From: a virus
DNA length: 53,402 bases
IMG/VR virus record: IMGVR_UViG_3300029267_000987
Coordinates: 1 to 53,402 of that record
Direction: 5' to 3' (one strand)
The notes under the pieces were generated by a model. It was not told where the DNA came from. It was given only the letters and a program-made list of their open reading frames with translations, and did not search any database. Below are positions 1 through 53,402 of this stretch, one piece after another. Made by a program: the position numbers and the translations under genes. How positions within the stretch are numbered: position 1 is the first letter of the stretch; each line of letters starts with the position of its first letter.

Positions 1-1
1 T

Positions 2-169
2 ACCCTGAAATCTTATCTCCCTAAAACCACTATTATAGATTCTGAGATTTCCCTTTTAATAGATTCAGATGAGTTTGTTATAGACCACTATGATAATGAG
101 ATTCGATATAAAATAGTGAAGGAATTTCAGAAGGCCCACATACCTGTTTACACTGAAAATATTCAATAA
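2..169 (+). CDS. 3' end of an unidentified gene (partial)
   Basis: An open frame runs from the window edge to a TAA at 167-169 and gives 55 residues ending in VYTENIQ. The start lies outside the window. The segment is rich in Ile, Asp and Lys, with no motif I recognise. It is followed by a TATA box and a leader, so it is the last gene of an upstream plus-strand unit. The frame does not join the open frame at the right edge of the window if the ends are placed together. Confidence 0.55.
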   Translation, partial: TLKSYLPKTTIIDSEISLLIDSDEFVIDHYDNEIRYKIVKEFQKAHIPVYTENIQ

Positions 170-177
170 ACGATACC

Positions 178-185
178 TTTATATA
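178..185 (+). promoter_or_regulatory. TATA box (TTTATATA)
   Basis: The sequence ACCTTTATATACCTATAT at 175-192 is a typical archaeal box A. Almost the same string occurs at 48,788-48,805 in front of another gene, which argues for a real promoter class. Transcription would start near 208-212 and leave a leader of about 70 bases before the ATG at 283. Confidence 0.6.
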
Positions 186-234
186 CCTATATACTTATGT
201 GGGGGGTAATCAAAAATCCCCGATTTTTAGAAAT

Positions 235-252
235 AGATTAAACAATTAATCT
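235..252. promoter_or_regulatory. Inverted repeat in the leader of the first full gene
   Basis: AGATTAA and TTAATCT are a perfect 7-base inverted repeat separated by ACAA, between the TATA box and the start codon at 283. It could be an operator or an RNA hairpin. No regulator can be assigned. Confidence 0.35.
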
Positions 253-282
253 GGGGTATGTAAATTTCAGAGGTGCAATCTT

Positions 283-603
283 ATGGATAAATTAGATAAG
301 GTTAAAGAGGTATTAGAGAAGAGGAAGGAGAAAGTGAACCAGAAAGATGGTAAGACCACATACGGGAAAGTCAGTGTTGTTTTTTATAGAGAAGGTGCTT
401 ATCGGACTCAGGATGGGGAGAAGGTTCCAATGGGTGGAGCACAGAATGGGAACTACGACAGGATATGTAAGAATCTAGATATACCTGACGATGACCCATC
501 TATTCTAGCAGATTGTCTTGAGGTTCTATCTGAGGACATAGCAACTGGCAGACTGAAGTATGTGAAGGAACCAGAGACAGATGAATCGGAGAATTCAGGT
601 TAA
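283..603 (+). CDS. Hypothetical protein, 106 aa, acidic C-terminus
   Basis: Small soluble protein with a charged helical N-terminus (residues 1-20), a central basic and aromatic stretch, and an acidic tail. I recognise no family. The ATG is preceded by an AGAGGTG ribosome-binding site. A TATA box about 100 bases upstream and a hairpin that begins inside the stop codon suggest a single-gene transcript, separate from the tRNA that follows. Confidence 0.75.
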   Translation: MDKLDKVKEVLEKRKEKVNQKDGKTTYGKVSVVFYREGAYRTQDGEKVPMGGAQNGNYDRICKNLDIPDDDPSILADCLEVLSEDIATGRLKYVKEPETDESENSG

Positions 604-625
604 GGTGTTCTCCTGAACACCTTTC
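602..625 (+). terminator. Hairpin terminator after the first gene
   Basis: AAGGTGTTC and GAACACCTT form a perfect 9-bp stem with loop TCCT, starting in the stop codon of the upstream gene and followed by TTTC. It ends 5 bases before the tRNA, so it may also help tRNA 5' processing. The T-run is short. Confidence 0.5.
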
Positions 626-629
626 AACT

Positions 630-853
630 GGGCCAGTAGTTTAATTGGTAGAACGTTTCAGATTTTAGGATTGGAAGGTATTGAGCTTGGATGGAGATGA
701 AAAATCTGACGTGGAGTATGTTCTCATGCGAAACAATCAGATTTATTTGGTGAAATGTCGTGACGGCGACAGAGGAACCATCACCGGATAGCTTGATATT
801 ATGCGTAGTCCTAGTAGCTGAGACTTATACAGGTTCGAATCCTGTCTGGCCCA
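630..853 (+). tRNA. tRNA, probably Lys(UUU), with an intron of about 149 bases
   Basis: The acceptor strands GGGCCAG (630-636) and CTGGCCC (846-852) pair perfectly, with discriminator A853; CCA is not encoded. The D arm is GTTT, loop AATTGGTA, GAAC. The T arm is ACAGG, loop TTCGAAT, CCTGT (829-845). The variable loop is CTTAT. The anticodon stem is 656-661 paired with 818-823, six pairs instead of five. If the intron spans about 668-816, the loop is ATTTTAG: U33, anticodon UUU, A37, interrupted at the usual archaeal 37/38 position. The acceptor sequence also resembles archaeal tRNA-Lys. The intron has internal helices 679-687/789-797 and 666-671/808-813. A standard bulge-helix-bulge motif is not obvious, so exact junctions and anticodon are tentative. 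Confidence 0.75.
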
Positions 854-883
854 CCCATTCTTATATATCTAAGGTGATTAAGT

Positions 884-1582
884 ATGTCTGTTCTAACGGT
901 ATCAGGTGAATCTTATCATAAGTGTAAGGGCAGATTCAAGAAGATGCTGAAAGAGGAGGGGATAAATTGGACAGGAACATTAGAATCACCTGAATGGAAA
1001 TCAACATCTGTTTTAATTAAAGCAGAGTTTATACGAGATGAAGAATCTGATAAAACTGTTCTTGCTAAGTTCAATGTAACAGGTTCAGGTGAGAGCTACG
1101 GTAAAGTGGTTCGATTCATCAAGTCAGAGATGGGAGCCAACTCTGATATTAAGAAAGAGTTTGATTCCCGTATGCATGATTTTCATATGTTTGAAGTTTT
1201 CTTCAGACCTAATATTCATGTCTTGAGGGTAAAGAATACACCTGAAGCAGTTATTCAGCAGGAGATGAAGAAGTATAATCAGAAGAAGAGAAAGAAGATG
1301 TTGGAGTTGGGAGTAGATAATGGTATGTTGAAGGGCCGTATGCCCTTAGAGCTACCCGAACCTATTCCATTATCTGTTCTGGAGAAAGAAGAGATAACTA
1401 TTGACTTCTCAGATGACCACAAAGAATGGGTGGAGAAATGTCAGGAACGTTCCAAGAAGAATACGGTAATAGATTCTGATAAGATAACAGAAAAGATAAC
1501 TGGTAAGAGGACTAAATCATCTAAGTCTAAAGCTAAATCTAATGCTAGAGCATCTTTACGTTCTAAACTGAAGAGGAGATAA
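884..1582 (+). CDS. Hypothetical basic protein, 232 aa
   Basis: No family recognised. The first two thirds look globular, with alternating strands and helices. The last 40 residues are a Lys/Arg/Ser-rich tail ending in ASLRSKLKRR. A similar tail closes the metallopeptidase at 49,560-50,111, so this is probably a nucleic-acid or partner-binding extension. The ATG follows an AAGGTGATT ribosome-binding site 30 bases after the tRNA, and the next gene starts one base after the stop. It may be the first gene of the long plus-strand operon. Confidence 0.8.
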   Translation: MSVLTVSGESYHKCKGRFKKMLKEEGINWTGTLESPEWKSTSVLIKAEFIRDEESDKTVLAKFNVTGSGESYGKVVRFIKSEMGANSDIKKEFDSRMHDFHMFEVFFRPNIHVLRVKNTPEAVIQQEMKKYNQKKRKKMLELGVDNGMLKGRMPLELPEPIPLSVLEKEEITIDFSDDHKEWVEKCQERSKKNTVIDSDKITEKITGKRTKSSKSKAKSNARASLRSKLKRR

Positions 1583-1583
1583 T

Positions 1584-1781
1584 ATGGATTATGTAAACTG
1601 TTTCCAATGCTTAAAACAATTTATTCCAAGAGAGAAATCTATTCATCTTTGGATTGGATTAAACACTTACTTTTTCTGTTCAAAGGAATGTGGCAGAGTC
1701 TATCTTGAAGACCTTATATTAGAATATGAAGGAAGAATATCTGATATAAGACAACAGGCAATAGAGGGAGGAATATTATGA
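1584..1781 (+). CDS. Small zinc-finger protein, 65 aa
   Basis: The pattern is C-x2-C near residues 6-9 (CFQC) and C-x3-C near residues 31-35 (CSKEC), typical of a small zinc-binding finger, followed by a charged helix. Function unknown. It starts one base after the previous stop, with GAGGAG upstream, and overlaps the next gene by ATGA. It is the first of about twenty small cysteine-rich proteins in the window. Confidence 0.75.
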   Translation: MDYVNCFQCLKQFIPREKSIHLWIGLNTYFFCSKECGRVYLEDLILEYEGRISDIRQQAIEGGIL

Positions 1782-2161
1782 ACTGCGATTTTCTGATGAA
1801 AGATGGGAGTTGTTCACACGAACAGATGAAGGGCCAATCAGGTTCGATGCGTTTTTGTAAGTTTATCAGAAGAGGTGAGAAATGCCCCGAAGGCCATATA
1901 AAATCTAACACAACAGCTCGTAGTGGTTCTAAACGAAAAGAGTTGGAGAGGAGAAAGGCCAGACAGTTGAACCGCCGTAAGGATAAAGTTTACAGGAGGA
2001 AAACTAGAGACAGACCTAAGATACATACTAGTAATCCTAAAGAGACTAGAGATATAGTTAATATGAATGAAGATACTCAGAATCATAGTAAGGAATCTAG
2101 GAGTATTACGAAGGGGAAAGGGGTAGCTAAGAAACGCCCAGTAGTCAGGAAGGACAGGTGA
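1778..2161 (+). CDS. Cys-rich N-terminus with a long basic tail, 127 aa
   Basis: Residues 1-40 contain four cysteines and a histidine in a compact zinc-binding pattern. Residues 45-127 are strongly basic and low in complexity, rich in Arg, Lys, Ser and Asn. The combination suggests a nucleic-acid-binding protein, by composition only. It overlaps both neighbours by a few bases. Confidence 0.7.
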   Translation: MNCDFLMKDGSCSHEQMKGQSGSMRFCKFIRRGEKCPEGHIKSNTTARSGSKRKELERRKARQLNRRKDKVYRRKTRDRPKIHTSNPKETRDIVNMNEDTQNHSKESRSITKGKGVAKKRPVVRKDR

Positions 2162-2166
2162 GGAGG

Positions 2167-2436
2167 ATGAACGAATCAGATTTATATAAAGTATATGAGA
2201 AGATGGGTTGTCAGTTGGAGATTAGGATAGATTCCAATGGGAAGGGACACGCTAAAGCAGAAGTCCGATTCCTAGCTGGCGACGCTTCCGCAGCATTACA
2301 AGTTATCGGTTCACTAATTGACGCAGGTATCAAGCGAGTATCTGAGCAAGACCCCTATGATGAGGGGGAAATCAACTTAGATGAAGTAGATGCAGACGAC
2401 AGCGATTTTGGACTGAAACGAAAAAAATATAGGTGA
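2167..2436 (+). CDS. Hypothetical protein, 89 aa
   Basis: Residues 1-60 look like a small alpha/beta fold, followed by an acidic stretch and a basic end (LKRKKYR). No family recognised. The frame also has a GTG at 2158. I prefer the ATG at 2167 because GGTGA lies 7 bases upstream. It sits directly in front of the candidate SSB and may act with it. Confidence 0.7.
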   Translation: MNESDLYKVYEKMGCQLEIRIDSNGKGHAKAEVRFLAGDASAALQVIGSLIDAGIKRVSEQDPYDEGEINLDEVDADDSDFGLKRKKYR

Positions 2437-2441
2437 AAACT

Positions 2442-2984
2442 ATGGCAGATATAGAGCAGATGAATAAGAATAGAGAATCGGAGGACATAGACCCATCAGA
2501 GATTCCTATGAATCCTGATGAGTTTGAGGGCCAGTCTTTTGTAGCGAGAGTTCACGATGTTCTGACAACATCCGAATTTATCCTGAACTCAGATGGAGAA
2601 GCCATCAAAGAGAGGGGGAAGCATCCCCACGTGACCTGTCTACTAGAGACAGACTTCATGGAAGAGGGTGAGTATTATACCTGGAAGTGGAGAGTCTCTA
2701 ACAGCAAGAAGGGAACCCACATGAAAGTTCTTCAGGCAATAGGGAACGTGAAAGTTGTCTCTCCAGATGGGAAGGATACTGGACAGAGGGGGATAAAGGG
2801 ATTATCTTCTATTGGACAGCTGGTAGACCAGACCTTCAAGTTTGAGAAGCAGGACTTGCAATTTGGGAAGAACAAGCAGACTGGCGAAGAGTATGTCAAA
2901 CGAGATTTCCCGATGCCGATAGAGTATTATATGCCAGGCGAGGGAGATTCAGAAGATGAAGAAGAAGAAAAGGAGGAGGAGTAA
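2442..2984 (+). CDS. Candidate single-stranded-DNA-binding protein, acidic tail
   Basis: About 180 residues: a beta-rich core with aromatic and basic positions (for example YYTWKWRVSN), followed by an acidic C-terminus of more than a dozen Glu/Asp residues. A beta-rich core with an acidic tail is the usual layout of viral SSBs, and it is encoded immediately before a RecA-fold ATPase. The assignment rests on architecture and context, not on a diagnostic motif. AGGTGA is 5 bases before the ATG at 2442. A strong hairpin terminator follows, so SSB-level expression may be set separately from the ATPase. Confidence 0.6.
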   Translation: MADIEQMNKNRESEDIDPSEIPMNPDEFEGQSFVARVHDVLTTSEFILNSDGEAIKERGKHPHVTCLLETDFMEEGEYYTWKWRVSNSKKGTHMKVLQAIGNVKVVSPDGKDTGQRGIKGLSSIGQLVDQTFKFEKQDLQFGKNKQTGEEYVKRDFPMPIEYYMPGEGDSEDEEEEKEEE

Positions 2985-2996
2985 TCAGATGAAAGG

Positions 2997-3031
2997 CCTG
3001 GTCTAGTACATCTAGGCCAGGTTATTTTTTT
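2997..3031 (+). terminator. Hairpin and T-run terminator
   Basis: CCTGGTCTAG (2997-3006) pairs with CTAGGCCAGG (3012-3021) as a 10-bp stem with one G-U pair and loop TACAT, followed by TTATTTTTTTC. It lies between the candidate SSB and the ATPase, so it may give partial termination. Confidence 0.7.
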
Positions 3032-3049
3032 CTTCTGGGTGGTTTCCTT

Positions 3050-4024
3050 ATGGGTAAGACAGCATCAGGAAAGGGTCTGCCAGTTAAACCCCTAATTGGT
3101 GGGGTAGTTAAGACTGAGCAGACATACGATTTTTCAGGACTTGATGATTGGATGGAGGAAACAGGTGTAGGTAAATCTGTTTGGTGTATCGCAGGTTACA
3201 AGGGAGCTGGTAAGACTGCAACTGTCTTAGATTTCCAGCAGGTCTACGATGGCGATATGCTATGTTTCTCTTATGACGGAAAGACTCAGAAGATAAAGAA
3301 TCTACGACATAAGGGCAACGATAAGATTCATGTTTATGATATACGGAGACTGTTCAACCGAGGCCCAGATGAGAGATTAGAATCTGGTGCTAAAGCAGTA
3401 GACATGATAATGGGAAAGTTATCCCAATATGAAGATGATGAATTAGATTGGGTCTTTCACGATTACATTGACCTGCTTCCACTATTGACAGAAATGAAAG
3501 CTAGGAAGAAGTGTGGCAAAACAGCTACACAACCTCTCAGCAAATACGATACAATGTGGAAGGACAGAAAAGCGTTCTTAGAAGATATACATCAAACATC
3601 TCTACGTAAATCTAAGTATGGTGTTTTCTATACTGGATACGTTATCAGGGATGATATTATAGTGGATGGGACAACAGTAACAACTGGAACTAGAAGGCCC
3701 AAGTGGGCAGGTATCATCGAAGCTGAAACTGACATAGTAGTTCTACTGGATGTAGAAGAGACACTTCTGAAGGATGGGACAGAGCATCATAGATTTGCTT
3801 TCATAGATTCATCCAAGGAGGATTACCCAAAGAACAGATGTTGGTATCGTTTAGATAATACTGAGGAGCTTAGGAAGTTCGTCAGAGGGGAAGGGATAGA
3901 GATTGATAGGAGTCCACCTAAACCAATTACTTTACCAGAGGTAAAAAGTGATTCGGACTCAGGAAAAGAAAAGGGTGTGACTTCTGATAGGAAACCACAG
4001 AAACCTAAACCGCTAGGTGTCTGA
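3050..4024 (+). CDS. RecA-fold ATPase, Sak4/AAA_24-like recombination protein
   Basis: 324 residues. Walker A is GYKGAGKTA at residues 49-57 and a Walker-B-like strand is WVFHDYID at 134-141. The core resembles the viral Sak4-type (AAA_24) ATPases that promote single-strand annealing and recombination, usually encoded beside an SSB as here. Residues 285-324 are a Pro/Lys/Ser-rich linker ending in KPKPLGV, which recalls the KSLV ends of two nearby proteins. The start is the ATG 6 bases after GGTGG. It overlaps the next frame only if that gene uses its upstream GTG. Confidence 0.75.
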   Translation: MGKTASGKGLPVKPLIGGVVKTEQTYDFSGLDDWMEETGVGKSVWCIAGYKGAGKTATVLDFQQVYDGDMLCFSYDGKTQKIKNLRHKGNDKIHVYDIRRLFNRGPDERLESGAKAVDMIMGKLSQYEDDELDWVFHDYIDLLPLLTEMKARKKCGKTATQPLSKYDTMWKDRKAFLEDIHQTSLRKSKYGVFYTGYVIRDDIIVDGTTVTTGTRRPKWAGIIEAETDIVVLLDVEETLLKDGTEHHRFAFIDSSKEDYPKNRCWYRLDNTEELRKFVRGEGIEIDRSPPKPITLPEVKSDSDSGKEKGVTSDRKPQKPKPLGV

Positions 4025-4037
4025 TAGAGGTGATTCA

Positions 4038-4301
4038 ATGGAAGTAGAACTAGAGGGTGAAACTGAGATAGGTGAGTGTGAGATAAGCTGTCCACTCTGT
4101 AATGGGTTCGGAAGTCTGTTCAGAAAGACGACAGAGTATACAATAACTTATGGTAGACGAATACCCAGAACCAATTATGAGGAAATACCATGTCCCTGTT
4201 GTGGGGGAAAGCAGACTATCGAGACAGATGTTGGAGAACAGTATGTCTATCTAACAGGTGAGATAGATATAGAACCATCATACAATGAGGGGTATTACTG
4301 A
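4038..4301 (+). CDS. DnaJ-type CxxCxGxG zinc-finger protein, 87 aa
   Basis: It contains CPLCNGFG and, about 35 residues later, CPCCGGK, the paired zinc-binding knuckles of the DnaJ cysteine-rich domain, without a J domain. GAGGTGAT lies 4 bases before the ATG at 4038, which I prefer to the upstream GTG at 4017. The stop overlaps the next start. Possible roles are a small chaperone-like or nucleic-acid-binding adaptor. Confidence 0.75.
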   Translation: MEVELEGETEIGECEISCPLCNGFGSLFRKTTEYTITYGRRIPRTNYEEIPCPCCGGKQTIETDVGEQYVYLTGEIDIEPSYNEGYY

Positions 4302-4477
4302 TGAATGAAGAAGAGATACGGGAATATGAATCTATCCCAAAGGAAGATAGGAAGAACTGGAGTGAGCCATTCAGTGAAGGACAGGTTGTAGATATTCTCG
4401 GAAAACAGATGCGAATCAAAAAAAAGATTAAGAAGCTTCGTGGAGAATTACATCTGGAAGTTTTAGATAAGAGGTGA
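4301..4477 (+). CDS. Small charged protein, 58 aa
   Basis: ATG at 4301 overlaps the previous stop by one base and the frame ends at TGA 4475-4477. The first half is acidic (MNEEEIREYE) and the second half basic (KQMRIKKKIKKLR). It fills the exact gap between two real genes, which supports it. Function unknown. Confidence 0.6.
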   Translation: MNEEEIREYESIPKEDRKNWSEPFSEGQVVDILGKQMRIKKKIKKLRGELHLEVLDKR

Positions 4478-4481
4478 TTAT

Positions 4482-4760
4482 ATGACTGGATATAACTTAC
4501 CACCAGGATGTAGTGTATCAGATATCCCGGGTAACAGACCTAGAGATGTAGCCTGGGACGAATGGTTCGACAGTGAGATTGATGGTGTCTGGGAGGAATA
4601 CCTAGATGGTATGTCTCATAAGTCAGCATACCATGACTATAAACACCGCTTTGGGAGCAATGGAGAATCTGCTTATGAAGAGTTAGAAGATTTCAAAGAG
4701 TATGCTGATGAACGATTTGAGGAAGAATATAACGAAAGCTATTGCAAAGGAAGGGGTTAG
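4482..4760 (+). CDS. Hypothetical acidic protein, 92 aa
   Basis: Rich in Asp, Glu, Tyr and Trp, with predicted helices. No family recognised. GAGGTGATT precedes the ATG, and the stop abuts the next start exactly. Confidence 0.7.
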   Translation: MTGYNLPPGCSVSDIPGNRPRDVAWDEWFDSEIDGVWEEYLDGMSHKSAYHDYKHRFGSNGESAYEELEDFKEYADERFEEEYNESYCKGRG

Positions 4761-5336
4761 ATGGGTCTGGATATAGAAGTCACTTGTTCCAGATGCGGAG
4801 ACCCTATGACGGATTCAGGTATTATATGTGAAGTCTGTCATACCCATATGAAAGCTGATGGGGCTGAAAGTGACATGATAGATAGTCTACAATATGAACT
4901 CCAAGCTAAGAAAGAATCCGAAACTCAAATGAAGTATCTGATGTCTCGTATGCAGGATGAGAAGGATAAGATGGAGGGAGAAATAAATGATGCACTATCA
5001 GAGATTGCATACTATCGAGACATATTTACTCAGATTAATATCAACCCTTCTCAATTCCACCTGAATGTAGATGACGATGGGCGTGTTGTAGTAGACAAAC
5101 GAGATGACCCTAATGCAGGTTTGAATCCTGAAGTGGGTCATATGCTAGATACTATTTCCCACCTAGAGCATAAGGTTTCAGTTATGAAAGAAACGATAGA
5201 GAGGGGGAAAAAGGCTAATAGAGCACTAGTGGATAGAGTAGCATGGTTAGAGAAGAAATTAGAGGGTGAAGCAGATGAGCAGAAAGATGAGAGTGAAGAA
5301 AGGAAAAAGACCAGGAAGGTTAAATCTCTGGTTTAG
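4761..5336 (+). CDS. Zinc finger plus coiled coil, 191 aa, C-terminal KSLV
   Basis: Residues 9-27 form a C-x2-C / C-x2-C zinc knuckle (CSRCGDPM, CEVCHTHM). Residues about 40-100 and 130-175 are heptad-like coiled coils. The end is TRKVKSLV, almost the same as the end of the protein at 5640-6083 (KKPKSLV). It is probably an oligomeric scaffold or adaptor. Its last 62 bases overlap the next gene. Confidence 0.75.
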   Translation: MGLDIEVTCSRCGDPMTDSGIICEVCHTHMKADGAESDMIDSLQYELQAKKESETQMKYLMSRMQDEKDKMEGEINDALSEIAYYRDIFTQININPSQFHLNVDDDGRVVVDKRDDPNAGLNPEVGHMLDTISHLEHKVSVMKETIERGKKANRALVDRVAWLEKKLEGEADEQKDESEERKKTRKVKSLV

Positions 5337-5640
5337 ACCTTTAACAGAGAGAGTCAAACAATCAGCTAGATATGGGATTCTCTTCATACTCAAATCTACA
5401 TGGAATGACCTGTTCAAGAATATCGAAAGAGCAGGGTTTAAGAAACACGCTAAGTCAAGAGGGTTCTGTGTCTGGTGTATTCAACCTATTACTCATCAAG
5501 ATGCTGCTTGGCAAATCTGTGACGATTGCCCTATCTTCGACCAAGGTTCTTTCATACATGGAAAGTGTCTGGTATCTGATACACCCTGTGGTGATTGTAT
5601 AGCATATAAATGGTTTGACCAGAATAGGAGGGTTCAATAA
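5275..5640 (+). CDS. Basic protein with a C4HC3 cross-brace-like zinc module, 121 aa
   Basis: The N-terminus (1-35) is strongly basic. Residues 65-108 contain C65-x2-C68-x13-C82-x2-C85-x9-H95-x2-C98-x6-C105-x2-C108. This C4HC3 order is that of PHD and variant-RING cross-brace fingers, though the spacings are shorter than usual, so a pair of simple zinc knuckles is also possible. GGGTGA lies upstream of the ATG at 5275, and the stop overlaps the next start as TAATG. Function unknown; a protein-interaction or ubiquitin-like role would be speculation. Confidence 0.7.
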   Translation: MSRKMRVKKGKRPGRLNLWFRPLTERVKQSARYGILFILKSTWNDLFKNIERAGFKKHAKSRGFCVWCIQPITHQDAAWQICDDCPIFDQGSFIHGKCLVSDTPCGDCIAYKWFDQNRRVQ

Positions 5641-6083
5641 TGGATGAATTAAAGATTACTCAACTTTCAGATGAAGAGGTAATAGACTTAAATGAAATCA
5701 TAATGAAACACTATGACCCTGAAAAGAAACCTTATATTAGAATTATAGCTAATCAGGTTTATATAGTATCAGAGGATTACACTATCAATTTTACATCACG
5801 ATTCATTGAAGTATTTAGACAGGTTAAGGGATTAGATATAGTTCCTAACCAGATTGTAGAATCTCTCCGACAAGTAGTTATCCTAATGATGACGAGTCCA
5901 GAGTGGGCTAGTAGCTTTAGTCCCACTAAACATTTACCTGTGATAGATGAACCATTATCAGATATGGATGAAGAACAGGTGATAAGGGAAAGGAAGGCAA
6001 AGCAGATTAAGGATAAGAAGGTTAAGGAGAGAAGAGAGGAGATTAGAAAGAAGATGGGAAAGAAACCTAAATCTTTAGTTTAA
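5640..6083 (+). CDS. Hypothetical protein, 147 aa, C-terminal KPKSLV
   Basis: An alpha/beta N-terminal domain (1-105), then a very charged helix rich in Lys, Arg and Glu, ending KKPKSLV. The same end occurs two genes upstream. It is translationally coupled to the previous gene (TAATG). No family recognised. Confidence 0.7.
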   Translation: MDELKITQLSDEEVIDLNEIIMKHYDPEKKPYIRIIANQVYIVSEDYTINFTSRFIEVFRQVKGLDIVPNQIVESLRQVVILMMTSPEWASSFSPTKHLPVIDEPLSDMDEEQVIRERKAKQIKDKKVKERREEIRKKMGKKPKSLV

Positions 6084-6114
6084 GATAATAACAGATAGAA
6101 AGGAGATGATATTT

Positions 6115-6804
6115 GTGAGCAGAGTGAAAGACAAACTAGGTGAAATATTTCGAGATGGGAAACGTTGTGAGAATAAACTTGTCTCTGAGAATGAGATTGT
6201 TATGGCTGTGGCGAAAAATGAACAATTCAGAGAACTGTTCAACCAACTGAATGTAGTTAAAACAGATAAGTTACCGAATATAAATGAGAACTTCAAGGCA
6301 GGGGCGACAGTAAACTTCAACGTGAATATGCTCATCGAGATACTAGAATTGGTAAAAGCGACAGGCGACCCATTTGTCCACATTGATTTCTCTTCAGAGG
6401 ATTATCCTATCAGGATGTGGACTCACTGGATGGACTTCTATGTGGCTCCAGGAGTTCTGAATGGGAGAGTGAATTGGGTTACACTAATGGAGAGAATCAA
6501 TAAGATACTACCAGAGCTGAAGGGGAAGTTGGAAATCCGTAGTCTAGTTCCACGTGTATTCTTCAGTCACAACTCTAGCAGAAGCGAAAGTTGGATGTGC
6601 TTCATAGAGTATCTAGAAGAAGGAGTAGACCAATATGGGCCACTATGGAATGGTTCAGGAAAGTCTATCGATTCTGCATTGAAGAATTTGACAGACTCTA
6701 TGATGACATATCTAGAGTTTCATGGAGAGATAGAGTGTCTTGAGATTCTGAAGGATGGGATTTCCAATGCCATTAAATCTGGCGGGAATGAAAGGACTCC
6801 CTGA
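6115..6804 (+). CDS. Protein with a PCNA-like segment, upstream of the MCM-like ATPase
   Basis: 229 residues from a GTG at 6115, which lies 8 bases after AAGGAGATG. An ATG at 6106 overlaps that ribosome-binding site and is less likely. Near residues 70-120 the order is a helix (NMLIEILELVKA), a strand (PFVHIDFSSEDYPIRMW) and FYVAPGV. This resembles the last repeat of archaeal PCNA, where the sequence ends in a LAPR-type strand. Only one such repeat is visible and the rest is unlike PCNA, so sliding-clamp homology is a hypothesis. It overlaps the start of the MCM-like gene. Confidence 0.6.
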   Translation: MSRVKDKLGEIFRDGKRCENKLVSENEIVMAVAKNEQFRELFNQLNVVKTDKLPNINENFKAGATVNFNVNMLIEILELVKATGDPFVHIDFSSEDYPIRMWTHWMDFYVAPGVLNGRVNWVTLMERINKILPELKGKLEIRSLVPRVFFSHNSSRSESWMCFIEYLEEGVDQYGPLWNGSGKSIDSALKNLTDSMMTYLEFHGEIECLEILKDGISNAIKSGGNERTP

Positions 6805-8197
6805 CCAGTTATCTATATATGAGAGTTTAGTTAAGGAACAAGAAGTAGAGAACCAAAGGAGGCAGGTCAATAGAAACATACGGGAAATGGATAGAGATGA
6901 ATTTGTGATGGATATTTCTAACCCTCTATGGGATAGGATTCATAGACATCTGGGCAGACGTATGTTATTTGTCGATGAACTATGTCCACCACTTACAGCA
7001 TCTATCGGAGGTCATCTGGCTGACTTACATCAGGCTAATCCTGATGAAATACCTAACGGACACGAATGCCCATTCTACTTCTTTAAGGGTCAGGTTGAAG
7101 TCTTAAATATTCCCATTAATATCATCTCTCCAGCAGGTCTATCTAAGTCACATATGATGGCTCAATATTTTGAACGTAAGACTGGTATATGTCCAATAAG
7201 AGCAAAGTTTAGGGGTAATATGACAGAAGCAGGTTACGTAGGTAGAGAGAATTTAAGCACAGGTGAACCCACACCTGGTGACGCTTATGAGTTCAGAAAT
7301 GGGTTTCTCCTATTTAATGAGATATCTAATATAATGATAGCATCTTCAACTTCACATTCAGCTTCACTTATCAATCAGGTTATGGAATCATTATCAGAGA
7401 GAAGAGTTACGAAGAGGACAGGTGGAATAGACTTATCTTACGAAACTAGACTGACAATCTGGGGAGGTATTCAACCCCGAAGATTTGATTTCAGTCAGGG
7501 TCTAGGTCGCAGATTTCTTCACGTAACTAAAGCATGGACTCCAGATGATGTAGCTTTATTCAAAGAGGAAAGAGAGAGGGAGAAGTTATCTGGTAGAGGG
7601 TCTTTCACTGTTAATATGGATGAAGTAGAGCAGATAAGAAATGAGATTTCTGATTTATTATATAATGCTCAAGTCGAGAAAGTAGAATGGACTAATGAAA
7701 TCTATCAGTATATGAAGAAGAGAGCAATCGGACATCTTGATTTACAGATGATGGAGAGAGTTCTTATAGGAAAAGCATATATCAATCAGGGCCTGAATAC
7801 GATTATTAAGATTCACTCAGATAAATCTAATAAAAAACTAATAGATATGGTAGTTAATATGAATAAGATAGTAGCTGAGGGTGGAGATATATCGTTACTA
7901 CTATCTACTCTAGGTAAAACAGAAAAATCGAGAGACGCTCTATGGTTATCTTTCCGAAGATTCGGATACCAGTTTGTGCAATTCACAGCTTTACTTGATT
8001 CTGCTATTAGTCTACATCTAATAGGGAAGAAGTATGATAAGTCATCAGGTGGCTATACATATTACAGAATGTCAGATAAACCTAGTGATGGTGTAAATAA
8101 ACCTGGAAGGTCATCAGCCAGAAGACGTATAATAGATAAATTGAAGAAGAGGCAGGTTGAGGAGGACGCTGAGAAGTTTGACATATCGAAACTCTAA
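6788..8197 (+). CDS. MCM-type AAA+ ATPase, candidate replicative helicase
   Basis: 469 residues from the ATG at 6788; an in-frame ATG at 6755 would add 11. Walker A is SPAGLSKS (114-121), matching the MCM form GDPGxxKS. A MTEAGYVG...TGE segment (145-160) matches the MCM pre-Walker-B region. Walker B is GFLLFNE (172-178), with N in place of D. Then come GIQPRRFD (227-234), comparable to the MCM sensor region, and GLGRRF (238-243) at the arginine-finger position. The C-terminus (about 370-440) looks like a winged helix. The MCM N-terminal hexamer domain is missing: only about 110 residues precede Walker A. The likely role is unwinding viral DNA at the origin, but the changed Walker B leaves catalysis open. 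Confidence 0.75.
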   Translation: MKGLPDQLSIYESLVKEQEVENQRRQVNRNIREMDRDEFVMDISNPLWDRIHRHLGRRMLFVDELCPPLTASIGGHLADLHQANPDEIPNGHECPFYFFKGQVEVLNIPINIISPAGLSKSHMMAQYFERKTGICPIRAKFRGNMTEAGYVGRENLSTGEPTPGDAYEFRNGFLLFNEISNIMIASSTSHSASLINQVMESLSERRVTKRTGGIDLSYETRLTIWGGIQPRRFDFSQGLGRRFLHVTKAWTPDDVALFKEEREREKLSGRGSFTVNMDEVEQIRNEISDLLYNAQVEKVEWTNEIYQYMKKRAIGHLDLQMMERVLIGKAYINQGLNTIIKIHSDKSNKKLIDMVVNMNKIVAEGGDISLLLSTLGKTEKSRDALWLSFRRFGYQFVQFTALLDSAISLHLIGKKYDKSSGGYTYYRMSDKPSDGVNKPGRSSARRRIIDKLKKRQVEEDAEKFDISKL

Positions 8198-8226
8198 CAC
8201 ATGGGTATATAACCGTATATCCGGTT

Positions 8227-8237
8227 GTTTCCTTTTT
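8227..8237 (-). repeat. GGAAAC-box copy 1 (minus orientation)
   Basis: Reads AAAAAGGAAAC on the minus strand. The 11-mer recurs at 8740 (plus), 45,148-45,157 (minus, 10 bases) and 45,432 (plus). All four copies lie in non-coding regions next to TATA-like sequences. Confidence 0.4.
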
Positions 8238-8263
8238 AGAGTTATATAGCATGGGTGGAGCAA

Positions 8264-8686
8264 ATGAAAATATTGATATCATTCTATCGACCACATAACA
8301 GACATCTCCGAGGTCAGGAGATAATCGAAGTAGGCGATGATAGCCTAGCAGATGAGAAGAAGTTTAAACAGAGAATAGTTAATGAGGTTAAGATGGGGAT
8401 AGGGTGGCAGAACTACTACTGGGTTGTTACTGATATTATAAACTTAAGATTGAAGACTACTAGATTATTCAGGTCTAAGATATTCAAACCAGAAGATTTC
8501 AAAGGAATGGGTAAGTATGGACAAGAACCTTGGGTGTGGCAGAAGAATATAAAGAAGAGTGATTTTGGCAAATATCATACAACAGAGCTATATGAATACA
8601 AGATGGGAGAAGGAAGGTCAGATACTAAGACTGGATTAGAGTTAAAGAATTCAGGAGTATTAGGATTATATCGAAAGCCCTTATGA
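8264..8686 (+). CDS. Hypothetical protein, 140 aa
   Basis: Aromatic and basic protein with no recognised family. GGTGGA lies 5 bases before the ATG at 8264; an upstream in-frame GTG (8255) is inside that ribosome-binding site. It is flanked by promoter-like regions on both sides (8203-8250 and 8697-8730), so it probably forms its own unit. Confidence 0.7.
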   Translation: MKILISFYRPHNRHLRGQEIIEVGDDSLADEKKFKQRIVNEVKMGIGWQNYYWVVTDIINLRLKTTRLFRSKIFKPEDFKGMGKYGQEPWVWQKNIKKSDFGKYHTTELYEYKMGEGRSDTKTGLELKNSGVLGLYRKPL

Positions 8687-8696
8687 TTACCGTAAA

Positions 8697-8730
8697 CTAT
8701 ATATATAAGAACGATTGATACGTATGTATC
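8697..8730 (+). promoter_or_regulatory. TATA box with downstream inverted repeat
   Basis: CTATATATATAAG near 8697-8709 is a box A. Just downstream, GATAC and GTATC form an inverted repeat separated by GTAT (8717-8730), where a bound repressor would block initiation. The next gene encodes a ribbon-helix-helix protein, so autoregulation is plausible. The 11-mer ATAAGAACGAT (8705-8715) also occurs at 12,916-12,926 in front of another gene. Confidence 0.5.
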
Positions 8731-8739
8731 TAAAATAAC

Positions 8740-8750
8740 AAAAAGGAAAC
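8740..8750 (+). repeat. GGAAAC-box copy 2
   Basis: AAAAAGGAAAC about 35 bases after a TATA box, in the leader of the ribbon-helix-helix gene. See the copies at 8227, 45,148 and 45,432. Confidence 0.4.
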
Positions 8751-8805
8751 GGAACTACAACTAACTATATAACAATGTGTAAATAAACGAAAAAAAGGTG
8801 GGATT

Positions 8806-9456
8806 ATGAGTAGAACGAACCTAAGCCAACATAATTTGCTGATAGACAACGACCTTTGGGAATTGGTGGTAGCAGAGTCACTCAATACCAACAAATCTCA
8901 ATCACAGATAGTGAGAGAAGCCTTGGCAGAAAGATACGAGAAGGAAACATATAGACCAGAAAAACAACTGCCAGTGAGAATAAAGAACGCCTTATCCGTA
9001 TTCGAGATACTAGAAATCCTAACAGAGAAGGATGAAGATGGGACTAAGTATACTCAGATATGGTTAAGCTGGGCAGATGTATTAGAGGTGAAGTATGGCA
9101 GATGGGCTTTCGCTAAGAAAGCTATAAGCATCTTCTCCAAATTCTGTCGAGAGCTGAAACATCCAGTCCAGTTCGAACAGGTTATAACTGAAATCCCGAT
9201 ACCTGGAACAAGCAGGAAGAGGATGAGTAAAGAGGGATTCAACCTGTTCTTTGAAGTTCCTGTAACACATGGGATAATAGTGGATATGAAAACAAAGGCA
9301 TCAGATATAACTGACTATGATGACTTTGAGAATATCTTACTAAAACACCCAACAGATGAGATTGTCAAGACTCGGAAGGATATAGCAAGAGAGATGTTAC
9401 AGAAGGCTTCACAAGCTGGTGGCGATGATGCCGAAGGATTTGACACGATTGAGTAG
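8806..9456 (+). CDS. Ribbon-helix-helix (CopG/Arc-like) regulator, 216 aa
   Basis: Residues 1-45 have the ribbon-helix-helix layout: a strand (NLLIDNDLWE), a helix, the turn NKSQSQ and a second helix (IVREALAERYEKE). The remaining 165 residues form an unrecognised domain, much longer than in usual CopG proteins, possibly for oligomerisation or effector binding. AAAGGTGG precedes the ATG. Its own promoter carries an inverted repeat, consistent with autoregulation, and it may also act on the palindromes at 12.8 and 45-46 kb. The last 29 bases overlap the next gene. Confidence 0.8.
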   Translation: MSRTNLSQHNLLIDNDLWELVVAESLNTNKSQSQIVREALAERYEKETYRPEKQLPVRIKNALSVFEILEILTEKDEDGTKYTQIWLSWADVLEVKYGRWAFAKKAISIFSKFCRELKHPVQFEQVITEIPIPGTSRKRMSKEGFNLFFEVPVTHGIIVDMKTKASDITDYDDFENILLKHPTDEIVKTRKDIAREMLQKASQAGGDDAEGFDTIE

Positions 9457-9763
9457 ACTAGATAAACTGAAAGCTAAAGCGGAGAAGTCACGTAAACCTG
9501 AACTCCCCCAATCTAAGAGTAAGGGTAAGGGTAGGAAGAAATCTAACAGGAAGGGGATACCTAATCTGGCCCCTAATGTAGACTTTCTCCCATCAGCTGG
9601 AGCTATCTTTATATCAAAGGCAGATTATATGTTAGAAGAAGAATTGGCAGATGGTTATATACTAAGGAAAACAGATTTAAGAGAACAGAGACAGGCAGAG
9701 AGAGCAGGAGCATTTGAGATTAGGAAGAGACTAAATACAAAATTACAGAGGAGATTAGTATGA
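9428..9763 (+). CDS. Basic protein with RLDKLKAK N-terminal module, about 111 aa
   Basis: The frame starts with GTG at 9419, or with ATG at 9425 or 9428; I chose 9428. The N-terminus, LTRLSRLDKLKAKAEKSRK, resembles the N-termini of the proteins at 48,872 and 49,560. A Lys/Gly/Ser-rich stretch follows, then a globular half that ends KLQRRLV. Probably binds nucleic acid or a common viral partner. It overlaps the next gene by ATGA. Confidence 0.65.
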   Translation: MPKDLTRLSRLDKLKAKAEKSRKPELPQSKSKGKGRKKSNRKGIPNLAPNVDFLPSAGAIFISKADYMLEEELADGYILRKTDLREQRQAERAGAFEIRKRLNTKLQRRLV

Positions 9764-10404
9764 TAGATGTAGGCATGGATAAACCGGAGATTTATGATGG
9801 GTTTGTATTGAAGATGGAGATTGTTCCAGAACCATGTTGGTTCTTCAATCTAAGAAAACTATTCACCGCTTCTAAATGGTTTGAGGTCAGGACTAGAGTA
9901 TATGGGGAGTTCTTATACTCCTGTCCATTTTGTGGTTCAGAACATTGGGATGACAGGTACCCTTGGGAGATACCAAAGGCGATAGGTGGGGGCCTACACG
10001 CCCACGAAATCTGGCGATACGATGACGAGATACACACTCAGTTTCTAGATGGGATAACAGCTATCTGTCCAACCTGTCACTCTATCAAACATATGTTCCT
10101 AACTCAGAAGAGAGTAGAGGAAGGTGCTCTGAAGATGGAGGATATTATATCTCACTTCTGCACAGTCAATAAGTGTATGCCTCAAGACTTTCATCAGATT
10201 CTCAAATACGAGATGTTAGTATATCATGAGAGGGGGAAATATCAGTGGTTACTTGATATAGGAGATTACTTTGAATATCTTGCTCCTAAATCTGCTGAGT
10301 ATATAGTAGATGGAAAGTTGGAAGGAAATTGGGATTTACTTTCAGATAAAACACTATCTAAGATTGATAGCTTAATGATTGAGAGGGGGATGGTTGATGA
10401 CTAA
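9760..10404 (+). CDS. HNH-like endonuclease with zinc knuckles, 214 aa
   Basis: C55-x2-C58 (CPFC), then HAHE at 80-83, then CPTCH at 103-107 and H111. This is the layout of HNH nucleases with a structural zinc, in which the first histidines are the catalytic pair and the last His ligates metal. The rest is unassigned. Possible roles are packaging-related nicking, recombination, or a free-standing homing-type enzyme; context does not decide. It is embedded in the operon by 4-base overlap. Confidence 0.65.
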   Translation: MIDVGMDKPEIYDGFVLKMEIVPEPCWFFNLRKLFTASKWFEVRTRVYGEFLYSCPFCGSEHWDDRYPWEIPKAIGGGLHAHEIWRYDDEIHTQFLDGITAICPTCHSIKHMFLTQKRVEEGALKMEDIISHFCTVNKCMPQDFHQILKYEMLVYHERGKYQWLLDIGDYFEYLAPKSAEYIVDGKLEGNWDLLSDKTLSKIDSLMIERGMVDD

Positions 10405-10449
10405 ATTTCCCAAAGGTAGACTTATAGGTAAAAGGTCTGGAGGGATTAG

Positions 10450-10743
10450 ATGAAACAGATTAGAGTATTACGGATAACCAATTGTAAGGAATGTCCATTC
10501 AGTGACTCTCATTACTCTCTCGCATATTGCACTCTGAAAACAAAGGGAGATGTCATATACAAACTGCCACAAGATGAAAATGGAAAATATACCCACAAGA
10601 TACCTGATTGGTGTCCACTAGAGAAAGTGAAAGATGATAAGGACTTAGATATTACACATTGGGTATGTAATCAGTGTGGTAGTAGAAATCAGAAACGAAT
10701 TGGATACTGTTATGAATGTCATAATCATAATCCAGATTGGTGA
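10450..10743 (+). CDS. Zinc-ribbon protein, 97 aa
   Basis: Cysteines CKECPF (about residues 13-16) and AYC form one metal site. WVCNQCGSRN...CYECHN near 75-92 forms a second site like a RanBP2-type or rubredoxin-like knuckle. Function unknown. GGAGGG precedes the ATG. Confidence 0.75.
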   Translation: MKQIRVLRITNCKECPFSDSHYSLAYCTLKTKGDVIYKLPQDENGKYTHKIPDWCPLEKVKDDKDLDITHWVCNQCGSRNQKRIGYCYECHNHNPDW

Positions 10744-10748
10744 TTGAT

Positions 10749-11081
10749 ATGGTGGATAAAGACACGGATAAGGAATTAACAGATGAGGAATGGGAAGAGA
10801 TTAAAAAAACTAATGAGGATATTTCTAAATTCTTTGGTAAGACTAAGGAAAAGGCACTCTATCTGGGATTATCCAGATGTGAGAACTTTGGGAAGTTCGT
10901 AAAAGAGAATTACCTATTGAAAACAGACCCTCAAGCTGGAATAGAAATGCTGGTTAGGAAAAGGGATGGTAAGGTATTGATTGCTTATCAGACTTATGTT
11001 TCAATAGAGGAGAATAAAGTAGGTGTAAGAGAGATTCCATCAGACTTAAAATTTGTTGATGATAAGGAGGATAAACCATAA
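10749..11081 (+). CDS. Hypothetical acidic protein, 110 aa
   Basis: Charged helical protein with no recognised family. I prefer the ATG at 10,749, 3 bases after GGTGATTG, to an upstream TTG. The stop overlaps the next start as TAATG. Confidence 0.65.
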   Translation: MVDKDTDKELTDEEWEEIKKTNEDISKFFGKTKEKALYLGLSRCENFGKFVKENYLLKTDPQAGIEMLVRKRDGKVLIAYQTYVSIEENKVGVREIPSDLKFVDDKEDKP

Positions 11082-11311
11082 TGACAATCTGGCAATGCTC
11101 TAAACGGAAATGTAGACTAGTCATGATAGGAGAACCTAAGTGTTCTGTTATTGTCAATGACAGACACATACCGATTAGAGGAGATACCATCATAATGTAT
11201 TGTCGATTATATGGAAAGTCGTTCAGTTTCAGACCAGTGAAGAGGAAGAGGGTAAATAAGAGATTAAGAGCAATAGAGATGTCTAGGAGGTTAGATGAAT
11301 GGGTGGATTAG
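11081..11311 (+). CDS. Small basic protein, 76 aa
   Basis: The N-terminal half contains C-x4-C and further cysteines spread over 50 residues, possibly one metal site. The C-terminal half is a basic helix (KRKRVNKRLRAIEMSRRLDEW). Function unknown. Confidence 0.6.
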   Translation: MTIWQCSKRKCRLVMIGEPKCSVIVNDRHIPIRGDTIIMYCRLYGKSFSFRPVKRKRVNKRLRAIEMSRRLDEWVD

Positions 11312-11526
11312 ATATACGAGATAAGTTGAGAAGAAAACTAAAGGCTCAGAAGATAGAGCCTATGTCTATACCAGATGGTATATGCTTCCTAGATGGAGGG
11401 CCTTGTGTAGATAGGTTCGAGTATCGGAATTGCTCTGTCTGCTCTTGTGAGAAAGATATTAGTAGGATAAGGAAGAAGAGGAATGAAACAGAAGATGTAG
11501 ATATGTTTGAGGGGGTGAATAGATGA
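11299..11526 (+). CDS. Small cysteine-rich protein, 75 aa
   Basis: Basic N-terminus (IRDKLRRKLKAQK) followed by five cysteines between about residues 29 and 50 (CFLDGGPC, CSVCSC), probably a zinc site, then a charged tail. The N-terminus recalls the RLAKxKAK module of other proteins here. It overlaps both neighbours. Confidence 0.6.
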   Translation: MGGLDIRDKLRRKLKAQKIEPMSIPDGICFLDGGPCVDRFEYRNCSVCSCEKDISRIRKKRNETEDVDMFEGVNR

Positions 11527-11690
11527 AAGATTGTACCAATTGTGGTCATAAAATAGAGGGGTATGCTCTTTGTCCGATAGTAGATGAATGCGATGATGTT
11601 TTATCCAAATGGATACCAAAACCAACAAATCCTAAGTTTGGTCTTGATGCGTATGATGTAACGGGTATTATAAAGAAGGAGGAATCTTGA
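11523..11690 (+). CDS. Small zinc-knuckle protein, 55 aa
   Basis: ATG 11,523 overlaps the previous stop by ATGA and the frame ends at TGA 11,688-11,690. It begins MKDCTNCGHK and has two more cysteines (LCPIVDEC), giving one zinc knuckle. The tight fit between neighbours supports it. Function unknown. Confidence 0.6.
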   Translation: MKDCTNCGHKIEGYALCPIVDECDDVLSKWIPKPTNPKFGLDAYDVTGIIKKEES

Positions 11691-12109
11691 TGGATAAGGA
11701 AGAGATTAAGAAAGGAACTCATGTTAGAACAACGAAAGATGCTGGGCGGGATGATTGGGCCTTTGGACGAAACGATGTCAAATGGGGTGTGCATGGAACG
11801 GTTCTTAGACATAGCAATTCACATGGCCTATGTTTCTTGATTTTGCACCACACCGACGGAACCGAAGCATGGTATGATGTTGAAGAAGTTGAGGTTTTAG
11901 AGAGTTTGGAATCCCAGGAACCACAACCAACAATCGACTTTGTCGAAGAGGAATGGGGTGATGTCCTCAGACAACTTGGAGAGGAGAAACGATATGTCCT
12001 AATGGGTCCAGGAGATAACCTTTACTATGCAAAGGGTGGCTTTCGACTGATAGAAGGGAATCCAAAAAGAAATACAAACCATCCGGCCAGGCTCTGGCTA
12101 ATCATCTAA
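11690..12109 (+). CDS. Hypothetical protein, 139 aa; possible first part of a frameshifted gene
   Basis: The ATG at 11,690 overlaps the previous stop and follows AAGGAGGAA. Residues 8-75 look like a small beta-barrel, SH3-like by pattern (GTHVRT, VHGTVLRH, WYDVEEVEVL). Near the end the reading frame seems to pass to the -1 frame at CCAAAAAGAAA (12,062-12,072): that frame is open from 12,019, encodes a Cys-rich stretch before 12,157 without a start codon, and continues into the next gene. The two may be one protein of about 312 residues. Confidence 0.65.
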   Translation: MDKEEIKKGTHVRTTKDAGRDDWAFGRNDVKWGVHGTVLRHSNSHGLCFLILHHTDGTEAWYDVEEVEVLESLESQEPQPTIDFVEEEWGDVLRQLGEEKRYVLMGPGDNLYYAKGGFRLIEGNPKRNTNHPARLWLII

Positions 12110-12156
12110 ATGATTATGTTCCGTGTGGTCGTTGCGAAGAATCTGGTTGTGTCTGC

Positions 12157-12627
12157 ATGCACCCTCAGAGGAGTTATTTTAATGATGATTGTCCTGATGG
12201 TCTTGGTGATTGTGATTCTGGTTGTCAATGGTCAGAGGAATGTCCTTATTGTGATGGTGAAGGTGGGTTTCATCCAAAAGAGAAGCCTGATAAGGAATTA
12301 ATAGATGCTTGGAAAGATGTTTTGCTACATTCCCATTGTAAGCATACAAGATGTGATAGATGTTCTATGAATGAAAAATGCAAAGAGTTAGGTCGTCCTA
12401 TATTAGAGTCACCGTCCCCCTCAGAGCCACCAGCAGAGACAGAATCTATATGGAAAGGATGTAAACATAAGTTTTATGATGTTATTTCATCTATTGGAGA
12501 CCATTCAAGCATCCAGTGGTGTAAGGATTGTGGAGCATACAGGGCAGTTTATAATGGCGATTATTCGGAATGGAGAATACCATATTTCACAGAAATAGGA
12601 AAACCATCTGCTAAGAGGGGTGAATAG
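12157..12627 (+). CDS. Multi-zinc-finger protein, at least 156 aa, start unclear
   Basis: More than a dozen cysteines: CPYCDGEGG (DnaJ-like knuckle), HCKHTRCDRC, and WCKDC near the end. The frame is open upstream to 12,019 and contains CGRCEESGCVC just before the first ATG. That ATG interrupts the Cys pattern, so translation probably enters from further upstream, either by a -1 shift from the gene before or from a non-standard start. Function unknown. Confidence 0.65.
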   Translation: MHPQRSYFNDDCPDGLGDCDSGCQWSEECPYCDGEGGFHPKEKPDKELIDAWKDVLLHSHCKHTRCDRCSMNEKCKELGRPILESPSPSEPPAETESIWKGCKHKFYDVISSIGDHSSIQWCKDCGAYRAVYNGDYSEWRIPYFTEIGKPSAKRGE

Positions 12628-12771
12628 ATGAATGTGTTCATAGTAGCTCTCTATGCAGTAAACATATTCTTCATACTATTGACGCTAGATGCGATATGGT
12701 ATATGATAGTAAACATTATCAGACATAAACTAAAGGAGGGTAAATATGAAGCAGGAAAAGAAAGAGAATGA
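12628..12771 (+). CDS. Single-pass membrane protein, 47 aa
   Basis: ATG 12,628 follows AGAGGGGTGA, and TGA is at 12,769-12,771. Residues 2-32 are a hydrophobic span (FIVALYAVNIFFILLTL), followed by a basic and acidic cytoplasmic-type tail. A very small membrane protein in a tailed virus could be a holin-like or signalling peptide, but only the membrane span can be seen. Confidence 0.55.
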   Translation: MNVFIVALYAVNIFFILLTLDAIWYMIVNIIRHKLKEGKYEAGKERE

Positions 12772-12820
12772 TGAAGAAGAGGGAAATGAATCTGACTATA
12801 ATATTGAAAATGGAGGGTAA
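12746..12820 (+). CDS. Candidate 24-aa acidic micropeptide
   Basis: ATG 12,746 sits 5 bases after a perfect AAAGGAGGG ribosome-binding site and the frame ends at TAA 12,818-12,820. The product is MKQEKKENDEEEGNESD followed by seven residues. The ribosome-binding site is the main support; the length is too small for confidence. Confidence 0.3.
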   Translation: MKQEKKENDEEEGNESDYNIENGG

Positions 12821-12833
12821 GCCAAATACCCCC

Positions 12834-12848
12834 TTTAACGGCGTTAAA
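12834..12848. promoter_or_regulatory. Palindrome TTTAACGGCGTTAAA
   Basis: A 15-base inverted repeat with a single central base, in the 146-base gap 12,821-12,966. The core TAACG-N-CGTTA recurs at 45,352-45,366 and 45,815-45,825 in the large control region. The gap also holds CCTGAAAAAGC (12,865-12,875), repeated at 45,897-45,907, and the palindrome TTCACGTGAA (12,881-12,890). It is probably an operator or replication-protein site. Confidence 0.55.
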
Positions 12849-12966
12849 TCCCCGTTCAAAAGGGCCTGAAAAAGCATAATTTCACGTGAACCCCCTATTT
12901 CACGGATAGATAAAAATAAGAACGATATAAGGGACTCAATATAACGACTGATACGGAGGTTATCTG

Positions 12967-13206
12967 ATGGATATTGGTAGAAATGTAGCTAAAAAACTGA
13001 GGGATAGTGGATATAAGCAATCTAAGACTAAGAATCACATCTGGTGGAAGGATGAACAGGGTCTGAGAGTGATAATAGACCTACGAAAGAAGAAGGTGTA
13101 TGCCTATGATGAGGAAGGGGGAATATCAGATGCACCTAAATATGCTACTAGGGACTTTGGAATGATTAAAGCGGAGTTAGATAAGAAGCAGACTAAACTG
13201 TTTTAG
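12967..13206 (+). CDS. Small protein, 79 aa, HicA-like size
   Basis: An alpha-beta-beta-like pattern: a helix (NVAKKLRDSGYKQSKTK), then strands (HIWWKDEQGLRVIIDLRKKKVYAY), then a helical end. The order and length recall small double-stranded-RNA-binding or HicA-type folds, but no catalytic His is in the usual place. Function unassigned. It is the first gene after the palindrome region, and GGAGGTTAT precedes the ATG. Confidence 0.6.
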   Translation: MDIGRNVAKKLRDSGYKQSKTKNHIWWKDEQGLRVIIDLRKKKVYAYDEEGGISDAPKYATRDFGMIKAELDKKQTKLF

Positions 13207-13214
13207 GTGGTATT

Positions 13215-13469
13215 GTGATACATCTATGTAATAATTGTTGGAAAAATAATGAACATAGAAACAATTGCCCAGATAAGGATACCCCATTTGGTGGACATTG
13301 TTCTTCTTGTGATTATTATGAACCAATTGACCTAGAACCAAAAAGAGAACAGGAAAGAATTTACATAGGTCTAGACTGTGACAGATGTGGAAAGAAAACG
13401 AGTAAAGTCAGACAGATGAATGGGTATAACATCTGTTGTGACTGTTTAAGAGAAATTTATTACGAATGA
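13215..13469 (+). CDS. Double zinc-knuckle protein, 84 aa
   Basis: GTG start at 13,215 with AGGTGG a few bases upstream. Knuckles are CNNC...CSSC in the first half and CDRCGKK...CCDC in the second, so two zinc sites are likely. Function unknown. Confidence 0.65.
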   Translation: MIHLCNNCWKNNEHRNNCPDKDTPFGGHCSSCDYYEPIDLEPKREQERIYIGLDCDRCGKKTSKVRQMNGYNICCDCLREIYYE

Positions 13470-13480
13470 GGACTGATAAG

Positions 13481-13630
13481 ATGGTAAAATTACATGGGAA
13501 AGAGTTCAGATTAGAAGATTTACCTATGGTATGCTCTTGTGGGGATTGGAATTGTCCTAATTCATATAGAGGTAGAGATGGAATACTGAAAGAACTAGAG
13601 GAAGCGAAAGAACTAAATTCAGGTGAATAA
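13481..13630 (+). CDS. Small cysteine-containing protein, 49 aa
   Basis: ATG 13,481 to TAA 13,628-13,630. It has a CSCGDWNC motif at residues 18-25 and a charged helical tail. It sits tightly between two other small zinc-protein genes. Function unknown. Confidence 0.55.
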   Translation: MVKLHGKEFRLEDLPMVCSCGDWNCPNSYRGRDGILKELEEAKELNSGE

Positions 13631-13631
13631 T

Positions 13632-13802
13632 ATGGCTACAACAGGTTCAGCTATTTATGATAAGTCTAGATGTCCAATGGGTAAACCAAGAATACGTAGA
13701 AAACTTAGAGTCAGAAAAAGATGTGACCTCTGTGGAAGAGAGATAGGTAGGAAGGGGTTATGTTATAGTTGTATAGAATCAGCAGAATTTACACTAGAAT
13801 AG
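13632..13802 (+). CDS. Small basic zinc-finger protein, 56 aa
   Basis: ATG 13,632, one base after the previous stop; TAG at 13,800-13,802. The basic segment KPRIRRKLRVRKR is followed by CDLCGREIGRKGLCYSC, one complete zinc finger. Basic arm plus finger suggests DNA or RNA binding. Confidence 0.6.
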   Translation: MATTGSAIYDKSRCPMGKPRIRRKLRVRKRCDLCGREIGRKGLCYSCIESAEFTLE

Positions 13803-13815
13803 AGGGTCTGATATA

Positions 13816-14064
13816 ATGGTAAAGAAATGTAAGCATGGAGTCTGTTGGGATTGTGGACAGATATGTCAAATTTGTGGTCTTGACGAATCTAAATATAATC
13901 AAGATGACGGAGTAGATGTATGTCCAGTTCCTAATCAGAAAGTTATAGTTATAGACGATAGTGTAGAACCTGACGATAAATGTCCCAGATGTGGGAAGGA
14001 ATTATATAATATGACGGCAGTAGAGAAAGATAGATATTTTGATACAGGAGTGTGTTGTAAATGA
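13816..14064 (+). CDS. Multi-knuckle zinc protein, 82 aa
   Basis: Knuckles HGVCWDCGQICQIC and CPRCGKE, with a terminal CC pair, give probably two zinc sites. The stop overlaps the next start (ATGA). Function unknown. Confidence 0.65.
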   Translation: MVKKCKHGVCWDCGQICQICGLDESKYNQDDGVDVCPVPNQKVIVIDDSVEPDDKCPRCGKELYNMTAVEKDRYFDTGVCCK

Positions 14065-14540
14065 GATATAGCTGGTTTATAAAGAATAAGGAAGGGCAGA
14101 AGCAGAATCCACATATAGTATCTGTTCATGGTGTGACATTAGCTTTTACAGAGATAAAGATGGATAAGTTAAACTACTACATAGATGTTAGTGGTAAGAT
14201 AACAGCAGTCTTATCTAAAGAGGACAATCTGATACTAAAGGAATATATGTGTCAAGCGTGTGGTCTAGTATATGTAGAAACCTGGGAAGACCATCTGATG
14301 AGTGATGTTCATATCGAGAACTGTAAGATTAAAGGTATTAAGGTTACTAAGCCAATTGAGGGTGACAAGCAGAATGATTATTGTGTCAATTGTGGCTCAA
14401 AAGTAGATGTATATCACGATGATGCAGATAAAAGGATAGGAATAAAATGTCCATACTGTGGTTATAAAGCAGGAGATACAGGAGTTGGAGAAGATGGGGA
14501 AGAGGAAATACAAAAGGAAGGGTCAGCAGAAAGGGTATGA
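14061..14540 (+). CDS. C2H2-like finger plus zinc ribbon, 159 aa
   Basis: A beta-rich N-terminal 65 residues, then CQACGLVYVETWEDH with a following H (C2H2-like), then CVNCGSK...CPYCGYK (zinc ribbon), then an acidic end. Such finger pairs usually bind nucleic acid. The last 47 bases overlap the nuclease gene. Confidence 0.7.
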   Translation: MRYSWFIKNKEGQKQNPHIVSVHGVTLAFTEIKMDKLNYYIDVSGKITAVLSKEDNLILKEYMCQACGLVYVETWEDHLMSDVHIENCKIKGIKVTKPIEGDKQNDYCVNCGSKVDVYHDDADKRIGIKCPYCGYKAGDTGVGEDGEEEIQKEGSAERV

Positions 14541-15192
14541 TTTTGAACGAGAATGGGCTGAGTCTCTAGCTTGGTTCTGTATGAGGAGACACCCTATCTT
14601 CTTTCATAAACTAGCAGATACTCAAGCCTTCCGTTCTACCCTAAGACGCATAAAGATGATGTTCAGCGATATGCCTCAACAGATGAGAGCAAAGTTCTAT
14701 TGGGTGATGTCTGCCTTTAACAAGATGACGTTACCTAAACAACCTGCCGATACCCTAATCATCTATAAAGGGATAGGTGGATTTATGGAACTAAAGTCAC
14801 GTTCAACAGAAGGAAGGGTGTGGCTATCTGAACTGATTAAAGACCATCAGTATCAATACGCTTCTAGAGTAGAGTTATATGGTGGGGGTTTCTCTTACTT
14901 CATACTGAATAACAGAATAGAAGCTCAGAATCATTATGTAGTAGCTTTAACCAGAGATGAGGTTAGGGAAGTATTGATAGGTGAACAGGTGATGCGTGAC
15001 TCTAGATTAAAGAGAGGATGGACTTGGGATGAATTAATATCCTTCTCCCATCTACCAGTTCTAGAAGCTAACGATAGGAGAACCTGGGATGACCCTATCT
15101 TCACAAAGTATGACCCCACACCAATATTTGAAGATATAGATAAGATTATAGAGTCTCGTCAGGTAGGTTCCTCAAAAGCAGTTCTGTGGTAG
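14494..15192 (+). CDS. Hjc-like Holliday-junction resolvase family nuclease
   Basis: 232 residues from ATG 14,494; an upstream GTG at 14,458 is in frame but has no ribosome-binding site. The order GYDFE (14-18), D86 in PADTLII, E99-L-K101, and HQYQY (118-122) matches the PD-(D/E)XK core of archaeal Hjc/RecU-type resolvases: conserved Glu, catalytic D and ExK, and the following Gln. An insertion lies between the first helix and the catalytic strand, and the C-terminus carries 100 extra residues. It probably resolves branched replication or recombination intermediates before packaging. The gene ends inside the last structural gene on the other strand. Confidence 0.75.
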   Translation: MGKRKYKRKGQQKGYDFEREWAESLAWFCMRRHPIFFHKLADTQAFRSTLRRIKMMFSDMPQQMRAKFYWVMSAFNKMTLPKQPADTLIIYKGIGGFMELKSRSTEGRVWLSELIKDHQYQYASRVELYGGGFSYFILNNRIEAQNHYVVALTRDEVREVLIGEQVMRDSRLKRGWTWDELISFSHLPVLEANDRRTWDDPIFTKYDPTPIFEDIDKIIESRQVGSSKAVLW

Positions 15193-16264
15193 TAGAACCT
15201 GAACGGTTTATACGTCTACCATAAACTATTGAATTCTTCGCTAATCCAGGTTCATCAGAATTGAATTCCACCAGTGAGAGTAACGGGATTTGCCAATGTC
15301 CAGCTAGTTTGACTTTATTAGAGGATGGGATAAACTGGTTACGAACTAGTTTACGAGTTTTAAGATAAGATGATTTTAACCCACCATCATCTTCATTATC
15401 CTCAGAACGTATTTCAAATCTGCCAAACTTATCAATAAAATTCTGATTCTGATACCTTAAATCCCAATTAACTTTATTACCTATAATAACTGAGGTAATC
15501 AGATTATTAGTATCTTCTCTAGAAACATCTATAACGTAATCTGGTTCTATAATTATATCAGGTGTGCCATGAATATCTGGTTCACGTCTTAGTATCAGCG
15601 ATGGTTGATTTTGCAGTTGAACCGTCATAAGATGATAGAATCGTGGATAGATGGAGTCTGTTTCATCATATATCAAAGTCCTGATATTCTCCATAAGCGT
15701 CTTACAATTTGCATCCATATTCATATCAACAGGAACCCTAACATTATCTACTCCTCTAACTTCACCAGCAAATTTCATATATTCTACTCCACTTCCTCTA
15801 GTTACTTGTGCATTGAGTAGAGCCATTGCTGATATGATATTAGCACCATTAAGATTACGTATATTCTGTGTTCTACTAAACATATCATAATATCCAACTA
15901 TTGGTAAACAAACATCAGATTCAATCCCAATTCTTGATGTTATAAAGTCTGGTGGGATAATACCTTCAAAATCATATCTAGGAAAGGTATGACCAGATGG
16001 AGTTTTAAGGATGACACGATACATAAAGCCAGGTCGAATAGTTCTCTCAGCCCACCTATCTATATTAGATATAGTGAGATTACAGATACCAGCACCATTA
16101 ACTCGTTCCTCTATGTCTGCTTCTTCTATACGAAGGTTATCGGTAATATCTTCCCAGTTATTAGACCAGGGATAACGCTGATAAATGATTGCATTAGTAG
16201 CCGTATATATCACTCCACTATATTGAATCTGGCAGACCAGTTCCTCTTCTCCCTCTCCTCCCAT
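15146..16264 (-). CDS. Tail hub / baseplate protein, 372 aa
   Basis: The last gene of the minus-strand morphogenesis cluster. It is beta-rich and includes DVSREDTNNLITSVIIGNK, a pattern seen in tail-hub proteins of the gpD/gp27/Tal type. The position after tape measure and the 1,037-residue tail protein supports a tail-tip role. It overlaps the previous gene by 55 bases, so the true start may be slightly internal. Its 3' end overlaps the plus-strand nuclease by 47 bases. Confidence 0.65.
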   Translation of the reverse strand: MGGEGEEELVCQIQYSGVIYTATNAIIYQRYPWSNNWEDITDNLRIEEADIEERVNGAGICNLTISNIDRWAERTIRPGFMYRVILKTPSGHTFPRYDFEGIIPPDFITSRIGIESDVCLPIVGYYDMFSRTQNIRNLNGANIISAMALLNAQVTRGSGVEYMKFAGEVRGVDNVRVPVDMNMDANCKTLMENIRTLIYDETDSIYPRFYHLMTVQLQNQPSLILRREPDIHGTPDIIIEPDYVIDVSREDTNNLITSVIIGNKVNWDLRYQNQNFIDKFGRFEIRSEDNEDDGGLKSSYLKTRKLVRNQFIPSSNKVKLAGHWQIPLLSLVEFNSDEPGLAKNSIVYGRRINRSGSTTTELLLRNLPDETL

Positions 16265-19200
16265 CCCCTATCTCTATCTAGGCCTTCTAGTAACAGGTAA
16301 GTAACTTCACCTTCTAAATCCATTCTAAGAGCAGCCTTATGATTCTCTAGGTATAATAGGGTAACTAGGTCATCAGGGAGAGCTATGAAATCTGCTCCTT
16401 TACCATTCCTCCAGGTATTAACATTAGGGATAGGATGGATAGTATGATGAGATGAAGCTAAACCACTAAGTGTTACAGAACGTGGTGCTTTAGTTGGTGA
16501 ATCATACTGTTTATTATCATTAGTGAAGTTATCATCAACAGTTACTTCTCGACCACCAGATATACGTTCATCCAGATACCCATTACTGAAATCATCCATA
16601 TCTATAACTTCAGATATGACACCAGATATAACGGTAGTGGCTATCTCTATCTCAACCTCTGCTGGAGTTCCTGGTGGAACTGAAGGTTCTCCATTAGCGT
16701 TAGTTACATAGACCCTAACTGATTTAGTTCCAGTTGATAACCAGACCCTATCTATATATGGGACAGTGGTAGAGAACCAAACACCTCCATCAACAGACCA
16801 CCAATACAAAGCTGAACCAGTTCCCAATACTTGGTCTTGTGAGTAGAGGAAAGATTCGTTAGCGAAGATACGGACAACTTCATTAACTTCAGCTAATAAT
16901 TTCTCAGATGTTATTATCCATTCAGGGTTAATATCACCTATATCATATGGATATTGATTAGCTATGAAATCAGAGATAAATCCATCCTCACGTTCAACGG
17001 CAAATCTGAAATGTGTTTCACCAGATTTAGAATACATATATGTTGGAGGTCTGTATAATTGAGCACCAGGCGGGATAGTATGAAATTGTAAATCAGAGTC
17101 TAGAAGGTCAAACTCGATTTCATTACCTTCAACAGATGTAAGCTCAACCAGCCACGCATGAAATCCATCCATCCAAACTAGTTTATCGCCTGGAGCTAAA
17201 TCACCTGTATCTGTTAATGTTGTAATATTACCTAATACATTATCATATCCAGTTAGTGATTCATATACATCATCAGTAGAACCACGACCACCATCTCCAA
17301 ACTTGAAGTGGATACGAACAATCTTCTGTCTAACTATACATATGATAGTTTTAGTAACATATTCATAATAAGCAGGGAAGAACGGCCCTACATCTATTAT
17401 CTTTAGAAGATTATTATATCCAGGAAACGTGCCTATATTATAAACTTCTTGTATCCTAAGTCTCTCTGATATAGGCACATCCTCATCTGCCAGAACTATA
17501 TCTTGTCCAGCTAGATAATCAACATAATACTCTTCAGCGGTAAATTCCAGATAACGATAGCTCCCTATTACAAGACCACCAGTAGATAGGTGGCGATAGA
17601 AGCGATTTTCATCTACGACAAGTAATGACCAGTCATCTCCTAATGTATAGAATGCCCAAGTATTAGGCGAGACTCCAGTAAGCTCTGCCACTGTATCTGA
17701 TTGACCAGTCCACGCTCCACCGCCAGGAGCATCTACATACCATTTCTTACCTATATCAGCTGGAACTAATCCACCAGGGGGGCTAGACAAATCTTTATCT
17801 TCTACCTGATGAAAGACAGCTATCCTAACCCTATCTCCAACCCACCAGGTATCTACTCCAGCTCCAATAGGCCAAAGTTCTTGCATAATCAGATGGGATA
17901 TGCCTGAGCCTTGAATGAACCCTCCGCTTAGTGAACCTCTGAAACCATTATACCAGGCTAGAGTTGGGCCTAATGAACGAGCTAAGGCATCCCAAACATC
18001 TAAGACTGCTGGACGATAAGCTAGAGCATAGTTCGTTTTATACGGATAAGATTTAGCCCTGCCTATCAATGTAGATAGATACAACCAAGCTTCTGTAAAA
18101 TAAGGGACAGATTCTTGAAGAGGAAGATATCCAGGTTGCATATACTCATGCACAACTTCCTTAGATTTATCAGACGATACGAATGTAGGATAAATACTAT
18201 CAAAATCTTGAGATAGAGCAGAATAGAGTTTATAGGAACTAAATTCGATATCTTCTGAAGGAGACCAAGTAATCTTACCCAAAACTTCTCCAAATTCGGA
18301 TGTTTCTACCTTAAGGTCTTTAGCAGGGGTAATTTCTAAGTCCCATTCTTCAGCTTCCTGCAATTTCCAGAGTATAGATATAATGGGTCGAGCTTTAATA
18401 TCTGTTTCGCCATCAATCTTAACTTGACCCCATAGTTCTTGTGTGAAAACATCAGTAGGGTCTAAGGCATTTGGAGCAGTAGCAGTCCCAGAACTACGGT
18501 GATTAGGGCCAGTAAGATATAAAACCTTCTGCCAGTCATCATCAACATTAGTGTCATGTCTAGACCATAGAATAAAAGTTTTCTCCTGACCACCTGTCCA
18601 TCCATCAGCATAACACATTGGAGATAGATTCAAGGCCCACCATTTAATATCGTGTACTGGATTAGCCCCATTGCATCTCATTTCAGTAGAGATAGATAGT
18701 TCCAAGACAGTCGCAGCTCCCCCACCACCCATAGGAACTCTAGAATCAGTCATAAAATTCTGGTCTTTAACTTTCAGGTCTGTGACTGCTGACCCATCCC
18801 ACTTCTTCCCATTAGCTAATTCAGAGAACCACTTTTCATAATCATGAGATGGGGCACTACCTTCAATGTCTGTTGAGTAATCAGCTAAATCATCAAAATT
18901 ACCAAATTTAGCCTTAGTTTCTGTTTCACCAGATGCAACACATGGAAGTAAATCTCTATCAGGAAACGTAAGCTCATCAATTACAGAATTAGATTCTGAG
19001 TAAGGAATCCACAGCATAATCTGTCTAGGATACATGCCTTTCTGAGGTGGTTCAGGTATTTTTATCTTCGCTAGAATTCTCCATCTAAATGGATGAAACA
19101 TAGCAACATCATCTTCAAAACCTAGTTTGTAGACAACATCTAAGTACTCAGGTCTACAATCCATCTTACCTCCGCTACCAGGATCATTCACGTAACCCAT

Positions 19201-19323
19201 CTTAATAGATTCCATTAATATCTTAAATCGTGAACCTTTATCAGCATCCCCATAGATTCCATCCTTTCTCCAATCCTTAGATGCCAGATAGTGTTTAATA
19301 ACTTCATCATCTTCAACAGCCAT
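16210..19323 (-). CDS. Large tail-tip / distal tail protein with a fibronectin-like domain, 1,037 aa
   Basis: It directly follows the tape measure gene, the usual place of distal-tail and tail-associated proteins. The middle (about 340-400) contains LGKITWSPSEDIEFSSYKLY, a fibronectin type III pattern. Several other segments look like beta-sandwich repeats rich in Trp, Tyr and Gly. The last 150 residues are another beta domain. It probably forms the tail tip and contacts the host surface. No enzymatic motif is seen. Confidence 0.7.
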   Translation of the reverse strand: MAVEDDEVIKHYLASKDWRKDGIYGDADKGSRFKILMESIKMGYVNDPGSGGKMDCRPEYLDVVYKLGFEDDVAMFHPFRWRILAKIKIPEPPQKGMYPRQIMLWIPYSESNSVIDELTFPDRDLLPCVASGETETKAKFGNFDDLADYSTDIEGSAPSHDYEKWFSELANGKKWDGSAVTDLKVKDQNFMTDSRVPMGGGGAATVLELSISTEMRCNGANPVHDIKWWALNLSPMCYADGWTGGQEKTFILWSRHDTNVDDDWQKVLYLTGPNHRSSGTATAPNALDPTDVFTQELWGQVKIDGETDIKARPIISILWKLQEAEEWDLEITPAKDLKVETSEFGEVLGKITWSPSEDIEFSSYKLYSALSQDFDSIYPTFVSSDKSKEVVHEYMQPGYLPLQESVPYFTEAWLYLSTLIGRAKSYPYKTNYALAYRPAVLDVWDALARSLGPTLAWYNGFRGSLSGGFIQGSGISHLIMQELWPIGAGVDTWWVGDRVRIAVFHQVEDKDLSSPPGGLVPADIGKKWYVDAPGGGAWTGQSDTVAELTGVSPNTWAFYTLGDDWSLLVVDENRFYRHLSTGGLVIGSYRYLEFTAEEYYVDYLAGQDIVLADEDVPISERLRIQEVYNIGTFPGYNNLLKIIDVGPFFPAYYEYVTKTIICIVRQKIVRIHFKFGDGGRGSTDDVYESLTGYDNVLGNITTLTDTGDLAPGDKLVWMDGFHAWLVELTSVEGNEIEFDLLDSDLQFHTIPPGAQLYRPPTYMYSKSGETHFRFAVEREDGFISDFIANQYPYDIGDINPEWIITSEKLLAEVNEVVRIFANESFLYSQDQVLGTGSALYWWSVDGGVWFSTTVPYIDRVWLSTGTKSVRVYVTNANGEPSVPPGTPAEVEIEIATTVISGVISEVIDMDDFSNGYLDERISGGREVTVDDNFTNDNKQYDSPTKAPRSVTLSGLASSHHTIHPIPNVNTWRNGKGADFIALPDDLVTLLYLENHKAALRMDLEGEVTYLLLEGLDRDRGWEEREKRNWSARFNIVE

Positions 19324-19331
19324 AATATCAC

Positions 19332-20339
19332 CTACCTCAGGAACGCCTGTCTCCTGACCGAGTTGTTAGTTTCTCGATAGAGTGTTGCAGGTCTATCAGC
19401 TCTAACATTAAATGTAGCTCTCTCTATACTCACACCAGCTCCACCACCACCGCCATCTAGTAATCTCCTACCAGATGGGGAACGTAAGGGAATAACAGCT
19501 TCAGGGCCTAATTCACCTATTGTGGCATTAGTTCTACCCATAGCAATTCCACCACGCCATAGACCAGTAGTCCTCATCATAGATGCAACTGATGCCAGGA
19601 TGAAGGTTATGACTGCCAGGGTGGCTCCAGCTGCAATCCATCCAGCAGGCCCCCAAGATGCGGTGAAAGCTAGATTTGCAGTAGTAGCAGCCCATGTCTT
19701 AACAGCGTAAGTAATCATAGCTGCTCCAAGAACAGATAGAGCAGCCCGGGCAGGCCAACTATTAGTTATGAAAGCACCAAAGATAGCTGCAAGACCACCC
19801 ATAGCTGCCATTACCATAGAGATGTTTACAAACAGACCTTTGAAGGAACTACTTAGCAGACCATTAGCCTGAGTTACCTTGACAGTTCCTTTAACATACG
19901 CCATTGTGGAAATCTCCTGCCACATCATAAATAGCTGATAAGCCGAAGCAGCGAAATTGATTACAGATGCAACCATCTGGATAGGAGCTACAACTTCTGT
20001 AATCTTACGAGCAGTTTCTTCAGAGAACATACCTGACCGTTGTAAGTTCCAAGAAAGACCTAGAAGGGACATATTTAGACCAAGAACAGCCATATTAGCT
20101 CTATGAACTGTTCGCATATTCCCCTTAGTAGCAACATCGAAGTTACGAGTCTGAGTAGTAGATTCCTGAACAGCACCAGAGTATCGTTGTTCATTCTGGA
20201 TAGTTTCTGTTTTCTGAACATTGTAGTCACGCAGAGCTACTTGACCTTGGCGAACAGCAGGAAGATTTTCTGCTTCATATCGCATAACAAATGAGGTTTC
20301 CCATCTGTTTCCTTTTGGCCCTCTAGCTCCTTCCGGCAT
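19332..20339 (-). CDS. Tape measure protein, 335 aa
   Basis: Contains IGELGPEAVIPL (about residues 275-287), a very common C-terminal motif of tape measure proteins. It has several hydrophobic helices between about 75 and 260, and a helical Gln-rich N-terminus. It follows the frameshifted tail chaperone pair, as in lambda-like phages. At 335 residues it is short; at about 1.5 angstroms per residue it would set a tail of roughly 50 nm. The ATG is 3 bases after the stop of the frameshift product. Confidence 0.85.
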   Translation of the reverse strand: MPEGARGPKGNRWETSFVMRYEAENLPAVRQGQVALRDYNVQKTETIQNEQRYSGAVQESTTQTRNFDVATKGNMRTVHRANMAVLGLNMSLLGLSWNLQRSGMFSEETARKITEVVAPIQMVASVINFAASAYQLFMMWQEISTMAYVKGTVKVTQANGLLSSSFKGLFVNISMVMAAMGGLAAIFGAFITNSWPARAALSVLGAAMITYAVKTWAATTANLAFTASWGPAGWIAAGATLAVITFILASVASMMRTTGLWRGGIAMGRTNATIGELGPEAVIPLRSPSGRRLLDGGGGGAGVSIERATFNVRADRPATLYRETNNSVRRQAFLR

Positions 20340-20341
20340 AT

Positions 20342-20584
20342 CTAACCACCTTGTGACTCTAGTTGTTCCTTCTCATATTTGCCCATCTCGGACATGATTT
20401 GTGCTATTCTCCTATAATCAGAAACGGGTAGCTCGTATAGTGCATACGGGTAAGGGTTAATACCCCTATCTAATAGAACCACAATATCAAAAGCATAGTC
20501 TATATCTACATCATAGTCTGGACATAGTAGACAATCTATGCTTTCTGGATTCTTTTTATCTGCACACCGTATGCACTGTCTGAT
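20342..20584 (-). CDS. -1 frameshift extension of the tail assembly chaperone (gpGT-like)
   Basis: The -1 frame is open from within the chaperone gene to TAG 20,342-20,344. At 20,590-20,584 the minus strand reads A AAA AAA in the zero frame, a textbook slippery heptamer. Slipping back one base gives 204 shared residues plus 80 new ones. The extension holds CIRCADKKNPESIDCLLC, a paired C-x2-C zinc knuckle, and ends KEQLESQGG just before the tape measure start. As in lambda gpG/gpGT, the long form would load the tape measure protein. Confidence 0.75.
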   Translation of the reverse strand: MRQCIRCADKKNPESIDCLLCPDYDVDIDYAFDIVVLLDRGINPYPYALYELPVSDYRRIAQIMSEMGKYEKEQLESQGG

Positions 20585-21195
20585 TTTTTTCTTTCTATCC
20601 CTCCTGAAGATAATGCGTTCTGATACTCCATTATACGATTAATAATCTCTTGGGGTGGAAGGGGTTCTACATCTTCTTCAAACAGAGATATGATGTGCTC
20701 TATCATACTCACATCTTCCTTATCACCCATCATCTGGATTTCATCAATAGACCTAGACAGGAGATTGGTAATTATGGAATCTTGGTCTAACCACCATGAA
20801 ATAGACTTCAGTTCCCTATCATCATCCTTATCCTCTACTGGGACTAAGACACATAATGAAAGGCGTTCAGCAGTATACATGGTAGATTCAAGCATATCTT
20901 CCTTCTTACCATCAATCTCATACGTCTTTACGATAGTAAGTTCTTCTGAAAACTTATCTATATCATCCTGTATAGCTCTAGTCTCCTCTATATAATCTTT
21001 ACGAGAAATCAGCTTATCATTAAAAGCCTTCTCCGATTTACTCAGTTGATTATATAGAGTCATCATTTTAGCAGAATTGCGAATAACTTTATATTTCCTT
21101 TCTAATTCATCCTGCTTCAATTTCGATAGCTGCCTCACCCAAAATTTATCTTCTCCGATATGCACCTCTGCTAATCGTCTATCCTGGTATCCCAT
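20536..21195 (-). CDS. Tail assembly chaperone (gpG-like), 219 aa
   Basis: An acidic helical protein encoded between the tail tube and tape measure genes, the conserved place of tail chaperones. The zero frame ends 15 codons after the slippery site at 20,590-20,584. About 130 of the residues are charged helices. The short form should be the major product. The ATG has GAGGTG upstream. Confidence 0.75.
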   Translation of the reverse strand: MGYQDRRLAEVHIGEDKFWVRQLSKLKQDELERKYKVIRNSAKMMTLYNQLSKSEKAFNDKLISRKDYIEETRAIQDDIDKFSEELTIVKTYEIDGKKEDMLESTMYTAERLSLCVLVPVEDKDDDRELKSISWWLDQDSIITNLLSRSIDEIQMMGDKEDVSMIEHIISLFEEDVEPLPPQEIINRIMEYQNALSSGGIERKKSDSAYGVQIKRIQKA

Positions 21196-21214
21196 TGACT
21201 ACACCTCAAATGTT

Positions 21215-22687
21215 CTATACTATTTTACCTATCTTGCCAGACCTCAGATTAGATATCTGGAATGAAATCTCATCTTTGATAACCTCGCTCTCTGACTTGA
21301 GATTATCATTAGGATTAGACTTAATCATTCCTTCGAAATCTATCAGGAAGTCTATAAGATAGTCTTTATCGTAAGCTAGTTGTAACTCTTGTCTAAACCA
21401 CAAATCTTCATTTGATTCATAGTTAAGCATGAATCCAATCTGGTCGAGAGTCTTTCTCTCAAATGTGGCTTTACCTTGATAATCAGAACCACCTGCTACT
21501 GCTGTGGTAGGACTACCTTCACCAGACCGTATATCGCCCAGAACTAATCCATTGTTGTTGAACTCCAGCTCCATAGAGACAATACGTCTAGGCTTATGGA
21601 AATCTCCTGTCTGTTGAACAGTATCTCCCTCAGTCCAATTCACACCAAGAGGAGTTGCTGGATTGATGTCAATAGTCTTGTTAGCTGTATCAATACTTGT
21701 AATGACAGTATCAAACGTATATCCAGTAGCTTCTAATGTGAATCTAATCTCGTCATCATCCTCTAGACCTAAGACAGAGGTTAATGGGATATTTGAACTT
21801 TCACCAGGGCCGACAGGTTCCTTTAGATACATTCCATGGTAGAACTTCATCTGGGTATGTCCATGAGAACGTAGAGAGTATTTCTTATAGACAACATCAG
21901 GAGATAGGGTGTTGTCGGGTAGACCCAGTATAAGGTCTTTATACAGAACTTCATATGTCTCAGATATATGGGAATGTAAATCCTCTTCAAAATTCTGACT
22001 AAATTTTGAGACTATACATCCCTTAACAGTCCTATCATAGTATCTATTAACAGAATAGAAAAGAGAGAAGGACTTAATAGCTGAAGATGTGGGGCTACGG
22101 ATGTTAATAGAACCAGAACCATCAGTAGGTATCTTACCATCAGGTGTAAGACATAATGCCTTTAGAGAGGAGAATGCATAGAAATTGTCATCATACTTAA
22201 AGAAATCCTGGCCTGATTCCATCTCAATCTCAAAGTTACCCATCTTACCTCCATCAAGCGGATAAGATTTATACTGAGAATTACCAACCTGACCCTCAAT
22301 CATTCGACCTCTATCCAACTCATTCTTTCCAGATATAACTCTTCCCTGAATAGGAATGGGTATCAATTTAACGGGGTCACCAGCCTGGTAATCATTAGGA
22401 AGGGGTGGTTCAATATCTATAAGATTGGGGTCTGTTATACCAGTTATGATATGCTTAGATGTATCAGAGCTACCAATCTTCTCTATCTGGATACGAAGAT
22501 AAAGGAGCAAGTCATCATCTCTAGTATAACCAGTAAAATATGTAGTGAAATTAGGGGTTACTCCTATTTGGGATACGCCAGTTAAATATGGTCCATCTAA
22601 TTCAAACCCAGTCATAGGGACTCCATAATCTAATTCAGGCAATAAGCCTATCGGCCTCACGTTACTTTGGGTGTCTAACTCTACCAT
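21215..22687 (-). CDS. Major tail (tube) protein, 490 aa
   Basis: A beta-rich protein between the tail terminator and the chaperone, as expected for a siphovirus tube protein. It has YKSYPLDGGKMGNFEIEME near residues 140-160, and no sheath gene is visible, which argues against a contractile tail. It is longer than usual tube proteins, so extra decorating domains are likely. I prefer the ATG at 22,687, which has AGGTGATGG upstream, to GTG 22,696. Confidence 0.65.
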   Translation of the reverse strand: MVELDTQSNVRPIGLLPELDYGVPMTGFELDGPYLTGVSQIGVTPNFTTYFTGYTRDDDLLLYLRIQIEKIGSSDTSKHIITGITDPNLIDIEPPLPNDYQAGDPVKLIPIPIQGRVISGKNELDRGRMIEGQVGNSQYKSYPLDGGKMGNFEIEMESGQDFFKYDDNFYAFSSLKALCLTPDGKIPTDGSGSINIRSPTSSAIKSFSLFYSVNRYYDRTVKGCIVSKFSQNFEEDLHSHISETYEVLYKDLILGLPDNTLSPDVVYKKYSLRSHGHTQMKFYHGMYLKEPVGPGESSNIPLTSVLGLEDDDEIRFTLEATGYTFDTVITSIDTANKTIDINPATPLGVNWTEGDTVQQTGDFHKPRRIVSMELEFNNNGLVLGDIRSGEGSPTTAVAGGSDYQGKATFERKTLDQIGFMLNYESNEDLWFRQELQLAYDKDYLIDFLIDFEGMIKSNPNDNLKSESEVIKDEISFQISNLRSGKIGKIV

Positions 22688-22696
22688 TTCCATCAC

Positions 22697-23407
22697 CTAT
22701 GTATATTCAGGTTCAACTCTTACTCTCATTTCAACGCTAGATTGATGTAAATAAACATTCTCAAGTCTCTCATCAGGCATCTTAACATCTGTCACATCTG
22801 TATCTACTATCCCTAAGTTACCTGATAATGTAGGATTGTTACGTATATAATTGACTACCTTATATATAAAGGTTTCATGCCGTTCATATCTGATAGCTTT
22901 ACGTAAATCATCTATAAACATAATAGATATTCGTTCATCATACTGAATATCATTCTCTCCAATCTGTGCAAAGTTCACACCAGCGTTAGGACATACAACT
23001 AGATACTGTGGTCTGGTAGTTGTAAATCTTTCAGGCTTCCTAACAATCTTGGCTACCTTTACATATGTTTTCAATGTTGGCTCTGTTTCCAACCATTGTA
23101 TGAGAAATTCTAGAATAGGGAGGAAGGGAGCTTGTGGTTCAGTAACTGTCAGATAAGTTGAGTGAGTCTGGATATCACCATTATCGCCAAGTAATATCAA
23201 ATCAGCATCTTCACATTGACCAGGCATCCACCCATAATAGGTTAATTTCCAACCATTAGCAACAGTCTTATCAACCCTTAATGGATAACAGAAGCCATTA
23301 CAGACAACCCATCCCTGACTAATATTAGGGTTTACTACACGTATATCTATTGACTCCTCTAATCTAACTGATTGAGGCCCAGCCGGTGTGAATCCAGAGA
23401 ATACCAT
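22697..23407 (-). CDS. Tail terminator-like protein, 236 aa
   Basis: Residues about 85-236 have a helix, PTLKTYVKVAKI, strands, a helix (IRYERHETFIYKVVNYI) and a final strand, in the order of tail terminator (gpU-like) proteins. An N-terminal 80-residue beta domain is extra. It lies between a gp10-like neck protein and the tube. GGGAG is 5 bases before ATG 23,407. Confidence 0.6.
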   Translation of the reverse strand: MVFSGFTPAGPQSVRLEESIDIRVVNPNISQGWVVCNGFCYPLRVDKTVANGWKLTYYGWMPGQCEDADLILLGDNGDIQTHSTYLTVTEPQAPFLPILEFLIQWLETEPTLKTYVKVAKIVRKPERFTTTRPQYLVVCPNAGVNFAQIGENDIQYDERISIMFIDDLRKAIRYERHETFIYKVVNYIRNNPTLSGNLGIVDTDVTDVKMPDERLENVYLHQSSVEMRVRVEPEYT

Positions 23408-23408
23408 G

Positions 23409-24038
23409 CTAACTCCCAAAGTATAATTGTAGATAATTCTGCCAGTAGTTTTGAGTAACAGAATCTATACGTGCGTGTTCATCTTGAGTCATCTGTTTAT
23501 CAGAGAATAGGAAGGGCCGTGGTGGTATAGTTGCACCTTCATCAGCTGTTCTAAGTGCAGACTCCCATTTCCCAGGTTGAGCTTCCCAAGCGAGAAAACC
23601 AACGTCAGACGCAAGACGAGTTCGAGGTCTAGTTTGAGCACCACCAGATAGAATCTTAGCCAAATCATATGTGACATTCTTACTATCTACTGCCATACGG
23701 GATGTCCCGAAGGAGAAGTAGGTATCAGCATACCGCCTGATAGCATATTTAGCAGCGGAATTGGTTAGAGAACGAAACAACGCACCAGACCTAACTAATG
23801 GCTGACTTCCATGCTTAACGTATTCACCAAGATAAGAATCATAGGATGTAGCCCAAGTTCTTTGTTTAGCCTGGTGACCACCAGAATATATCCTTTCGGA
23901 CATGATAGCCTCAAGAGTAACATTGACAGATTCGAAATAAGAACGTAATGCTTGTCCTCTAATTGAATCTGGGAGCTGTTCTATCTTTGCCATATACTCC
24001 CCTAACTCATCTTTCCTAACTACCAAAACTACTGTCAC
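23409..24038 (-). CDS. Neck / tail completion protein (HK97 gp10-like), 209 aa
   Basis: It opens with a helix of the gp10 family type (KIEQLPDSIRGQALRSYF), then RSGALFRSL and, near the end, IPPRPFLF, the order usual in gp10 or virion-morphogenesis proteins. GTG 24,038 keeps the family-like N-terminus; an ATG at 23,993 with GGGGAG is the alternative. It probably joins head and tail. Confidence 0.7.
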   Translation of the reverse strand: MTVVLVVRKDELGEYMAKIEQLPDSIRGQALRSYFESVNVTLEAIMSERIYSGGHQAKQRTWATSYDSYLGEYVKHGSQPLVRSGALFRSLTNSAAKYAIRRYADTYFSFGTSRMAVDSKNVTYDLAKILSGGAQTRPRTRLASDVGFLAWEAQPGKWESALRTADEGATIPPRPFLFSDKQMTQDEHARIDSVTQNYWQNYLQLYFGS

Positions 24039-24862
24039 CAGTCCACATCTCCATCTGCTTGTATGTTTTTCAGAATCTCCATAGCTTCATCTTTCAATTG
24101 GTTTATGTTAGTCATAAATTCTCCACCACCTGATATGGAGTAATCTATGAATCTCTGATAGCAGTCCTTCTTTACTCTATTGATTATAAATCTACGGACA
24201 TGCTCATAATCTGGAATGATTACATTATTCAGACGGCGAATCAACCAATCTATAACCTCATCTGTTCTATGTTTGATAAATTCGTTAATTACATCTTCTG
24301 TAACATAATCTGCATCATCAGGAAAGATAACTTCATCTTCTATCAATTGTTCCATATTCAGGTCTATATCGTTGAAGAGAACAAACTGAGGTATCATAGC
24401 TACTTTAAAAGCATCCTGATAGTCTATAATATCTGCTGAAGTTTGAGGATACATCTGGATTACGGCAAAACAGAGTTCACCATCTACTATATCTGTCTCT
24501 GTTCTAGTCATAGTCACTTTGATTGGGAACATCTCTCCAGCATCCATACTGAAAGTATCACCATCAGCTACCACGACACCATTGACAGTAACTACAACAG
24601 TCCATTCAGTAGATAGCTTACCAATCTTAATCTTAACTCCCATAGTATCAGATTCAGACTGGTCGTCATTAAATATCATACCATACATTGAGTAAGATTC
24701 AGGGCCAGTAATAGGTCTAGGCATCATCTTAGCAACAGTCTTACGCTCATCTAGCCTATGCCTATCTGTATTCTTCATAGACTGTGCATCCTCCTCAGAC
24801 ATCAGTCTCTGATAAACATGCCTACCTTTAGAGTCAATAACTATATTAGGTCTAGCAGTCAT
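24035..24862 (-). CDS. Probable head-tail connector, 275 aa
   Basis: Residues 60-150 look like a beta-rich immunoglobulin-like insert. Residues 180-245 form two helices (DEVIDWLIRRLNNVIIPD, FIINRVKKDCYQRFIDY) of the kind found in gp6-like connector proteins. Its place between fibre genes and the neck protein agrees. No diagnostic motif, so tentative. Confidence 0.5.
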   Translation of the reverse strand: MTARPNIVIDSKGRHVYQRLMSEEDAQSMKNTDRHRLDERKTVAKMMPRPITGPESYSMYGMIFNDDQSESDTMGVKIKIGKLSTEWTVVVTVNGVVVADGDTFSMDAGEMFPIKVTMTRTETDIVDGELCFAVIQMYPQTSADIIDYQDAFKVAMIPQFVLFNDIDLNMEQLIEDEVIFPDDADYVTEDVINEFIKHRTDEVIDWLIRRLNNVIIPDYEHVRRFIINRVKKDCYQRFIDYSISGGGEFMTNINQLKDEAMEILKNIQADGDVDW

Positions 24863-25207
24863 CTATTTGCCCCCATTCTTAATCATTATGTCTCTCATTT
24901 CTCTCAGATATTCATTTGACTTAGACTGTTCAGTAGCCATATTCTGAAAGCAATTAAGAGTAGCTTGATGATTTAGTTCCTGTTTGTTCTTGATAGTATA
25001 GACAGCAGATTTAGTTTCCTGCATATCTCTTGAAACTAGTTCTTCATGTGTAGTAGGTTGAGGCAACTTATTCTTATTACCATTAGCCTTAATACGGGTA
25101 TGTAATAGACCAATACCAATACCAGAGAGTTTATATAGTATCAGGATAGCAAAAGCCATACCTGCAAAGAAAGCTGCTTCAAATGCACCTACATCCATAC
25201 TAGTCAT
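24863..25207 (-). CDS. Membrane-anchored coiled-coil protein, 114 aa
   Basis: Residues 8-38 are a hydrophobic membrane segment (AAFFAGMAFAILILYKLSG), followed by a basic stretch and a helical, Gln-rich half. It could be a holin-like or anchoring protein; its position among tail genes also allows a role in virion egress or entry. Function not shown by motif. Confidence 0.6.
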   Translation of the reverse strand: MTSMDVGAFEAAFFAGMAFAILILYKLSGIGIGLLHTRIKANGNKNKLPQPTTHEELVSRDMQETKSAVYTIKNKQELNHQATLNCFQNMATEQSKSNEYLREMRDIMIKNGGK

Positions 25208-25544
25208 TCCTATGCTCCATCAGATACCTCCGCCTTCTTCTCCGCCCTTTCAAGGTCGCCATAATTGTAGCTTGAGAATCTTGTTCCGGCGATTCTTCTT
25301 CTGAGGTTTTTTTTTCTTTCTCTCTTTCCTTATCTGGTTCTTCTTCATCAGATGATTTCTCTTCCTGCTTCTCCTCTTCAACTAGTTTCTCTTCAGCGGG
25401 TTGTTCATCATCAGCAGACTCACCACTACCCCATTTAGCTAGGACAGCTTCAGCCTCCTCTTTATTGAGGGGCCAACTCAGACCCATGTGATTCTCTGGG
25501 TCTTTTTCCTTTATCTCTTTCCATAACTGAGAAATCGTTGGCAT
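25200..25544 (-). CDS. Acidic low-complexity protein, 114 aa
   Basis: The N-terminal 35 residues look globular (LWKEIKEKDPENHMGLSW). Residues 40-95 are almost all Glu, Asp, Lys and Ser, and the end is a six-Arg run, RRRRRR. It may be a short scaffold or charge-balancing adaptor. I chose ATG 25,544 over TTG 25,550. Confidence 0.6.
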   Translation of the reverse strand: MPTISQLWKEIKEKDPENHMGLSWPLNKEEAEAVLAKWGSGESADDEQPAEEKLVEEEKQEEKSSDEEEPDKEREKEKKTSEEESPEQDSQATIMATLKGRRRRRRYLMEHRND

Positions 25545-25546
25545 AT

Positions 25547-25690
25547 TCAAGCCTCCTTTTCTAGTTCAGCAATTCTCTTCTTAACCCTATCATATCCTCT
25601 ATCTTTCTTCTTCATCTTACTAAGCTGTTTGCGAAGAGTTTCAAGGGCACTCTGTTTATGTGGGTTCTTCAGTTTCTTTTTTTTAGCCAT
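25547..25690 (-). CDS. Small basic coiled-coil protein, 47 aa
   Basis: ATG 25,690 to TGA 25,549-25,547. It starts MAKKKKLKNPHKQS and continues as one amphipathic helix rich in Lys, Leu and Glu. It fills the gap between the fibre gene and the acidic protein, with GGTGATTGAG upstream of the start. The basic helix could pair with the acidic neighbour. Confidence 0.6.
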   Translation of the reverse strand: MAKKKKLKNPHKQSALETLRKQLSKMKKKDRGYDRVKKRIAELEKEA

Positions 25691-25691
25691 C

Positions 25692-27077
25692 TCAATCACC
25701 TATTGAAATCATAATATCTTTCAAGTCCTGTTCAGATAGTCCAGCTTTCTCTGCTATCGCTTTGACAGCTTTCCACATCTGGACTATGCATCCAATCTGT
25801 AATGCATTTATTTTAGCATGAGACATGAATATCGTGTTCTCATCTACTTCAGTATCTTTAGCTCTATTTAATTCTTCTTGTGAAATGTCTCTAATAATAT
25901 TCAATTCTTTAGCCCTTTTAATATGCTTACCCATAGCAGTTCTAGCATCATTATAATATTCCTTCCTCTTATCTAGATGGGTATTAAGAGCCTGAAGCAG
26001 ACCAATATCATCTTCTAAATCAAGTGTTCCATATGTTCCATTTGTATTCTCTATATCTCCATCACCATATATCTGGCAAACAGTTCCACCACCACTGAGA
26101 AATTCAACCAATGCTTCTGAAGCTCCAACACTCGTCCAACTGGTTCCACCATTCGATTTTCTTCCACGGATTATAATTGGTGCATGAGTAGAATCTGGTG
26201 ATTCTGTATAACCTTCGAGCAAAAGGCCTGCGCCATTGCTCTCACCATATCCAGCAATATCCATCCCGGTAGACCCATTGACCTTTATAGAGCAGAAAGT
26301 ATCTTCCTCGTCTAAATCTGTAAATGGATGGGATATGTCCGTATTCTTCAGAGCGATGATATTCTCAAAGTCATCTCCCTGATTCAGACAGAGACCACCA
26401 TCCCCAACATCCGGGGCATCTTCATTAGTGGATATACGAGCGTTACCCCAGAATCGAGTCTTTTTGCCACCTACTCTGTTGGATAGGTGTAGGACACAAT
26501 CATCATCCTGCAAATTTTGTGTTCCTGTTCCAGATTTACGATAGCCTTCGATTGCGACGGTTCCTAGAGGGCCAGAGTCAGTATCAACATATCCTCTAAT
26601 TACTACGCCACTTTTAACATCTTCAGTTAGACCTTCGATAAGTAGACCGCCTGAAGCACCATCTACCTTAGAGAATTGTCCATAAGTATCAGTTTCGGCA
26701 ATATCAGTTATACCATGAGCTACATCTGAACTCTTCAGAGTCTCAATCAGGCCATCGCCATCACCTTGATTTAGACAGAGACCACCTTTGCCTACATCTG
26801 GTGACTGCTCATTGCCTGTTGCTAATATATCATTAGCATCAGCAAGATACCAGACCTCTCCAGTTTCTGTGAAAGGGGAGCTACCAAATCCTCCCCATGA
26901 TGAACCGTTATAAAATCTAGGTTTATTATCTGTTGTATTGAAATAGACCATACCCTCTTGAGGATTCCCCGTTCCATCATGATTACTATCATACTTCTGA
27001 TTTCTGATAAACGTAAGGCAGTTAGCATCATTTGTATGCTCACCCATATAATTATGTTGTCCGTATGGCTCTTTCAT
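25692..27077 (-). CDS. Fibre / adhesin protein, 461 aa
   Basis: Residues 1-60 (PYGQHNYMG, then IRNQKYDSN and GMVYFNTTDNKPRFYNG) closely match the N-terminus of the next fibre gene, so both probably attach at the same place. The centre has repeated beta units containing GDGGLCLNQGD-like segments, three times, as in trimeric fibres. The C-terminus is helical and charged, with residues about 375-440 resembling a coiled stem or chaperone-type end. GAGGTG precedes the ATG. Confidence 0.7.
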   Translation of the reverse strand: MKEPYGQHNYMGEHTNDANCLTFIRNQKYDSNHDGTGNPQEGMVYFNTTDNKPRFYNGSSWGGFGSSPFTETGEVWYLADANDILATGNEQSPDVGKGGLCLNQGDGDGLIETLKSSDVAHGITDIAETDTYGQFSKVDGASGGLLIEGLTEDVKSGVVIRGYVDTDSGPLGTVAIEGYRKSGTGTQNLQDDDCVLHLSNRVGGKKTRFWGNARISTNEDAPDVGDGGLCLNQGDDFENIIALKNTDISHPFTDLDEEDTFCSIKVNGSTGMDIAGYGESNGAGLLLEGYTESPDSTHAPIIIRGRKSNGGTSWTSVGASEALVEFLSGGGTVCQIYGDGDIENTNGTYGTLDLEDDIGLLQALNTHLDKRKEYYNDARTAMGKHIKRAKELNIIRDISQEELNRAKDTEVDENTIFMSHAKINALQIGCIVQMWKAVKAIAEKAGLSEQDLKDIMISIGD

Positions 27078-27137
27078 TTCTACACCTCTAAAAATAGATA
27101 TGGGGCTGATAGATTATACCAGCCCCGATATTAGTAT

Positions 27138-28451
27138 CTAACAGACCACCCAACCGTCATTGTTCCCGTCTGAATTCACATACAGGATGTTGTTGGTCGT
27201 ATCTAGGTAGGTATCGCCCTGATTACCTGCCTGATTGCCATTAGGCGTTCCAGCTCCGGTATAGAACTCCTTATGGATAGATACATCTCCAACGTGGGTA
27301 TCCAAAGCAGTTAGGGCATCCTCTACATTTGTGGCATTGCCCAGATTGGACTTGGTATCTGTTCCGATAAGAGACGCACCTTCACTTCCACCAGTTGTTG
27401 AACCCAACTCTGTTTCAGTGTAGTATATATCGTCATGCTTATGTATAGAACAGTCGTTCCCATCTGTCAAGTCTGTATGCTGAGAACTTGTCAGATGATA
27501 GTATTCATCTGTAGTTCCACCTTGTAGGCCAGATGTATTATTATGGGAAATAGTAGAACCAAACTTTACCCAATTAGACCCATTGAAAACGTAGAGAACA
27601 TTCTCATCCTCTACCCAACAGGCAAAACCCTCATCTGGTGTCTCAAAGTCCCAGTCAGCAGGGTCGCCCTGGTCATCTATACAGATGGCTATGTCATTAA
27701 CAGCTCCACCAGACCAGTCACCACCAGTCCCTGCTACGATGTATCTGTTCCCAATCGTAGGAGATGGAGCAGTAACTAGGTCTTTGTCAAGAACAGAATC
27801 TTGCCAATCCAGACCTTGGATTAGACCATCAACATAGTCCTTAGTAGTTGCATCTGAACCAGCTGAAGGGGCGTTCAAACCAGTAACCGTCCCAGCGGAG
27901 TTCATGTCTATGTCTCCAGCCAGAACATTACTCTCTGTCCTAGCTTCCTCTAGTGTCACAGAATGAGGATTACCAGATGTTGTCCCAACGTGTGTATCAC
28001 ACGCTGTCAGAGCATCTTCAATGTTAGTTGCATTACCTAGATTCGCTTTTGTGTCTGTACCTATCAATGAGGCTCCTTCAGACCCACCTGTTGTAGAACC
28101 CAATTCCGTCTCTGTATAGTATATATCATCGTGCTTATGGATAGAGCAATCGCCACCATCCGTAAGGTCGATATGTTGGGCTGAAGTAAGATGGTAATAC
28201 TCGTCTGTTGTCCCACCTTGTAGACCAGACAGGTCGTTGTGTGCCCCACCAACAGCAGAAGTCCAAGCTCCATTCTCATAGACTTTCAGCTTATTAGCAG
28301 AGCTATCGTAGAATGTCATACCATTCTCAGGATTTCCTGACCCATCCTTGTTAGAATCAAACTTCTGATTTCTAATCCAAGTCAGAGCGGCGGATTCTCC
28401 AGCATGACTACCCATGTAGTTATGTTGTCCATATGGTGCATTTAGTGTCAT
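27138..28451 (-). CDS. Fibre protein with a duplicated tail repeat, 437 aa
   Basis: It shares its first 60 residues with the neighbouring fibre gene. Two long repeats of about 76 residues, each starting GGTTDEYYHLTS and including SIHKHDDIYYTETELGS, flank a central GFACWVEDENVLYVFNG unit. YYHLT repeats are common in viral tail fibres. The C-terminus has a PNGNQAGNQGDTYLD motif of the collar type. ATG 28,451 has AAGGTG upstream; an in-frame GTG lies at 28,457. Confidence 0.75.
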   Translation of the reverse strand: MTLNAPYGQHNYMGSHAGESAALTWIRNQKFDSNKDGSGNPENGMTFYDSSANKLKVYENGAWTSAVGGAHNDLSGLQGGTTDEYYHLTSAQHIDLTDGGDCSIHKHDDIYYTETELGSTTGGSEGASLIGTDTKANLGNATNIEDALTACDTHVGTTSGNPHSVTLEEARTESNVLAGDIDMNSAGTVTGLNAPSAGSDATTKDYVDGLIQGLDWQDSVLDKDLVTAPSPTIGNRYIVAGTGGDWSGGAVNDIAICIDDQGDPADWDFETPDEGFACWVEDENVLYVFNGSNWVKFGSTISHNNTSGLQGGTTDEYYHLTSSQHTDLTDGNDCSIHKHDDIYYTETELGSTTGGSEGASLIGTDTKSNLGNATNVEDALTALDTHVGDVSIHKEFYTGAGTPNGNQAGNQGDTYLDTTNNILYVNSDGNNDGWVVC

Positions 28452-28464
28452 TTTCACACCTTCT

Positions 28465-28770
28465 CTAAATTACATTCCAACTAGTTCCAGCTGGATTTGA
28501 AACGCAAATATATAATATTCCAGTAGCAGTATCTTGGTATTTCTGACCATAAGCTCCAGCCACAACACCATTAGGATTACCTACGCCAGAGAGCATAGGT
28601 AGTAAAGCTCCTCCAATTGATTCAGCCACGTATCTAGTCAGAGCCATCAATGATGCTGTATCAGGTGCAATAGATGAAACATCTTCCTTATTACCTACAA
28701 CATCTCGACTACGGCCATTAGCTTCACTATCTGGTGCAGGGACTAACGGCCCTGTTGGATTATCTGTCAC
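28465..28770 (-). CDS. Small tail-fibre-associated protein, 101 aa
   Basis: Residues 15-50 carry RDVVGNKEDVSS followed by SLMALTRYVAESI, a docking motif also found in the proteins at 29,388-30,326 and 31,009-32,859. The C-terminus (GAYGQKYQDTATGILYICV) matches the short collar-type unit at the end of the 27,138 fibre. Probably a fibre adaptor. Confidence 0.65.
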   Translation of the reverse strand: MTDNPTGPLVPAPDSEANGRSRDVVGNKEDVSSIAPDTASLMALTRYVAESIGGALLPMLSGVGNPNGVVAGAYGQKYQDTATGILYICVSNPAGTSWNVI

Positions 28771-29021
28771 TGGAAAGCCTCCACTATTAGGTCTAACTTA
28801 TCTTTATCATCTTGTGATAACTCCTCTTCCCAAGCAATTGTCAGAGTTCCTGGGTAATTGCCACCGTGAGGAAATGGCTCAGGAATCTTAAATGGTCCAG
28901 CGTCATACCTAGACCATATTACATCCCTATTCGTCATCTCAGAGTTACCGATAGCAGATTCAATATCATTTAAATCCACATCGTCGCCATCGAAATCATG
29001 ATAAGCATATTCAATAGTCAT
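28767..29021 (-). CDS. Hypothetical protein, 84 aa
   Basis: Small acidic beta-rich protein. The ATG at 29,021 overlaps the previous stop (TAATG) and follows GGAGGAG; an upstream ATG at 29,039 lies inside that ribosome-binding region. It lies in the fibre block, so probably a virion or fibre assembly factor. Confidence 0.6.
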   Translation of the reverse strand: MTIEYAYHDFDGDDVDLNDIESAIGNSEMTNRDVIWSRYDAGPFKIPEPFPHGGNYPGTLTIAWEEELSQDDKDKLDLIVEAFQ

Positions 29022-29404
29022 TACATCTCCTCCACGCATACTGTTGACATACTAACACCAAAACTCCCACCAGACGCAGATTTATATAATAAATCTACTG
29101 TCAGAGTTAATGGAGATGTCAGAACAAACCGTATACATCCTGAACATATCTGAGTAGTAGATACTGTTATTGCTTGCTCTCTACTCTGCAACAATGGAGA
29201 ACCAGAGAAGCCTAATGCTATGTCTCCCTGCGTCCCACCAGCTGGTGCTAGAAACTGTGTAGAGAAAGACATACAATATGTGCCTGGTTTTAGGGTTACA
29301 GGAATACTTGCTTTTGTCTGCCAGGATGTAGATGTGGTGTATGATGGTGGGTAGGATTCTGCGTGTTTTTTATATGGTTTGATGTATTCAATAATATCTG
29401 TCAC
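29021..29404 (-). CDS. Beta-sandwich virion protein, 127 aa
   Basis: GTG 29,404 is preserved 7 bases after GGAGGAG, a better start than ATG 29,443. The sequence is rich in Ser and Thr with alternating strands, like a small carbohydrate-binding or adhesin domain. No family recognised. Confidence 0.6.
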   Translation of the reverse strand: MTDIIEYIKPYKKHAESYPPSYTTSTSWQTKASIPVTLKPGTYCMSFSTQFLAPAGGTQGDIALGFSGSPLLQSREQAITVSTTQICSGCIRFVLTSPLTLTVDLLYKSASGGSFGVSMSTVCVEEM

Positions 29405-30326
29405 GTGTGCTCTCCTCCTGAGTCCAAACTCTGATTTGTCCAAATTCTATTGATGATACACCACCAGTGGACAGGTTATAGAATTGTATTATCTGAGTAT
29501 CTACTGGAACCTCTGCAAGAGCAGGGCTAAATTCTCGGACTAGAACTTCATCTATCCAGAATCTAATCATAATCCGCATATCACCTGTATCATCTTCGTA
29601 ATGTGTGCTGATTCGTAACTTATGTAGATTAGGAGTTCCAGATATAGCATGGTCTGCCTGGTCTACTGTTGAACCATTAGCTCGAACAATAGACCTAACT
29701 CCAGTAGGTATAGGTGTGAATCCTATTAGATTATCAGATATGGAGGTAGCAGTATTTAATTCAGACCATCCCCAGAATGAATTACCTGCCTGGAGTAGTG
29801 CCTGAGAGCTAAGTATTACACTAAATTCAAGATTAACCTGTTGGAACATATGTCTAAGTGCAGATAGACTAGGTGTAGCGATATTTAATCCACACTGCCA
29901 CCATTTCTGTTTAGAGTAAAATCTAACATTTTCTCCGTTATCCAGGTCTAGATGAACAAATATTAGACCAGCTCCACTATCCTTATAGATTACTCCTGTT
30001 TTAGTTACAATCCATCTCTCATCGGTGACAATATTATCAGAATCATCCCACTTCTGCCACCCTTCAAACATAAAGGTTCGGGGCAATTCTTGTTTCTCAA
30101 TATGTCTAATCATATCAATTAGACCTTTATTATAACGCATAAGTGAATAATCATCAGATGTTAGATATACAGACGTATCTTCTTTGTTACCTACAACGTC
30201 TGATACATATGAATTATTTAAAGCATCAGCAGGAGGGGCATCTAACCTATCCATTATTTCATCTGCTTTAGCATCAACTATCCCAAGCAGTGATAGAATG
30301 TCTCTAAACTTCTTCTTAAAGTCCAT
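29388..30326 (-). CDS. Adhesin with fibre docking motif and lectin-like domain, 312 aa
   Basis: The N-terminus is helical, then SDVVGNKEDTSVYL (the docking motif, about 42-55). Residues 95-300 look like a concanavalin/laminin-G type sandwich (GLNIATPSLSALRHMFQQ...; MRIMIRFWIDEVLVREF). Probably binds host surface sugars. It overlaps the next gene by 17 bases. Confidence 0.65.
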   Translation of the reverse strand: MDFKKKFRDILSLLGIVDAKADEIMDRLDAPPADALNNSYVSDVVGNKEDTSVYLTSDDYSLMRYNKGLIDMIRHIEKQELPRTFMFEGWQKWDDSDNIVTDERWIVTKTGVIYKDSGAGLIFVHLDLDNGENVRFYSKQKWWQCGLNIATPSLSALRHMFQQVNLEFSVILSSQALLQAGNSFWGWSELNTATSISDNLIGFTPIPTGVRSIVRANGSTVDQADHAISGTPNLHKLRISTHYEDDTGDMRIMIRFWIDEVLVREFSPALAEVPVDTQIIQFYNLSTGGVSSIEFGQIRVWTQEESTRDRYY

Positions 30327-31009
30327 TAGAATGCCTCCAGATAGTTTATCTCATTGTCATAGAATCGACTATGTTCATCTAGACTCAAAGCTCTCTGCCA
30401 GATACGAGGAAGGGTTTCATATCCCTGATAACCATCAATACCTAGACGACCACCAATGTGGAATGAGGACTGGGTAGGTGCAGAAGCTGGTAGATGTGTT
30501 GGACTCAGCTGTAATCCCAACTCAGTCTTATCATAAAATATCTTACAATTCCCAGCAGAATCTATTGATATAGTTAGAAGATGCCAAACATCATCACCAT
30601 ATGGGACTGGAACGGAGAGAGTCTGTTGGATAACTGCTCCCTGATGAGTCTCATACCCTATCTCACCAAGAGCAGTTAGGAATACTCTTATTCCCCCAAC
30701 ACCGTTATTAAGTCTATCAAACATGTTAATATTCTGAAGAAGAAAGGTCTGCATCCATATCTGTAAGGTATAATTGACACCTGTATAATCTGGAGCAGGT
30801 TTATCTACACCTATATCAACTACCCCACTAAATATGCCTGGATGAAACAGAACATAGTTGCCTGTTTCTCTTCTAGTCCACACACAATTATTTACTCGAC
30901 CATCTCTACTATATTTAGTCCTGCCATGAATCCTATCCTGATTCTCTACATATGGCATATCCATTAAGCACTCAGAGTAGATTTGGTCTTCCAGATACGA
31001 CATTCCCAT
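30326..31009 (-). CDS. Laminin-G/concanavalin-like adhesin, 227 aa
   Basis: A single sandwich domain: VNYTLQIWMQTFLLQN, WHLLTISIDSAGNCKIFYD and FHIGGRLG are typical LamG-type strands (the HLLTISID strand with a following FYD). Function would be glycan binding. It is coupled on both sides by TAATG-type overlaps. Confidence 0.7.
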   Translation of the reverse strand: MGMSYLEDQIYSECLMDMPYVENQDRIHGRTKYSRDGRVNNCVWTRRETGNYVLFHPGIFSGVVDIGVDKPAPDYTGVNYTLQIWMQTFLLQNINMFDRLNNGVGGIRVFLTALGEIGYETHQGAVIQQTLSVPVPYGDDVWHLLTISIDSAGNCKIFYDKTELGLQLSPTHLPASAPTQSSFHIGGRLGIDGYQGYETLPRIWQRALSLDEHSRFYDNEINYLEAF

Positions 31010-32859
31010 TAGACTCCCTCCTTCGCAATGACTTGAATCTTAAACTGTATTGGTGGGGTGTAGCTAGTTGATGAGGCAGTTTGGTTAAACGTTAGACGAA
31101 TTCCAAATCTATTGGGGGTAAGTAACCATTCAATAACTTCATCCCCGTTATCTAATCCACCCTTTAAATCATCATATTGTTCAAAATCAGATTGAACCCA
31201 TACAGAAGTATCATCAACCTGCACCTCTTCAGTGAGAGTTATAGTATCTCCAACTGCCATATTAGATACAGTTACACGAACTAGAATCGGGTCTTTCATC
31301 TTCGTTTGCTCATTAGTATACAAGATATGGTCTGATGCATCTTCTGGAAGAACAGAAAATCCAAACTCTTTCATTATCAATTCTGAATTAATCTTGTCAT
31401 TTATATTAGTAATAGAAAATGTTCTATCTAATAATTCATCAACGTTGTCATCTATTACATCTATCTTACCATCAATAGTAGTAATATCTGCCTGGATAGC
31501 ATCAACCTTAGAATCTACAACTGCTATGTCTGCGATTATCGTCACAGTATTGGCTAATATATCATCTACTACAAGGTCTAGTCTACCACCATCAGACCAC
31601 CAAGTCCACAGGTCGTTTAGCTCAATCTCCATAGCATCAATATCTACTTGAAGAGCGTCTATCTTCCCATCTATAACTGTAACATCAGCTTGTAGATTAT
31701 CTATCTTAATATCTATAACTGAGACAGCTGATATGAGAGCAGCAGTGTTAGCAAGAGTCTGGTCAAGTATCAAGTCTAGGCGCCCACCATCTGCTAAGTC
31801 TTGAAGTATATTACCAAGACCAACAACCATGAATAGATTCTGTTCAGGCAGATTAACAGTTTTACCATTAGCGAACTCAACAGAGGCTCCTTCAAAATGA
31901 AGCCAAGCTAAATCTCCTATATTCCAACCAGAAGGTGGGAAGTTATATGCATAGAAGATTCTATCATTAGCTGGACTGACAGAACTTGGGCCAGAGATAA
32001 CACTAAGCCAAGTAACATCTATTCCTTGTCTGTATCGGTAAACGTCACACGTGCCTGGTGTAACTGAAACTATTCCACCAATACCATCTACTAAATCCCA
32101 TATAGAGAAACCAAAGTTAGTAGACGGCATCCCGGGAGTAGGGTAATTTAGAACAGGATTTTCCTTACCTAACATCCCGTTCCGCAGATGTTGAACAAGA
32201 ACCTCAATATCATTACAGGTGGCTAGGATGTCATCTAGAAGGTTGTCAATACGGCCACCATCTTCCAGATACGAATTCGTCTCATTAGTAACGGTCTCGA
32301 TGGTATCAATCTGAGTAGAAATGTCACCCAAGTCTGTAAGGAGACAGGTCTGTGGAATTTGTAGTATATCATAAGTATTAATCCCAATAGTTGCAGTAGA
32401 CTTAGTATTCTCTATAACCTTAACAGTATCATCTTCCTGCCAACTAACAGAGGTCAAGTCTATAATATAATAGAGAACACCATCCTCTTTCAGAAGAGTT
32501 ACACCAGCAGAGATTGTGGTTTCTACTCCAGCACGTATACGGATAACATCAATAGTCCCTGCTGTCAAAGAACCAGATGGGATGGGATTCTGGGTCTGCC
32601 GATTAAGGACAGAGACAGCATAGACTATTGATGCGTTTACGTAGGAGAACTCAGGCATTTCAGTAGCTTGGACTAACGCTGCGGTAGATGAACCACCAAG
32701 TAAAACAATAATCTCTCTAAGTAAAGATATCGCAGACGCAGTAGGTGTAGCAGTTGCAATATCCTGCTTATTACCTAACGCATCTCTCATTCGGGTGTTT
32801 CCCTGATAGTTTGGGACAGCTATCTTAGGTCCCTCAGGAAAATCAGACCCATCTGACAT
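31009..32859 (-). CDS. Long tail-fibre stem protein, 616 aa
   Basis: The docking motif RDALGNKQDIAT is near residue 25. The centre (about 360-490) holds repeated DGGRLDLIVDxILA units alternating with IDAIQADVTTIDGKID-type coiled coils, a pattern common in phage tail proteins. The C-terminal 120 residues form a beta domain. Together this suggests a trimeric fibre stem bearing an end domain. Confidence 0.7.
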   Translation of the reverse strand: MSDGSDFPEGPKIAVPNYQGNTRMRDALGNKQDIATATPTASAISLLREIIVLLGGSSTAALVQATEMPEFSYVNASIVYAVSVLNRQTQNPIPSGSLTAGTIDVIRIRAGVETTISAGVTLLKEDGVLYYIIDLTSVSWQEDDTVKVIENTKSTATIGINTYDILQIPQTCLLTDLGDISTQIDTIETVTNETNSYLEDGGRIDNLLDDILATCNDIEVLVQHLRNGMLGKENPVLNYPTPGMPSTNFGFSIWDLVDGIGGIVSVTPGTCDVYRYRQGIDVTWLSVISGPSSVSPANDRIFYAYNFPPSGWNIGDLAWLHFEGASVEFANGKTVNLPEQNLFMVVGLGNILQDLADGGRLDLILDQTLANTAALISAVSVIDIKIDNLQADVTVIDGKIDALQVDIDAMEIELNDLWTWWSDGGRLDLVVDDILANTVTIIADIAVVDSKVDAIQADITTIDGKIDVIDDNVDELLDRTFSITNINDKINSELIMKEFGFSVLPEDASDHILYTNEQTKMKDPILVRVTVSNMAVGDTITLTEEVQVDDTSVWVQSDFEQYDDLKGGLDNGDEVIEWLLTPNRFGIRLTFNQTASSTSYTPPIQFKIQVIAKEGV

Positions 32860-32864
32860 ACTAA

Positions 32865-33236
32865 CTACCTCCTGTCAGTATAACCAGTATAATGTGGTGC
32901 AAGTAGCTTACCTTTCAGCTCAGAAGCGGGACCAGCTGCTACTAATATAGCAGAGACCTTTATCTTCTCTACATACCAGCTTCCTTCTAGAATGATATGT
33001 TGAGTTTGACCAGCCGGAACAAGATTTTCAATGTCAGAATCAAGTGATTTCTGATGAACAATCGTTTCCTTAATATCCGCATAAGAGTAACGGACAATAA
33101 TATCTTCTCCGCCATTATTCTCTACAAGAAGATGTTTAGGCCCCATGTGGTTTCTAGTATCATGAAGGTCTATACAATTCGTTTCAGTCACGTTACTGTC
33201 AATCTCTTGATTTTCAAATTCAGCAATTAGAGCCAT
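32865..33236 (-). CDS. Small beta-rich virion protein, 123 aa
   Basis: Strand-rich protein (MALIAEFENQEIDSNVTETN...). Its position after the capsid genes and first in its promoter unit suggests a decoration or fibre-base protein. No family recognised. A TATA box lies about 110 bases upstream. Confidence 0.6.
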   Translation of the reverse strand: MALIAEFENQEIDSNVTETNCIDLHDTRNHMGPKHLLVENNGGEDIIVRYSYADIKETIVHQKSLDSDIENLVPAGQTQHIILEGSWYVEKIKVSAILVAAGPASELKGKLLAPHYTGYTDRR

Positions 33237-33344
33237 AAGATTCCTCCAGAGGTCGGATTTGCCCTGTCCTTCCCTGTTCCGCTTCAGCAGACTACATTTA
33301 GGAGTTTGGGCGTATGATGTATACTATACTTCATAGTATTATAT

Positions 33345-33354
33345 TATATATAAA
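33345..33354 (-). promoter_or_regulatory. TATA box (TTTATATATA) of the fibre-tail unit
   Basis: On the minus strand ACCTTTATATATAATA is a box A with its ACC context, as at 175 and 48,788. It lies between the capsid-unit terminator and the gene starting at 33,236, so tail and fibre genes can be transcribed apart from capsid genes. The 287-base gap holds only this promoter, the leader and the terminator. Confidence 0.6.
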
Positions 33355-33460
33355 GGTATGCATATTGAAGATGGGAAAAAGATAGAGAGTAGACAGGTTC
33401 ATATCTACTCTCTAAGGGGGAGGAGATTACTTATATTAGATAATAATCATAAATAGAAAT

Positions 33461-33494
33461 AAAAAGGAGGAGCAGAGAGGTGGACTGCTCCTCC
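33461..33494 (-). terminator. Hairpin and T-run terminator of the capsid unit
   Basis: On the minus strand GGAGGAGCAG and CTGCTCCTCC form a perfect 10-bp stem with a 9-base loop, followed by TTTTTATTTC. It lies 30 bases after the stop of the last capsid-unit gene. A weaker hairpin (AATCTCT/AGAGATT, 33,501-33,525) sits just before it. Confidence 0.8.
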
Positions 33495-33523
33495 GGGTGC
33501 AATCTCTAGGGAAACCAGAGAGA

Positions 33524-33931
33524 TTAGAGTGGTTCTGAGTCTAGTTGCGTGGGAGGAAAATCTTCAACCTCATGCCAGATTATCCTAATGTTCCATGCAA
33601 CATCTTCATCATCTGCATTAGTTCCGTATATCTCTAACGGCTCTCTAATGTAGAGTGGTGCTCCGTCTATAACATCTGCTCCTTTCAGCGTGTTCACGGT
33701 TGTGTCATAGCACTCTAGCGGAATGTCTCCAAAGGAGGCTTTCAGAACTAGGTCTATGAGGATTGATGTCGTAACGGCTCGACCATCTACAAGAATCGAG
33801 TCAATGCGGATGACTTTGTCAGCAGGGTCTAGTAATACCAGAAGATTCCTAGTATCATCTACCGTAGTCCCATCTAACAGTATGGGTTCTTTCGCAACGA
33901 GTTTTTCTAGGATTTGCTCCATATCTGCCAA
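33524..33931 (-). CDS. Probable capsid decoration or head-completion protein, 135 aa
   Basis: It directly follows the capsid gene. Helical start (MEQILEKLVAKE), then a beta-rich body. Strong terminator after it. By place it could be a decoration, capsid-stabilising or head-tail protein; no motif decides. Confidence 0.6.
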   Translation of the reverse strand: MADMEQILEKLVAKEPILLDGTTVDDTRNLLVLLDPADKVIRIDSILVDGRAVTTSILIDLVLKASFGDIPLECYDTTVNTLKGADVIDGAPLYIREPLEIYGTNADDEDVAWNIRIIWHEVEDFPPTQLDSEPL

Positions 33932-33943
33932 ACTCCCACCACC

Positions 33944-35092
33944 TTAAATGTAGCCAGACTTGATAGCCTTAGCATACTGATGGGCATTGAACAGACCACA
34001 TCCAAACAGTTCGTTCACAAGAGTTGGTTGAGATTTCTCCCATGTCTTGACCCGAAGGTCGCCAGACTTGGCTTCCATCTCTTCAACCTTAGCGACAGGT
34101 TTCTTCTTGTAGGTATACTTTCCAAGCCTTCCGCCTTTCTGACAGACGAAAGCGATACCCTCATACATCCTTTCAGAGACAAGGAAATTCACTCCGGCGG
34201 TCTTGCCTATTTCCCCATTCATCAGAACTGCATTGGAACCATACCTATCTGCATCTGTGAACCGGTCATCCTTCTCCAAGTCGTTCATCTCATTCTCATT
34301 CAGAACGCAGGTATTACCCTTACCGTAGCAAGAGCTTCTGATTTTGGTCTTGCCATTGACCACATCATCTCTGCCGAACCTCTTTACAGAGACGACTTCG
34401 AGAGCGTTAGTCAAATCAGAATAGATGTAATCACAGTTTGGATTACCGACTGTCGGGGCAGTGACAAACTCAATTCTGCCTCTGAAGAAATCAACGTAGA
34501 AATCTACGCCGATAGTCTGAGCAACAGGGCCAGCCCCATAGTCAGCAGTAAGTGTGGTAATCTCTAAAACCTTGTCGTGGTCTAGGGCGAACCTCTTGGC
34601 GGTTCCAGTGGCAGCAGACAATACTTCGCCAGTTACCACAGTAGCCTGAAGGACTTCGTTCCAGACACGAGAGTCAGACTTTCTTGCCATACCAGCAGCA
34701 AGAGCATGTTCTGTTTCAACCACAGCATTAATATCCATTGCGTCTATCGCATCTTCGTAGACGATTTCTGAATGACCAAATTTGGTTGGAATTGAATCTA
34801 CTGTGGAGAAAACTTCAGGAGTCAGAACCGGAGGAACATCGTCACCAGCATTGAAATCCCGAGCATCTGACATCGGAGCAGCTTTCCTGTAAGTTCTGAT
34901 TCTACCTGGTTTTCCGACTAGCTTGGTATCTTCCTCAAGAATCTGCTTACCTACTAACATCGGCTCCAAGTCGTGGATTATGTCTTTGGTAATCAGCTTC
35001 TGTATACCAGATGAGGTAACATCAGCTTCGTCAAAGGTAAAATCTTCGAACTTCAGTTCTATGCCATCCTGATACTTTTTCTTGTATTTCAT
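33944..35092 (-). CDS. Major capsid protein, HK97-like, 382 aa
   Basis: It follows the scaffold gene and is the expected length. Pattern: N-arm (YKKKYQDGIELKF), a long helix region around DAIDAMDINAVVETEHAL (the spine helix), then beta-rich A and P domains, and a basic, helical end. It matches HK97-fold capsid proteins of archaeal and bacterial tailed viruses in layout rather than by a single motif. ATG 35,092 is 6 bases from AGGTG. A dedicated promoter upstream of the scaffold suits high expression. Confidence 0.8.
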   Translation of the reverse strand: MKYKKKYQDGIELKFEDFTFDEADVTSSGIQKLITKDIIHDLEPMLVGKQILEEDTKLVGKPGRIRTYRKAAPMSDARDFNAGDDVPPVLTPEVFSTVDSIPTKFGHSEIVYEDAIDAMDINAVVETEHALAAGMARKSDSRVWNEVLQATVVTGEVLSAATGTAKRFALDHDKVLEITTLTADYGAGPVAQTIGVDFYVDFFRGRIEFVTAPTVGNPNCDYIYSDLTNALEVVSVKRFGRDDVVNGKTKIRSSCYGKGNTCVLNENEMNDLEKDDRFTDADRYGSNAVLMNGEIGKTAGVNFLVSERMYEGIAFVCQKGGRLGKYTYKKKPVAKVEEMEAKSGDLRVKTWEKSQPTLVNELFGCGLFNAHQYAKAIKSGYI

Positions 35093-35101
35093 CTGCATCA
35101 C

Positions 35102-35659
35102 CTAGAAGGAAAGACCGCCTTCAATTCCTTTCAACAGAGCAACGGCTCCGCTACCTGGAACGTGGTCATCTGAGAAATCCTCTTCATCCTCAGTCTCTTC
35201 CTCTTCAGGTGGGTCTTTCTTCGGAGGTTCAGACGACTTCGGATTAGGTTCGTCATCATCGTTATCTTCTGATAACTTGTTCTTCAGCTCTTCAAGTTCC
35301 TTCTGTTGAGCTTCGAACTTCTCGGTCATGGTCTGGAGGAGAGCGAAAGTCTCGTCATCCTTCTTCTTGTCCTTCTTGTTCTCTTCCATCCATTTCTTCA
35401 GACCATCGGGGATAGAACCTTTGTCATCTTTCTTCTTCTTATCATCATCTTCTTCAGGTTCATCCTCTTCAGGTTCGCCAGGAGAGGGATATTCATCTCC
35501 CTTCTTCTTAACGAACAACTGACCATCCTTTAACTCTAAGTGGAACTTATCTGTGGGAATTCCCACCCCATCCTTAGAGTCCGAATCAGTCTTAACTCCA
35601 AGCTCTTCTAATTGCTTCTTCAGAGCATCGAAGTCTGAGGGTTTGTCGGTATCTGACAT
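35102..35659 (-). CDS. Capsid scaffold protein, 185 aa
   Basis: Highly acidic and Lys-rich low-complexity protein with coiled coils (MTEKFEAQQKELEELKNKL) and a short hydrophobic end, placed immediately before the major capsid protein. This is the usual form of a scaffold. It is probably removed by the protease domain of the upstream 1,800-residue protein. Confidence 0.75.
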   Translation of the reverse strand: MSDTDKPSDFDALKKQLEELGVKTDSDSKDGVGIPTDKFHLELKDGQLFVKKKGDEYPSPGEPEEDEPEEDDDKKKKDDKGSIPDGLKKWMEENKKDKKKDDETFALLQTMTEKFEAQQKELEELKNKLSEDNDDDEPNPKSSEPPKKDPPEEEETEDEEDFSDDHVPGSGAVALLKGIEGGLSF

Positions 35660-35712
35660 TTTTAACCACCAGTGTATAAATTTTACACTTAGTTCATATT
35701 ATACATATATGC

Positions 35713-35722
35713 TATATATAAA
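35713..35722 (-). promoter_or_regulatory. TATA box (TTTATATATA) of the capsid unit
   Basis: Reads TTTATATATA on the minus strand, between the stop of the 1,800-residue gene and the scaffold start at 35,659. Initiation would fall near 35,690, leaving a leader of about 30 bases with GGTGG as ribosome-binding site. Confidence 0.65.
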
Positions 35723-35738
35723 GTTATGTATATAGTAT

Positions 35739-38700
35739 TTAGAGGGTCTTTGGTAGAATACCTTTGGGAAATGTCTTACACTTATCCCCCTGACAAGCAA
35801 CCTGTATTTGAGCATTGGAAACAGCTGGAGAGTGACAGATTGCAGCTCCACAGATAGCTAACCAATCAGGGTCACCATTCTCATCAGAGGAAAATGCAAC
35901 TTCTGCTGATATTTGATACGTTCCATTATTGATAGCAGTTATGGCATCCTTATCTGTTACTACTCCATCAAACATCAAGGCTCCTTTCTTCCATTCATTA
36001 TCTAGTTCACAATACCATTTCTCATTATCATCCCACCAGATATTAGTCATTATTCCACCTCTACTACTCTCTTCTCTGTTGTGGAAAAAATTGATATAGG
36101 CAAGATTAGTTCCTCTATGAATCGGTTCTAATACGGCATTCTGAACAACTTCCCGTCTGTAAGTCTTACCTTTATGTTCACCTTGTCGGAATAGAAATCC
36201 CTTCTCTATCCTAAGACTACCATCTTCACGCATACTAGATTTCTTGATAACAAAATCCATATGCTCAATAGAGAAATCATGTTCTTCATAGGAGTCCCTA
36301 GAGACAGTCCAAATCTGAGTTCCCTTCTCCTGCTTGAAGTTATAGATACCTTTAACAGATTTACCTTTCATTCTGATTTTCATGAAGTCAGGATGAAGAG
36401 AAAGAATCTCTCCCATGCCTTCATCTAGTAAGGAAATATGAGAGGGTGTGTCTTTAGTAGGATTCAAGGGATGACCAGGTTTAACATCTCCATCTATTCG
36501 AACATACTTCAGATTCCTATCCTCCATCACGGATGCAGTTTTAGTTTCAACTGGATTCCGTTCAGTAGCATATGAGAATACCTTACCACCCAGTAGTATG
36601 TTGAAGTAGAATATAGTTCGACTAGGCCCAGCTCTAACTATTTCAGTCCCCCTCCAGGTTTGCTTCTGTAATGTGAAGTAGGTATCTATCGGAGGGGTGA
36701 TGTTGGGTAGTTCAAGGTTCTCTATCTTACCTCTCATCTCTTTCCGCAATCTATTACGAATCTTCAATCTCTCAGATTCATCCTCATGTTTCCAGTAGCG
36801 GAATCCTTCTGGAACTTTCTTTTCTACGGATTTAGGTAAGGCAGATATGTTATAAGGAGGAACCCAACCAACCTTCTCGGCTCTGGCTGTCAGAACATAT
36901 GGTGGATTATTTGTCGGGAAGAAGAACCAGACCATCTTACTCTTACCTGTCTTGTCACTCCAAACATTCTTCAAGAGTCTATCTACATACTTACCTTTCA
37001 GAATACGACCATGATAGACATATTCATGGAAGTGAGGTTTCAGGGTAAGGGACTCTACTTCACCTTTATCCAGATTGATTAGATATCCAGGATTATGCTT
37101 AGTGGCTCCTGGTTCCTCTACTGGGATATAACCTTCCTTATCCCACCATTCTAGAGGGACAAGAGCTTTCTTCTGAGACAAGAACTTCTTTCGTGGGTCA
37201 GTCAGGCTCTTCTTCAACTCTGGCCATATCTCCTTATAGAATAGATTCTTAGCATCAGTGAAGTTCTTAGGTTCACGACTTAACTGGAAATTCTCGTGTT
37301 CTGTATCAGAGAACTTAGTGAATCCAATATCATGAGTCATTCCAACACCCCATGATTTAGTTACTTGTCGTCTATCATCTAAATGGATAGACCGACCACG
37401 AATATGAGCTTGTAGAACAAACTGGGGTTTTTCTACTTCAGGATAGGTTAAGTATGGGTCTGTAAAGTCCTCCATATCAAATTCAAAGTCTGAAACAGCT
37501 TCACGATATTCTTGGGGCATCTTCTTCTCTGTGTCTTCAGATTTAGTTTCTTTATTCAATCTATCAGCTAACTTAACAGTATTAGGCACATCCAGGTCAT
37601 CACGCCATTCTAGGAAGCGAGGGTTAAACCAGTTGAACCAAATGTCATCTGTATCAGGGTCAAGGTATTTATTCAGATTCACAAACTCAACTCTGATAAT
37701 ATCTCCCTTACGGAGAACTCTTGGGGGGCTGATAGCCTTTGAGATAGTTACGTTATATGTCCAACCGACGGGAATTATCTTATCACCAGAATCTGAGGAG
37801 ACACCACACAGATAGTTAAATGTCCCTTTCGTCTCAGTCTCTTTCACTTTGATAATCTGACAATCCAGGAAAGCAGTATTCTTAAACTTAACCCATTTAC
37901 GGGTCAGACCGGATAGGGGATAGGTGGAGGATAGGACTTTGATAACAGCTCCTTCAGAACCCTTAACCTTCCTCTGTGTATTAATAGCTTTCCGCAACTC
38001 ACCAGAATTCTTAGCTATCATAATTGGGATGACGTTCAGAAATTCAAACTTACCTTTCTTAGCAAAGTCTTGCATATTGTCAGGTCTAAATCGTAGTGGA
38101 TGCTCTTTCATCTCAATCTTCTTAGATTGCTTAGATTTATCAATAACCTTCTGGATACCAGAGTCATCTACGTCACCCTCATCTACTGTGAACCCTTCAA
38201 TATCTTCATAGTAAGGACTGAATCCCCTCTCTAGAAATGTGCGTCTAGATGATAAATCCTTAGTGTGAATATCCTTATCAGACCAATAGACCGTATCATA
38301 TATATTCATCTTAAAGGGTGAATCATCTGGGTCACCTTTAGAATGAGCATATCCTGACACAAACTGTCTACCCATATGCTTACCTTTATCTGTCGTTCCT
38401 GTAATCTCACCAATTACTACAAAATCTTCAGGAATACGGAGAGCTTCTTCAACAGCTGTTGGGAAGCGATGAGTCAGGTCCCCACCGTCATCAGAATAAA
38501 GACGAACCTTACTACCAACCTTATGAAGCTGAGCTGATAGACCATCATACTTCTGGTCTACTTCAACCGGATATTCACTTCCAATCGTTTCGACAACTGA
38601 ATCTATATCATAAGCTTCCAGACGCTTATAGCCTTTGATACCCTTAGCCTGCCAGAAGAATCTACCTGGTTCTATCTTATCTTCTGATTTAGATTTAGCT

Positions 38701-41141
38701 GCTTCAGATTGTCTAGTGGGTGTGAGGAAATGAGCCTCAGATATTTCATCTCGACAGAAGTTGTCAAACCCTTCAGCAGTTCTAAACTTTAGATTACTAA
38801 GCGACTGATTAGACATGAGGAACAGGAGTTCTTCTTCACCAGAATGCATCTTTGGTTTAGGGAAGATATATTTGTAGGGTATCTTCTTAATCTTGATATT
38901 ACTAAAGAATTTCTTCAAGAATCTGGTAAGCTTACCCCTGGGAACAGTCTTAGATGTTTTGTAAGATAGCAGGACATAGTTGAACTTAGATTTGGCAGGT
39001 TCAAGGACTTTGCCCAATCTATCGTAGAAATTATCAGGAGTCCAGTTTCCTGACAGTTTCAAATTCTCAGCGTTTCCAAATACTACATGCTCCCAGTAAT
39101 CATATCTCTTATAGTAGTCTTTAGTGTTACCAGTCTCAGATACGTAAGGGGGGTCTAGGTAAAGGATAGATTGACCATCAGGTAATTCAGATATAGATTT
39201 AAGGAAGTTCGATATATCAGAACGGACAAAGCGAGACTTACCACCTTTATCTGTTATGAACTTATTATACATGGCAGTCCATTTCCTTATACCAGATTTC
39301 ATTATGTTTAGCATAGAGGTATTTTCTTTCTTCATTCTAGCATAAACTCTCTGATGAATACCGTCACGTAGGCCACCACCAAAACACATACTACCAGCAA
39401 CAGAGAGCATAACAGCCTTAGCTATCTCCCTTTTAGGTGAAGGCATCGAATCTGCTACCTTACGATAGCCATCCATATATTTCTTACAGGATGGGGTGAA
39501 GTTTATATTCGACAGTGACAGATTTGTCATATGACCATTCTCAGGTTTAGCAGAAAGTAATACATTCAGGTCATTATCGGATAAGGTAGTAGTGTTGTTA
39601 GATACAACAGCACTATGAATCACTTGACCAATCTTAGATACATCTACTCCAACAACATCTAAGCCAATCTTCTTAGAGAAATAAGAGACAACACCAGAGC
39701 CAGAAAAGCCATCCACCATAAATCTAACATCTGATGGAATAGTCTCTAGTATAGTTTTAATGATTTTACGCTTAGAACCTAGATAAGCAAAGGGATAGGA
39801 GACAAAATCATCTGTCTCGAATGTGAAATCAGCCTCCATATGTTCTACTTTCATAGTAGATAGAGAGGTTTGTAGGTCATATACAGGAACATAATCTGTA
39901 AATGGGCCAAAATAGTCTTGTTTATTATTGTAGTGGAAGTGGAATCTAGGCCACCATTCTTTAGGAAATTGGCGATAAATGCGGAATTCAAGGGGCAGAT
40001 TAGGCTTACGCTGGTTGATTAATACATCTATATCACCCTCAGTAAACCCATGTGTAACTATTCCACCTACTAAGTAGGCTAAGGGTTTAGTTATTTTAAA
40101 GGGTTTTAGAGTAGAAAGAACCTCTTCCAATTGGATATGATTAAGCCCTTTAGATAGACCACCTCTATTAACATGAGCATACTGACCGATACCAGGTCTA
40201 TCATCTCTCCTCATCTTCCCCCCACATTCTGGACATTTTATATCTTCACAATGTTTATCTGTTTTGATAATATGTCCACACTCAAGACATTCACACTCCC
40301 AATCAGACTCAGAATTGAGAGACTTAGATATATTTATAGCACGAAGCATCTTCTCTGTCTCGGATTTATCAGTATGACAGCTACCAGGTAAGATACTATC
40401 TGACCCTTCTTTCCTGATACACCACTTACTACCCCTTCGGACTATCACATTATCTTCAGTTTCAATGAAGTCTACATCATAGTATTCAGAGAATATATCT
40501 TTATTCTTAATACGGCTAACAGCTCTATCAAGTAATTCTGCTTCCGGTGTCCCTTCTTCAGGCAACTTGAATCTCATACCTCTTTTCAGAATCTCCCTCA
40601 GTATGATTTGAGCCGTATTCTCTATGTCCTCTCTAGAATACTTAGGGTGCTTACCTGTTTTCTTCCAGACCTTATACCATGATTCTAGAATACGCCAATC
40701 ATCTAGTAATTGAATATCATCTATCTTACGTGGGTCATAGTTATAAGGGTCAATCAGTTGGACAGAGTGATGCGGGTCAGTTTTTATTTCTAGATTGAAT
40801 ATAAAATCTTTCCCATCTTGTGGTTCTATTACAACTGGTTCATTGAAAGGTCGGAATCTGAAAACGTATCCATATGCTGGATATTTGAAATGATTATTAA
40901 AGTTATCAGAATTGTAACCATGCAGAGGTCCCAACTCCTCTAACATACCTTCACCAGCAATATCAAGAATCTTGTAGATATAAATAGAACCAGGAGAGAA
41001 TATCTGGGAATTATCAGAATCTGGATAGAGGATATAATCTTGTCCAAACGTTTCATCGAACTTATCTTGTCTGATGAATATCTTAATAGAGTTCGTGGTA
41101 ATCAGGTCTACTTCATTCTGTGTCAGACGTATCGCTTTCAT
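35739..41141 (-). CDS. Giant multi-enzyme protein: nucleotidyltransferase, Dam methylase, DNA ligase, LigD-type segments, prohead protease
   Basis: 1,800 residues between portal and scaffold, the place of a capsid protease. In order: an unassigned N-terminus; a zinc ribbon (about 280-310, CECLECGH/CPECGGK); a minimal nucleotidyltransferase (about 355-375, LVGGIVTHGFTEGDIDVLI); a D12-class adenine methyltransferase with AYLGSKRK (452-459), FSGSG and DPPY (about 660); an ATP-dependent DNA ligase with KYDG (about 862), VIGEI, EGAVIK and KWVKFK (about 1080), then an OB fold; two segments like the LigD phosphoesterase (QFVLQAHIRG near 1240; YFTLQKQTWRG near 1470); and a prohead-protease-like end (about 1590-1800) with FHN and ISAEV as likely His and Ser. 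All ligase motifs look intact. No internal stop is seen. GGAGGTGA precedes the ATG. Confidence 0.85.
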   Translation of the reverse strand: MKAIRLTQNEVDLITTNSIKIFIRQDKFDETFGQDYILYPDSDNSQIFSPGSIYIYKILDIAGEGMLEELGPLHGYNSDNFNNHFKYPAYGYVFRFRPFNEPVVIEPQDGKDFIFNLEIKTDPHHSVQLIDPYNYDPRKIDDIQLLDDWRILESWYKVWKKTGKHPKYSREDIENTAQIILREILKRGMRFKLPEEGTPEAELLDRAVSRIKNKDIFSEYYDVDFIETEDNVIVRRGSKWCIRKEGSDSILPGSCHTDKSETEKMLRAINISKSLNSESDWECECLECGHIIKTDKHCEDIKCPECGGKMRRDDRPGIGQYAHVNRGGLSKGLNHIQLEEVLSTLKPFKITKPLAYLVGGIVTHGFTEGDIDVLINQRKPNLPLEFRIYRQFPKEWWPRFHFHYNNKQDYFGPFTDYVPVYDLQTSLSTMKVEHMEADFTFETDDFVSYPFAYLGSKRKIIKTILETIPSDVRFMVDGFSGSGVVSYFSKKIGLDVVGVDVSKIGQVIHSAVVSNNTTTLSDNDLNVLLSAKPENGHMTNLSLSNINFTPSCKKYMDGYRKVADSMPSPKREIAKAVMLSVAGSMCFGGGLRDGIHQRVYARMKKENTSMLNIMKSGIRKWTAMYNKFITDKGGKSRFVRSDISNFLKSISELPDGQSILYLDPPYVSETGNTKDYYKRYDYWEHVVFGNAENLKLSGNWTPDNFYDRLGKVLEPAKSKFNYVLLSYKTSKTVPRGKLTRFLKKFFSNIKIKKIPYKYIFPKPKMHSGEEELLFLMSNQSLSNLKFRTAEGFDNFCRDEISEAHFLTPTRQSEAAKSKSEDKIEPGRFFWQAKGIKGYKRLEAYDIDSVVETIGSEYPVEVDQKYDGLSAQLHKVGSKVRLYSDDGGDLTHRFPTAVEEALRIPEDFVVIGEITGTTDKGKHMGRQFVSGYAHSKGDPDDSPFKMNIYDTVYWSDKDIHTKDLSSRRTFLERGFSPYYEDIEGFTVDEGDVDDSGIQKVIDKSKQSKKIEMKEHPLRFRPDNMQDFAKKGKFEFLNVIPIMIAKNSGELRKAINTQRKVKGSEGAVIKVLSSTYPLSGLTRKWVKFKNTAFLDCQIIKVKETETKGTFNYLCGVSSDSGDKIIPVGWTYNVTISKAISPPRVLRKGDIIRVEFVNLNKYLDPDTDDIWFNWFNPRFLEWRDDLDVPNTVKLADRLNKETKSEDTEKKMPQEYREAVSDFEFDMEDFTDPYLTYPEVEKPQFVLQAHIRGRSIHLDDRRQVTKSWGVGMTHDIGFTKFSDTEHENFQLSREPKNFTDAKNLFYKEIWPELKKSLTDPRKKFLSQKKALVPLEWWDKEGYIPVEEPGATKHNPGYLINLDKGEVESLTLKPHFHEYVYHGRILKGKYVDRLLKNVWSDKTGKSKMVWFFFPTNNPPYVLTARAEKVGWVPPYNISALPKSVEKKVPEGFRYWKHEDESERLKIRNRLRKEMRGKIENLELPNITPPIDTYFTLQKQTWRGTEIVRAGPSRTIFYFNILLGGKVFSYATERNPVETKTASVMEDRNLKYVRIDGDVKPGHPLNPTKDTPSHISLLDEGMGEILSLHPDFMKIRMKGKSVKGIYNFKQEKGTQIWTVSRDSYEEHDFSIEHMDFVIKKSSMREDGSLRIEKGFLFRQGEHKGKTYRREVVQNAVLEPIHRGTNLAYINFFHNREESSRGGIMTNIWWDDNEKWYCELDNEWKKGALMFDGVVTDKDAITAINNGTYQISAEVAFSSDENGDPDWLAICGAAICHSPAVSNAQIQVACQGDKCKTFPKGILPKTL

Positions 41142-42487
41142 CAGTTCACCTCCATCAGTTTCTCAGCCTTATCAACTAATTCGTCATGAGTCTCAAGACC
41201 AATCATTTCTAACAGCTTACGTCTAATCTTCTCATTCTCTTCTTCATCTTTCCCATAGAGGACTTCTGCTTTAGCCATACGGAAAATTTGCATAATCTTC
41301 TCTTTTGCAGAGGCCGTCAGAATCTCATCGTAATTTATCCAGACCTCAACTTCTGGTCTACCAGTCCACGCAGATATGGCAGCTTCCATCCCTAAGCTAC
41401 GAACAAATGATTTCAGACGAATCTCATAAAATTCAGACAGGACATCTAATCCACGTGAAGGCTGATCTTCCATTGTCATCAGGTAGATAGGAAGAGGTAG
41501 ACCAATCATAGCAGCTTCAATACGTCTACCAGCCATCTCATCTTCATAGATTGACTTACCTGTATTAGTAGGTAACATATTATCCATGAACTCTATCTTC
41601 ATATATTCAGGATAAACTGCTGCAACACTGTTTGGATTTACTATCTGTTCCGCTACCTTCTTAGCTTCACCTTTCCTCTTATTAGTTGAAGGTATACGTT
41701 CATTACCATATTGGACAATAGGAACAGGATATCCCTGACGGAAAGCTCTCTGAGTCCTAGCATCTTGGATAGCAAGAATCTGTTTTGTATTGTTATAGAG
41801 TAATTCTCCCCAGCCCCAAGCCCACTCAGTGTTATGGATTTGGATAAATGGTGACCAGAGACAATCCTTTCCAAATAGATACTTCTCTTCTCTAGTTTTC
41901 TCATCTGTTATACCAACAGGTCTACCGTTCTTAGTCATAACATCTCTATATCCTCTCTGACTATTAGGGTCTCTAATAAGTTCATATTGTCTAATATCCA
42001 TCACTAAAAAGTCTTTAATGTTCTTAGACTTACCTCCCTTAACTAATTCAATGAGAGTATTTCCAAAGATTCCCTGGTGGAAGGGAGCCATACGGAGAAA
42101 AACCTGCTGGAAGTGTGACCTGTTTTCAGGATAAATCTCTTTGAAGAATTGTTCTGATAACTTCTTATCATCTATATGTATTTTAGTAGGGTCTATTAGT
42201 TCTTGGCAGGCAGTCTGATACATGTGGATACCAGAGAGGAGTAATGGGTTAGAGAACACTTGAGACTCAAGTTCATAGAAGCTCTTACGGGGAAGTGCAT
42301 TATCTTTACTCTCCCAAGACTTAACCCGTAACCGTTCCTTTATGTAATCTAGAAAGGTAATGCTCTTAGATGTAATTCCAAATCCTTTCCCATCATCTCT
42401 GTGATGTTTATAGTCAGATTCGCTCACCCTCTTATACCTGTGTTTAGGCCTCTTAGCCTTCTTTCTATTATCTCTGAACGGCCACAT
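41141..42487 (-). CDS. Portal protein, 448 aa
   Basis: It follows the large terminase. Helical segments include LSGIHMYQTACQELID, then LAIQDARTQRAFRQGYP, a central MLPTNTGKSIYEDEMAGRR, and PIYLMTMEDQPSRGLDVLSE, a layout typical of portal proteins. AGGTGGT is 4 bases before ATG 42,487. The stop overlaps the start of the giant protein (TGATG). Confidence 0.8.
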   Translation of the reverse strand: MWPFRDNRKKAKRPKHRYKRVSESDYKHHRDDGKGFGITSKSITFLDYIKERLRVKSWESKDNALPRKSFYELESQVFSNPLLLSGIHMYQTACQELIDPTKIHIDDKKLSEQFFKEIYPENRSHFQQVFLRMAPFHQGIFGNTLIELVKGGKSKNIKDFLVMDIRQYELIRDPNSQRGYRDVMTKNGRPVGITDEKTREEKYLFGKDCLWSPFIQIHNTEWAWGWGELLYNNTKQILAIQDARTQRAFRQGYPVPIVQYGNERIPSTNKRKGEAKKVAEQIVNPNSVAAVYPEYMKIEFMDNMLPTNTGKSIYEDEMAGRRIEAAMIGLPLPIYLMTMEDQPSRGLDVLSEFYEIRLKSFVRSLGMEAAISAWTGRPEVEVWINYDEILTASAKEKIMQIFRMAKAEVLYGKDEEENEKIRRKLLEMIGLETHDELVDKAEKLMEVN

Positions 42488-42489
42488 GT

Positions 42490-44076
42490 CTACCACCTTT
42501 TCTTCTGAATTAATCCATATTCTTCACTATCGTCTATTTCCCGCATATCTTCCCTGGTGAGACCAGATGATTCTTTCCTCTTATTATCACTGTCCTCTAA
42601 ATAATCGTCAGCATATTGTCCTGCTGCGTCTAGTGTCAAGCGATGAGCATCAGGGAAATCAGACTTATACTGTTCCCCTTTCTTATTCCTATGATCTATC
42701 CTAACCTTCTGACCCACCTTCTTCGAGACTAATGCACACATCTGTTTCTCAAACAAATCTACTTCCCTTCTCTTAACATCAGGATAGGAGTAGTAGCGAG
42801 TCTGAGTTTTCAGTTTCATCTGTGTAAAAGATTCATCTCGGGCATCTGTTGTAGTATTGACCCTAACTAAGTTCTGAATCTGTGGGATTATTCGCCCATC
42901 TTTCAACTCCGTATCTCGTTCTAAGAAATCATTTAACACGTGGCCAGGCCCCGTATTCTCTGCTTGAAATTCAATCAAGTTGAATCTCGAAGCAGCTACC
43001 CTGAGTTTGACGGACTGAGCCGGATAATCATCACCTTTCAGTTGCAACCAGAATATGACTTGTCTGTCACGCAGACGCATTATCTCCATAACAGTATCGT
43101 CATTAGATTTAGCAATATCTAGACCACCGACACATTTCTCACGACACTCCTCTAACCATTCTCCTTTCTTACACTTACGAAGCGTCTTAGTATCCATGTA
43201 GTCATCGCCCTCTTCTGGGTCCCATTCACAGAAATATTGGGAACGGATAGCGGGATGTTCTATTCCATGCTCTCTAATTTTCTTCAAGACGTGTCTACGG
43301 TATTGAGCAGTTCCAGCAGTTCTGAATACTTCTTCAATAGGGATGATGATGAAATCTGGGTTAGGAGGTAATCCTTTAGCTCTCCTCTCTAACTCCTCTA
43401 GTATTCTGTAATAAACTTTACCATGTTCCTTATCCTCATGAGATGGGGAAAAGATGTGAACTAGAGTCCCACTCCTAGCAGCTAACATCGGTTCTATCGA
43501 CTTAATAATCTTGGTAGTATCTACTGCTTGAGCCTCTTCTATTATTCCCAAATCTAAATCCGGCCCCTCCATGAACTTAGCGTTAGGGGAGGCAGTATGA
43601 GTCAGGATATGGGAACGAGTAGAGAGCCTGATATGCTTTGAGTTATTAGTATCTGCATGAACACCTAGGAAGTCTGTGTAGTAAGCAGATTCAACCCTAT
43701 CCTTAATCTTATCGGTAAGCATTTTAGAAGTCTCGTCTGATGGACCATATATACCAGAGTTAAGGCCATTAGCGAATTGAGGGTAAGCTTGATGGAAGAA
43801 GAGAGGGATGAATGTAGATAATTGGGTAACAGCTTCTGAGATACCCTGAGATTTACCAGTCTGTCTAGGCAACTGGACATAGAATACTCGACCCTCTTGG
43901 TTTAGAACAGATTGGATAATGGGCCAGAGGAATTTCATTTGGTAGGGTCGGGGAATCATCCCAGTGACCGCTAGAGAGATTCGTTTAAAAAGAGTTGGCG
44001 TATATTCTTGCAAGTCATAATATCTAGCAACTTCATTCTGAAGTCTTAGGTCTAGACGAGTCTTTACCATCTTCAT
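42490..44076 (-). CDS. terL: Terminase large subunit
   Basis: 528 residues. ATPase: Walker A LPRQTGKSQ (about 68-76), Walker B LGIIEEAQ (about 177-184), coupling motif VHIFSPS. Nuclease: GGLDIAKSNDD (about 320-330), EFQAENTG (E about 377) and DFPDAHRLTLDAA (about 495), the Asp/Glu/Asp set of the RNase-H-like nuclease. It packages genomic DNA through the portal. It overlaps the upstream gene by 44 bases. Confidence 0.92.
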   Translation of the reverse strand: MKMVKTRLDLRLQNEVARYYDLQEYTPTLFKRISLAVTGMIPRPYQMKFLWPIIQSVLNQEGRVFYVQLPRQTGKSQGISEAVTQLSTFIPLFFHQAYPQFANGLNSGIYGPSDETSKMLTDKIKDRVESAYYTDFLGVHADTNNSKHIRLSTRSHILTHTASPNAKFMEGPDLDLGIIEEAQAVDTTKIIKSIEPMLAARSGTLVHIFSPSHEDKEHGKVYYRILEELERRAKGLPPNPDFIIIPIEEVFRTAGTAQYRRHVLKKIREHGIEHPAIRSQYFCEWDPEEGDDYMDTKTLRKCKKGEWLEECREKCVGGLDIAKSNDDTVMEIMRLRDRQVIFWLQLKGDDYPAQSVKLRVAASRFNLIEFQAENTGPGHVLNDFLERDTELKDGRIIPQIQNLVRVNTTTDARDESFTQMKLKTQTRYYSYPDVKRREVDLFEKQMCALVSKKVGQKVRIDHRNKKGEQYKSDFPDAHRLTLDAAGQYADDYLEDSDNKRKESSGLTREDMREIDDSEEYGLIQKKRW

Positions 44077-45007
44077 CACTACCTTTACCCGAACTCCACT
44101 CTATCTGCATCCCTTCCTCTTGAACACGAGACTGCTCATAAGCATCCTGCATCCGTTCTAGGATTAGATTATCATCCTCAAGAGATAGGTCATCTCTGAC
44201 CATCATCTCCTCCTGTCGGGTAACTTCATCATCATCCTCAAAGTCGTCTGGTATAGCCTTCGACTGACCCTGTGGAACCTTAACTACGTGAACAGGTCTT
44301 TCATCTTCACTGATTGGAGGGGGAACAGGACTTGTCATATTCTTCCTACGCATCCCCTTACCGAAGGTCTTATCTAACGCCTTCAATCTCAGTTTCAGAA
44401 TCTCAACATCTCCACGCTCTGCCTGAGTCCAACCCTGGAAGGTTGAGAAAGATTTCAGGTCTTTCATGAACTCAGTTTGCCATTGTTTCATCTCTTTCTG
44501 AATCTTTAGAAACATCTCCCTATCATCTTTAATTGCTAAGTCTAGTGACGTGAGGAATCTATCAAACCTCTCAATCATCTTCTTATCTCTCTTCAGAATA
44601 GTCCTCATCTCTTCAGTAGCATCTTCTCTTTCCTTCATCTTAGATTTGTCAAGGTCTAGTTCATAAACACAGACCCCGTTCTTATTCTTACTATATTTAC
44701 AGGTTGCGGCTACCATACAGTTCTTGCATCTAAGTATCTCGGTGTTTAAGAAATCTCCCAACTTATCTTCACATTCCTTACAGAAGCCAGAGGGTCTGTT
44801 CGTGACATTATCGCAGTCCTTATTCTCACAGGCTACCATTTCTTTTCGTATATCTAAAATAGAAGGGTCTGATTTATTAGCCGCAGACCGACCAATCCGT
44901 ATTTTACGTAGCGATTCTACTCTCTCCCTCAGCCTATCCCTATCAGAACTAGAACGGGGATTCTCAGGCATATCTTCATTAGTTTGAAATACGGGTTCAT
45001 CAGGCAT
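44033..45007 (-). CDS. Candidate small terminase with zinc knuckles, 324 aa
   Basis: First gene of the morphogenesis cluster. Residues 58-110 have two Cys clusters (CENKDC...CKECEDK and CKNCMVAATC...C). The middle is a long charged coiled coil and the end is acidic. Position before the large terminase, coiled coil and DNA-binding-type fingers suggest the small subunit, but no helix-turn-helix was recognised. Confidence 0.55.
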   Translation of the reverse strand: MPDEPVFQTNEDMPENPRSSSDRDRLRERVESLRKIRIGRSAANKSDPSILDIRKEMVACENKDCDNVTNRPSGFCKECEDKLGDFLNTEILRCKNCMVAATCKYSKNKNGVCVYELDLDKSKMKEREDATEEMRTILKRDKKMIERFDRFLTSLDLAIKDDREMFLKIQKEMKQWQTEFMKDLKSFSTFQGWTQAERGDVEILKLRLKALDKTFGKGMRRKNMTSPVPPPISEDERPVHVVKVPQGQSKAIPDDFEDDDEVTRQEEMMVRDDLSLEDDNLILERMQDAYEQSRVQEEGMQIEWSSGKGSDEDGKDSSRPKTSE

Positions 45008-45147
45008 TAGCCCATATATATTATATCATATATATATAGTTATTGTATAATCTTTGAAGATAGTATGGGGGTCTGTTTGAAGTAGTATAGGGTCTGTTTC
45101 GGGAACAAATTAATCGCACACACATATGTATAGTTAGTTAGAGTTCT

Positions 45148-45157
45148 GTTTCCTTTT
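45148..45157 (-). repeat. GGAAAC-box copy 3
   Basis: AAAAGGAAAC on the minus strand, about 34 bases downstream of the structural-operon TATA box at 45,191-45,198. Confidence 0.4.
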
Positions 45158-45190
45158 ACCCGTTTTAGATGCATCCCCGGCCCCTACCAC

Positions 45191-45198
45191 TATATAAA
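45191..45198 (-). promoter_or_regulatory. TATA box (TTTATATA) of the structural operon
   Basis: Minus strand AAAGGTTTATATAGTGG, about 185 bases before the candidate small terminase at 45,007. A second, repetitive AT stretch (45,013-45,040) lies nearer the start and could drive a leaderless transcript. Confidence 0.55.
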
Positions 45199-45351
45199 CC
45201 TTTCCCTATTTTTTAGACATACTATATAAGTGTTTCGATTCGTTTCTTTTTTGGTTGTTAGTATAACTTGAATCTATTGTAATATATAGTCTAATAATTA
45301 TATTATCAGATTATATAAAAAGATAAACCAGTAGAGAGAAAAGACGAGATG

Positions 45352-45366
45352 ATTAACGGCGTTAAT
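45352..45366. promoter_or_regulatory. Palindrome ATTAACGGCGTTAAT
   Basis: Fifteen-base inverted repeat around a central G; same core as at 12,834-12,848. It lies 12 bases upstream of a plus-strand TATA box (45,379), a fitting place for an activator or repressor. Confidence 0.55.
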
Positions 45367-45378
45367 GTAATAGTAAGG

Positions 45379-45386
45379 TTTATATA
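45379..45386 (+). promoter_or_regulatory. Orphan TATA box (TTTATATA)
   Basis: AAGGTTTATATAGG on the plus strand with no gene for 940 bases; a transcript would run over the repeats and could be a non-coding RNA or origin transcript. A GGAAAC box follows 46 bases downstream. Confidence 0.45.
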
Positions 45387-45431
45387 GGTAAAGCGGGATT
45401 TAAGCACACCCACCTATACGTTTTAAACAAG

Positions 45432-45442
45432 AAAAAGGAAAC
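45432..45442 (+). repeat. GGAAAC-box copy 4
   Basis: AAAAAGGAAAC downstream of the plus-strand TATA box at 45,379; see copies at 8227, 8740 and 45,148. Confidence 0.4.
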
Positions 45443-45640
45443 AATCGGCTATCTACCTATACAATCGTGTGTGGAACTTGGGAGATAATTTTGTGTTAGA
45501 CCTAAAAAATGTTAGATTTTTGTGTGCCTACGGATTGTAAATATATAAAGTCCACGATTTCTGATACTCTATTCGTTTAGTTACGTAACTCTATTAACTC
45601 TATCACTACTGTTACGATACACTACTAACACAACACACTC

Positions 45641-45775
45641 TAGTTGGATATTTTACCTATCACTACAATAACCAGACAGGACTATCAGGATAATTAACCA
45701 CCTTAGTATAACAAAGGTATTAGTCAGACTATAAGCATTAGCAATACTAACCATCTATTTGGATAATTTACCTAT
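45641..45775. repeat. Direct repeat pair, 18 of 20 bases identical
   Basis: TAGTTGGATATTTTACCTAT (45,641-45,660) and TATTTGGATAATTTACCTAT (45,756-45,775). An inverted partial copy, TAGGTAAAA, lies at 45,836-45,844. Probably protein-binding iterons or part of an origin. Confidence 0.5.
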
Positions 45776-45814
45776 TGGCTATGTTATTAGACACATCACT
45801 AATAAGATTAAACA

Positions 45815-45825
45815 TAACGCCGTTA
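45815..45825. promoter_or_regulatory. Palindrome TAACGCCGTTA
   Basis: Third copy of the palindromic core, here 11 bases with central C. It lies between the repeats of the control region. Confidence 0.5.
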
Positions 45826-45890
45826 AGTCTGGTGTTAGGTAAAACCATAACAGAGTAATGCTGAAATAGATACGTAGGAACGATAGTTAC

Positions 45891-45957
45891 GATTATCCTG
45901 AAAAAGCGTAACAGAGTTAAGATTATTCAGAAAAAAGCGTAATTTTACAGAGTTACG
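45891..45957 (+). repeat. Tandem imperfect repeat GATTATYCWGAAAAARCG
   Basis: Units begin at 45,891 (GATTATCCTGAAAAAGCG) and 45,921 (GATTATTCAGAAAAAAGCG), each followed by TAA and ACAGAGTTA. The CCTGAAAAAGC part also occurs at 12,865-12,875. Confidence 0.5.
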
Positions 45958-46206
45958 CATCTGCTTAACTTTTCCCCCTAAAGTTAATAGTATCTATTAA
46001 CAAAGTAAATAGATTTCATTAATTCTATACATCGCATTATCTCGGAGGGACCTTACCTAAAATACCTTGAATCTGAAAGGGCCTTAGAACCAACGTATGA
46101 CCCCTTAGATTAAAGTTAATAGAAAACCATAACATAGTAATGAATAAAGCAGAACATATTAACGTCTGTTACGATATAATCAGAACAAAGTATCACCAGC
46201 CTTAGG

Positions 46207-46227
46207 TATACAACCTGACGTTGTATA
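46207..46227. promoter_or_regulatory. Inverted repeat TATACAAC / GTTGTATA
   Basis: Perfect 8-base arms with a 5-base spacer, about 100 bases upstream of the next gene; possible operator. Confidence 0.4.
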
Positions 46228-46264
46228 GTCAGATTGAGAGTTTTGTCAAAATCATTACAAAAAT

Positions 46265-46298
46265 TTGGTCAATTTGACTTGACCAACAGATTTAAATA
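46265..46298. promoter_or_regulatory. Nested operator and TATA box before the right-hand genes
   Basis: TTGGTCAA (46,265-46,272) and TTGACCAA (46,279-46,286) are perfect inverted arms with a 6-base spacer; inside, GTCAA-T-TTGAC is a second dyad. TTTAAATA (46,291-46,298) follows at once. Upstream, TTTTG-T-CAAAA (46,241-46,251) is another palindrome. The place next to the TATA box fits a repressor. Confidence 0.6.
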
Positions 46299-46327
46299 GT
46301 TTGAGAACATATTTATTATTGATAATT

Positions 46328-46558
46328 ATGGCAGACCACGACCCAAATCCGGCAATAACCGTAACAAACGATTTAGTATCTGAACTAAAAGTATTGATTA
46401 AGAGGTATAATAGACTAATGGATAAATATAGAAAAGGTAATCTATCGGATAAACAAGTAGTATACCAAATATCCAGAACGGGACGTATAATAGGGGAGAT
46501 AGGCCAGGAATTAGGAAATCTGAAAGAAATTGTGGAAGAGTTACCAGGAGATAGATAG
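46328..46558 (+). CDS. Small helical protein, 76 aa, probably leaderless
   Basis: ATG 46,328 lies about 33 bases after the TATA box centre and lacks a ribosome-binding site, as expected for a leaderless archaeal message. An in-frame ATG at 46,301 is too close to the TATA box. Two helices (VSELKVLIKRYNRLMDKY, IIGEIGQELGNLKEIVEEL) suggest a coiled-coil dimer, perhaps the regulator acting on the upstream operator. Confidence 0.65.
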   Translation: MADHDPNPAITVTNDLVSELKVLIKRYNRLMDKYRKGNLSDKQVVYQISRTGRIIGEIGQELGNLKEIVEELPGDR

Positions 46559-46684
46559 AATGCCTAACTTATATATCCGGTATATCATACTTAACATATA
46601 TCATAGACTATCTAACAGATACGGTATATACGATATATACACATATAAGTATAACTATATAGATAATCTAATAGAGGTGAATCA

Positions 46685-46828
46685 ATGAACTACTATGACA
46701 TAAAAGAGATTGGAATCTGTGAATATTGTGGAATAGAGATATGGAACGATTCAGATTGGATGATACATTTAGGTAAACCATATCATACCATTTGCCGTTT
46801 GTATCATAGAATTGAATATGGAGTATAA
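46685..46828 (+). CDS. C2H2-type zinc-finger protein, 47 aa
   Basis: ATG 46,685 with GAGGTGA 4 bases upstream, TAA 46,826-46,828. CEYCGIEI...WMIHLGKPYHTIC gives C-x2-C and two His. One finger and little else; probably DNA-binding or regulatory. The 126-base gap before it holds AT-rich direct repeats (CGGTATAT twice) and no other gene. Confidence 0.6.
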   Translation: MNYYDIKEIGICEYCGIEIWNDSDWMIHLGKPYHTICRLYHRIEYGV

Positions 46829-46844
46829 TTTTGGAGTTGATAGA

Positions 46845-47024
46845 ATGGATATGAAAAAGATAGAACAATGGTTCTATGAGAGATTTGGGAGATTACCCGA
46901 ACACGATAAAGGGTATTTCTACGAATGGGTGAATAGATTCGAATCCGGCACAGCAATGGATAGGATGGATTCGGATTCAAAGGCAGTTTGGTATAGGGTC
47001 ACAGGTGATGGCACATGCCTATAA
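46845..47024 (+). CDS. Hypothetical protein, 59 aa
   Basis: ATG 46,845 with GGAG 8 bases upstream. Aromatic-rich helical protein (MKKIEQWFYERFGRLPEHDK). No family recognised. It overlaps the next gene by 10 bases. Confidence 0.55.
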   Translation: MDMKKIEQWFYERFGRLPEHDKGYFYEWVNRFESGTAMDRMDSDSKAVWYRVTGDGTCL

Positions 47025-47209
47025 TATACGATTTAGCGAACCAGACCTACTCAGATATTGAATACGCTAAAATGTCCGAGTCTATGAATCGGATAGAAAT
47101 CGGATTGCAAGATGGAACAAAGATACTCTTTAAGGCCCAGGTCAGGTTTGATGGAGATTCTTATCAAGATTTAAGATGTCGGTCAGGTAGGTCTTATGGA
47201 GGGGTGTAA
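47015..47209 (+). CDS. Hypothetical protein, 64 aa
   Basis: Small beta-rich protein without a recognised family. GGTGATGG precedes the ATG. Confidence 0.55.
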   Translation: MPIIYDLANQTYSDIEYAKMSESMNRIEIGLQDGTKILFKAQVRFDGDSYQDLRCRSGRSYGGV

Positions 47210-47210
47210 A

Positions 47211-47306
47211 ATGATTAACTACAAGATGAGAGAGAGGTTACCCTTAGAAGGGGGAAAGGAATTAGAGTTGGTAACGACAGCAACGGAAAGAGGGTTGAGT
47301 GAATGA
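47211..47306 (+). CDS. Candidate 31-aa peptide
   Basis: ATG 47,211 one base after the previous stop, with GGAGGGG upstream; TGA 47,304-47,306. Basic start and acidic end. Supported only by the ribosome-binding site and fit. Confidence 0.35.
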   Translation: MINYKMRERLPLEGGKELELVTTATERGLSE

Positions 47307-47342
47307 AACCTGGCGATATAGTCACATTGGAAGGGGTATAGT

Positions 47343-47465
47343 ATGAAATGTAAATATTGCGGAAAGGACCATAGAGCAGAGGGGATGCCATTCACGAATT
47401 GCCATGACCCTTCTAAGCCGTTGCCAGATTCCTTAGCAGATGCACATCCAGAATGGTCGCCTTAG
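47343..47465 (+). CDS. Small zinc-knuckle protein, 40 aa
   Basis: ATG 47,343 with AAGGGG upstream, TAG 47,463-47,465. MKCKYCGKDH...NCHD is a compact zinc knuckle. Function unknown. Confidence 0.5.
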   Translation: MKCKYCGKDHRAEGMPFTNCHDPSKPLPDSLADAHPEWSP

Positions 47466-47521
47466 ATTATGGTTAATCCAGTAGGGTTCGATTCCCTACT
47501 AAGGTATAAGGAATTGATAAG

Positions 47522-47761
47522 ATGACGAAATCTGAATTGGTTGGATATGTTAGAAAATCGAATTGTGGGAATGCTCTAAAACTGGCTATCTTGAAATCAG
47601 CAATAGACAACGCCCAGACAGTTGAAGGGAAAGATGGGGCTGAGTATGTATCACTGATTATGAATCTTTCTAAGATTCGGATGATAATTGGGGATGAGCA
47701 TGAGGTAACATCTGTTTGCCAACTGATAGAAGAGGATGACAATAAAGAGGAACCAGAATGA
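47522..47761 (+). CDS. Hypothetical helical protein, 79 aa
   Basis: Helical, with a basic start and acidic end (DNKEEPE). No family recognised. A ribosome-binding site is weak (AAGGAAT). Confidence 0.55.
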   Translation: MTKSELVGYVRKSNCGNALKLAILKSAIDNAQTVEGKDGAEYVSLIMNLSKIRMIIGDEHEVTSVCQLIEEDDNKEEPE

Positions 47762-47807
47762 TAGAGGAGACAGATGAGGTAATCAGACATTCATAGGAGA
47801 TGATTAA

Positions 47808-48140
47808 ATGCAAAACAAGAAATGTGATATATGCGGAAAAGAACCGGAACAGATAATAGATGGAAAGACCGTAATGGGTGGATGGGCTAATCTATGTCCA
47901 GACTGCCATAGAGAATACGGATGTGGATTAGGTGTAGGAAAGGGTCAGAAGTATGATAACAAAACTGGTGAACTATTAGAACCGAAACCTAAGAAGCATA
48001 CCGACATTGAATCTATCTTAGAAGAGGCAGTTATGGACGGTATCATACACTGTCCCGAATGTGGTAATCCAATTGAACCAGATTGTGAAACCTGTTCCTG
48101 TGGATGGTCTAACCCAATGATGGGCATGGGCTTAATATGA
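47808..48140 (+). CDS. Double zinc-ribbon protein, 110 aa
   Basis: CDICGKE and CPDCH (first half), CPECGNPIE and CSCGW (second half) are two zinc sites. It overlaps the next gene (ATGA). Function unknown. Confidence 0.7.
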   Translation: MQNKKCDICGKEPEQIIDGKTVMGGWANLCPDCHREYGCGLGVGKGQKYDNKTGELLEPKPKKHTDIESILEEAVMDGIIHCPECGNPIEPDCETCSCGWSNPMMGMGLI

Positions 48141-48418
48141 AACGAAAGCGTATCATACTGATAAAACCCATCTGTCCAAAGTGTGGTGGCAGGTGTGAAA
48201 TAAATCTGCACAATTCCTTACCTATCAAAGTCAAACAGGTTATGTGCAAGAAATGCGGTTACGCAGATGCGTTCCGAATAACGGAGGAAGTATATCTGGA
48301 TAGGCTAAACCAGCTATATGATATAACCGATTGGGTTGAAGTAACAGATACATTACCCAATGGTGTAGAAAAGATAATAGAATCAAAGCCATACAAATGG
48401 GGTGATAAGGATGATTAG
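48137..48418 (+). CDS. Zinc-ribbon protein, 93 aa
   Basis: CPKCGGRC...CKKCGY is a clean zinc ribbon, followed by a charged helical half. Similar in style to the gene before and probably works with it. Confidence 0.7.
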   Translation: MKRKRIILIKPICPKCGGRCEINLHNSLPIKVKQVMCKKCGYADAFRITEEVYLDRLNQLYDITDWVEVTDTLPNGVEKIIESKPYKWGDKDD

Positions 48419-48659
48419 AGAGTTCAGAATAAACCCGTTCATAAGTGAGTCAGATATTGCGAATGAAGTTGAAGATTTAGGGAAAGGTATCAGAATAATG
48501 GATAGCTTCATACTATACAGGTCAGATGAATCCTGTATAGAATTTGGAGTAGTTCACAAACATCAAAGATGGAGTATAGCAGATGCAGTTGGAGTAATAG
48601 CAGGAGCAATCTGTTGCACAATGTTTCTGGCTGGATTCTATCTGGGATTAATAATGTAA
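48411..48659 (+). CDS. C-terminal membrane-anchored protein, 82 aa
   Basis: ATG 48,411 after GGTGAT, in the end of the previous gene. A soluble N-terminal 55 residues is followed by one membrane span (VGVIAGAICCTMFLAGFYL) to the end. Role unknown; tail-anchored proteins can act in egress or host interaction. Confidence 0.6.
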   Translation: MIREFRINPFISESDIANEVEDLGKGIRIMDSFILYRSDESCIEFGVVHKHQRWSIADAVGVIAGAICCTMFLAGFYLGLIM

Positions 48660-48789
48660 CACTACACACCCCTATACTATATATCAAGACTATAATCAAC
48701 ATATATGTAGGGGCCATTATCTATTCACAGGTATTAGATTATAACCTGACAAAGAGGTATCAGGTTTAAAAAAAGGCGATATAGGAACC

Positions 48790-48797
48790 TTTATATA
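48790..48797 (+). promoter_or_regulatory. TATA box (TTTATATA)
   Basis: ACCTTTATATACCTATAT, matching 175-192. A hairpin (AACCTGA/TCAGGTT, 48,742-48,765) lies upstream and may end the previous transcript. Initiation would fall near 48,820. Confidence 0.6.
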
Positions 48798-48871
48798 CCT
48801 ATATTCCATTACCTCTATTCGTGGATTGGGTAAAAAAGATTCACGTTAAAAACAGAAAAGGTGGAAACCAG

Positions 48872-49423
48872 ATGAATTTGCAAGAAAGGTTGGCTAAGCA
48901 AAAGGCCAAGAGACAGAAAAAGGGAACAGCCAAAAAGACCGGACAGAAATCAAAGCCCAGAATCAAGAAGGGTAAGGTAATGACTCCAACCTATGAGGGG
49001 TGGAGCAGATTCACACCCGAACCCTATCCAGAACTTGCAGGGTCATATGAACGGTTCTGTCACACCTTCGGGCCTGAGATGTCGGTTCTGAAGGAGTTGG
49101 ATTTCGATGGACATGAGAGATGCCATGAGGGAGTCTCATCCAAGATTCTTGACAGCATCACCCAACTCTTTGAGAGTGGGAGGATAGCAGATGTAGCAAC
49201 CTATCCAAAGGATGCTCCAATCTCGTTCATTACCAACTATCTTCTGACCGGAGACACAAAGTATAACAAGAAAAAGGTGGAGGAGATTCTGCCTGACTTG
49301 GAAGAACTGGGAGTCAATCTTCAGAAGCCGGGGATAAAACCCAGAGACGACCCTAACCTGACTGGAGAGACAGAAGGGTATGGGGATGATGACGACGAAG
49401 AAGAAGAAGAGGATGAAGAGTAG
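48872..49423 (+). CDS. Basic N-terminus, acidic tail protein, 183 aa
   Basis: ATG 48,872 follows AAAGGTGG; a GTG at 48,821 would add 17 residues. The N-terminus is NLQERLAKQKAKRQKK and continues basic to residue 35; a helical domain (45-150) follows; the tail is almost pure Asp/Glu. This bipolar charge resembles SSB-like or histone-like viral proteins. It has its own promoter and terminator, so it is probably made in large amounts. Confidence 0.7.
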   Translation: MNLQERLAKQKAKRQKKGTAKKTGQKSKPRIKKGKVMTPTYEGWSRFTPEPYPELAGSYERFCHTFGPEMSVLKELDFDGHERCHEGVSSKILDSITQLFESGRIADVATYPKDAPISFITNYLLTGDTKYNKKKVEEILPDLEELGVNLQKPGIKPRDDPNLTGETEGYGDDDDEEEEEDEE

Positions 49424-49449
49424 AACAGCCGAGAACAGAGAATCGAATT

Positions 49450-49496
49450 GAAGGGTTTTGCTCATCAGAAGATGGGCAACCCTTCTATCTTTTTTT
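49450..49496 (+). terminator. Hairpin and T-run terminator
   Basis: GAAGGG...TTGCTCATC pairs with GATGGGCAA...CCCTTC with loop AGAA, a 2-base bulge and one G-U pair, followed by TCTTTTTTT. Confidence 0.75.
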
Positions 49497-49559
49497 ATCT
49501 AAACGGTTTATCTCTTACAGCAGGGGGATAAATCGGGATAATCAGATAGGAGGTCATAA

Positions 49560-50111
49560 ATGGATTTATCGACAGATAGATTAGCCAAGCTAAAGGCTAA
49601 ATGTATGTCTGAAGAAATCAGGCAGAATGTGAAACAGGTAGTGGAAACATATCTGCTACGAAACGAATATGATTTTGAACCGCCGACTGTTAGAATACAG
49701 CAGAAGAAGAAAGGTATTTGGCTGGGTTACTATTCTCCAGATAAGAAGGTAATTCACATACGGAATCTTGGAACAGATGCGAAAACAATGGCAGTTATAT
49801 TACACGAATATGCTCATTGGTTGCATCAGTGTATCTACGGAAATAGATTCAGAGGGGGAAATAAACATCCAGCTGAGTTCTTCATAATCTGCTACGACTT
49901 ATATACAATAGCAGAGCAGTTAGGTTTCAAAGTAGATACATCCGAATCCAAGTTTCATCCTAAAGTCTGGCGACCAATACATCTGGCTAAGACATTAGAT
50001 GGATTTACCGACAGAGAAATCAAGTCTCTCATACTCGGAGATAGCAGACCGAAAGGAATCAAGAAAAGCAGAGCGAGAGCCAATATCAAGTCCAGACTCG
50101 GAAGGAGATGA
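49560..50111 (+). CDS. Zinc metallopeptidase-like protein (HExxH), 183 aa
   Basis: H82-E-Y-A-H86 is the zinc-binding site and E106 in HPAEFF is a likely third ligand, the arrangement of gluzincin-like phage peptidases. Residues 1-15 (STDRLAKLKAK) and the C-terminus (RARANIKSRLGRR) are basic modules shared with other proteins here, so the peptidase may be targeted by a common viral partner. Substrate unknown. AGGAGG precedes the ATG. Confidence 0.75.
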   Translation: MDLSTDRLAKLKAKCMSEEIRQNVKQVVETYLLRNEYDFEPPTVRIQQKKKGIWLGYYSPDKKVIHIRNLGTDAKTMAVILHEYAHWLHQCIYGNRFRGGNKHPAEFFIICYDLYTIAEQLGFKVDTSESKFHPKVWRPIHLAKTLDGFTDREIKSLILGDSRPKGIKKSRARANIKSRLGRR

Positions 50112-50123
50112 GGGGGAATCTGG

Positions 50124-50927
50124 ATGGGATTGGATGAACGGATAGCTAAAGCTAAAGAGAGGAGAAGGTTAAAGAAGGAGAAGCAGGAGAGGAAGAGGAA
50201 GCAGAAGAAGGGGGAAGTAGAAGAGGAGTATTCACCAGCAACCAAATACCGCAGATGCCGTAATCCAAGATGTCAGTTTAAGAAGAGGTTTGGGGAAGCA
50301 TATGAATGGTATATATTCTCTATCAAACATAAGAAGATTATAACTATATCTGGATGGGAATATCATAAAGATTCAGGAAAGATGATGGAATCAGAGTATA
50401 ATATAACATTTGAAATTGATGAAGCTAATATACGAAACTTAGTATGCCCATTCTGTTTCTATATAGGTGAAGTTGTAACGGAGAAGGAGCTGAAATGGGA
50501 TTGGCAGAAAGATGTTCCAACTATCGAGATGGAGAACTGGTTTAAGACTGAATGGATAAATCCAAGACTGCTGACAACACTTGATACTAAACCACCACCT
50601 AAACGGAATAGGAGTAGATTTAAGGATGAATGGACATGGTGTCTATCAGATTCAGATGTAGATGAAATTGAATTGGCAGAACATAGGTATCCAGTTCCAT
50701 TGGATTGTAGTCCAGACTTATGTGACTTCAGGGGGAAGTGTTGCTTCGAAGGTGACTCCAGGGGGTTCAGATGCAGATTAGCTATGCGGATGAATGGTGA
50801 GAAACCTGTATACGAGAAGAGGAAGGTGAGGGGTGGCAGAAGAGATGTGAGGACAAAGGGGGAGAGGTTACAGATTGCAAAGAAAGCAAAAGCGAGAGTC
50901 AGATTAAGGAGGTTACGAAATGGTTAA
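50124..50927 (+). CDS. Basic zinc-finger protein, 267 aa
   Basis: Residues 1-35 are Lys/Arg-rich (DERIAKAKERRRLKKEKQ). CRNPRCQF and CPFCFY form a zinc ribbon (about 47-112). A second Cys group (CSPDLCDFRGKCCF...C, about 195-220) resembles a CCCH-type cluster. The end is basic (KKAKARVRLRRLRNG). Probably binds nucleic acid. Confidence 0.65.
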   Translation: MGLDERIAKAKERRRLKKEKQERKRKQKKGEVEEEYSPATKYRRCRNPRCQFKKRFGEAYEWYIFSIKHKKIITISGWEYHKDSGKMMESEYNITFEIDEANIRNLVCPFCFYIGEVVTEKELKWDWQKDVPTIEMENWFKTEWINPRLLTTLDTKPPPKRNRSRFKDEWTWCLSDSDVDEIELAEHRYPVPLDCSPDLCDFRGKCCFEGDSRGFRCRLAMRMNGEKPVYEKRKVRGGRRDVRTKGERLQIAKKAKARVRLRRLRNG

Positions 50928-51159
50928 AGCATTTGGTCTGAGGGATATAGGAGATGAGGTTGTTATAGTAGGTATACCGGAGAGTGTAGAACCATTAGTT
51001 CTATCAGAGCTAAGGGAGTGTGCCAGGTGCGGAGGGATGTTATGGGTTTCACGACAGATGCTACACCAGATAGGGGAACCTGATAAATTCTTATGTGTCA
51101 GCTGTATGAACAGTATGCTGAAAGAGGAAAAAGAGAACGTTCAGAAAGCGTATGTGTGA
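50920..51159 (+). CDS. Zinc-ribbon protein, 79 aa
   Basis: CARCGGML...CVSC forms one zinc site in the second half; the first half is a small beta-like segment. It overlaps the previous gene by 8 bases. Confidence 0.65.
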   Translation: MVKAFGLRDIGDEVVIVGIPESVEPLVLSELRECARCGGMLWVSRQMLHQIGEPDKFLCVSCMNSMLKEEKENVQKAYV

Positions 51160-51187
51160 GGTTAGATTATGAATCGGGAGGAACTAC

Positions 51188-51325
51188 ATGGTATCAGCTA
51201 AAGAACGAATCAGAATATTCGATGAACTATTGAAAGGATTAGAAGTGTGCGAAAAGAAACTGACTGTGGTGGCTACTGCCAAACCAAAGGTAGCAGATAA
51301 GGAGGAATTACATGAGCAAGACTAA
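51188..51325 (+). CDS. Small helical protein, 45 aa
   Basis: ATG 51,188 with GGGAGG 7 bases upstream, TAA 51,323-51,325. A helix (KERIRIFDELLKGLEVCEKK) and a charged end. It overlaps the next start by 14 bases. Confidence 0.5.
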   Translation: MVSAKERIRIFDELLKGLEVCEKKLTVVATAKPKVADKEELHEQD

Positions 51326-52043
51326 GAGAATACAGAAGAGTAGCATCATCTACCTCTTCCATTCATACGAGACAGTGGAAGAGATTAGGGAAAGGATAGC
51401 AGAACTGACAGGAGATGAAAGGTATACAAAAAAGAAGGTAAAATGCAGATACTACTTCGGAGAAGATGAAGTGACAGAACCTGTTGCACTTCTGCTAAAG
51501 AAATATATGCCGGAAGATATATACAGAGATGAGTTTGAGATAGATAATAGGGTGGACTGGATAGCCTGGGGCATCTCTATTGAAGATATGCTTCCATCGT
51601 GGGATGAGATAGAGAAGCTATCAGGCTATTCGGTTATGACAAGAGACTGTTATTCTACATCAGTTAATATAAACGATGTAGAGGATTTACAGGAGAATCA
51701 GAGGATAACTCTAAAGGATGGGTATGGATATGATTTCAAATCCTATATCAGATTCACCTTCAACATAGAGTATATCCTTCCCGAAGGTGACGAATGGAAA
51801 GTGGGAAGTCATAAGAAGGTTATTCTGGAAGCGTTGAGTCGTCTGAATAACAGGATTGAGGATGCAAAGATAATGCAGATGAAAGCCTTCGCATCATCCA
51901 CAGATTGCAGAACAGTAACAAAAGAGGAATTCAGCTGTCAGGAGGAGGACAATCTTATCAGCCAAGATGGGATTAAGTTCGACTTAGCAGAAGCGAAAGA
52001 GAAAGCAGAGGAAGTGGAACCGATAGGTGATGAAGATGAGTGA
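51312..52043 (+). CDS. Hypothetical protein, 243 aa
   Basis: Mixed alpha/beta protein with an acidic end; no recognised family. AAGGAGG lies upstream of the ATG. It overlaps the next gene by 8 bases. Confidence 0.7.
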   Translation: MSKTKRIQKSSIIYLFHSYETVEEIRERIAELTGDERYTKKKVKCRYYFGEDEVTEPVALLLKKYMPEDIYRDEFEIDNRVDWIAWGISIEDMLPSWDEIEKLSGYSVMTRDCYSTSVNINDVEDLQENQRITLKDGYGYDFKSYIRFTFNIEYILPEGDEWKVGSHKKVILEALSRLNNRIEDAKIMQMKAFASSTDCRTVTKEEFSCQEEDNLISQDGIKFDLAEAKEKAEEVEPIGDEDE

Positions 52044-52404
52044 ACCATACCTGAGAGCGGAAATATCAGAAGAACGGATGAAATTCATACAAGAGAACAC
52101 AGGTATGGATTACTTTGGAGAGGCGTTAGGTCTAACAGTGGAAAGAATGGAGTATCTGAAAGACTTAACAGTGAAAAGGATTCTACTCAGAGATTTAGAT
52201 ATGAGTGAAATAAAAGTCTTGGATAATCCAACAGAAGAGGAGAGAGAGAAGGTAGACAAAGTCTGGCCCCATAAGAAATCAGAAAGGTTTGCTCGGCTGA
52301 TAGAAGTAGGAAAGGAGGAGGAATTGAATCTGATTGAACTTCTCTTTATGACGGATAGGATGGAAGTTCTCCTACTTACTCAGGAATTAAGGAACCAGAT
52401 ATAA
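52036..52404 (+). CDS. Hypothetical helical protein, 122 aa
   Basis: ATG 52,036 with GGTGAT upstream; a GTG at 52,027 is in frame. Almost entirely helical and charged. No family recognised. Confidence 0.65.
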   Translation: MSEPYLRAEISEERMKFIQENTGMDYFGEALGLTVERMEYLKDLTVKRILLRDLDMSEIKVLDNPTEEEREKVDKVWPHKKSERFARLIEVGKEEELNLIELLFMTDRMEVLLLTQELRNQI

Positions 52405-52430
52405 ATAAATCATATATGTGAGGTGCTCAG

Positions 52431-52646
52431 ATGGACAACGACCCTAAGATAAGTAAGACAGGATATTCCATAACATTCAGACACAGAGAACCATCTCCCC
52501 AAGAGATGAACGAATATCTGGAGCAGGGTATAATGGTCAGAGTGAAACGCAAATACGGAGTAACCATACACAGACCAGAGAGGAAGAAAAAGAAGATGAC
52601 GAAATCAGAGAAGAGAGAGCTAAGAGAGAAGATACTGAAGAGGTGA
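52431..52646 (+). CDS. Small basic protein, 71 aa
   Basis: A short beta-type start and a Lys/Arg-rich end (ERKKKKMTKSEKRELREK). GAGGTG precedes the ATG. Possibly nucleic-acid-binding. Confidence 0.6.
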   Translation: MDNDPKISKTGYSITFRHREPSPQEMNEYLEQGIMVRVKRKYGVTIHRPERKKKKMTKSEKRELREKILKR

Positions 52647-52650
52647 CAAG

Positions 52651-52821
52651 ATGGCTGAGCCTAATATCAATTTTGTATCTGGAGAGGTTCTTATCCAGCT
52701 ACAACCCTATACTAACTCCTTCTCAATAGCTGGAAGGGGAAGCGTATGGTGTGAGCTGAAGGTTACAGATATACCTGATTTAGAGAAGGCCATTGTGGAG
52801 ATGAAGAAAGCTCTCAGATAG
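52651..52821 (+). CDS. Small beta protein, 56 aa
   Basis: ATG 52,651 with GAGGTGA 5 bases upstream, TAG 52,819-52,821. Strands then a C-terminal helix (DLEKAIVEMKKAL). It ends 8 bases before a strong terminator. Function unknown. Confidence 0.6.
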   Translation: MAEPNINFVSGEVLIQLQPYTNSFSIAGRGSVWCELKVTDIPDLEKAIVEMKKALR

Positions 52822-52829
52822 ATTGGTCA

Positions 52830-52868
52830 GGGGTGTCTGTCGTAATAGACAGATGCCCCATTTTTTTT
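52830..52868 (+). terminator. Hairpin and T-run terminator
   Basis: GGGGTGTCTGTC (52,830-52,841) pairs with GACAGATGCCCC (52,848-52,859) as a 12-bp stem with two G-U pairs, followed by ATTTTTTTT. Confidence 0.85.
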
Positions 52869-52899
52869 ATAGACCTCAAATAGAACAGGATGAATAAGC

Positions 52900-53133
52900 A
52901 TGAGATATAAATGGACAGTCCCGATAAAGGTAGAGATAAGAACTCAGATAGATGAGAAATACTGCTCTCACGATTGTAGAGGGTATGTCCCTTATAATAA
53001 CTACTGTCAGTTATTCAAGAGCCAGATAACTCCAATACATTCCCAATTAATAGAAGGCTATAAATACCATAGACGTTGTAGTGATTGTATAACTGCAACT
53101 GGTAATAGGAAAGCAAAGAGGATTAAGATATAG
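52900..53133 (+). CDS. Zinc-binding protein, 77 aa
   Basis: Ligand candidates: CSHDC (about 24-28), C near 35, and CSDC (about 62-65), a single zinc site of about 40 residues. Basic end (GNRKAKRIKI). Function unknown. Confidence 0.65.
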   Translation: MRYKWTVPIKVEIRTQIDEKYCSHDCRGYVPYNNYCQLFKSQITPIHSQLIEGYKYHRRCSDCITATGNRKAKRIKI

Positions 53134-53141
53134 TTTCACAA

Positions 53142-53212
53142 TCAGGTGGGTATGGTTCAGACCTCTAATCGTAACTGCTGTATAGAACCCATCCATTCCC
53201 ATATCCACCTGA
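53142..53212. other. Long stem-loop in an intergenic region
   Basis: TCAGGTGGGTATGG (53,142-53,155) pairs with CCATATCCACCTGA (53,199-53,212): 14 pairs with one G-U. The 43-base loop contains a GTTC/GAAC mini-stem. No T-run follows. It may be a structured RNA or a regulatory site. Confidence 0.4.
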
Positions 53213-53233
53213 CCCATCTTAAACGGTGATTAA

Positions 53234-53402
53234 ATGGAAGCTACTATAAAATGTCCAAAATGTGGTGAGTCAGGAGAGAAGTTGAAAGGTAATGATGAGC
53301 ATTGGCATTGTATTAGATGCTCCTACCTCTTCAGGATTACTCGTAAGATTTACTTCGAGGCTATACGCATATTTCTAAAACATTCATATCCAGATAAGAT
53401 AG
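53234..53402 (+). CDS. Zinc-ribbon protein, partial
   Basis: ATG 53,234 after GGTGAT; open to the window end (56 residues). CPKCGESGEK...CIRCSY is a zinc ribbon. The C-terminus is outside the window. Confidence 0.65.
   Translation, partial: MEATIKCPKCGESGEKLKGNDEHWHCIRCSYLFRITRKIYFEAIRIFLKHSYPDKI

What the first reader, a model, noticed from the sequence alone, without database searches (positions are those of the whole stretch)
35739..41141. A five-enzyme polyprotein fused to a capsid protease
One uninterrupted 1,800-codon gene joins a nucleotidyltransferase-like domain, a Dam-type adenine methylase, a full ATP-dependent DNA ligase, two LigD phosphoesterase-like segments and a prohead-protease-like end. 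Its place between portal and scaffold is that of a capsid protease, which normally enters the procapsid. Inference: the enzymes are packaged, then freed by self-cleavage and delivered with the genome to seal nicks, join ends (circularise) or methylate incoming DNA. Ligase plus LigD-type phosphoesterase recalls NHEJ. I know of no named system of this form.
Basis: partly seen in the sequence, partly recalled or inferred. Interest (0 to 1): 0.92.

Follow-up and report, generated by a model that had tools for sequence, protein, structure and literature searches.

The report
Capsid-linked DNA-repair enzyme polyprotein
A virus that probably infects archaea makes one giant protein joining a nucleotidyltransferase, a DNA methylase, a DNA ligase and DNA-end-cleaning domains to what looks like its capsid protease, and dozens of other uncultured viruses carry the same enzyme set in the same head-gene position, which suggests that a DNA-repair kit travels inside the virus particle.

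Summary
The gene is real: an uninterrupted 1,800-codon ORF, on the minus strand (35739-41141), overlapping the portal stop by one base. It holds an EndoV-like helical segment, a Zn ribbon, a Pol-beta-like NTase, a D12 adenine methylase, an ATP-dependent DNA-ligase core with all catalytic motifs, two LigD-type phosphoesterase (PE) domains (the first with the intact metal site) and a C-terminal domain best read as a herpes/S78-type capsid protease. It is not a one-off: 86 non-redundant relatives carry parts or all of NTase-ligase-PE-PE. Upstream genes are often portals; a capsid protease is fused (21) or downstream, usually the next gene (47), in 68 of 79 loci not cut by contig ends. Retrieval used only PE and NTase sequence, so this synteny was not selected for. 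Accessory domains and domain order vary. The only relative among 50,697 phage records is ANMV-1 virus. Ku was found in none of 42 records. Best explanation: a late head-module polyvalent-type protein whose enzymes enter the procapsid with the protease and act on incoming DNA ends or nicks. Packaging, cleavage and delivery remain inferred. I found no description of this fusion in the papers searched. New variant of a known kind.

The parts
35739..41141 (-). 1,800-aa polyprotein (whole gene)
40536..40739 (-). residues 135-202: helical segment shared with many family members, weakly like T4 EndoV (Pyr_excise)
   Evidence: window 1.3e-21 in iterated profile; PF03013 weak in relatives
40206..40298 (-). 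residues 282-312: Zn ribbon
   Evidence: NF033497 3.4e-6, below cut-off; RNAP subunit P-like, weak
39831..40178 (-). residues 322-437: Pol-beta-superfamily-like nucleotidyltransferase (GG...DID)
   Evidence: fold matches not significant
38802..39797 (-). residues 449-780: D12 N6-adenine DNA methyltransferase, inserted between NTase and ligase relative to ANMV-1
37572..38618 (-). residues 842-1190: ATP-dependent DNA ligase core with motifs I, III, IV, V
36732..37460 (-). residues 1228-1470: LigD-type phosphoesterase PE1, metal ligands H1246/H1253/D1255 intact
36297..36677 (-). residues 1489-1615: PE2, PE homologue without the metal ligands; resembles small PE-like ORFs in archaeal genomes
35808..36239 (-). 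residues 1635-1778: capsid-protease-like domain, His1687 and Ser1745 conserved
41141..42496 (-). portal protein (upstream neighbour)
   Evidence: hhalign 99.96%, E 5.5e-39, to the gene in the same position in relative L049; no Pfam or PHROG hit
42490..44079 (-). terminase large subunit
   Evidence: (phrog_2 5.3e-12)
35102..35659 (-). acidic scaffold-like protein
   Evidence: position and composition; phrog_8764 0.021
33944..35101 (-). HK97-type major capsid protein
   Evidence: phrog_1650 4.4e-8; 25 relatives, all downstream of the cassette

Best explanation
The gene is a late head-module protein of the polyvalent type. Its C-terminal capsid-protease domain takes the polyprotein into the procapsid with the scaffold (inferred). 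During maturation the protease cuts it into working enzymes (inferred). These are held in or near the head and enter the next host with the genome (inferred). There PE1 would clean blocked or ribonucleotide 3' ends, the NTase may add or transfer nucleotides at ends or gaps, the ligase would seal nicks or join ends, and the D12 methylase would mark viral DNA against restriction. PE2 and the EndoV-like and Zn segments are probably DNA-binding or structural parts. Shown: the ORF, the domain set, intact ligase and PE1 active-site residues, and association with portal, capsid protease and MCP genes across many divergent viruses.
For: Cassette found at 86 non-redundant loci, retrieved only by PE and NTase similarity or by the ligase-PE core. 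Capsid protease fused in 21 and downstream in 47 of 79 loci not cut by contig ends (a few 'downstream' cases lie 2-6 kb away); some of the 11 'none' have a DUF2213 prohead-protease gene (L012, L005). Nearest upstream large ORFs hit portal and minor-head PHROGs. XkdF Peptidase_S78_2 in 13/36 polyproteins, best 7.9e-33. Ligase and PE1 catalytic residues nearly invariant. PE profile hits LigD PE structures. Accessory domains on nucleic acids (D12 methylase, PNK 3'-phosphatase, 2'-5' RNA ligase, metallo-beta-lactamase). Same parts in another order in L071. Precedents: Alt injection, P1 DarB in the head, P1 DdrB processed before packaging (PMC5512222).
Against: No virion proteomics or biochemistry. 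The window protease domain is divergent: leave-one-out E 0.0039, Foldseek best hits are herpesvirus proteases but E 0.056 and TM below 0.35. No cleavage sites identified. Many relatives have the enzymes as genes separate from the protease, so fusion is not required. The NTase third acidic residue is not conserved and PE2 lacks metal ligands. No Ku.
Confidence: 0.5

Rival explanations
1. The enzymes work during assembly and not in the next host: they repair nicks, gaps and blocked ends in concatemeric DNA as it is packaged, or at the portal/terminase, and the protease later removes them.
For: Same operon as terminase and portal; conserved head-module position; enzymes often separate genes from the protease.
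Against: Fusion to the internal capsid protease in 21 loci is easier to explain by co-encapsidation; a methylase in several members could act earlier and gains little from this position.
Confidence: 0.2
2. The substrates are RNA: NTase, ligase and PE form an RNA-repair set that mends tRNA cut by host defence, like phage RNA ligase plus RlaP NTase systems.
For: PE can remove 3' ribonucleotides (PMC8656161); phage RNA-repair NTases are known (PMC7824862); 2'-5' RNA ligase and PNK 3'-phosphatase domains in L015.
Against: The ligase is of the DNA-ligase family (PF01068, TIGR00574; RNA_ligase PF09414 hits only 3/36); the fused DNA methylase and EndoV-like segment point to DNA.
Confidence: 0.15
3. 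Ordinary co-expression: unrelated late or accessory genes were joined to the protease gene and act after translation as cytoplasmic replication or repair enzymes, never packaged.
For: No packaging data; domain order is fluid, as expected of gene fusion in a tightly packed operon.
Against: The same NTase-ligase-PE set recurs next to portal and protease in viruses with different portal and protease families.
Confidence: 0.15

Closest known systems
ANMV-1 virus protein AJP62006 (KP703175, 866 aa, annotated ATP-dependent DNA ligase)
   Same: NTase-ligase-PE1-PE2 in the same order, about 30% identity, E 4e-106 over 773-1619; in a head-gene block
   Different: No methylase and no fused protease; its prohead protease is a separate gene; no other window protein matches ANMV-1 convincingly. 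The source paper does not use the word ligase in its main text.
Polyvalent proteins of phages and conjugative elements (Iyer et al. 2017, PMC5512222)
   Same: Many unrelated enzyme domains in one large protein, virion-gene context, predicted injection with DNA, peptidase domains that may self-process
   Different: In that text 'ligase' occurs only in one passage on RNA ligases and 2H domains, and 'prohead protease' only in the reference list; no LigD PE/ligase/capsid-protease fusion found there.
Bacterial LigD and archaeal NHEJ ligase/PE proteins
   Same: ATP ligase core plus PE domain with conserved metal triad; PE2 resembles small stand-alone PE-like ORFs in archaeal genomes
   Different: No AEP polymerase domain matched and no Ku; two PE copies, NTase and capsid protease added.
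XkdF / Peptidase_S78 capsid maturation proteases
   Same: Occupy the slot between portal and MCP; fused at the C-terminus of many relatives
   Different: In the four cultured phages examined they are separate proteins of about 150-400 aa without the enzymes.

Membership tests
Polyvalent proteins | Several disparate catalytic domains in one polypeptide | tested here: met
Polyvalent proteins | Encoded with virion/portal genes | tested here: met
Polyvalent proteins | Packaged and injected with DNA | not testable with these tools
   needs virion mass spectrometry
Polyvalent proteins | Hallmark hub domains (zincin-like MPTase, DarB methylase-helicase) | tested here: not met
   none in Pfam/PHROGs/NCBIfam hits of P0001; not every published member has them
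LigD / NHEJ | ATP-dependent ligase core | tested here: met
LigD / NHEJ | 3'-phosphoesterase with H/H/D metal site | tested here: met
   (PE1; correspondence of residues from the profile alignment and by eye, spacing one residue longer)
LigD / NHEJ | AEP polymerase domain | tested here: not met
   no such match
LigD / NHEJ | Ku partner in the same genome | tested here: not met
   0 of 42 virus records, control positive; many records are fragments; host Ku not tested
Herpes/S78-type capsid protease | Conserved His and Ser in a protease-family alignment | tested here: met
   H1687, S1745
Herpes/S78-type capsid protease | Fold | tested here: inconclusive
   AF2 core pLDDT mostly above 80; top Foldseek hits EBV/HCMV/KSHV proteases, E 0.056-1.4
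Pol-beta superfamily NTase | GG/GS...DxD motif and fold | tested here: inconclusive
   GG and DID present; third acid not conserved; best hits NTases but not significant

The most novel reading that the evidence does not exclude
A widespread class of head-tailed viruses, at least partly of archaea, carries inside the virion a Ku-less DNA end-healing and end-joining kit (3'-phosphoesterase, nucleotidyltransferase, ligase, sometimes methylase or 3'-phosphatase), made as a polyprotein and released by the capsid maturation protease, to repair or circularise the genome on entry.
Probability: 0.4. Interest if true: 0.9.

Novelty: new variant of a known kind. Interest (0 to 1): 0.78.

Why it matters
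If the enzymes are packaged, a capsid protease doubles as the releaser of a DNA-repair kit, so virion maturation and genome repair would be one process. It would give a reason for ligase and LigD-type PE in viruses without Ku, make genome entry in uncultured archaeal viruses testable from sequence, and offer new self-processing ligase/phosphoesterase enzymes. The family is large, and only ANMV-1 represents it in the phage collection searched.

Tried and rejected
Chance or assembly artefact: rejected, since the domains align along most of the ORF and similar long polyproteins occur in dozens of contigs. Window virus as a relative of ANMV-1 as a whole: rejected, only this protein matches. A fused methylase as a known phage theme from GenBank/PHROG labels 'DNA methyltransferase' on XkdF proteases: the two labelled proteins examined are only 213-350 aa, so no full methylase fits beside the protease and the label looks wrong; true D12 fusions in relatives are from Pfam. 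Ku/NHEJ: no Ku. Protease profile against PDB: nothing. MCM and PCNA as archaeal host markers: uninformative. Regular-expression search for a protease-associated motif at 220-272: nothing useful. Shared cleavage sites were not searched for.

Full report
OBSERVATION. The ORF 35739-41141 is intact, 1,800 codons, and lies on the minus strand. Its ATG overlaps the portal stop by one base and sits just after GGAGGTGA. The neighbours on the same strand are terminase (phrog_2, 5e-12), portal (hhalign 99.96% to the gene in the same place in L049), an acidic scaffold-like protein and an HK97-type MCP.

DOMAINS. Sequence profiles identify a D12 methylase (PF02086 3.9e-11; phrog_27806 2.6e-25) and an ATP-dependent DNA ligase core (PF01068 1.2e-14; TIGR00574 3.8e-15). 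Across about 90 family ligases the catalytic K864, E912, E1063, K1068 and K1085 are nearly invariant. A profile of the two following segments matches solved LigD phosphoesterases (3p43 1.7e-6; 3p4h 1.1e-4), with PE2 aligned over its length and PE1 at its metal motif. In LigD the manganese ligands are His42, His48 and Asp50 (PMC8656161); the equivalent PE1 residues H1246, H1253 and D1255 are invariant in the family. PE2 lacks them. The same profile picks up small (about 120-200 aa) PE-like ORFs in dozens of genomes of the phylum of one archaeal MAG. The NTase has GG...DID, and both a profile search and Foldseek put Pol-beta-superfamily enzymes first, but without significance. The C-terminal domain belongs to a family of proteases that are stand-alone in many relatives; leave-one-out E is 0.0039, H1687 and S1745 are conserved, and the AlphaFold2 model has herpesvirus capsid proteases as top matches, at E 0.056 and low TM. 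I call this moderate evidence.

RELATIVES. Searches with PE and NTase alignments gave 71 and 24 viral loci, and a search with the ligase-PE core gave loci in MAGs labelled Methanosarcinales, Methanophagales, Euryarchaeota, Omnitrophota and Micrarchaeota, the last matching in the ligase only. Iterated profiles on the non-redundant sequences show the order NTase-ligase-PE1-PE2 in one ORF (22 loci), NTase-ligase | PE-PE-PE in adjacent genes (13), NTase-PE-PE-ligase (9) and other forms, some cut by contig ends. Of 86 loci, a protease is fused in 21, downstream in 47 (mostly the next gene, a few 2-6 kb away), undetected in 11 and unknowable at contig ends in 7. Some of the 11 carry a DUF2213 prohead-protease gene. 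Pfam finds the XkdF protease in 13 of 36 polyproteins tested. The nearest upstream large ORFs often hit portal or minor-head families. Extra domains vary: D12 methylase, metallo-beta-lactamase, PNK 3'-phosphatase, 2'-5' RNA ligase, inteins. L071 has the window's set of NTase, PE, methylase, PE, ligase and protease in a different order. Among 50,697 phage records only ANMV-1 has the NTase-ligase-PE core.

HOST. ANMV-1 and one relative (L012) encode TBP; several relatives lie in archaeal MAGs; the window has an interrupted tRNA gene. An archaeal host is likely for the window but not proven, and other members may infect bacteria.

MECHANISM. The recurrent placement with portal, protease and MCP, across different portal and protease families, is the strongest evidence for a head-linked role. 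Joint encapsidation with the protease, cleavage and delivery follow by analogy with Alt, DarB and DdrB as described in PMC5512222. DNA as substrate follows from the ligase family and the methylase. RNA repair and a packaging-stage role remain open rivals.

NOVELTY. Ten literature searches found no description of this fusion; subscription papers and preprints are largely outside the library, and supplements were not read. The main text of the ANME-1 virome paper PMC9894754 does not mention a ligase. The general kind, polyvalent virion-delivered proteins, is known. The ligase-PE-NTase-capsid protease form, and its breadth, appear new.

Noticed in passing
window 630-853 +: tRNA gene interrupted by about 150 nt (Rfam RF00005, 40.6 bits), missed by ARAGORN; suggests an archaeal-type tRNA intron.
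   Followed up: partly
window 40536-40739 (residues 135-202 of P0001); L015:3964-4377: A roughly 70-aa helical segment, weakly like T4 EndoV (Pyr_excise), occurs once or twice in many polyproteins and as a small separate gene in L015.
   Followed up: partly
L018, L021, L022, L023, L024, L038: The ligase domain is split between two adjacent genes in six contigs.
   Followed up: no
L052, L061, L076, L078, L079: Long insertions inside ligase or PE1, or between domains; some family members have intein or LAGLIDADG hits.
   Followed up: no
L008 647-6919: Cassette interrupted between ligase and PE by about 3.5 kb with 633- and 239-aa ORFs.
   Followed up: no
KP703175 1913-3193 (L003): ANMV-1 'MutT-like phage hydrolase' lies in the portal position and is homologous to genes in the same position in L005 and L009; likely a portal, not tested further.
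   Followed up: partly
L043 9549-11993; L047 9535-12069: The downstream protease ORF carries two separate protease-like matches.
   Followed up: no
genome handle G041 (MAG behind L005): Three cassette matches, two of them with stop codons, in one archaeal MAG.
   Followed up: no
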